Source: a bacterium | GTDB lineage: Bacteria > BMS3Abin14 | Direction of reading: 5' to 3' | Assembly (NCBI GenBank): GCA_029210545.1 | Contig: JARGFV010000022.1 | Span: 1-30,110 of the forward strand | Length of the DNA: 30,110 nt | Shown: piece after piece, positions 1-30,110 of the stretch | Layout of the letters: each line of letters opens with the position of its first letter | Numbering within the stretch: position 1 is the stretch's first letter | Translations under genes and position numbers: made by a program | Notes under the pieces: model-generated | The model's database searches: none | What the model was told of the DNA's origin: nothing | The model's input: only the letters and a program-made list of their open reading frames with translations

Positions 1-236
1 AGGAGTGAGCGCGGAGGCATACTTTAGTATTCCGCACAAGCGAACGACTCAGCAACGCCGCCGGAACGGAAAAGAACATCGTGAATAGTCCGGGCTAGCT
101 TGCAGCTGATAGCTGATAATGCCAACAGGGTCAAAGGGTCAGAAGGGTAAATGGGTCAGGTGGGTCATGGTTCTATTTCTGATTTTTTGGGGATCACTTT
201 GGACTTTCCACTTTGGACTTTGGACTTTGGACTTGA
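1..236. other. left-end spacer with hairpin and short repeats, no gene seen
   Basis: I see no supported gene between the window edge and the tRNA. A stem pairs gcgga (11-15) with tccgc (31-35) and atac (19-22) with gtat (27-30) around a TTTA loop. It may be the end of a longer repeat element lying to the left. The heptamer agctgat occurs twice in tandem at 104-117. Variants of gggtca recur about every eight bases between 129 and 169. An open frame crosses part of this stretch but runs into the tRNA gene and resembles nothing I recognise. Confidence 0.6.
197..234. repeat. heptanucleotide tandem tract (ttggact word)
   Basis: The word ttggact recurs with a 7-base period, perfectly in the right half and with a variant (ctttcca) in the left. 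It lies just outside the tRNA 3' hairpin. Similar period-7 tracts with other words occur in many spacers of this window. Confidence 0.75.
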
Positions 237-290
237 GCACCACTCAAATAATAAAGGGCCCGCGAAGGCCCTTTATTATTTGAGTGGTGC
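237..290 (-). terminator. 24-bp perfect hairpin at the tRNA-Leu 3' end, probable terminator
   Basis: Bases 237-260 pair perfectly with 267-290 around a 6-nt loop. Read on the - strand, the core is AAAGGGCC / GGCCCTTT followed by ATTATTT, which fits an intrinsic terminator for the tRNA. The stem continues outward and takes in the encoded CCA end (285-287), the discriminator base (288) and the last two acceptor bases (289-290) of the tRNA. The core is almost symmetrical, so it could also stop transcription entering from the left on the + strand. Confidence 0.75.
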
Positions 291-371
291 GAAAGGGGGG
301 AGTCGAACCCCCACAGAGTTGCCTCCACTGGGTCCTGAACCCAGCGCGTCTACCAGTTCCGCCACTTTCGC
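285..371 (-). tRNA. tRNA-Leu, anticodon CAG
   Basis: The reverse complement folds as a class II tRNA. The acceptor pairs GCGAAAG with CUUUCGC. The anticodon stem CUGGG/CCCAG holds the loop UUCAGGA, giving anticodon CAG for leucine CUG codons. A long variable arm (GGAGGCAACUC) follows, as expected of tRNA-Leu. The T arm is GGGGG-UUCGACU-CCCCC. The discriminator is A and CCA is encoded (285-287). The gene is divergent from rnr. Its 3' end is locked into the 24-bp hairpin at 237-290, so the primary transcript would need nuclease processing to release CCA. Confidence 0.95.
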
Positions 372-397
372 ATGATCTGCCGCATTGGTATCGTTCT

Positions 398-406
398 TGC
401 TACAAT
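398..406 (+). promoter_or_regulatory. candidate extended -10 promoter for rnr
   Basis: TGC-TACAAT matches the extended -10 pattern (TGn plus a 5/6 match to TATAAT). It lies about 95 bases before the chosen rnr start, in the spacer between the divergent tRNA and rnr. I see no convincing -35 box at normal spacing, which is tolerated in extended -10 promoters. This is inferred from motif alone. Confidence 0.35.
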
Positions 407-500
407 ATATGAAAGCACGATTCAGATGCATTCGCCTGTTCATGGGAACCAGGCAGTCGTGACCAGCAAGCCACTGCTAATTACAACAGGGAGGAAAACG

Positions 501-2804
501 TTGTCAAGGGGATACCGGGGTAAAAGGAAGAGCACGAAGAGGGGAACCCCTCGATCCCGCCCCATGCGGAACTCGGGGCAGGAAGGGGAAGAGGGGAAGG
601 GGGGGAGAAGTTCACCGCCCGCGGTGGACGAGGCCAGGATCGTCCGTTACCTGGCGGACACAGCCGGACGCCCGCTGACCGTGAAGGAACTGGGTGAAGG
701 CCTTGAAGTGCCTCCTCAGCAGCGCCGCGGACTCCGGGCCGCGGTGGACCGCCTGGTGGAAAACGGTTCCGTCATCAGGATCAAGGGCGGCCGGCTGGCC
801 CTTCCCTCACGGGTCCACCTGGTCACCGGGAAGGTTACCATCTCTCACTACGGCGACGGGATCGTAACGGGCGAAACCGATAGCCGGGAGAATGTTGAAA
901 AGGTCTACGTTCCCGCGGCCCGCCTCGGCGGCAGCATGAACGGCGACCAGGTGGTTGTGCGGGTGGAAAGAGCGCCGGTCCGCGGCCGGCACGCCGAGGG
1001 CCGGGTGATCCGGGTGGTGAAAAGGGCCCGCACCGAGATTGTGGCCTTTTACGGTGTCGAGGACGGGGTCGGGATCGCCCACCCGCAGGACGAACGGGTC
1101 GGACCGGCGGTCATCATACCGCCCGGACGGGAGGGGATGGCGATACCCGGCCAGCTCACCGTCGTGAGGCTCACCGCCTACCCGGAAAAGGGCACCATCG
1201 GCCGTGGTGAGGTGGTGGAGGTACTGGGTGAGGCGGAGACCCTCGAGACCCAGACGCGGGCCACCATCCACGCCGGCAACCTCCCCCACCGGTTCCCCCG
1301 CAAGGTGACAGGTGAATGTGCGGCCCTCCCCCGCAAACCGTCCGCCCAGGACATCGAGGGCCGGGAGGATCTGCGCCCTCTGCCCTTCGTCACCATCGAC
1401 GGCGTCAAGGCGAAAGATTTCGACGACGCCCTGTTCGCCCGTCCCAACGGTGACGGCTCCATAGACCTTTACGTGTCCATCGCCGACGTTTCCCACTATG
1501 TCGAGGCGGGTTCCGCCACCGACAGGGAGGCGCTGCTGCGAGGCAACTCCGTGTACTTTCCCGAATCGGTCATCCCCATGCTTCCGGAGCGTCTTTCCAA
1601 CGGCCTGTGCAGTTTGAACCCCGGCGTTCCCCGACTGACCTTCACCTGCCAGGTGCGCCTCGACCGCAACGGGAACCCGGTCAAGCACCGCCTCTACGAG
1701 AGTGTTATCAGGAGCGCGGCGAGGCTGACCTACAGGCAGGTGGAAGATTACCTTTCCAGCGCCGTTCCCCCGGAGGGAGCCTCGGCTGCCGTCCTCGAGA
1801 ACCTGGACCTCCTCGCCGAGGCATTCAGTCGCCTGAAAGGGAGAAGGCAAGAGAGAAAAAGCCTCGATTTCGACCTGCCCGAGCCCGAGGTCGTTTTGAG
1901 CGCCACCGGCCAGGTGGAAAACATCTACCGCGCCGAACGGTACACCTCCCACAAGGTGGTGGAAGAGTGCATGCTGCTGGCCAACGAGGTGGTGGGAAAA
2001 GTGCTCAGGGAGTCGGGGGGCCCTGGTGTCTACCGGGTCCACGAACCACCGGGAACGGAAAAAATAGAAGAGCTGAACCGCCTGCTGGCGTCCCTGGGGC
2101 TGAGGGTTCCGCCGTCGGCCAGGAACACGGCACCGTTCAGGAAAATCCTGGAAAGCACGCCCGAGGGCGGCAAAAGCCGTTTCCTGAACACAGTGATCCT
2201 CCGGACCATGATGCGGGCCCACTATTTTCCAGAGCCGGAGGGCCACTTTGCCCTGGCCCTGGGCGATTACGCCCACTTCACCTCCCCTATCAGGAGGTAC
2301 GCCGATCTCGTCGTCCACCGCCTCCTCAAAACCGTCCTCGGATATACGCCGCCGGCAGTATACGGGGATCTTGCCGCTATCTGCGAGCACATCAGCGAGA
2401 CGGAGCGCACCGCCGAAACAGCCGAGCGGGACCTCCTGGCGTGGCTCCGGACAAAGTTCATGGCCGACAAGGTCGGCCAGAACTTCACGGGAACCGTATC
2501 CGCCGTGACATCCTTTGGTTTCTTCGTGGAGCTGGAAGAATTTTTCATCGAAGGGCTCGTCCATCTGTCCTCCCTTATCGACGATTATTACCTTTTCCAT
2601 GAAGACCGCCTCATCCTTGTGGGGGAGAACACCGGTAAGGTCTTCCGCCTCGGGGACCGGCTGACCATCCAGGTGGTTTCGGTGAACCTGCCGCGCCGCC
2701 ACGTGGATTTCATGCCGGTGGACCCTGAGAGTTCGGGCAGGAGTCCGGCCGGGATTCCCCCCCGAGGTTCCGCCCGAAGTACCCGCCGGGGTTCCAAAAA
2801 ATGA
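501..2804 (+). CDS. rnr: ribonuclease R (3'-5' exoribonuclease)
   Basis: RNase R degrades structured RNA processively from the 3' end and acts in mRNA turnover and quality control of rRNA and tRNA. The TTG start at 501 is chosen because GGAGG (490-494) sits six bases upstream; it gives 767 aa. The frame stays open further upstream, but into the tRNA gene. Order: Lys/Arg-rich N-terminus (about 1-35), winged-helix segment (about 40-100), cold-shock-like OB folds, RNB catalytic domain, S1 domain (about 660-740; FTGTVSAVTSFGFFVE) and a basic Ser/Arg/Pro-rich tail. The RNB metal site reads D300-x5-D306-x-D308-D309 (IDGVKAKDFDDAL), spaced as in characterised RNase II/R enzymes. Its last codons overlap dprA (ATGA), so the two are probably co-transcribed. 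RNase II is less likely given the N-terminal winged helix and basic tail. Confidence 0.93.
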   Translation: MSRGYRGKRKSTKRGTPRSRPMRNSGQEGEEGKGGRSSPPAVDEARIVRYLADTAGRPLTVKELGEGLEVPPQQRRGLRAAVDRLVENGSVIRIKGGRLALPSRVHLVTGKVTISHYGDGIVTGETDSRENVEKVYVPAARLGGSMNGDQVVVRVERAPVRGRHAEGRVIRVVKRARTEIVAFYGVEDGVGIAHPQDERVGPAVIIPPGREGMAIPGQLTVVRLTAYPEKGTIGRGEVVEVLGEAETLETQTRATIHAGNLPHRFPRKVTGECAALPRKPSAQDIEGREDLRPLPFVTIDGVKAKDFDDALFARPNGDGSIDLYVSIADVSHYVEAGSATDREALLRGNSVYFPESVIPMLPERLSNGLCSLNPGVPRLTFTCQVRLDRNGNPVKHRLYESVIRSAARLTYRQVEDYLSSAVPPEGASAAVLENLDLLAEAFSRLKGRRQERKSLDFDLPEPEVVLSATGQVENIYRAERYTSHKVVEECMLLANEVVGKVLRESGGPGVYRVHEPPGTEKIEELNRLLASLGLRVPPSARNTAPFRKILESTPEGGKSRFLNTVILRTMMRAHYFPEPEGHFALALGDYAHFTSPIRRYADLVVHRLLKTVLGYTPPAVYGDLAAICEHISETERTAETAERDLLAWLRTKFMADKVGQNFTGTVSAVTSFGFFVELEEFFIEGLVHLSSLIDDYYLFHEDRLILVGENTGKVFRLGDRLTIQVVSVNLPRRHVDFMPVDPESSGRSPAGIPPRGSARSTRRGSKK

Positions 2805-3670
2805 CTGATATAGTTGTCACTCCCGGCGGCCCCGGGTATCCCGAGCTTCTGACCCGGATCCCGGTTCCGCCGGAAAGACTTTTCGTGAGGGGAGGGCTTG
2901 AAAGGCAGGATACGCTGGCTGTGGCTCTTGTGGGCTCCCGCAACCCCACACCCTATGGACGCCACATGGCAAGGCGCATCGCCGGGGACCTGGCCCTCGC
3001 CGGAGTGACGGTGGTCAGCGGCCTCGCGCGGGGGATCGACACGGAGGCCCACCGGGCCGCCCTGCGCAAGGGCGGCCGGACCATCGCTGTCCTGGGATGC
3101 GGACTGGATGTAGACTACCCACGGGGATCCCGGGAACTCAAGGACGCGATCTCCGGCAGCGGAGCCCTGCTCACCGAGTTTAAAAGCGGCACCCCGCCCC
3201 TGCCCGGAAACTTCCCGTCCCGGAACCGGATCATCAGTGGATCGTCACTGGCGGTCGTGGTGGTCGAGGCGGGCCGGCGGTCCGGGTCCCTCATCACGGC
3301 ACGGTGGGCACTGGACCAGGGAAGGGAAGTGATGGCGGTCCCCGGACGGGCGGACAGCCCCCAATCCGCAGGGCCCATCGACCTCATCCGGGACGGCGCC
3401 CTGCCCGTGACATGCGCGGACGATGTCCTGAGCGGTATGGGCCTGGAACTGGGCGAAGGGAGGGTCGACGAGAGAATATCCCCGGAACACGCGAAATACT
3501 CCCCCGGAAACGGACCGATCCTGCGCGCCCTGGGCCCTGGTCCGCGCCTTCCCGAGGAGCTGGTCACTGCCACCGGCTGGCCCCTCCCCAAGGTGCTGGC
3601 CTCCCTTTCCGGGCTCATGATCGAAGGCCTTGTGACCGTTGAACCGGGGGGATTATACACGCTGGCATGA
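2801..3670 (+). CDS. dprA: DNA-processing protein DprA, short form
   Basis: DprA binds incoming single-stranded DNA and loads RecA during natural transformation. The protein is 289 aa. The Rossmann-fold core covers about 1-210, with GSRNPTPYG near 46, SGLARGIDTEAH near 80, and a later stretch containing FPSRNRIISG and RSGSLITA. A C-terminal winged helix follows (about 225-289), beginning ILRALGPGPRLPEELV. Family members usually carry an N-terminal helix-hairpin-helix/SAM-like region of some 60-80 residues before the core, and this protein lacks it. The start at 2801 overlaps the rnr stop by ATGA, implying coupled translation. No other competence gene is in the window. The core signature is unmistakable; the short N-terminus is the only oddity. 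Confidence 0.9.
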   Translation: MTDIVVTPGGPGYPELLTRIPVPPERLFVRGGLERQDTLAVALVGSRNPTPYGRHMARRIAGDLALAGVTVVSGLARGIDTEAHRAALRKGGRTIAVLGCGLDVDYPRGSRELKDAISGSGALLTEFKSGTPPLPGNFPSRNRIISGSSLAVVVVEAGRRSGSLITARWALDQGREVMAVPGRADSPQSAGPIDLIRDGALPVTCADDVLSGMGLELGEGRVDERISPEHAKYSPGNGPILRALGPGPRLPEELVTATGWPLPKVLASLSGLMIEGLVTVEPGGLYTLA

Positions 3671-3825
3671 ACCGACCCGGAGACAGGACGACGGGGAGAC
3701 ACGGGGGAAGGGGCCATGGGGCGGTCACAGGAACGCAGTGATCTGAAAAAGTCATTCCCCGCGTCATTCGGCCCGTTTCACCATATTTTATTGGCATGAA
3801 AAACCGAGCAGTATCCTTGAGTTAT

Positions 3826-3869
3826 ACCCGAAATCCTGGCTCGTACCTGCTCCTGGCTGGATTTCGGGT
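3826..3869. other. 11-bp stem-loop with 22-nt loop
   Basis: acccgaaatcc (3826-3836) pairs perfectly with ggatttcgggt (3859-3869). No T-run follows on the + strand; instead a TTGACA box begins one base after the stem. It could be an operator-like or transcript structure associated with that possible promoter. Confidence 0.5.
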
Positions 3870-3870
3870 G

Positions 3871-3900
3871 TTGACAAACCATCCCCTATTCTGGTTTAGA
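3871..3900 (+). promoter_or_regulatory. possible sigma-70 promoter upstream of topA
   Basis: TTGACA at 3871-3876 is a perfect -35 box. With an 18-base spacer, the -10 position reads TTTAGA (3895-3900), a poor match. A transcript from here would reach topA only after crossing the multi-hairpin element at 4033-4184. Confidence 0.3.
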
Positions 3901-3916
3901 GGCTGTCTTGAAACAG

Positions 3917-3944
3917 TTGAGAGTTACGGGTTGAGAGTTACGGG
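3917..3944. repeat. tandem 14-mer (two heptad pairs)
   Basis: ttgagagttacggg occurs twice head to tail (3917-3930 and 3931-3944), followed by a third partial start, ttgatgg. The 14-base period is two heptads, matching the period-7 habit of the other spacers. Confidence 0.75.
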
Positions 3945-4024
3945 TTGATGGCACCCGTCCATTCCATCCAGCGGGCGGGTTTACGTACTTCCGGTCCTTA
4001 TTCTCGATCCTCGTCTTTTTACTC

Positions 4025-4192
4025 TCAACTTTGACAGGGTCGCAAAAAGTCCAATCCGGGACTTTTCGCTCAACGGAAAGGGAAAAGCGTCGTTTTCCCT
4101 TTCCTTACAAATCAATGACTTACAGTGTGAGTCATTGATTTGGGCGCCCCGCGCGGGGCGCGTTGATGACTTTTTGCGAAGTCATCAACTTT
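4025..4192. mobile_element. MITE-like multi-hairpin element, copy 1 (with flanking 8-bp repeats)
   Basis: The core 4033-4184 is flanked by tcaacttt at 4025-4032 and 4185-4192, as expected for a target-site duplication. Terminal inverted repeats are tcgcaaaaagtc (4040-4051) and gactttttgcga (4168-4179). Five consecutive stems are visible: 4045-4052/4059-4066; 4075-4086/4093-4104 (12 bp); 4109-4120/4130-4141 (12 bp); 4144-4150/4155-4161 (7 bp, loop gcgc); and 4162-4172/4179-4189 (11 bp). The first and last stems are mutually exclusive with pairing of the ends. It encodes no protein. A near-identical copy lies at 27923-28091. It resembles a non-autonomous transposable element or REP/BIME-like unit, but I do not recognise a named family. 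Confidence 0.75.
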
Positions 4193-4238
4193 CAACCATT
4201 CTGACCAACCATTCTGACGCGGGAGCGCTGGTAAATTT

Positions 4239-6497
4239 ATGAGCAAAGACCTGATCATCGTCGAGTCGCCGACCAAGGCGAAGACCATCGGCCGTATCCT
4301 GGGAAGCGACTATGACGTTCTGTCCTCCAACGGGCATGTCATCGACCTGCCTACCAAGGAGCTGGCCGTAGACCCCGAAAACGGGTTCGCCCTGAAAAAC
4401 CAGGTCATCCCCAGCAAGAAGAAGGTCCTCTCCCAGATCACCAAGGCATCCAGAGATGCCGGGAGGGTCCTTCTGGCTACTGACCCTGACCGTGAAGGCG
4501 AGGCCATCGGCTACCTCATCAGCCGGCACATCAAGGTGTCCGAGGAAAAGGTCTTCCGGGTCATGTTCCACGAGATCACCAGGTCCGGCATTCTCAATGC
4601 CCTTGAAAACCCGGGGAAGGTGGACGAGCGCAGGTTCCAGGCCCAGCAGGCAAGGCGGGCCATCGACCGCCTCGTGGGGTACAAGGTGAGCCCCGTCCTC
4701 TGGAAAAAGATCAAGAGGGGACTTTCCGCAGGCCGTGTCCAATCCGTAGCTCTTCGACTCATCTGTGAAAGGGAGAAGGAGATCAGGGCCTTCATCCCGG
4801 AGGATTACTTCCTCGTCCACTCGATCCTGGAAGCAGACGAAGCCCCCACAATCAAGGCCCGGGTCGTCTCCATGGAGGATGGGAAAACCGCCTTCAGGAA
4901 CGGCCGGATCCCCGATGAAAAAACGGCCCAGGCCATCCGGGAAACGCTCCTCGTTGAACCCCACACCGTGGCAGACCTCCAGGTCAAAGAGAGCATGAAA
5001 TCTCCCCCGCCGCCCTTTATCACCAGCACTCTCCAGCAGGAGGCGGCACGCAAACTGCGTTTCACGGCCAAAAAGACAATGATGGTCGCCCAGCAGCTGT
5101 ATGAGGGAGTCAACCTGGGAGAGATGGGGACCATGGGGCTCATCACCTACATGAGGACCGATTCCGTAAGGGTCGCCAGCCAGGCCCTCGACGCGGCCCG
5201 GCTGAAGATCAAGGAAAAGTTCGGCAGCCGGTACTTACCCTCGTCTCCCAGGCACTACAAGAACCGGAAGGGCGCCCAGGACGCCCACGAGGCTGTGCGG
5301 CCCAGCCGCCCCGACCTCTCCCCTGAGGCGGTCTCGGCTTTCCTCGAAAAAGACCAGGCACGGCTCTATGAGCTTATCTACAAACGGTTTCTCGCCTCCC
5401 AGATGGAAAACGCCAGGATCGAGCGGACGAAAGTCCAGATCTCGGCGGGCCCCATCGGCCTGGCCGCCTCCGGGCAGAGAGTCCTGTTCCCGGGCTTTAC
5501 CGCCCTTTACGAGGAAGGCCGGGACGACAACGGGGACGGCGAACCTGATCTGCCGCCCCTGACGGCGGGCCAGAACCTGGGTCTCGAGGATGTCGAGATG
5601 GAAAAGAAAACGACGCAGCCTCCTCCCCGCTACACGGAAGCGACCCTGGTCAAGGCAATGGAGGAAAAGGGGATCGGACGTCCCAGCACCTATGCGGCCA
5701 TCCTGGACACCATCCGCAAGCGCACCTATGCGGTCATGACGGAAAGCAGGCGATTTTTCCCCACATCCCTGGGAATCGGCGTCAACGACTACCTCGTCTC
5801 CCGCTTCCCCCGGCTGGTGGACGTGGATTTCACAGCCCACATGGAGGACGAACTGGACCTCGTGGAAGAGGGAGACAAGGGCTACCTCGAGATCCTGAAC
5901 GAGTTCTATACTCCCTTTTCCTCGGAACTCGCCGCCGTGGAGGAAAAGGACGAGGAGTACATCTGGGGCATGACCGACATCCCGTGCCCGGAGTGCAAGG
6001 AGCTTCTCAAGGTTCGGACCAGCCCCCGCACCGGCGAGTTTCTTGCCTGTTCAGGCTACCCGGAATGCCGGTTCACTTCCGATTTCAAGCAGACGGACGA
6101 CGGCGGCATAACCCTCACTTCGGGCGAGACGAGGCCGGAAAAATGCCCCGAATGCGAAAGCCCCATGACGGTCAAGCAGGGGCCCACCGGTCCTTTCCTG
6201 GGGTGTACCCGTTATCCGGAATGCAAGGGTACCCGTCCCCTTACCACTGGAGTGACCTGCCCGCTGGAAGGGTGCCCGGGAGACCTGGTGGTGCGGCGGA
6301 CCCGGAAGGGCAAGACATTCTACGGCTGCAGCGCCTATCCTGACTGCACCTTCGCCGTCTGGGACGAACCGGCAGCGTCCCCCTGTCCCGCCTGCGGTTT
6401 CCCGGTCATGACACGCAAGTCTACAAAACGCGGCGACATGATGGTGTGCGCCGACAAGGAGTGCGGCCACCGGGTGCAGGGAGATGAGTCTGGTTAA
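4239..6497 (+). CDS. topA: DNA topoisomerase I
   Basis: This type IA topoisomerase relaxes negative supercoils through a transient 5'-phosphotyrosine link. It is 752 aa, the ordinary length for a bacterial enzyme with zinc modules. The TOPRIM domain begins at LIIVESPTKAKTIG, with E9 and the acidic triad D82/D84/E86 in TDPDREGEA. The active-site tyrosine is Y304 in GLITYMRTDS. The C-terminal part (about 583-749) holds four cysteine-rich zinc-ribbon modules, beginning CPECKELL, CPECESPM, CPLEGCPG and CPACGFPV; the last two are slightly irregular. The ATG at 4239 has only a weak, distant purine stretch (gggag, 4221-4225), and no other start is plausible. The 3' end overlaps trmFO by 14 bases. 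The MITE-like element lies directly upstream. Confidence 0.96.
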   Translation: MSKDLIIVESPTKAKTIGRILGSDYDVLSSNGHVIDLPTKELAVDPENGFALKNQVIPSKKKVLSQITKASRDAGRVLLATDPDREGEAIGYLISRHIKVSEEKVFRVMFHEITRSGILNALENPGKVDERRFQAQQARRAIDRLVGYKVSPVLWKKIKRGLSAGRVQSVALRLICEREKEIRAFIPEDYFLVHSILEADEAPTIKARVVSMEDGKTAFRNGRIPDEKTAQAIRETLLVEPHTVADLQVKESMKSPPPPFITSTLQQEAARKLRFTAKKTMMVAQQLYEGVNLGEMGTMGLITYMRTDSVRVASQALDAARLKIKEKFGSRYLPSSPRHYKNRKGAQDAHEAVRPSRPDLSPEAVSAFLEKDQARLYELIYKRFLASQMENARIERTKVQISAGPIGLAASGQRVLFPGFTALYEEGRDDNGDGEPDLPPLTAGQNLGLEDVEMEKKTTQPPPRYTEATLVKAMEEKGIGRPSTYAAILDTIRKRTYAVMTESRRFFPTSLGIGVNDYLVSRFPRLVDVDFTAHMEDELDLVEEGDKGYLEILNEFYTPFSSELAAVEEKDEEYIWGMTDIPCPECKELLKVRTSPRTGEFLACSGYPECRFTSDFKQTDDGGITLTSGETRPEKCPECESPMTVKQGPTGPFLGCTRYPECKGTRPLTTGVTCPLEGCPGDLVVRRTRKGKTFYGCSAYPDCTFAVWDEPAASPCPACGFPVMTRKSTKRGDMMVCADKECGHRVQGDESG

Positions 6498-7794
6498 AGT
6501 CATCGGGGGAGGGCTGGCCGGCAGTGAAGCCGCCTGGCAGATCGCCCGTCGTGGTATCCCCGTCACGCTGTTCGAGATGAGGCCCGGCAGCTCCTCCCCG
6601 GCTCACAGGACCGGTGATTTGGCCGAACTCGTCTGCAGCAACTCCCTCAAATCATCCAGAACCGACCGTGCAGGCGGCCTTCTCAAGGAAGAGCTTGCCC
6701 TGTGCGGCAGCCTGCTCCTCGAGGCGGCCGGCAGATCCGCGGTTCCCGGGGGATCGGCCCTGTGCGTTGACAGGGGGGAATTTGCCGGGATGGTCACCGA
6801 GGCCCTCGAGGGCTCTCCCCTCGTCACCGTTGTCAGGGAGGAGGCCACCTCGATCCCCGCCGAAGGACCGGTGGTGGTCGCCTCCGGCCCCCTCACCTCG
6901 GATGCCCTCGCCGCCTCGGCCGGGCAGATCCTGGGGTCGGAGCGGCTTTTCTTTTACGACGCCATCGCCCCCATCGTCCAGGCCGACAGCATCGACTGGA
7001 GCCGGGTCTTCGTACAGGACCGCTACCAGGACGCCGCAGGCAGCGCCTACGTCAACTGCCCCCTGGACAAGGACCAGTACGAAACCCTGCTCATGGCCCT
7101 GAGGGAAGCCGACCCTCTCAAACCCCACGAGTTCGAGGACGCGAAATATTTCGAGGCGTGCATGCCCATCGAAGAACTGGCGTCCAGGGGAGACAGGACC
7201 CTGGCCTACGGATCCTGGAGGCCGACAGGGCTGACCGATCCGAGGACGGGAAAACGCCCCCATGCCGTCATCCAGCTTCGCCCCGAAAACAGGGCTGCCA
7301 CGGCTTACAGCATGGTGGGGTTCCAGACCCGGCTGCGCTTCGGCGACCAGGAAAGGATCTTCCGCACCATCCCCGGTTTTGCGAACGCGAAGTTCGAAAG
7401 GCTGGGTACGATCCACCGGAACACCTACGTGGACGCTCCTGCCTGCCTTGACCGCCACCAGCGCACCAGGGGCAGGCCCGATCTTTTTTTCACCGGGCAG
7501 CTGGCGGGGGTGGAAGGGTACGTCGAGTCCATGGCCAGCGGCCTCATGACCGGCCTTTACGTGGCAACGATGCTGGAAGGGAAGATCATCGACCCGCCTC
7601 CTCCGACAACCATGACCGGGGCGATCCTGGCCAGGCTTTCCGACACCGGGACATCCCCCTTCACACCGGTGAACGCCCAGTTCGGGCTCCTGCCTCCCCT
7701 GACCGGGCAGCCCCGCAAAAAGGACCTGAAACGCCAGGCGTTAGCGGAACGCGCCCTGGCTGACATGGCCGGATGGTTTTCAGCTATCAGCTGA
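6484..7794 (+). CDS. trmFO: methylenetetrahydrofolate-tRNA-(uracil-5-)-methyltransferase TrmFO
   Basis: TrmFO is an FAD enzyme that makes 5-methyluridine at position 54 of the tRNA T-loop, taking the methyl carbon from methylenetetrahydrofolate. The protein is 436 aa. The N-terminal FAD motif is GGGLAGSEAAW (8-18). C51 (LVCSNSLKSS) and C226 (YFEACMPIEE) match the two functional cysteines reported for Bacillus subtilis TrmFO (C53 and C226). The C-terminal GQLAGVEGYVESMASG stretch is typical. It overlaps topA by 14 bases, a common adjacency in deltaproteobacteria and Firmicutes, so the two should be one transcript. The protein ends near a tcagctatcagctgat near-palindrome. Confidence 0.96.
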   Translation: MSLVKVIGGGLAGSEAAWQIARRGIPVTLFEMRPGSSSPAHRTGDLAELVCSNSLKSSRTDRAGGLLKEELALCGSLLLEAAGRSAVPGGSALCVDRGEFAGMVTEALEGSPLVTVVREEATSIPAEGPVVVASGPLTSDALAASAGQILGSERLFFYDAIAPIVQADSIDWSRVFVQDRYQDAAGSAYVNCPLDKDQYETLLMALREADPLKPHEFEDAKYFEACMPIEELASRGDRTLAYGSWRPTGLTDPRTGKRPHAVIQLRPENRAATAYSMVGFQTRLRFGDQERIFRTIPGFANAKFERLGTIHRNTYVDAPACLDRHQRTRGRPDLFFTGQLAGVEGYVESMASGLMTGLYVATMLEGKIIDPPPPTTMTGAILARLSDTGTSPFTPVNAQFGLLPPLTGQPRKKDLKRQALAERALADMAGWFSAIS

Positions 7795-7892
7795 TCGCTC
7801 CCGGATCACAGGTCTGCCCAGGGCGGCCCGTGCTGGACTTTCACCCGCAAAAACCCTATTATTTTTGTTTTCCGATCGGGGGAACAAGGTCC

Positions 7893-8828
7893 ATGACGGA
7901 AAGACCCGGAGAGGGGTCAGGTGCCGCCACCCACAGCGGCCGGATGGAGGGGTTCCTTCGCTACCTGGAAAAGGTGCGGGGTTCGTCACCGCACACCCTC
8001 GCGGCTTACCGGAGGGACATCATGGATTTCATCGGGTACCTGGAGGGGAGAGCTCTGCCGGGTGACAGTGCTGATTCTGTAAAGTCCTTCCTGGGGCACC
8101 TGTTCGCCAGGTCCCTCGCGAGGTCCACTATGGCCCGGAAGATATCGGCCGTGAGGTCCTGGTGCCGGTGGATGGTGAGGGAGGGAGTGCTCGAAACCAA
8201 CCCTTGCGACGGCATCCCCACTCCCAGGACGCCGAGGAAAACCCCGAGGTTTCTGAGCCTTGAGGAGGTGACGGCGCTTCTCGACGCGTCCAGTGGCGAT
8301 CGCACCGGCGACCTCAGGGACCTGGCCATATGGGAGATGTTCTATTCGTCCGGTATCCGTCTCAGCGAACTGTCCGGTCTGGACACCCAGGACTGGGACC
8401 GGGACGGCAATCTGCTGCGGGTCAGGGGAAAGGGCAGCAAGACCAGGATCGTCCCCCTGGGCCGAAAGGCCTCCGGACGGATCGAAAAGTACCTTAAAGC
8501 GGACGGAAGGTGGCCGGCCGCGGGAGATCGGTCACCCCTCTTCCTGAACAACCGTGGCGGGAGACTGAGCCAGCGGGGCATCCAGAAACGGCTCGAACAG
8601 AGGCTGAGGAGCTGCGGCCTGGACACGAGGATAAGCCCCCACGTGCTGCGCCACACCTTCGCGACCCACCTGCTTGACAGCGGGGCTGACCTGCGGGCGA
8701 TCCAGGAGATGCTGGGGCACGAAAGCCTCCAGACCACCCAGCGATACACCCACGTGACCATGGACCGGCTCCTGGAGGTCTATGACAGGTCGCACCCGCG
8801 ATCCGCCAGGAAGGGAGAAGAGTCATGA
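7893..8828 (+). CDS. xerC: tyrosine recombinase XerC-like
   Basis: Site-specific tyrosine recombinase, expected to resolve chromosome dimers at dif together with XerD. The ATG at 7893 has an aagg purine stretch a few bases upstream; the frame stays open upstream but without a family-like sequence. Length is 311 aa. A SAM-like core-binding domain (about 17-108) is followed by the catalytic domain (about 116-300). All six catalytic residues are present: R156 (SGIRLSEL), K180 (RGKGSKTR), H250 and R253 ([10 protein letters not shown]), H276 ([10 protein letters not shown]) and nucleophile Y285 (RYTHV). A stand-alone phage integrase is unlikely given the trmFO-xerC-hslV context, the usual place of xerC/codV. 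XerC versus XerD cannot be decided with certainty from motifs. Confidence 0.88.
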
Positions 8829-8841
8829 ATGCGAGGTTGTC

Positions 8842-9375
8842 ATGGCGGCGATGAAAGGGACCACCGTCCTGGCGGTAAAAAGGAATGGCAAGGTGGCCAT
8901 GGGTGGGGACGGTCAGGTCACTGTCGGCGAGACGGTGATCAAGCACACGGCCAGGAAGGTCCGCACCCTGTACGGGGGAGAGGTCCTGGCCGGGTTCGCC
9001 GGATCTACGGCCGACGCTTTCACCCTGTACGAGAGGTTCGAAAAGAAGCTCGACCAGTACCAGGGGAACCTGCCCAGGGCCGCGGTGGAACTCGCAAAGG
9101 ACTGGAGGACCGACAGGGTCCTGCGCCGGCTGGAAGCTCTCATGGCCGTAGCCGACACCAAAAACCTTTTCCTGATATCGGGGAACGGGGATGTCCTGGA
9201 ACCGGAAGGCGAGGTCCTTGCCATCGGATCGGGCGGGCCTTATGCCAACGCGGCGGCCCAGGCCCTCCTGGCCTTTTCCGACCTGGAACCGGCCGAAGTC
9301 GTCCGGGAGGCCCTTTCCATCGCCGCCCGGATCTGCATCTATACTAATGATGAGATACATATCGAGGAACTGTAG
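8842..9375 (+). CDS. hslV: ATP-dependent protease subunit HslV
   Basis: HslV is the N-terminal-nucleophile peptidase core of the cytoplasmic HslUV (ClpQY) protease. ATG 8842 is preferred because GAGG (8833-8836) lies five bases upstream; ATG 8851 is the alternative. Length is 177 aa, the usual size. The nucleophile threonine should be T7 ([16 protein letters not shown]), exposed after removal of a 6-residue propeptide. GGDGQVTVG and the [11 protein letters not shown] stretch are typical of the family. It lies 13 bases after xerC and is followed by hslU after an 85-base spacer filled with period-7 repeats. Confidence 0.95.
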
Positions 9376-9459
9376 TGAACGGTATACGGTGAACAGTTCA
9401 CAGATAAATCCGAAAAAAACGCTTACTGTAAACCGTAAACTGTAGACTGGAAACTTTAA
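9375..9459. repeat. two period-7 tracts between hslV and hslU
   Basis: Heptads gtgaacg, gtatacg, gtgaaca and gttcaca run from 9375 to 9402. A second series, actgtaa, accgtaa, actgtag, actggaa and actttaa, runs from 9425 to 9459 and abuts the hslU start codon. The two series are roughly inverted relative to each other and could form an imperfect stem. I see no normal Shine-Dalgarno sequence for hslU here. Confidence 0.7.
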
Positions 9460-9460
9460 A

Positions 9461-10807
9461 ATGACCCCCCACAACTTCACACCGAGAGAGATCGTCGACA
9501 GCCTGGACCGGTTCATCATCGGGCAGGACCACGCCAAAAGGTGTGTCGCCATCGCCCTGCGGAACCGCTGGAGGCGGCAGCAGGTCCCGGAGGAACTCAG
9601 GGACGAGATCGCACCACGGAACATCATCATGATCGGCCCTACCGGCGTGGGAAAGACCGAGATCGCACGGCGGCTCGCCACTCTTGCCAACGCTCCCTTT
9701 CTGAAGGTGGAGGCCACCAAGTTCACCGAGGTGGGTTATGTGGGCAGGGACGTCGAGTCCATGATCCGCGACCTGGTGGAACTGGCCATCAAGATGCTGA
9801 AAGAGGAGAAGATGGTTTCGGTCATGGAGCGAGCCGACCTCGCTGCTGAAGAGAGGCTTTTAGACCTCCTCCTGCCAAGGAGCGCGATCCGGCCCGCGGA
9901 GCCACCCGGACAGGAGAGCACACCGAGCGCCGACACCCGGGAAAAGCTGCGGCGGATGCTCCGTTCCGGGGAACTTGACGACAGGGAGGTCGAGGTGCAG
10001 GTGGAGGAACGTTCAACACCGTTTATCGAGATCTTCAACGCTCCGGGAACCGAAGGGATGGATATCAACCTCAAGGACATGATGGGCAACCTGTTTCCGG
10101 GGCGAAAGAAGGTTCGCAAAGTCCGCGTACCGGATGCCACGAGGCTCCTCGCCCAGGAGGAAGCGGCCAGGCTGGTGGACATGGACAGCGTCACCAGCGA
10201 AGCCATCACCAGGGTGGAGCAGAACGGGATCGTTTTTTTAGACGAGGTGGACAAGATCAGCGGCCGCAGCTCCGGGCAGGGTCCGGATGTTTCCAGGGAG
10301 GGGGTCCAGAGGGACCTTCTGCCCATCATCGAGGGGACAACGGTCACCACCAAACACGGCATGGTCAAGACCGACCATATACTGTTCATCGCCGCCGGCG
10401 CTTTTTCCGTGAGCAAACCGTCGGACCTTCTTCCGGAACTCCAGGGACGATTCCCCATCCGGGTGGAACTCGACGCCCTGTCGCGGGGGGATTTTGTCCG
10501 CATCCTGACGGAGCCCGAAAATTCCCTCACCCTCCAGGTAAGGGAGCTGATGCGCACCGAGGGGATCGAGATCACCATCACCCCGGACGCCATCGACACC
10601 ATCGCTCTCATGGCCGAGGAGGTCAACACCAGGACCGAGAATATCGGTGCACGGCGGCTGCACACGATCCTGGAAAAGCTCTTCGAGGAGATCTCGTTCA
10701 CCGCACCGGACATGAGCGAAAAAGAGATCGTCATCGATTCCGTCATGGTGAGGAAAAACCTCGCCGACATCGTTTCGGACGACGACCTGAGCCGCTACAT
10801 CCTGTAA
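9461..10807 (+). CDS. hslU: HslU, ATPase/unfoldase subunit of HslUV
   Basis: This AAA+ ATPase unfolds substrates and feeds them to HslV. It is 448 aa. Walker A is GPTGVGKT (59-66). Walker B is VFLDEVDKI with D261 and E262. The inserted I domain lies between them and is charged and variable (about 110-235). Sensor and C-terminal regions contain FPIRVEL and NIGARRLHT. The family's N-terminus is recognisable at [20 protein letters not shown], supporting ATG 9461 even though the upstream sequence is a period-7 repeat with only weak ribosome-binding potential. It follows its partner hslV, as usual. Confidence 0.96.
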
Positions 10808-10828
10808 CTGAGAAGGGGGAGTTTAGCC

Positions 10829-12370
10829 ATGAGCCGGGCGATCATCATCGACAGCGACGCCCTGACCAGACAGACCCTCAGGGGGATCATGGCCAACGAG
10901 GGTTACGAGGTCGTCGAGACCGCGGATGGGCAGAAAGGGATCGCCGAAGTCCGCAGCGGGGAGGAGATCAGCGTCATCTTCCTTGCCGACCAGCTGGCCG
11001 GCCTGTCCGGCCTGGACACACTCATCGCCATCCGGAAGTTCCAGCCGAAGGTTCCGGTGCTCATGATCATGAGCACCGACAACAGGCAGGCCTCCCAGGT
11101 GGCCCTCAGCCGTGGAGCGGCCTGGTTCCTCACCCGGCCTGTCAAGGTCGAGGACGTCCTGGTCATCATCCGGCTCCTCATGGAGAAAAAGCGGCTCCAA
11201 AGGACCATCGATCAACAGGTGGAAAGGCTGCGGCTGCTTGTAAAACAGACCGGGGAGCTGACGGACATCGAGGATGACGGGATCGCGCCGGAAGACGTGC
11301 TCAAGGAGAGCGAGTTTCTCTCCCGGTCCATCGAACTCATCGCCGGCGTCCTGAACGCCAAGAAGGTGTCGATCATGCTTCTGAGCCGGGACGGCAAGGA
11401 ACTGGTCATGGCCAAATCCAACTGGATCCTGCCGAGCAAGATCCCCACCATCCGGCAGCCCGTCGGCCAGGGGGTTTCCGGCCGGGTGGTCATGGACGGC
11501 AAGCCCATGCTGGTGGAGGACGCGGCAAAAGACTCCAGGGCCGACACCAACGAATATGCGCGCCAGTACGAGTCGTCCTCCTTCATCGTCACCCCCATCT
11601 TCTGCGGCAAGCGCGCCATCGGGGTGATCACCGCCAACGACAAGTCCGACAAGAGCTCCTTTACGGAGGGTGATCTGGCCCTGCTCAACACCTTTTCCAA
11701 CCAGATGTCCATGGCCATCGCCAACCTGTTCATGATGAAGAGGACGGAACGAGAAAAACTCAAGCTTACCTTCGTCAACGGCATCGTCCAGGCCCTCGTG
11801 TCCAGTGTGGACCCGGACCAGATCTACAAGTCTCTTTTGAGCAAGGTCACAACCGGACTGCGGGCCACCGCCGGAATCCTGGCTTTTGCGGACGGAAGCG
11901 GGAGCAAACTGAATTTCGAATACGCCATCCCGGAGAACCGGATCCGGATCCCTGAAGCGCCGGTCCCCGTGGGTCCCGGCGCACTGGCCAAAGTCGTCAA
12001 GGAAGGCGCCATTGTCATTTGCAACAACCCCGGTGACAAGGAAGGGGTGGATCCCGCATCCGATTTTCCGCCGGGGCTCACTGTCCGGAGCCTTGCCGCC
12101 GCACCCCTCACAGCCAACGGGAAAGTACTGGGGGTAATCGCTGTTTTCAACAAGGAGGACGGCCTCCCCTTTGACGAATGGGACGCGGAGATCCTTCAGA
12201 CTGTGGCACCCCAGGCCTCCATGGCGATCAAGCAGGCCTGGCTTTACCAGAACCTCATCAAGAACATTGACGAGGTGGTGGAAACGAACAAACAGCTCGA
12301 AAATGCCAACCGCGAGGTCCGGGAAAAGGTCCGGGAGCTCGACCGGCTCAAGAGCAAGGTGACGACATGA
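10829..12370 (+). CDS. degenerate receiver plus two GAF domains, signalling protein without an output domain
   Basis: The protein has 513 residues. Residues 1-120 resemble a CheY-like receiver, but aligning to the G-L-x-G loop puts Ala (A53) at the phosphoacceptor position with Asp shifted to 54, and the conserved Lys of the K-P motif is Arg (R103 in LTRPV). D8 and D10 of the acidic pocket remain. A linker (121-160) leads to GAF domain 1 (about 165-302; [10 protein letters not shown]) and GAF domain 2 (about 312-472; [20 protein letters not shown]). A charged coiled coil ends the protein (473-513). There is no histidine kinase, GGDEF or DNA-binding domain, so it probably senses a ligand or docks on a partner. 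The stop overlaps argB by ATGA, coupling it to the arginine genes. The function is not established. Confidence 0.8.
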
Positions 12371-13248
12371 AAGCACTGATCGAAAAAGCGCACGTCCTTC
12401 TCGAGGCGCTCCCCTATATCAGGAAGTTCCAGGGCCGGACCGTGGTCATCAAGTACGGCGGCAGCGCCATGGTCAGCGAAGGGCTGCGGTCCAGGTTCGC
12501 CCAGGACATCATCCTGCTCCGGACAATCGGGATCAAGCCGGTCATCGTTCACGGCGGGGGGCCCCAGATCGGGCAGACCCTGGCCAGAATGGGCAAGGAG
12601 ACGAAGTTCGTCAGGGGACATCGGATCACCGACGAGGAGACGATGGACATCGTTGAGATGGTCCTTGGCGGAAAGGTCAACAAGGAGATTGTGGCCCTGA
12701 TCCAGAAGCACGGAGGCAGAGCCGTTGGCCTCACGGGCAAGGACGGAGGATTGTTCAGTGCCGAAAAGCTGCTCATCGAGGACACTCCCGAAGGGGACGG
12801 TCCACCCGAGATCATCGACCCCGGCAGGGTAGGAAAGGTGACCCGTGTCGATCCCGAGGTCATTAACCGGCTGGACGGGGGTAACTTCATCCCCGTCATC
12901 GCTCCCGTGGGCGTCGACGCCGAAGGCAACACGTACAATATCAACGCCGATTCGGTAGCCGGAGCCATGGCCGCAGCGCTAAAGGCGGAAAAGCTGCTGC
13001 TCATGACCGACGTGCCCGGGATCACCGATGGGGGGGGCAACCTGATCTCCTCAGTTGACCGGGAGCTCCTGGGCCGGATGGTCAGGGACGGGACCATTCA
13101 CGGCGGGATGATCCCGAAGGTCCAGGCCGCCGTGACCGCCCTCGAGGGGGGTGTTTCAAAGGTCCACGTTGTTGACGGACGGGTGGAGCATGCTGTTCTC
13201 CTGGAGATCTTCACCCAGACCGGCATCGGTACGGAGATCGTTCCATGA
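12367..13248 (+). CDS. argB: acetylglutamate kinase
   Basis: ArgB phosphorylates N-acetylglutamate, the second step toward ornithine. Length is 293 aa. Signature loops are KYGGSAM (29-35) and [10 protein letters not shown] (61-70), with [12 protein letters not shown] later for nucleotide and acetylglutamate binding. An N-terminal helix ([20 protein letters not shown]) precedes the core. Acetylglutamate kinases with this extra helix are the hexameric, arginine-inhibited type, so feedback control by arginine is likely (inference from the family). ATGA overlaps at both ends link it to the GAF protein upstream and argD downstream. Confidence 0.95.
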
Positions 13249-14453
13249 CCGGCCCGGGCGCAGACACGAGGAAGCTGCTCGAAATGGCGGCAGGCTCCTT
13301 GTGGCCCAACTACCGGCAGCAGCCGGTGGTGTTCACGAGGGGCGAGGGAAGCCGTCTCTGGGATACCGACGGCCGGGAATATGTGGATTTCGTGGCGGGG
13401 ATCGCCACCTGCAATCTGGGTCACTGCCATCCGGCCGTGACAAAAGCGATCCAGGGCCAGGCAGCTCGCCTGCTTCACGTCTCCAACTGGTACTACAATG
13501 ACATCATGGCCCGGCTGGCCGCAAAGCTGACATCGCTGACGTCCATGAACAGGGTCTTTTTCTGCAACAGCGGCGCCGAGGCCTCTGAAGCAGCCATCAA
13601 ACTGGCCCGAAAGCGGGCTTTCGAGAAATACGGTCCCGGCCGGAACCTCATCGTCAGTTTTCACGGAGCGTTCCACGGCCGCACCATGAAGGCCCTCACC
13701 GCCACCGACCCGAAACACCACGACAAGGCGTTCTCGCCGTATCCCGGCGGATTCGAGCACATCCGGCACGGGGACCTGGAGGCCATGGCCGGCCACCTTC
13801 CGTCGGCGTGCGCCCTCTTCCTGGAGCCGGTCCAGGGCGAGGGAGGTGTCAACGTCATGGACCAGACGTTCCTCCGGAAGGCCGCCGCGCTTTGCCGTCA
13901 ACACGACGTGCTCCTCATGGCGGACGAGGTCCAGACGGGGATGGGACGATGCGGAACCCTTTTCGCCCACCAGGCCATGGGTTTCGTCCCCGATGTCATG
14001 ACCCTCGCCAAGGGCCTCGCCAACGGGTTCCCCATGGGAGCCGTCCTCGCCGGGGAGGAGATCGCCTCCGTCATGGGGCCGGGGACACACGGGAGCACCT
14101 TCGGCGGGAGCGCGCTGGCCTGCGCGGCGGCCCTGGCGACCCTGGAGACCCTGCAATCTGAAGGCCTGCCGCAACGAGCCGCCCTGTCGGGTGAGCAGCT
14201 CAGGGCCGGTCTTCAGGATCTTGCAAGGCGTCACGACATCGTTATCGAGGTACGGGGCATGGGTCTCCTCCTGGGTATGGAGCTTACCGTTCCGGCAGCC
14301 CCCCTGGTCGGATCCCTCATGACAAAAGGGTACCTGGTAACCGCGGTAGGCGAGCGGACCCTGCGTTTCACACCGCCCCTGAACATCGCCGGCGAAGACA
14401 TCCTGGGGATGCTCAATGCCCTCGACCTGGTCCTGGGCGAATACGGAGGTTGA
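13245..14453 (+). CDS. argD: acetylornithine aminotransferase
   Basis: PLP enzyme converting N-acetylglutamate semialdehyde to N-acetylornithine; related enzymes also act on succinyl-diaminopimelate intermediates. It is 402 aa. Visible features are [19 protein letters not shown] (106-124, phosphate binding), [38 protein letters not shown] and the PLP lysine K256 in [14 protein letters not shown] dedicated DAP aminotransferase (dapL) is also in the window, so this copy is most likely arginine-specific. It begins by ATGA overlap with argB, and its stop falls a few bases before the argF start. Confidence 0.94.
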
Positions 14454-14458
14454 TCACC

Positions 14459-15379
14459 ATGAGCAAGAGGGACTTTCTCACCCTTATGGACATAACATCC
14501 GGGGAACTGGCCTCCCTCCTGGATCGGGCCCTGGAGATGAAAAAGCGCGGACCGGCCATGACCGACTGCCCTCTTCTGGGCAAGAGCGTCGGTCTGCTCT
14601 TTGAAAAAGCCTCCACGCGGACGCGGGTCTCCTTCGAGGTCGGGATCTACCAGCTGGGAGGTCAGTCCATCTTCCTGAGCCCGAGGGATGTCCATCTTTC
14701 CCGTGGAGAGCTTCTCAGCGACACCGGGAAGGTCCTGTCGCGCTACCTTTCCGCCCTGGTGGTCAGGACCTACAGCCAGGAAACGGCCCGGATCCTCGCC
14801 GAAGAGTCCGATATACCGGTGATCAACGCCCTCACCGACCTTGCCCACCCTTGCCAGGCCCTTGCCGACCTTATGACCATGCAGGAGATCGCCGGCTCCC
14901 TCAAGGGCGTGAGGGTGGCCTGGCTTGGGGACGGCAACAACGTCGCCAACAGCCTGATCCTGGGCTGCGCCATGACCGGTATGGAACTCGTCCTCGCCTG
15001 TCCTGAGGGTTACAGCCCGGACCCCGCATTCCTGAACGAGAGCCTGCAGCTGGCTGCCCGGTCAGGCGGCTCGATCCGTACGACCACGGATCCTGCCGAG
15101 GCCTGTGCGGGGGCACAGTTCCTGTACACCGATGTCTGGACGAGCATGGGACAGGAAGAAGAGTCGGAGAGAAGGCGTAAGGACCTGGCCGCGTATCAGC
15201 TGAACGCTGCCAGGATCGGTGACGCCGACCCGGATGCCCGTTTTCTCCATTGTCTGCCGGCTCACAGGGGTGAAGAGATCACCGAAGAGGTCATGGAGCA
15301 TCCCCGCAGCGCGATATTCGACCAGGCTGAAAACCGTCTTCATACCCAGAAGGCGCTGATGGAATGGCTGTTGAAATAA
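14459..15379 (+). CDS. argF: ornithine carbamoyltransferase
   Basis: Catalyses ornithine plus carbamoyl phosphate to citrulline. Carbamoyl-phosphate site STRTR lies at 52-56, HPCQ at 130-133 and the ornithine-loop HCLPAHRGEE from 264. The ATG at 14459 is chosen because GGAGG (14445-14449), inside the end of argD, is nine bases upstream; a TTG at 14450 is in frame but fits the ribosome-binding site worse. Length is 306 aa, normal for the anabolic family. argG follows after 24 bases. Confidence 0.95.
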   Translation: MSKRDFLTLMDITSGELASLLDRALEMKKRGPAMTDCPLLGKSVGLLFEKASTRTRVSFEVGIYQLGGQSIFLSPRDVHLSRGELLSDTGKVLSRYLSALVVRTYSQETARILAEESDIPVINALTDLAHPCQALADLMTMQEIAGSLKGVRVAWLGDGNNVANSLILGCAMTGMELVLACPEGYSPDPAFLNESLQLAARSGGSIRTTTDPAEACAGAQFLYTDVWTSMGQEEESERRRKDLAAYQLNAARIGDADPDARFLHCLPAHRGEEITEEVMEHPRSAIFDQAENRLHTQKALMEWLLK

Positions 15380-15403
15380 TCTTTGAATGAAGAAGGAGAA
15401 TTT

Positions 15404-16621
15404 ATGAGCGAGAAACCCGACGTAAAAAAAGTAGTTCTGGCCTATTCCGGTGGTCTCGACACCTCGGTCATCCTCACCTGGCTCAAGGAAGAGTACCAGT
15501 GTGAAGTGGTGGCTTTCGCCGCCGACCTCGGCCAGGGCGACGAGATGGACGGCATCCGTGAAAAGGCGTTGAGAACGGGAGCCAGTGAAGTTTACATCGA
15601 GGACATCAAGGAGGAGTTCGTCAGGGATTTCGTTTTCCCGGCCCTGCGGGGCAACGCCATCTACGAAGGGTACTACCTCCTCGGGACGAGCATCGCCAGA
15701 CCCATCATCGCCAAGGCACAGATCGAAGTGGCACGACGGGTCGGGGCTGATGCCGTGTCTCACGGCGCCACTGGAAAAGGGAACGACCAGGTCAGGTTCG
15801 AGCTTGCCTACCATACCCTCATGCCCGGCGTCACTGTCATCGCCCCGTGGAGAGAGTGGGACCTGGGCAGCCGTACGGCCCTCATCGAGTACGCGAAAAA
15901 ACACGACATCCCGATCCCGGTCACCCGGGAGAAGCCGTACAGCAGCGATCGCAATCTGCTTCACATCAGCTACGAGGGGGGGATCCTGGAAGACCCCTGG
16001 ATGGAGCCCGACGAGTCCATGTTTACCCTGACGGTGGCCCCGGAAGATGCGCCGGACAAACCCGGATATGTGGAGATCGGGTTCGACGACGGGACCCCCG
16101 TCACGGTGGACGGTGAACCCCTGTCCCCGGCGAACCTCCTGGCCCGCCTCAATGAGATGGGCGGGCGTCACGGTGTCGGCCGGATGGACATGGTGGAGAA
16201 CCGCTATATCGGCATGAAATCCCGCGGTGTCTACGAGACTCCGGGCGGAACCATCCTCCACATGGCCCACCGCGCGGTGGAATCGGTGACAATGGACCGG
16301 GAGATCATGCACCTTCGCGACTCCCTGGTGCCGCGCTTTTCCGAGCTCATCTACAACGGTTACTGGTTCAGCCCCGAGATGGACTGGCTGCGCAACTGCA
16401 TCGACGAGACCCAGAAGGGTGTCACCGGCACAGCCCGGCTGAAACTGTTCAAAGGCTCCTGCAGGGTGGCAGGCCGCAAGGCCCCCGACTCCCTGTACGT
16501 CACCGACTTTGCCACCTTCGAGGAGGAGACGGTCTTCGACCAGGCCGACTCCACCGGCTTCATCAGGGTGAACGCCTTGAGGCTGAGGATCAACGAAGCG
16601 AGGAAGAAGAGAAGCAGCTGA
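15404..16621 (+). CDS. argG: argininosuccinate synthase
   Basis: ATP-dependent ligation of citrulline and aspartate. The N-terminal PP-loop is [13 protein letters not shown], followed by the citrulline/aspartate signatures [15 protein letters not shown] and [12 protein letters not shown]. Length is 405 aa, as usual for the type found in most bacteria. The start at 15404 has a strong AGGAG (15394-15398) five bases upstream; an in-frame ATG 21 bases earlier has poorer context. It ends the tightly packed argB-D-F-G run. argH is separated from it by two unrelated genes. Confidence 0.96.
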
Positions 16622-16671
16622 ACGCTTGAGATATAAGCTTTGACATTGGAAGCCGCATTACCCCTAAAACT

Positions 16672-17088
16672 ATGAGATATGAGAAAAAAGCAGTCCGGAC
16701 TGCCGTAGTCGCCGTAGTACAAAACGACGCCGGCCACGTCCTCCTCACCAAGCGGGCCATCCCTCCGTGGCAGGGCAGGTGGGTCATGCCGGGCGGGAAG
16801 ATCGACCTGGGCGAACCGATCACGGTAGCGTTAAAGCGGGAAGTCCTCGAGGAAGTGGGACTCGATGTCCATATTGAAGGCCTCGTGGACATCTACGAGG
16901 TCGTCCCGGGGAATGATCACAGGACGCACTACGTGATATTATATTACCTGGCGTCCCCCAGGGGAGGCAAAGTGAAACCCAACGAAAGCGAGATCGAAGA
17001 GGTCGTCTGGGCCGACCGGGAGACGCTGATGACCCTGGACATCACCGACGGGACAAGGCACATCCTGTCCAAGGTCTTCACAACCTGA
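16672..17088 (+). CDS. Nudix hydrolase
   Basis: A 138-residue protein with a perfect Nudix box at 42-64: G-x5-E48-x7-REVLEEVGL. Enzymes of this size hydrolyse nucleoside diphosphates linked to another moiety. The N-terminal RTAVVAVVQNDAGHVLLTKR and PPWQGRWVMPGG resemble ADP-ribose pyrophosphatase and MutT-like housecleaning enzymes, but the substrate cannot be told from motifs. It starts 50 bases after argG without a clear Shine-Dalgarno sequence and stops three bases before the next gene, so the two are probably an operon inserted in the arginine cluster. All metal-binding glutamates of the box are present. Confidence 0.88.
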   Translation: MRYEKKAVRTAVVAVVQNDAGHVLLTKRAIPPWQGRWVMPGGKIDLGEPITVALKREVLEEVGLDVHIEGLVDIYEVVPGNDHRTHYVILYYLASPRGGKVKPNESEIEEVVWADRETLMTLDITDGTRHILSKVFTT

Positions 17089-17091
17089 TCA

Positions 17092-18264
17092 ATGATAAGG
17101 ATCATCGAACATACAGTGGACCTGGAGTTCCCGGTGGGGGCCGGTGTTCACTCGCTCATCGCCCAGATCCCCTGCAGGCTGGGCCGTGAAGGACGTCTTT
17201 TCAAGCTCAAGGACAGGGCCCTTCAGGAGCAACGCGTGTTTTCGGTTCTGGAGACTGTGGCGAGGATGCCCGAAGAAGAGCTTCTCCATTTCGTGTTCCT
17301 GCCCGAAAGTTCAGTACCGTTCGACGCCCTCGACAGGGTCATCAACACGGTTTCGGAGGACCTGCCCGACAATACCGTGACCGTTCTGGGCGTGGAGCAC
17401 ATCACCCTGCAGCAGTTCCGGAAACTGCTGCAGAGGTTCGCCGAGGACAACAGGGAGAGTCTGGACGCCATCATTAAGGAGAGTGAGGGAGAGGACCACG
17501 CCAAACCGGTCAACATGTGCGTAACCATCGTCAAGGAAAGGGATGGAGCTGTCCGCTGTTTCCTTTCGGCCAAGACATACCCCTTTGCTGGAGAGGAGAC
17601 GGTGGATTGTTCCTTCGACCTGTACCAGGGGAAGGCCTTTCTCCTGTTTACCTGTCGCCACGTGCCCTTTAATTTCATGCCCGTCATCTGCTTCGATTAC
17701 GTTTACCGGGATCTGCACCACTCCAACATCATGACCATCATCGAGAAGACCAATGAGATCTATTTCAAGCGGCATCACCATCTGGATCTTCTGGCCGTCA
17801 TCCAGTGCAACCCGAAACCGGAGCACAAGGTGTTCAGGGACGTCGTAACAGGATTTTACGGTGAGCACCTTTTCAAGACTCCCGGTACCCGGGAAACGAT
17901 CACCGTTTTCGTCAACACCTCTTCGGAGACCGAACTCGAGGGAGATCCATTGGTCCATGCCTTCGGAAACTCCAGCATCGTGGCGGGTATGCGTCACAAA
18001 CTTCCAAGGATCAAGCTGTCGGAATTTAAAACCGATGATTTTTCCGGAGCTCCCGTGTCGAGGCTTCGCTTCGGGGACGCCACCCGTCTTTACACGATAC
18101 GGCTTTTCCCCCACCACGAAACCGATCCCCGGTCCTCCCGGTCCATGGTCAAGGTGACCGGAGTTTACAGGCCCGGTACCGTCACCGGGTGGGAAAAGAT
18201 GAGCGGCGACGAACTTCTCACCGGGATCTCCGACGACGCGGGAAACCCCTTGAATATCTTTTGA
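17092..18264 (+). CDS. uncharacterised protein with a nitrilase-like E-K-C arrangement
   Basis: I do not recognise this 390-residue protein by name. It has no signal peptide or membrane segment. Three regions look like the carbon-nitrogen hydrolase (nitrilase) superfamily: LHFVFLPESSVP with E72, FLSAKTYPF with K161, and MPVICFDYVYRD with C200. A later LDLLAVIQCNPKP resembles the family's post-cysteine strand. The spacings (89 and 39 residues) are near those of Nit-type amidases (about 70 and 40). Such enzymes cleave amides or nitriles with a Glu-Lys-Cys triad. The assignment is inference from spacing and local sequence, and the C-terminal 120 residues (about 270-390) resemble nothing I know. 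It sits three bases after the Nudix gene and 22 bases before argH, so it is probably co-expressed with both. Confidence 0.55.
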   Translation: MIRIIEHTVDLEFPVGAGVHSLIAQIPCRLGREGRLFKLKDRALQEQRVFSVLETVARMPEEELLHFVFLPESSVPFDALDRVINTVSEDLPDNTVTVLGVEHITLQQFRKLLQRFAEDNRESLDAIIKESEGEDHAKPVNMCVTIVKERDGAVRCFLSAKTYPFAGEETVDCSFDLYQGKAFLLFTCRHVPFNFMPVICFDYVYRDLHHSNIMTIIEKTNEIYFKRHHHLDLLAVIQCNPKPEHKVFRDVVTGFYGEHLFKTPGTRETITVFVNTSSETELEGDPLVHAFGNSSIVAGMRHKLPRIKLSEFKTDDFSGAPVSRLRFGDATRLYTIRLFPHHETDPRSSRSMVKVTGVYRPGTVTGWEKMSGDELLTGISDDAGNPLNIF

Positions 18265-18286
18265 TGGACTTGTAAAAGGAGCGCGC

Positions 18287-19678
18287 ATGACCAAAAAGCC
18301 GTGGCAGGGACGTTTCGATGAGAAAACCTCCCGCATTCTGGAAGAGTTCTCGGAATCGATTTCCTACGACAGGGAGCTTTATCCCCAGGACATCCGGGGA
18401 AGCATGGCCCACGCCCGCATGCTCGGTAAACGCGGGATCATTCCCGCCGGAGACGCCAGGCTCATCGTCGAGGAACTGAAAAGGATCCTTGCCGAGCTCG
18501 ACGCCGGTGCCGAGCCATGGGACAAGGCCCTTGAAGACGTTCATATGAACATCGAGACCCTGCTCACCGCCAGGATCGGAGAGGCCGGAGGGCGTCTGCA
18601 CACGGCCCGAAGCCGCAATGACCAGGTGGCACTCGACCTCACCCTCTACGTGAGGGAAACGTCAACAGCGATAGCTTTGAGCATCGTCGACCTCCTCGAC
18701 GCCCTGGTCACCCGGAGCGAGGAGCACGTGGAGACTGTCGTCCCCGGGTATACCCATCTGCAAAGAGCCCAGCCTGTTCTCCTGGCCCACCACCTCATGG
18801 CCTACTTCGAGATGCTGCGCCGTGACCACGTCAGGTTCACCGCCCTGGCGCAGAGCCTGGATCTAAACCCCCTCGGTGCGGGAGCCCTCGCCGGCACCCC
18901 TCACCCCATAGACCGCCACATGACAGCCAACGAACTGGGTTTTCGCGGGGTTACGCGCAACAGCATGGATACCGTTTCCAACCGCGATTTCGCGGCGGAG
19001 TTCCTGTTCGCCTCGGCCCTCGCTCAGGTCCACTTAAGCCGCCTCGCCGAAGAGGTCGTTCTCTGGGCCACTGCCGAGTTCTCCTTTGTGACCCTTCCCG
19101 ACGCTTTTGCTACCGGGAGCAGCATGATGCCGCAGAAGAAAAACCCCGACTCAGCCGAGCTCGTCCGCGGCAAGACGGGGAGGATGATCGGCAACCTCAC
19201 ATCCCTTCTGGTTACATTGAAGGGGCTGCCCATGACCTACAACAGGGATCTCCAGGAGGACAAAGAGCCTGTTTTCGATTCTGCCAGAACGCTGGCCGGT
19301 TCCCTCGAGATCATGACCGGTCTCGTGCTGGGCCTGGCTTTCAACAATGAAGCCATGGCCGAAGCCGCTGACGACGGGTTTTCCACGGCGACGGACCTGG
19401 CCGATTACCTTGTGGGAAAAGGGGTCCCTTTCCGGCAGGCACACGAGATAACCGGGAACCTGGTCGCCCTTTGCCTGGAAAAGAGGTGCGGTCTTCCCGA
19501 TCTTACGCTCGCCGAGATGAAAAAGCGATGCGACCTCATCGAGGAAGGGGTTTTCGAAGCCCTCGATGTTCGATCGTCCATCAGCCGTCGCGATGTCATC
19601 GGTGGGACGGCCTACGGTCAGGTTGCCGGAGCGCTGGAGGAAGCCCGTGAGTGGCTGGATACGTTTCGCGGCAATTAG
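18287..19678 (+). CDS. argH: argininosuccinate lyase
   Basis: Splits argininosuccinate to arginine and fumarate, the last step of arginine synthesis. It is 463 aa. The fumarase/aspartase superfamily signature is GSSMMPQKKNPD. The N-terminal WQGRFDEKTSRILEEFS and HTARSRNDQVALDLTLY are typical. AGGAG lies just before the ATG at 18287. The 3' end overlaps the small lipoprotein gene that follows: its Shine-Dalgarno and start codon lie inside argH. Confidence 0.96.
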   Translation: MTKKPWQGRFDEKTSRILEEFSESISYDRELYPQDIRGSMAHARMLGKRGIIPAGDARLIVEELKRILAELDAGAEPWDKALEDVHMNIETLLTARIGEAGGRLHTARSRNDQVALDLTLYVRETSTAIALSIVDLLDALVTRSEEHVETVVPGYTHLQRAQPVLLAHHLMAYFEMLRRDHVRFTALAQSLDLNPLGAGALAGTPHPIDRHMTANELGFRGVTRNSMDTVSNRDFAAEFLFASALAQVHLSRLAEEVVLWATAEFSFVTLPDAFATGSSMMPQKKNPDSAELVRGKTGRMIGNLTSLLVTLKGLPMTYNRDLQEDKEPVFDSARTLAGSLEIMTGLVLGLAFNNEAMAEAADDGFSTATDLADYLVGKGVPFRQAHEITGNLVALCLEKRCGLPDLTLAEMKKRCDLIEEGVFEALDVRSSISRRDVIGGTAYGQVAGALEEAREWLDTFRGN

Positions 19679-19793
19679 CGCACTGATAGCGACTCTTCTT
19701 GTCGCGGCCTGCGGAGTCAAGGGTCCGCCCGCCCATCCGTCAGGTCCCTGGGGCACTGCCGATGGGGAGCGGGATGCGGAAGGCTCCAATTAA
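19647..19793 (+). CDS. LptM-like small lipoprotein
   Basis: A 48-residue lipoprotein. GTG 19647 is chosen because GGAGG (19636-19640) lies six bases upstream, inside argH. A short N-terminal basic residue and a hydrophobic stretch lead to a lipobox LVAAC, with C22 as the lipidated residue. CGVKGPPAHP follows, matching the C-G-x-K-G-P-x-x-x-P pattern of LptM (YifL), which helps LptD maturation at the outer membrane. In many proteobacteria such genes sit just before lysA, as here. The rest is short, polar and probably disordered. The gene is easily missed because of its length and GTG start. Confidence 0.7.
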   Translation: MSGWIRFAAISALIATLLVAACGVKGPPAHPSGPWGTADGERDAEGSN

Positions 19794-19836
19794 CCTCCAG
19801 GGTGCTGCCATGTTCCTCTGGCACCACCCTGGAGGT
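19793..19836. other. long imperfect stem-loop after the lipoprotein gene
   Basis: acctccagggtg (19793-19804) pairs with caccctggaggt (19825-19836), and tgcca (19806-19810) with tggca (19819-19823), around an 8-nt loop. It starts at the stop codon of the lipoprotein gene. The following sequence is A-rich rather than T-rich, so it is not a textbook intrinsic terminator. It may protect the transcript end or terminate weakly. The rest of the gap to lysA (19837-20016) shows nothing I can name. Confidence 0.6.
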
Positions 19837-20016
19837 AGAATATAAAAAATCCAGATCTCCAGCATGAAAAACCGAAGTGAAATTAATGCTGTCGAAGCTA
19901 CTCCAATTCTGATAAATTTGCGGACTTCACGCCCGGTACCGCGTCTACACCACGCCGCGAAGCCGGGCTCTTTACTCAAAGATCCGGAAGGGACTTGAGG
20001 CACAGGAAACGGAACA

Positions 20017-21267
20017 ATGAATTTTTTCAGCTACAGAGGGAACGAGCTCTACTGTGAGAGCGTGCCTGTTGAGCGTATTGCCGCCGAGGTGGGAACACCC
20101 TTTTATCTGTACAGCGCCTCCACCATAACCCGACACTTCAAGGTCTTTACCGAGGCCTTTGCCGGCACCGATCACGTGGTGTGCTACTCAGTCAAGGCCT
20201 GCTCCAACCTGGCCGTGCTCGAGCTTTTGGCGAAAGAGGGCGCCGGGGCTGATATCGTGTCCGGCGGGGAGCTATTCAGGGCCCTTGGGGCAGGGATTCC
20301 GGCAGACCGGATCGTGTTTTCCGGAGTGGGCAAAAGGATCGACGAGATCCGCTACGCCCTGGACGCCGGGATCCTCATGTTCAACGTGGAATCGGCCGAG
20401 GAACTGCACACCCTTGACATGACGGCGCGCCAGATGAACAGGAAGGCGCCATTGGCCCTCCGTGTCAACCCGGACGTGGACCCCAAAACCCACCCCTACA
20501 TCTCCACGGGGATGAAAAAGAACAAGTTCGGGATACCCGTGACAGAAGCGTTGGCCATTTACAGGGAAGCGGCGGGCATGGACGGTATCGAAGTTGTGGG
20601 CGTTGACTGTCATATCGGCTCCCAGCTCACGACCGCCGAACCTTTCGGGGAAGCGGTGGCAAAGCTCATGGCCCTGGTGGACAAATTGGAAAGCGAGGGG
20701 ATCCCTGTCCGTTACGTGGACGTGGGCGGAGGCCTCGGGATCGTTTACGACGAGGAGTCCCCTCCCCTGCCTGCCAACTACGCCGAGACTATTGTCAGTG
20801 CCCTCGGAAGGAAGGACAAGATCCTGATCCTCGAGCCAGGCCGGGTCATCGTCGGCAACGCGGGCATCCTGGTCGCCCGGATCCTTTACAACAAGAAGGG
20901 ATCCACCAAAAACTTCGTCGTCGTGGACGCCGCCATGAACGACCTCATCAGGCCGAGCCTCTACGATGCCTATCAGGAGGTGGTCCCTGTTATCCGCACC
21001 GACCGGGAAGAGATGGTGGCCGATGTGGTGGGGCCCATATGCGAGTCAACAGACTTTCTGGCCAGGGACCACAAGCTTCCGATAATGTCCCAGGGTGAGC
21101 TGCTTGCCATCAAGAGCGCCGGCGCTTACGGATTCTCCATGTCATCCCAGTACAACTCGCGGCCGCGCGTAGCCGAGGTGATGGTGTCAGAGGACCGGTT
21201 CCAGGTCGTCCGGGACCGGGAAACCATGGATGACCTGGTACGGGGTGAGAGGATATTTAAACAATGA
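20017..21267 (+). CDS. lysA: diaminopimelate decarboxylase
   Basis: PLP enzyme that decarboxylates meso-DAP to L-lysine, the last lysine step. It is 416 aa, alanine-racemase-like barrel plus a C-terminal beta domain. The PLP lysine is K60 in VCYSVKACSN. HIGSQL, the glycine-rich VDVGGGLG, LEPGRVIVGNAG, the CESTDFLARD cysteine region and GAYGFSMSSQYNSRPR are all family signatures. ATG 20017 follows a weak AGGAA. It stands first in a lysA-dapF-dapA-dapB-dapL series in which every gene has its own repeat-rich leader. Confidence 0.96.
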   Translation: MNFFSYRGNELYCESVPVERIAAEVGTPFYLYSASTITRHFKVFTEAFAGTDHVVCYSVKACSNLAVLELLAKEGAGADIVSGGELFRALGAGIPADRIVFSGVGKRIDEIRYALDAGILMFNVESAEELHTLDMTARQMNRKAPLALRVNPDVDPKTHPYISTGMKKNKFGIPVTEALAIYREAAGMDGIEVVGVDCHIGSQLTTAEPFGEAVAKLMALVDKLESEGIPVRYVDVGGGLGIVYDEESPPLPANYAETIVSALGRKDKILILEPGRVIVGNAGILVARILYNKKGSTKNFVVVDAAMNDLIRPSLYDAYQEVVPVIRTDREEMVADVVGPICESTDFLARDHKLPIMSQGELLAIKSAGAYGFSMSSQYNSRPRVAEVMVSEDRFQVVRDRETMDDLVRGERIFKQ

Positions 21268-21404
21268 CAGTCCAGGGACCAAAGACCAAAGCCCAAAGAA
21301 AAAACACTGTTAATAATGACTACCGTTTGTGCTCCTCTTTGGACATTGGACCCGTCTTCCTCCTCCGGACTACGACGCGGCAGGCATTGGACGTTGGATT
21401 TGAG
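21268..21404. repeat. spacer between lysA and dapF with period-7 tract
   Basis: Heptads accaaag, accaaag and cccaaag run from 21278 to 21298. Words of the ttggac type (cattggac, cgttggat) recur at about 21340-21400 in the opposite sense. No gene is visible. The right end leads into the inverted repeat over the dapF start. Confidence 0.6.
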
Positions 21405-21453
21405 CGAAAGGGATCGGAAAGTCCATCCTGATCGCTACTTAAGGGAGAAACTT

Positions 21454-21475
<22 letters not shown>
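21405..21475 (+). promoter_or_regulatory. 22-bp perfect inverted repeat enclosing the dapF ribosome-binding site and start codon
   Basis: Bases 21405-21426 are the exact reverse complement of 21454-21475, the first 22 bases of dapF. The 27-base loop contains the Shine-Dalgarno sequence GGGAG (21443-21447). In RNA the ATG would be buried in the stem and the ribosome-binding site exposed in the loop. This could repress dapF translation unless unfolded, or it could be a chance inverted duplication. It is seen directly in the sequence; its role is inference. Confidence 0.6.
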
Positions 21476-22311
<836 letters not shown>

Positions 22312-22384
22312 AGGACTCAAAAATTTTTCCCGGGATCTTAATGTCTGAAGTTGTATTACTTTTTGGGGTCCCGCCAAACTTACA

Positions 22385-22414
22385 GTTGCGTGTCACGGTT
22401 TTAAGACACGCAAC
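22385..22414 (+). promoter_or_regulatory. 10-bp hairpin directly before the dapA ribosome-binding site
   Basis: gttgcgtgtc (22385-22394) pairs perfectly with gacacgcaac (22405-22414) around a 10-base loop. The dapA Shine-Dalgarno GGGGAGG (22416-22422) starts one base after the stem. It is too small for a lysine riboswitch and has no T-run. It may be a translational or protein-binding element; it is unproven. Confidence 0.45.
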
Positions 22415-22428
22415 CGGGGAGGTCAAAC

Positions 22429-23301
22429 ATGTTCAAGGGAGCTTTCACCGCACTGGTCACACCTTTCCGTAACGGCCGTATTGACACTGACGCCCTTCGG
22501 GCCCACGTCGATCGGCAGATCGAGGGTGGTATAGACGGTCTCGTACCGTGCGGCACCACCGGCGAGGCATCGACCCTCAGTCACGACGAGCATGTGGAAG
22601 TGGTGCGCATCGTCGTCGAGCACACCGGGGGCAGGGTCCCGGTTATCGCGGGGTCCGGTTCCAATTCGACCAGCGAGGCTCTGGAACTGACCCGAAGGGT
22701 CAAGGATGTCGGTGCGAACGGTGCCCTCATGATCACCCCCTATTACAACAAACCTACCCAGGACGGCCTCGTCGCCCATTTCACCACCGTGGCAAAGGGG
22801 GTGGACATCCCCATCATCCTTTACAACGTACCGGGCCGCACCGGGATCAACATGCTGCCCGAAACGGTGGGCCGCCTGTCTGCCGTTCCCAACATCATAG
22901 GCCTGAAGGACGCCGCCGCGGACCTGAAACAGACCAGCTATACCAGGCGGGTTGTCCCCGATGAGTTCATCATCCTCTCAGGGGAAGACGCCCTGGTCTA
23001 CCCTCTCCTCGCCGTTGGCGGGAACGGTGTGATCTCGGTGGTCTCCAACATCGTCCCCGGCGACATGGCTGCCTTGTGCCGCCTTTTTCAGGATGGCGAC
23101 ATGACCGGCGCAGCCGGGCTTCACCATCAGCTTTTGCCCTTGTGCGACGCCATGTTCGTGGAAACGAACCCGATCCCTGTCAAGGGCGCCCTGGCGATGA
23201 TGGGTCACATCGAAAACGAATTGCGTCTGCCGCTGGTGCCCCTCACGGAAAATGGTGCGGTGAAGGTCCGCAAGGCCCTTTCAAATTACGGGCTGCTGTA
23301 G
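22429..23301 (+). CDS. dapA: 4-hydroxy-tetrahydrodipicolinate synthase
   Basis: Condenses pyruvate with aspartate semialdehyde, the committed step of DAP/lysine synthesis. The protein is 290 aa, a TIM barrel. Schiff-base K160 lies in NIIGLKDAA, Y132 in ILYNVPGRTG and the GTTGEAS motif at 42-48; the positions match the family within one residue. A strong ribosome-binding site (GGGGAGG, 22416-22422) and a compact hairpin precede it. Lysine feedback cannot be judged by eye. Confidence 0.96.
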   Translation: MFKGAFTALVTPFRNGRIDTDALRAHVDRQIEGGIDGLVPCGTTGEASTLSHDEHVEVVRIVVEHTGGRVPVIAGSGSNSTSEALELTRRVKDVGANGALMITPYYNKPTQDGLVAHFTTVAKGVDIPIILYNVPGRTGINMLPETVGRLSAVPNIIGLKDAAADLKQTSYTRRVVPDEFIILSGEDALVYPLLAVGGNGVISVVSNIVPGDMAALCRLFQDGDMTGAAGLHHQLLPLCDAMFVETNPIPVKGALAMMGHIENELRLPLVPLTENGAVKVRKALSNYGLL

Positions 23302-23596
23302 GGGGCGGAGGGAACAGGAAAGCTGACACGGGGACACGGGGAAGAACCCAGGGAGCAAGGGTGCATGGGAGCGAAGGAGCATTGCGGAAAAGCCAAGAGG
23401 ACGGGATGGCATTATCCATTGCCGATTGCGAAGAAATACCTTTCCCGAATGGGAAAGGTCAGGTGTGGGGAAGGATCGTTGGTTTCCTCTGTGACCTCGG
23501 TGACCTCTGTGGTGAATCCGCTTTGGGAATCTGGAGTGGCAACATCCAGGTACGCATTAACCGGAAGATCCGAAAATTGAAGATTGAGAGAAAACT
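23302..23596. other. 295-bp dapA-dapB spacer with a short hairpin
   Basis: acctttccc (23438-23446) pairs with gggaaaggt (23451-23459) around the 4-base loop gaat. Words of the cctctgtga type recur every nine bases at about 23486-23512. Frames crossing the spacer look like chance frames, being low in complexity and without motifs. No RNA gene or terminator is evident. Confidence 0.55.
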
Positions 23597-24400
23597 ATGA
23601 TCAGAGCAATTGTTGCGGGCGCTTTCGGCCGCATGGGTACAGCCGTCATCGGCTTCATCGACTCCACCCCCGGGATCGAACTGGCCGGAGCCCTTGAGCG
23701 GGAAGGCCACCCTCAACTGGGACAGGCCCTTGTTCGACGGGGAGGTTCCGAAGCTCCGCCCGTACGAGTCACCTCGCGGTTCGAGGATCTGCCGGATGAC
23801 GTGGATGTCCTCATCGATTTCACGACCCCGGAAGCCACCCTGAGGAACCTCGAAACGTGCGCCGAGGCGGGGATTTGCGCTGTCATCGGCACCACTGGCC
23901 TTAACGGAGAGCAGAAGGAAGCACTGGCCATTTTTGCCGGACGCACCCCCACTGTTTTCGCGCCCAACATGAGCGTCGGGGTTAACCTGCTCTTTCAGCT
24001 GGCTGCCACCGCGGCGGCAGCCCTGGGAGATGATTACGACGTTGAGATCATCGAAGCACACCATCGGATGAAAAAGGACGCTCCCAGCGGTACGGCCCTT
24101 CGCCTGGCGGAGATCGTGGCCGAAGCCCTGGGAAGGGATCTGGAGAAACAGGCTGTTTACGCGAGACATGGAATGATCGGGGAAAGGACCGTGGAGGAGA
24201 TCGGCATCCAGACCGTTCGAGCCGGGGACATCGTCGGGGAGCACACACTGCTCCTGGCCGGGACGGGGGAGAGGATCGAACTGACCCACCGCGCCCACAG
24301 CCGGGACAACTTTGCCCGCGGTGCCGTACGCGCCGCCCTGTGGGTGGCGGACCGGGCACCAGGACTATATTCCATGGCGGACGTTCTGGGCCTGAAATGA
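23597..24400 (+). CDS. dapB: 4-hydroxy-tetrahydrodipicolinate reductase
   Basis: NAD(P)H-dependent reduction of HTPA to tetrahydrodipicolinate. It is 267 aa. The N-terminal Rossmann motif is GAFGRMGTAV. The central VLIDFTTPEAT and VIGTTGL and the catalytic signature EAHHRMKKDAPSGTA (His-His and Lys) are intact. ATG 23597 follows a GAGAG stretch. The stop codon lies in the loop of a 9-bp hairpin (24386-24409). Confidence 0.96.
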   Translation: MIRAIVAGAFGRMGTAVIGFIDSTPGIELAGALEREGHPQLGQALVRRGGSEAPPVRVTSRFEDLPDDVDVLIDFTTPEATLRNLETCAEAGICAVIGTTGLNGEQKEALAIFAGRTPTVFAPNMSVGVNLLFQLAATAAAALGDDYDVEIIEAHHRMKKDAPSGTALRLAEIVAEALGRDLEKQAVYARHGMIGERTVEEIGIQTVRAGDIVGEHTLLLAGTGERIELTHRAHSRDNFARGAVRAALWVADRAPGLYSMADVLGLK

Positions 24401-24409
24401 CAGGCCCAG
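24386..24409. other. 9-bp hairpin over the dapB stop codon
   Basis: ctgggcctg (24386-24394) pairs with caggcccag (24401-24409), with the loop aaatga containing the stop. No T-run follows, so it is a weak terminator at best. Next comes a period-8 tract of gtatg words (24409-24446). A second inverted pair, ggtatgggag (24425-24434) and ctcccatacc (24473-24482), could fold the rest of the gap before dapL. Confidence 0.5.
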
Positions 24410-24537
24410 GTATGGATGTATGGAGGTATGGGAGTAACGGAGTAATGTGACAGGGACAGTCTAGGATTCATTCTCCCATACCCCCTCACCCCCAGACCCC
24501 CACACCAGGCAAGTAATAGACTACCAGGAGGAACACG

Positions 24538-25704
24538 TTGAAAATTGAACAGGCCGATCGCTTAAAGAGCCTCCCCCCGTACCTCTTCGCCGAACTGGAC
24601 CGGATGAAGGCCGAGGTGGCTGCCAGGGGGATCGACATCATCAGTCTCGGTGTCGGAGATCCGGACCTTCCGACCCCGGCCCACATCATCGACAGGCTCA
24701 AAAGGGCGGTGGACAACCCCGTACACCACCGGTATCCGAGCTACGAGGGGATGCTTTCCTTTCGCCAGGCGGTAGCCGGGTGGTATGCGAGCCGTTTCAA
24801 CGTTACCCTCGATCCAGCCACGGAGGTGGTTTCCCTCATCGGATCCAAGGAAGGGATCGCACACACACCTCTGGCCTTCGTGAACCCGGGAGACGTGGTC
24901 CTGTGCCCGGATCCCGGTTATCCTGTTTACAGCATCGGGACCCTTTTCGCCGGCGGCGAGGCCCACATCATGCCCCTTCTGGAGAAGAACTCGTTCCTGC
25001 CCGAGTTCGACGCCATCCCCGCCGATGTCCTGGAGCGGGCGAAACTCATGTTCCTGAACTATCCGAACAACCCCACCTCCGCCGTGGCCGGTCGTGATTT
25101 TTACGAAATGGCGATCGCCTTCGCCAGGCAGCACAACATCCTGATCTGCCACGATGCCGCCTACACCGAAGTATACTATGACGATCAGGCTCCCATGAGC
25201 TTTCTCGAACTTGACGGCGCGGCCGAGGTCGGCATCGAGTTCCATTCCCTCTCCAAAACGTACAACATGACGGGGTGGCGCATCGGGTGGGTGTGCGGCA
25301 ATGCCGACGCCGTAGCCGCCATCGGACGGATCAAGACCAACATCGATTCGGGTATCTTCCAGGCTGTCCAGGAGGCCGGGATCGAGGCCCTGCAGGCCGA
25401 TCAGGGGCCTGTCGCCGAACTGCGGAAAGTTTACCAGTCGAGGCGGGACCTGGCCTGCGAGATGCTTTCAGAAGCCGGCTTTTCCTTCCAGGTGCCCAAA
25501 GCCTCCTTCTACATGTGGGTGAAAACACCAGGAGGCCTGTCCTCGGCCGAATTCGTCGGACGGATCCTGAGGGAGACAGGTGTCGCGCTCACTCCCGGCA
25601 ATGGATTCGGAAAGCACGGTGAAGGCTACTTCCGCATTTCCCTCACCGTGGACGAGGACAGGCTGGCGGAGGCGCTCCTCCGCGTCAAGAACGTCGATTG
25701 GTAA
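24538..25704 (+). CDS. dapL: LL-diaminopimelate aminotransferase
   Basis: Class I/II PLP aminotransferase that converts tetrahydrodipicolinate directly to LL-DAP with glutamate as donor, bypassing dapD, dapC and dapE. Start TTG 24538 has AGGAGG a few bases upstream, and the next residues KIEQADRLKSLPPYLFAEL match the family N-terminus. Length is 388 aa. Visible features are LGVGDPDLPTP, NYPNNPTSAVA, HDAAYTEVYYD and PLP lysine K240 in SLSKTYNMTGWRIGW. It looks more like the archaeal/cyanobacterial-type DapL branch than the plant-type branch (recalled resemblance). The exact substrate is inferred from the dapA-dapB-dapF context and the absence of dapD, C and E; a general aspartate aminotransferase is the alternative. 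Confidence 0.85.
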   Translation: MKIEQADRLKSLPPYLFAELDRMKAEVAARGIDIISLGVGDPDLPTPAHIIDRLKRAVDNPVHHRYPSYEGMLSFRQAVAGWYASRFNVTLDPATEVVSLIGSKEGIAHTPLAFVNPGDVVLCPDPGYPVYSIGTLFAGGEAHIMPLLEKNSFLPEFDAIPADVLERAKLMFLNYPNNPTSAVAGRDFYEMAIAFARQHNILICHDAAYTEVYYDDQAPMSFLELDGAAEVGIEFHSLSKTYNMTGWRIGWVCGNADAVAAIGRIKTNIDSGIFQAVQEAGIEALQADQGPVAELRKVYQSRRDLACEMLSEAGFSFQVPKASFYMWVKTPGGLSSAEFVGRILRETGVALTPGNGFGKHGEGYFRISLTVDEDRLAEALLRVKNVDW

Positions 25705-25714
25705 CGGCAGGGAT

Positions 25715-26275
25715 GTGATAACGGCATGGATCGGCCTGGGCAGCAATGCCGGGGACAGAATGCTGTTCATGTCCAGGGCCGTGGAGGGGCTGTCGTCTCT
25801 GGAGACAACAAGGGTGACGGACCTCTCCTCCCTGTACGAAACCGCCCCCGTCGAGGTCGGGGGGGGATTGTTCATCAACGCTGTCGCCAGGATCGAGACC
25901 GCGTTGACAGCCGGAGAACTTCTCAAGGCGGTCCTCCGGCTGGAAAAGGAGCTCGGCAGGGAGCGGACGCCTGGAAAGGCAGAGCCGAGGGTCATGGACC
26001 TTGACCTCCTGCTTTTTGGTGACGAGCGGATGGAAGAACCGGATCTGATCCTCCCCCACCCGCGTATGACCGGCAGAAGGTTCGTCATGGTACCGCTGGC
26101 GGAGCTGGAGGGAAGCCTTCCGATCCCCGGCACAGGCCGGACAGCGGCACAGATAGCCGCCGGTCTTGAAAGGTCTGCTCGCGAACAGGCGGTAAAACGT
26201 CTGGGCACTCTTGAAGCTTTGACGTCCGGAAAGCCGGTGCTGGGCCTTGACCAACCTTCGCCGAAGAAACTATAA
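25715..26275 (+). CDS. folK: 2-amino-4-hydroxy-6-hydroxymethyldihydropteridine pyrophosphokinase
   Basis: HPPK transfers pyrophosphate to the pterin precursor of folate. GTG 25715 is chosen: it gives the family N-terminus MITAWIGLGSNAGDR directly, lies ten bases after dapL and has a GGCAGG stretch just upstream. The frame is open earlier but overlaps dapL deeply with no family resemblance. Length is 186 aa. Signatures are LYETAPVEV, LINAVARIET-like FINAVARIET, LEKELGRER and the HPPK motif RVMDLDLLLFGD followed by LPHPRM. It forms a pair with the kinase gene 21 bases downstream. Confidence 0.9.
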   Translation: MITAWIGLGSNAGDRMLFMSRAVEGLSSLETTRVTDLSSLYETAPVEVGGGLFINAVARIETALTAGELLKAVLRLEKELGRERTPGKAEPRVMDLDLLLFGDERMEEPDLILPHPRMTGRRFVMVPLAELEGSLPIPGTGRTAAQIAAGLERSAREQAVKRLGTLEALTSGKPVLGLDQPSPKKL

Positions 26276-26296
26276 TTAAGGTTGGGCAATGACAAA

Positions 26297-26938
26297 ATGA
26301 TGGACAAGAGGTATATCGTCGTTGAGGGACCCATCGGGGTCGGCAAGACGAGCCTGGTTCAGATGCTCGGTGAGGTGTTTGCGTCAAGGGTCATCCTGGA
26401 AAAGGCGGCTGAAAACCCTTTCCTCCCGAAATTCTACACGAACCCGGCAGGTTTTGCCTTTCAGACCCAGATGTTCTTTCTCCTCAGCAGATATCAGCAG
26501 CAAAGAGAACTGGCCCAGCAGGAGCTGTTCAGCCAGAGCGTCATCTGCGATTACCTCTTTGCAAAGGACAGGATCTTCGCGTCGGTGAACCTGGACGGTG
26601 ACGAACTGGCCCTCTATCAGCAGATTTATTCACTGCTGGACCAGAGGATCCCGAAACCCGACCTGGTCATCTACCTGCAGTCCCCCCCCGAGGTGCTCCA
26701 GCAGCGCATCAGGATGAGGGGGCGCAGCTTTGAAAGAGAGATCAGCCGAGAGTACATTGAGGCTGTCAATGAAGGGTACAACCGGTTTTTTTTCAATTAC
26801 AGCGAGACCCCGCTCCTGATCATCAACACCGCCGAGGTGGACTTTGTCAGGAGACCCGAAGACTTCCAGGACCTGGTCCGGGAGATCCGACGGATGAAAA
26901 AGGGGGTTCAATTTTACGTGCCGCTCGGATCCGCCTGA
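26297..26938 (+). CDS. deoxynucleoside kinase (deoxyadenosine/deoxyguanosine kinase family)
   Basis: P-loop kinase that phosphorylates salvaged deoxynucleosides or a related substrate. The N-terminal Walker A is EGPIGVGKTS. A DRY/ERS-type region reads SVICDYLFAKDRIFA. PDLVIYLQSPPEVLQQRIRMRGR is the arginine-rich LID region. Length is 213 aa from ATG 26297; ATG 26300 and TTG 26282 are alternatives, and none has a strong ribosome-binding site. The folK-kinase-panB order is seen in other proteobacteria, though no metabolic link is obvious. The specific base cannot be told from sequence. An intrinsic terminator follows. Confidence 0.82.
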   Translation: MMDKRYIVVEGPIGVGKTSLVQMLGEVFASRVILEKAAENPFLPKFYTNPAGFAFQTQMFFLLSRYQQQRELAQQELFSQSVICDYLFAKDRIFASVNLDGDELALYQQIYSLLDQRIPKPDLVIYLQSPPEVLQQRIRMRGRSFEREISREYIEAVNEGYNRFFFNYSETPLLIINTAEVDFVRRPEDFQDLVREIRRMKKGVQFYVPLGSA

Positions 26939-26983
26939 TCGGACCGGGACGGGGAAGATCGAAACGCTGCCATCCGGCAGTCG

Positions 26984-27009
26984 TCCCCGTCTGTGCACGG
27001 GGATTTTTT
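26984..27009 (+). terminator. intrinsic terminator after the deoxynucleoside kinase gene
   Basis: tccccgt (26984-26990) pairs with acgggga (26997-27003) around ctgtgc and is followed at once by six T (27004-27009). An upstream segment gacgggga (26948-26955) can pair with tccccgtc (26984-26991) instead, enclosing the small hairpin ctgcc/ggcag (26967-26971/26976-26980). That alternative would break the terminator. Confidence 0.8.
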
Positions 27010-27019
27010 ATTGGGAGCA

Positions 27020-27103
27020 GTGATTGGTGACCAGTGACTCGTGATCAGTAGAAGCATGAATAATAGAGCTTTACCAATCACGGATCACTAATCACGGATC
27101 ACC
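27020..27103. repeat. two period-7 tracts before panB
   Basis: gtgattg, gtgacca, gtgactc, gtgatca and gtagaag run from 27020 to 27054. aatcacg, gatcact, aatcacg and gatcacc run from 27076 to 27103. The series are partly complementary: gtgattggt (27020-27028) pairs with accaatcac (27073-27081). They fill the panB leader, and no clear ribosome-binding site is left. Confidence 0.7.
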
Positions 27104-27112
27104 GATACGACA

Positions 27113-27913
27113 ATGGATGAGCAGATAACCGTCAACACAGTCAAAGGCATGAAGGGCCGGCAGCGCATCGCCATGGTCACCGCCTACGATTATCCCAGCG
27201 CCCTTTACGCGGACCGCTCGGGAGCCCAGATCATCCTGGTGGGTGACTCGCTTGCCCAGGTCGTTCTGGGGTATGACACGACGGTGCCAGTCACCATGGA
27301 AGAGATGCTGCACCACACCCGGGCTGCCGGAAGGGGCTGTCAACGGGCCCTCCTGGTGGCGGACATGCCCTTCGGTTCATACCAGTCCGACCCTGGGACT
27401 GCCTTTAATAACGCCGCCCGTTTCCTGAAAGAGACCCCGGCCCATACTGTAAAACTGGAAGGCGGCGTGATCATGGCCGAGACAATCAATCACCTCGTAT
27501 CGAGGGGGATACCGGTCATGGGCCACGTGGGGCTGACGCCCCAGTCGGTCCACCAGATGGGAGGTTACCGGATCCAGGGACGGGGGGAAGATGGGCTCAG
27601 GGTACTTCTCGACGATGCCAGGGCCGTTCAGGAAGCCGGAGCATACAGCGTCGTTCTTGAGGGTATCCCCACCGAAGCGGCGCGTCAGGTCACGGAGCGG
27701 TTGTCCATCCCTACTATCGGCATCGGGGCCGGTCCGCACTGCGACGGCCAGGTCCTGGTCATGAACGACCTTCTCGGCATCTACGACCGGTTCGTGCCGA
27801 AGTTCGTGAAGCGTTACGCCGAGATCGGGGCCGAGATGGAAAAGGCCCTCAAGAAATACGTTGAGGAAGTGACCGAAGGGACGTTTCCCGAGGAAAAGCA
27901 TTCATATGAATAA
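27113..27913 (+). CDS. panB: 3-methyl-2-oxobutanoate hydroxymethyltransferase
   Basis: First committed pantothenate step: methylenetetrahydrofolate plus ketoisovalerate give ketopantoate. It is 266 aa, a TIM barrel. Metal and substrate residues are D45 (ILVGDSLAQV), D84 (LLVADMPFGSY), E116 (KLEGG) and the base E183 (VVLEGIP). HVGLTPQS and IGIGAGPHCDGQVLV are typical. The start at 27113 is the family start but lacks a visible Shine-Dalgarno because the leader is a repeat tract. The gene ends 17 bases before the second MITE-like core. Confidence 0.95.
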   Translation: MDEQITVNTVKGMKGRQRIAMVTAYDYPSALYADRSGAQIILVGDSLAQVVLGYDTTVPVTMEEMLHHTRAAGRGCQRALLVADMPFGSYQSDPGTAFNNAARFLKETPAHTVKLEGGVIMAETINHLVSRGIPVMGHVGLTPQSVHQMGGYRIQGRGEDGLRVLLDDARAVQEAGAYSVVLEGIPTEAARQVTERLSIPTIGIGAGPHCDGQVLVMNDLLGIYDRFVPKFVKRYAEIGAEMEKALKKYVEEVTEGTFPEEKHSYE

Positions 27914-27922
27914 TTTCATATT

Positions 27923-28091
27923 TCAAAATTGACAGGGTCGCAAAAAGTCCAATCCGGGACTTTTTGCTCCACGGAAAGGGAAAAGCGTCGTTTTCCCTTT
28001 CCTTACAAATCAATGACTTACGGAGTGAGTCATTGATTTGGGCACCCCACGCGGGGTGCGTTGATGGACCTTTTGCGAGTCCATCAAAATT
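27923..28091. mobile_element. MITE-like multi-hairpin element, copy 2 (with flanking 8-bp repeats)
   Basis: The core 27931-28083 is flanked by tcaaaatt at 27923-27930 and 28084-28091, different from the flanks of copy 1. It starts gacagggtcgcaaaaagtcc, like copy 1. The same five stems occur: first 27940-27950/27957-27967 (11 bp); fourth 28042-28048/28053-28059 (7 bp, loop acgc); fifth 28061-28069/28079-28087 (9 bp). Several differences from copy 1 are paired changes that keep the stems. It separates panB from panC and carries no gene. Confidence 0.75.
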
Positions 28092-28148
28092 CAAATTTCA
28101 AGGATAACTCGGCCAGTAGATTATTGCGTGAAATGTGAAATGTGAAAT
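28084..28148. repeat. period-7 tracts in the panC leader
   Basis: tcaaaat, tcaaatt and tcaagga run from 28084, and the MITE-like element looks inserted into this tract. Three perfect copies of gtgaaat follow at 28128-28148, ending ten bases before the panC start codon. Confidence 0.75.
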
Positions 28149-28158
28149 TGAGTTACTT

Positions 28159-29010
28159 ATGAAGATAATAACGACGATAAGCCAAATGCTGGCCCACTCC
28201 TCCCGCCTCCGCGACGAAGGCGACCGGATCGGGTTCGTCCCCACCATGGGCTACCTCCACGAAGGGCACCTGAGCCTCATGCGCCGGGCGCGCAATGACA
28301 ACCATGCCCTCGTGGTCAGCATCTTCGTCAACCCCACCCAGTTCGGCCCGAACGAGGATTACGACGCCTATCCGAGGGACCTGGAAGAGGACACCTCCAT
28401 GCTCAGGGAGGTTGGATGCGACGTCCTTTTCACACCGACCGTGGAAGAGATGTACCCGGACGGCAGCGCCACCACCGTTTCTGTGGCGGCATTGACGGAT
28501 AACCTTTGCGGCGCGTCCCGGCCCGGGCATTTCGACGGGGTCACCACCGTGGTCAACAAGCTTTTCAACATCACGCGGCCCCACCGGGCCTATTTCGGGC
28601 TCAAGGACTACCAGCAGTATCTGGTCATCAGGAGGATGGCGGCCGATCTCGACATGGACGTCGAAGTCATCGGGCTGCCGACGGTCAGGGAGCCGGACGG
28701 GCTGGCCATGAGCAGCCGCAACGCTTACCTGTCCGCGCGTGAACGGGAGAGCGCTCTCGCCCTGTCCCGTTCCCTGGAGATCGCCAGGGAGATGGTTGCC
28801 GAAGGGATCATGGATCCATCCGTTATCAAGAAAAAGGTGATCGAGATGATCGATGAGCAGCCCCTGCTGACCATCGACTACGTCAACGTGGTTGACGCTG
28901 AAACCCTCGCACCGATAGATGCTATTGATAAGCCCGCCTTACTGGCCATGGCGGTCAGGGTGGGACCTGCGAGACTTATTGACAACACTGTGCTGCTGGA
29001 AGACGGTTGA
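28159..29010 (+). CDS. panC: pantothenate synthetase
   Basis: ATP-dependent condensation of pantoate and beta-alanine. ATG 28159 begins the family-like MKIITTISQM; a GTG 24 bases earlier lies inside the heptad repeat and is unlikely. Length is 283 aa. The nucleotidyl-transferase HIGH-type motif is MGYLHEGHLSL (H34 and H37), with FVNPTQFGPNEDYDAYPRD, the GLKDYQQ stretch and the KMSKS-like AMSSRNAYL. Only a weak GAG precedes the start. Confidence 0.95.
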   Translation: MKIITTISQMLAHSSRLRDEGDRIGFVPTMGYLHEGHLSLMRRARNDNHALVVSIFVNPTQFGPNEDYDAYPRDLEEDTSMLREVGCDVLFTPTVEEMYPDGSATTVSVAALTDNLCGASRPGHFDGVTTVVNKLFNITRPHRAYFGLKDYQQYLVIRRMAADLDMDVEVIGLPTVREPDGLAMSSRNAYLSARERESALALSRSLEIAREMVAEGIMDPSVIKKKVIEMIDEQPLLTIDYVNVVDAETLAPIDAIDKPALLAMAVRVGPARLIDNTVLLEDG

Positions 29011-29027
29011 TCATTACGCCAATAATT

Positions 29028-29107
29028 GTCATCGCGCCTGGGAAAGGCGCCCGGATCGATGACCGGCAAAAGCAGCCGCGCCTGGGAAAGGCGCCCGGAT
29101 CGATGAC
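29028..29107. repeat. 31-bp direct repeat, two copies, each able to form a hairpin
   Basis: A 31-base unit beginning cgcgcctgggaaaggcgc is identical at 29033-29063 and 29077-29107 (period 44). Inside each copy gcgcc pairs with ggcgc. In the first copy gtcatcg (29028-29034) and cgatgac (29057-29063) can close the structure. It lies just after panC and leads into the 81-bp tandem repeat. Confidence 0.8.
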
Positions 29108-29127
29108 GGCCAAGTATGTCAGCGATC

Positions 29128-29360
29128 CGTGAGGAAAGGAAAAACCCCGCTTTTTCCTTTCCGTTGAGCCAAAGTCTCGCACAGACTTTGGTGATTATCA
29201 GCAGTCTCCGTGAGGAAAGGAAAAACCCCGCTTTTTCCTTTCCGTTGAGCCAAAGTCTCGCACAGACTTTGGCGATTATCAGCAGTCTACGTGAGGAAAG
29301 GAAAAACCCCGCTTTTTCCTTTCCGTCAGCTGAAAGTCCCGCACGGACTTTCAGCCCTAT
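29128..29360. repeat. 81-bp tandem repeat, three units, two hairpins each, upstream of panD
   Basis: Units start at 29128, 29209 and 29290. Each has a 12-bp hairpin ggaaaggaaaaa/tttttcctttcc with loop ccccgc (first at 29133-29162). A second hairpin with loop cgcac follows: ccaaagtct/agactttgg in units 1 and 2, and gctgaaagtcc/ggactttcagc in unit 3 (29329-29355), where both arms changed together. The first hairpin resembles the second stem of the MITE-like element. The 81-base period leaves an open frame in register with panD, but no product is recognisable. The last unit ends just before the panD ribosome-binding site. Confidence 0.8.
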
Positions 29361-29376
29361 CAACAGGAGAGTTAGG

Positions 29377-29739
29377 ATGAAATACAACATGCTGGCAGGA
29401 AAGATCCACCGGGCCACGGTCACCGACGCCAACCTCGAATACGAGGGGTCCATCACCATCGACCAGGATCTTCTGGACGCCGCCAGGATACCGCCCTTCG
29501 CCCAGGTCCATATCTGGAACATCACCAACGGCGAACGGTTCGAGACCTACACGATCATCGGTAAGCGCGGAGGCGGCGAGATGGTCATCAACGGAGCCGC
29601 GGCGCACAAAGCCAGGCGCGGGGATATGATCATCGTGGCCTGCTTCGTCCAGGTGGACGCAAGGGACGCCGCCAGCCACAAACCGTCCCTGGTCTACGTG
29701 GACGGCAAGAACGCCATCGTCGATGTGAAAGACAGCTGA
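29377..29739 (+). CDS. panD: aspartate 1-decarboxylase (pyruvoyl enzyme)
   Basis: Makes beta-alanine from aspartate for pantothenate. It is 120 aa, the usual length for the proenzyme. Self-cleavage should occur at G24-S25 (LEYEGSITID), turning S25 into the pyruvoyl group. The N-terminus MKYNMLAGKIHRATVTDA, ERFETYTI and NGAAAHKARRGDMIII-like sequence (NGAAAHKARRGDMI) are typical. ATG 29377 has AGGAG (29365-29369) seven bases upstream. The frame stays open 261 bases further upstream through tandem repeats; that extension is not considered coding. Confidence 0.95.
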   Translation: MKYNMLAGKIHRATVTDANLEYEGSITIDQDLLDAARIPPFAQVHIWNITNGERFETYTIIGKRGGGEMVINGAAAHKARRGDMIIVACFVQVDARDAASHKPSLVYVDGKNAIVDVKDS

Positions 29740-30110
29740 CAGCTACCGGCCGTATGACTTTTGTTCTTAAAATCGGTTAACCACAGCGCGGCCGGCTGAA
29801 GGCCGCTCCACCCGTCTTCGTCACACAAAGGGCGTGACTACGCCGTGGCAGGCAGGTTTCCACAAGGTAGAGCAATAAACCAAGGTCAGATCCTTAAAAC
29901 CACCTTCAATGTTTTCATTCTAACTCTGTGTCACCCTGTGGTTCAGCCTGGCAATGGCTGAGCTGTGGTTCAGGCTCTATCGGGCCTTGGCGCAGCGCGG
30001 GCAGAACCCCATCTTTCCGGTTTCCTCCGATTTTCTTCCGCCGTCGCTCTTCGAGCTATGGCGTGACAAGCCGTGCCTCCGTGGTGAAACCCGGGCTCTT
30101 GCGCCGGTCG
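29740..30110. other. right-end spacer, no supported gene
   Basis: A 6-bp hairpin, gcggcc (29788-29793) with ggccgc (29801-29806), follows panD but lacks a T-run. The 11-mer ctgtggttcag appears twice at about 29936-29973. On the - strand a frame is open from the window edge to a stop at 29977-29979 and ends MGFCPRCAKAR. The Cys-Pro-x-Cys could be the tail of a zinc-ribbon protein, but the upstream residues look like translated spacer, so I do not call it. Confidence 0.5.

Follow-up and report, generated by a model that had tools for sequence, protein, structure and literature searches.

An apparently new family of hairpin-rich MITEs in an uncultured bacterial family, probably mobilised in trans by an IS1182-like transposase

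Bacterial MITEs are described with size variants, direct repeats and an intergenic placement (PMC10969869), and they may resemble their autonomous partners chiefly in the inverted repeats (PMC3852290). Chunjie, a MITE of Geobacter uraniireducens, is summarised as 178-235 bp long, with 38 fuller copies plus 57 partial ones in a single species (PMC10969869). In the IS1182 family of IS, some members are tied to palindromic (stem-loop) targets; IS1272 replaces its target stem-loop and is reported without target duplication (PMC5678879).

The element described here, of which two copies lie in the 30,110-nucleotide stretch of DNA that was analysed (the window), shows, at the level of sequence, the features that define a MITE. 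It is short, carries no transposase gene and is present in many copies, with terminal inverted repeats, a target-site duplication and insertional polymorphism. No paper naming the element was found in the literature search. Within the reach of the searches, both the element and its conserved interior of five hairpins appear undescribed, and it would represent a new family of a kind already known. The features of the two copies in the window are as follows.

4027..4032, + strand: left target-site duplication AACTTT of copy 1, its 6-bp length set by genome-wide flank statistics
4033..4186, + strand: MITE copy 1, 154 bp, GACAGGG...AAGTCATC
4033..4052, + strand: left terminal inverted repeat GACAGGGTCGCAAAAAGTCC of copy 1
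4042..4069, + strand: hairpin 1, its 3' arm repeating the inner end sequence in inverted form (from folding and the pairing alignment)
4075..4104, + strand: hairpin 2, arms GGAAAGGGAAAA / TTTTCCCTTTCC (from folding and the pairing alignment)
4108..4142, + strand: hairpin 3, arms CAAATCAATGACTTAC / GTGAGTCATTGATTTG (from folding and the pairing alignment)
4144..4161, + strand: hairpin 4, arms GCGCCCC / GGGGCGC (from folding and the pairing alignment)
4165..4186, + strand: hairpin 5 and right terminal inverted repeat, GATGACTT / AAGTCATC (from folding and pairing counts)
4187..4192, + strand: right target-site duplication AACTTT (6 bp) of copy 1
27925..27930, + strand: left target-site duplication AAAATT (6 bp) of copy 2 (from the empty site in G002)
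27931..28085, + strand: MITE copy 2, 155 bp, with the right-end variant GATGGACC..AGTCCATC
28086..28091, + strand: right target-site duplication AAAATT (6 bp) of copy 2

By direct comparison, the two copies are ~94% identical, and both lie outside genes, copy 1 in the spacer between what we take, from the translations, to be dprA and topA, and copy 2 in that between presumed panB and panC. An earlier note on this DNA had reported two near-identical non-coding cores with an interior of consecutive hairpins, and both observations hold, the window copies folding in this manner with z values of -7.5 to -10.6 and none of 200 shuffles being as stable. The number of two, however, is merely what the window contains, as the genome has many more matches (see below). 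In an Rfam search, no family matched the element, and the sole match was a tRNA. A tRNA gene is located on the minus strand of the window at positions 288-371, where it adjoins an inverted repeat at 211-316.

The boundary of the element was determined using 115 copies with both flanks, taken from about ten genomes, in which the left and right flanks were compared at each position with those in shuffled pairs. Agreement exceeded that of the shuffled pairs at right-flank positions 3-8 only and was 0.73/0.74 at positions 5-6, as compared with 0.30/0.27 after shuffling. The first two right-flank bases, 'TC', showed no excess (0.51/0.52 versus 0.51/0.54) and are therefore the right end of the element, the duplication thus being 6 bp in length. 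Flanking hexamers were identical in 59 of the 115 copies, as compared with a mean of 3.6 and a maximum of 11 in shuffles, whereas exact repeats of 7 bp were found in six copies and of 8 bp in none. Hence, of the copy-specific 8-bp repeats that had been interpreted as a target-site duplication, the duplication is real and copy-specific, but the 8-bp length is rejected by the per-position statistics and by the lack of any exact 8-bp repeat in favour of 6 (to 7) bp with the consensus AANNTT. The target approximates TCAANNTTGA, and TC precedes the hexamer at 24 of the 59 sites; it is because the target often has TC at this position that both window copies seemed to be flanked by 8-bp repeats. The uncertainty of the exact boundary, attributed earlier to the tcaa shared by the flanks of both copies, is resolved in the same way. 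Terminal inverted repeats had been recognised from the window alone and are indeed present, but the true ends are 20 bp long (GATAGGGTCGCAAAAAGTCC and GATGGACTCGCAAAAAGTCC in the 115 copies) and the element terminates in TC. Under the corrected boundary the ends are symmetric, the left being GA[T/C]AGGGTCGCAAAAAGTCC and the right, read inward, GATGGACTCGCAAAAAGTCC or GATGACTTCGCAAAAAGTC.

The core was searched against the whole genome and relatives, as the earlier note had proposed. In its own genome (2.72 Mb, 241 contigs), a sequence search scored 40 copies at 93-100% identity. A pattern for the junction of hairpins 3 and 4, with up to three mismatches allowed, matched at 196 places (105 forward and 91 reverse) and its reversed control at none; 196 is an upper figure, as many of the matches are situated at most 120 bp from the start of a contig, which indicates that the repeat breaks the assembly and that some copies may have been counted twice. 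Among the 40 relatives searched, the element was found in 10 of the 11 belonging to the same family, at up to 96% identity, and in none of the 29 outside it. When 84,980 species genomes were scanned for exact 20-mers, matches were confined to six MAG assemblies (CSMAG_1715, bin582, SZUA-204, SZUA-178, PFL40 and ZodW_Metabat.265). The density of the element reaches one copy per 14 kb, and length variants of ~50, 118, 165 and 173 bp have the ends in common and differ in their hairpins.

Minimal elements of ~50 bp, in which the two ends are folded as one hairpin, were seen at two loci of the relative G004 (L222 and L223). A second subfamily of 118-120 bp, with the same ends and another interior, is represented in the own genome (L018 1663-1782, G000:C8) by a copy directly behind a full copy and ahead of an apparent chorismate synthase gene. 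Upstream of panD, the window contains at 29010-29370 an array of related hairpin modules in reverse orientation, consisting of an 81-bp unit repeated three times in tandem (29126-29368) and a 37-bp unit present twice at a spacing of 44 bp (29033-29113), which looks like hairpins 1-2 and 4 of the MITE multiplied. At a further locus (L216, G004:C6:59950-61250), a 240-codon minus-strand frame lies between two fragments of the element and is possibly an insertion into it or cargo borne by it.

Sites without the element were looked for among the relatives, as had also been proposed. The panB-panC spacer of G002 is empty and reads GAATAATTTTATGTTTCAAAATTCC, with one copy of the target sequence, as compared with TTTCAAAATT-[element]-AAAATT in the window. 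The same spacer of G004 includes its own insertion, differently placed and oppositely oriented, and that of its congener G009 has none there. The topA insertion of the window is absent from all seven relatives with a readable spacer (G001, G003, G004, G007, G008, G009 and G011), G004 having a separate element elsewhere in this spacer. When the flanks were joined, a reading frame stayed open across 60 codons to either side of the junction at 12 of 97 sites, as compared with 61% of 2,989 control positions, which indicates that the copies are mainly intergenic. Related elements were observed inside an apparent ribosomal-protein operon of G004 (L217, G004:C6:28650-29750), in the apparent infA-rpmJ and rpsM-rpsK spacers, and operon-internal copies are thus tolerated even among essential genes. 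The many copies, the copy-specific duplications seen on alignment of their flanks, the empty site and the presence or absence of insertions among relatives support the proposal of a non-autonomous mobile element made in the earlier note. The two patterns it had named as speaking against mobility, copies generally without duplications and flanks fixed in every relative, were both looked for, and neither was seen.

Pairing within the hairpins was examined in an alignment of 65 copies from about ten genomes. Standard pairs were present in 92.9% of the 3,183 pair cells, and pairing fell to about 52% when the partners were slid by one base. Changes on both sides were found for 17 base pairs in 93 cells, a number reached in none of 500 shuffles (mean 34), with the shuffle counts ignoring kinship among copies. 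Hairpin 5 exists in two compensating versions, GATGACTT/AAGTCATC and GATGGACT/AGTCCATC, with 501 of 520 pairs kept. Across genera, compensatory changes have preserved the hairpins. As judged by the about equal frequency of G-T and A-C cells (96 and 111, respectively), no strand is favoured, and the data suggest that what is maintained is a row of DNA palindromes and not a single RNA. The same pattern could arise if copies are transcribed in either orientation or if palindromes are corrected in the course of replication.

In search of a mobiliser, 12 genomes of the family were investigated for transposases of the ISAs1, RAYT, IS256 and DDE_Tnp_1 families. Only one of the DDE_Tnp_1 loci examined, located in the own genome (G000:C1), has MITE ends on both sides, and it includes a 531-codon frame with the 5' end GACGGCATCGCAAAAAGT and the 3' end GATGGACCCGCAATTAGT about 1.67 kb apart. 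The outer flanking hexamers of this IS, AATATT and AACCTT, are AANNTT-like and not identical to each other, and AACCTT is common to an adjacent MITE. The encoded transposase contains Pfam DUF772 and DDE_Tnp_1, and its best NCBIfam match is IS1182 (NF033551), which at 116 bits falls short of the curated cut-off (270 bits), the copy having an internal deletion. Several of its annotated plasmid homologues, all remote (36% or less), are named IS1182. Two relatives have this 5' end, with no mismatches, ahead of a homologous gene: G009 (GACGGACTCGCAAAAAGT) and G007 (GATGGCTTCGCAAAAAGT, with AAGGTT as the hexamer at its flank). The G000 transposase is without about 75 residues that G007 has, including the segment RAGVEATMSYLNRKTGVKRLRVRG, which looks as though it holds the catalytic glutamate; the G007 gene has a frame change near its end and is split over contigs, and in G009 the match ends at residue 178. 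No intact transposase with MITE ends was found among the 12 family genomes, and no IS1182-like gene was found in seven genomes with clear copies of the element, including G003 with its many near-identical copies. Multi-copy IS are often missing from MAGs. The MITE and the G000:C1 IS have only the ~18-bp ends in common, and ends paired 0.75-2.2 kb apart in G004 and G009 were only those of neighbouring separate copies or of copies split by unrelated genes. The search for a full-length relative carrying a transposase and the same ends, advised earlier, gave a candidate partner in the IS1182-like IS, in defective copies only. In view of the matching ends, the AANNTT-like flanks and the recurrence of the 5' end in two relatives, this IS, now defective, is likely the source of mobility in trans. 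A short non-coding element with a similar end, TTTT-GATGGCTTCGCAAAAAGTCC, and another interior was observed on three IMG/VR viral contigs (L246 4634, L247 1817 and L248 6235), which suggests that ends of the MITE type are used more widely.

Movement of the MITE by another, unseen transposase with the same ends, the IS1182-like IS being a mere relative or another passenger, would be in keeping with the failure to find an intact IS1182-like gene, with the lack of such a gene in most many-copy genomes, with the restriction of the likeness between MITE and IS to their ends, and with the similar end on an unrelated short element in the phage contigs. However, in three genomes the IS agrees with the MITE in its ends, its boundary and the flanks it prefers, the IS1182-like locus is alone among the DDE_Tnp_1 loci examined in having ends on both sides, and the IS256 and ISAs1 searches gave no gene with MITE ends, making such an agent unlikely. 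ISAs1 was rejected as the mobiliser as no gene was found in any of the 12 genomes, and IS256 as it is absent from the own genome and the genes in three relatives have no MITE ends.

RAYT-like genes are present in 10 of the 12 family genomes and the element is palindromic, intergenic and high in copy number, as would be expected of a REP/REPIN-type repeat that depends for its movement on a RAYT, a Y1 tyrosine transposase. However, the RAYT loci have no paired MITE ends around the gene, the sole locus with an element (L133) having an ordinary complete copy nearby, and the genes are dissociated from the element in that G001 has two RAYT matches and no element and G007, with its many elements, has no RAYT match. 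Y1 transposases are not expected to generate 6-bp duplications, which are present here with identical hexamers in about half of the copies. This explanation is therefore rejected as highly improbable. The stability of the hairpins, the placement of copies between genes and the compensatory changes seen across genera, together with copies between apparent ribosomal protein genes (L217), could also be reconciled with a vertically inherited structured RNA, or a terminator or regulatory element, in fixed spacers with flanks that match by chance. Such an origin is refuted as a complete explanation by the copy-specific duplications, the empty site and the occupancy that differs among relatives; the G-T and A-C counts, which favour no RNA strand, and the lack of an Rfam match also speak against it, and it is given almost no credence. 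Single copies may have been secondarily co-opted.

The element is thus most probably a MITE with 20-bp ends that is mobilised in trans by an IS1182-like transposase, produces an AANNTT duplication and retains its palindromic interior as DNA. A DDE transposase acting in trans would recognise the 20-bp terminal inverted repeats and excise or copy the MITE, which would then insert at AT-rich intergenic TCAANNTTGA sites, a 6-bp staggered cut giving rise to the AANNTT duplication. The transposase would be supplied by the IS1182-like IS with the same ends (GATGGNNTCGCAAAAAGT), a defective copy of which survives in the own genome. Pairing in the interior palindromes has been preserved through compensatory changes, most probably at the level of DNA. 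The copy number, ends, duplications, empty site, intergenic bias, compensatory changes and an IS with matching ends are direct observations, from which we infer mobilisation of the MITE by this IS, the chemistry of cutting and joining, and any benefit that the hairpins may confer. It is a speculative extension that extruded DNA hairpins, being equal on both strands, might help the IS1182-like transposase to find, copy or re-target the element, which would tie the MITE to the stem-loop-dependent transposition of IS1272. The element accounts for a dominant repeat in a little-known family of uncultured bacteria, one that also breaks contigs, and supplies a clean set of at least a hundred insertions with a defined target. 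Given the compensatory changes, it becomes testable whether the hairpins of bacterial MITEs are selected, for mobility or host tolerance, or are kept by palindrome correction in replication.

The element is similar to Chunjie in being non-coding, mostly intergenic and size-variable, with terminal inverted and direct repeats and dozens of copies that can occupy the interior of an operon, but is set apart from Chunjie as summarised there by its length of ~150 bp, its up to ~200 copies and its family-wide occurrence (PMC10969869). Like the ERIC, Correia and QMITE-type MITEs, it forms high-copy intergenic palindromes that fold into stable stem-loops and occur as variants of different size and as truncated, REP-like versions (PMC10969869), whereas these occur in other taxa and the element here has a row of separate covarying hairpins and a 6-bp AANNTT duplication. 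With the REP/REPIN sequences, the known ones of which are moved in trans by RAYT, it shares the nature of a high-copy extragenic palindrome (PMC3116915, PMC2817692) but differs in its terminal inverted repeats and target duplications, with no link to the RAYT genes that these genomes carry. A tie to the IS1182 family is suggested by the partner transposase, which fits the IS1182 profile best, and by the palindromic targets of some family members; nevertheless, the score of this transposase, 116 bits, lies under the cut-off of 270, and the element leaves a 6-bp duplication, so that its transposition is not as described for IS1272.
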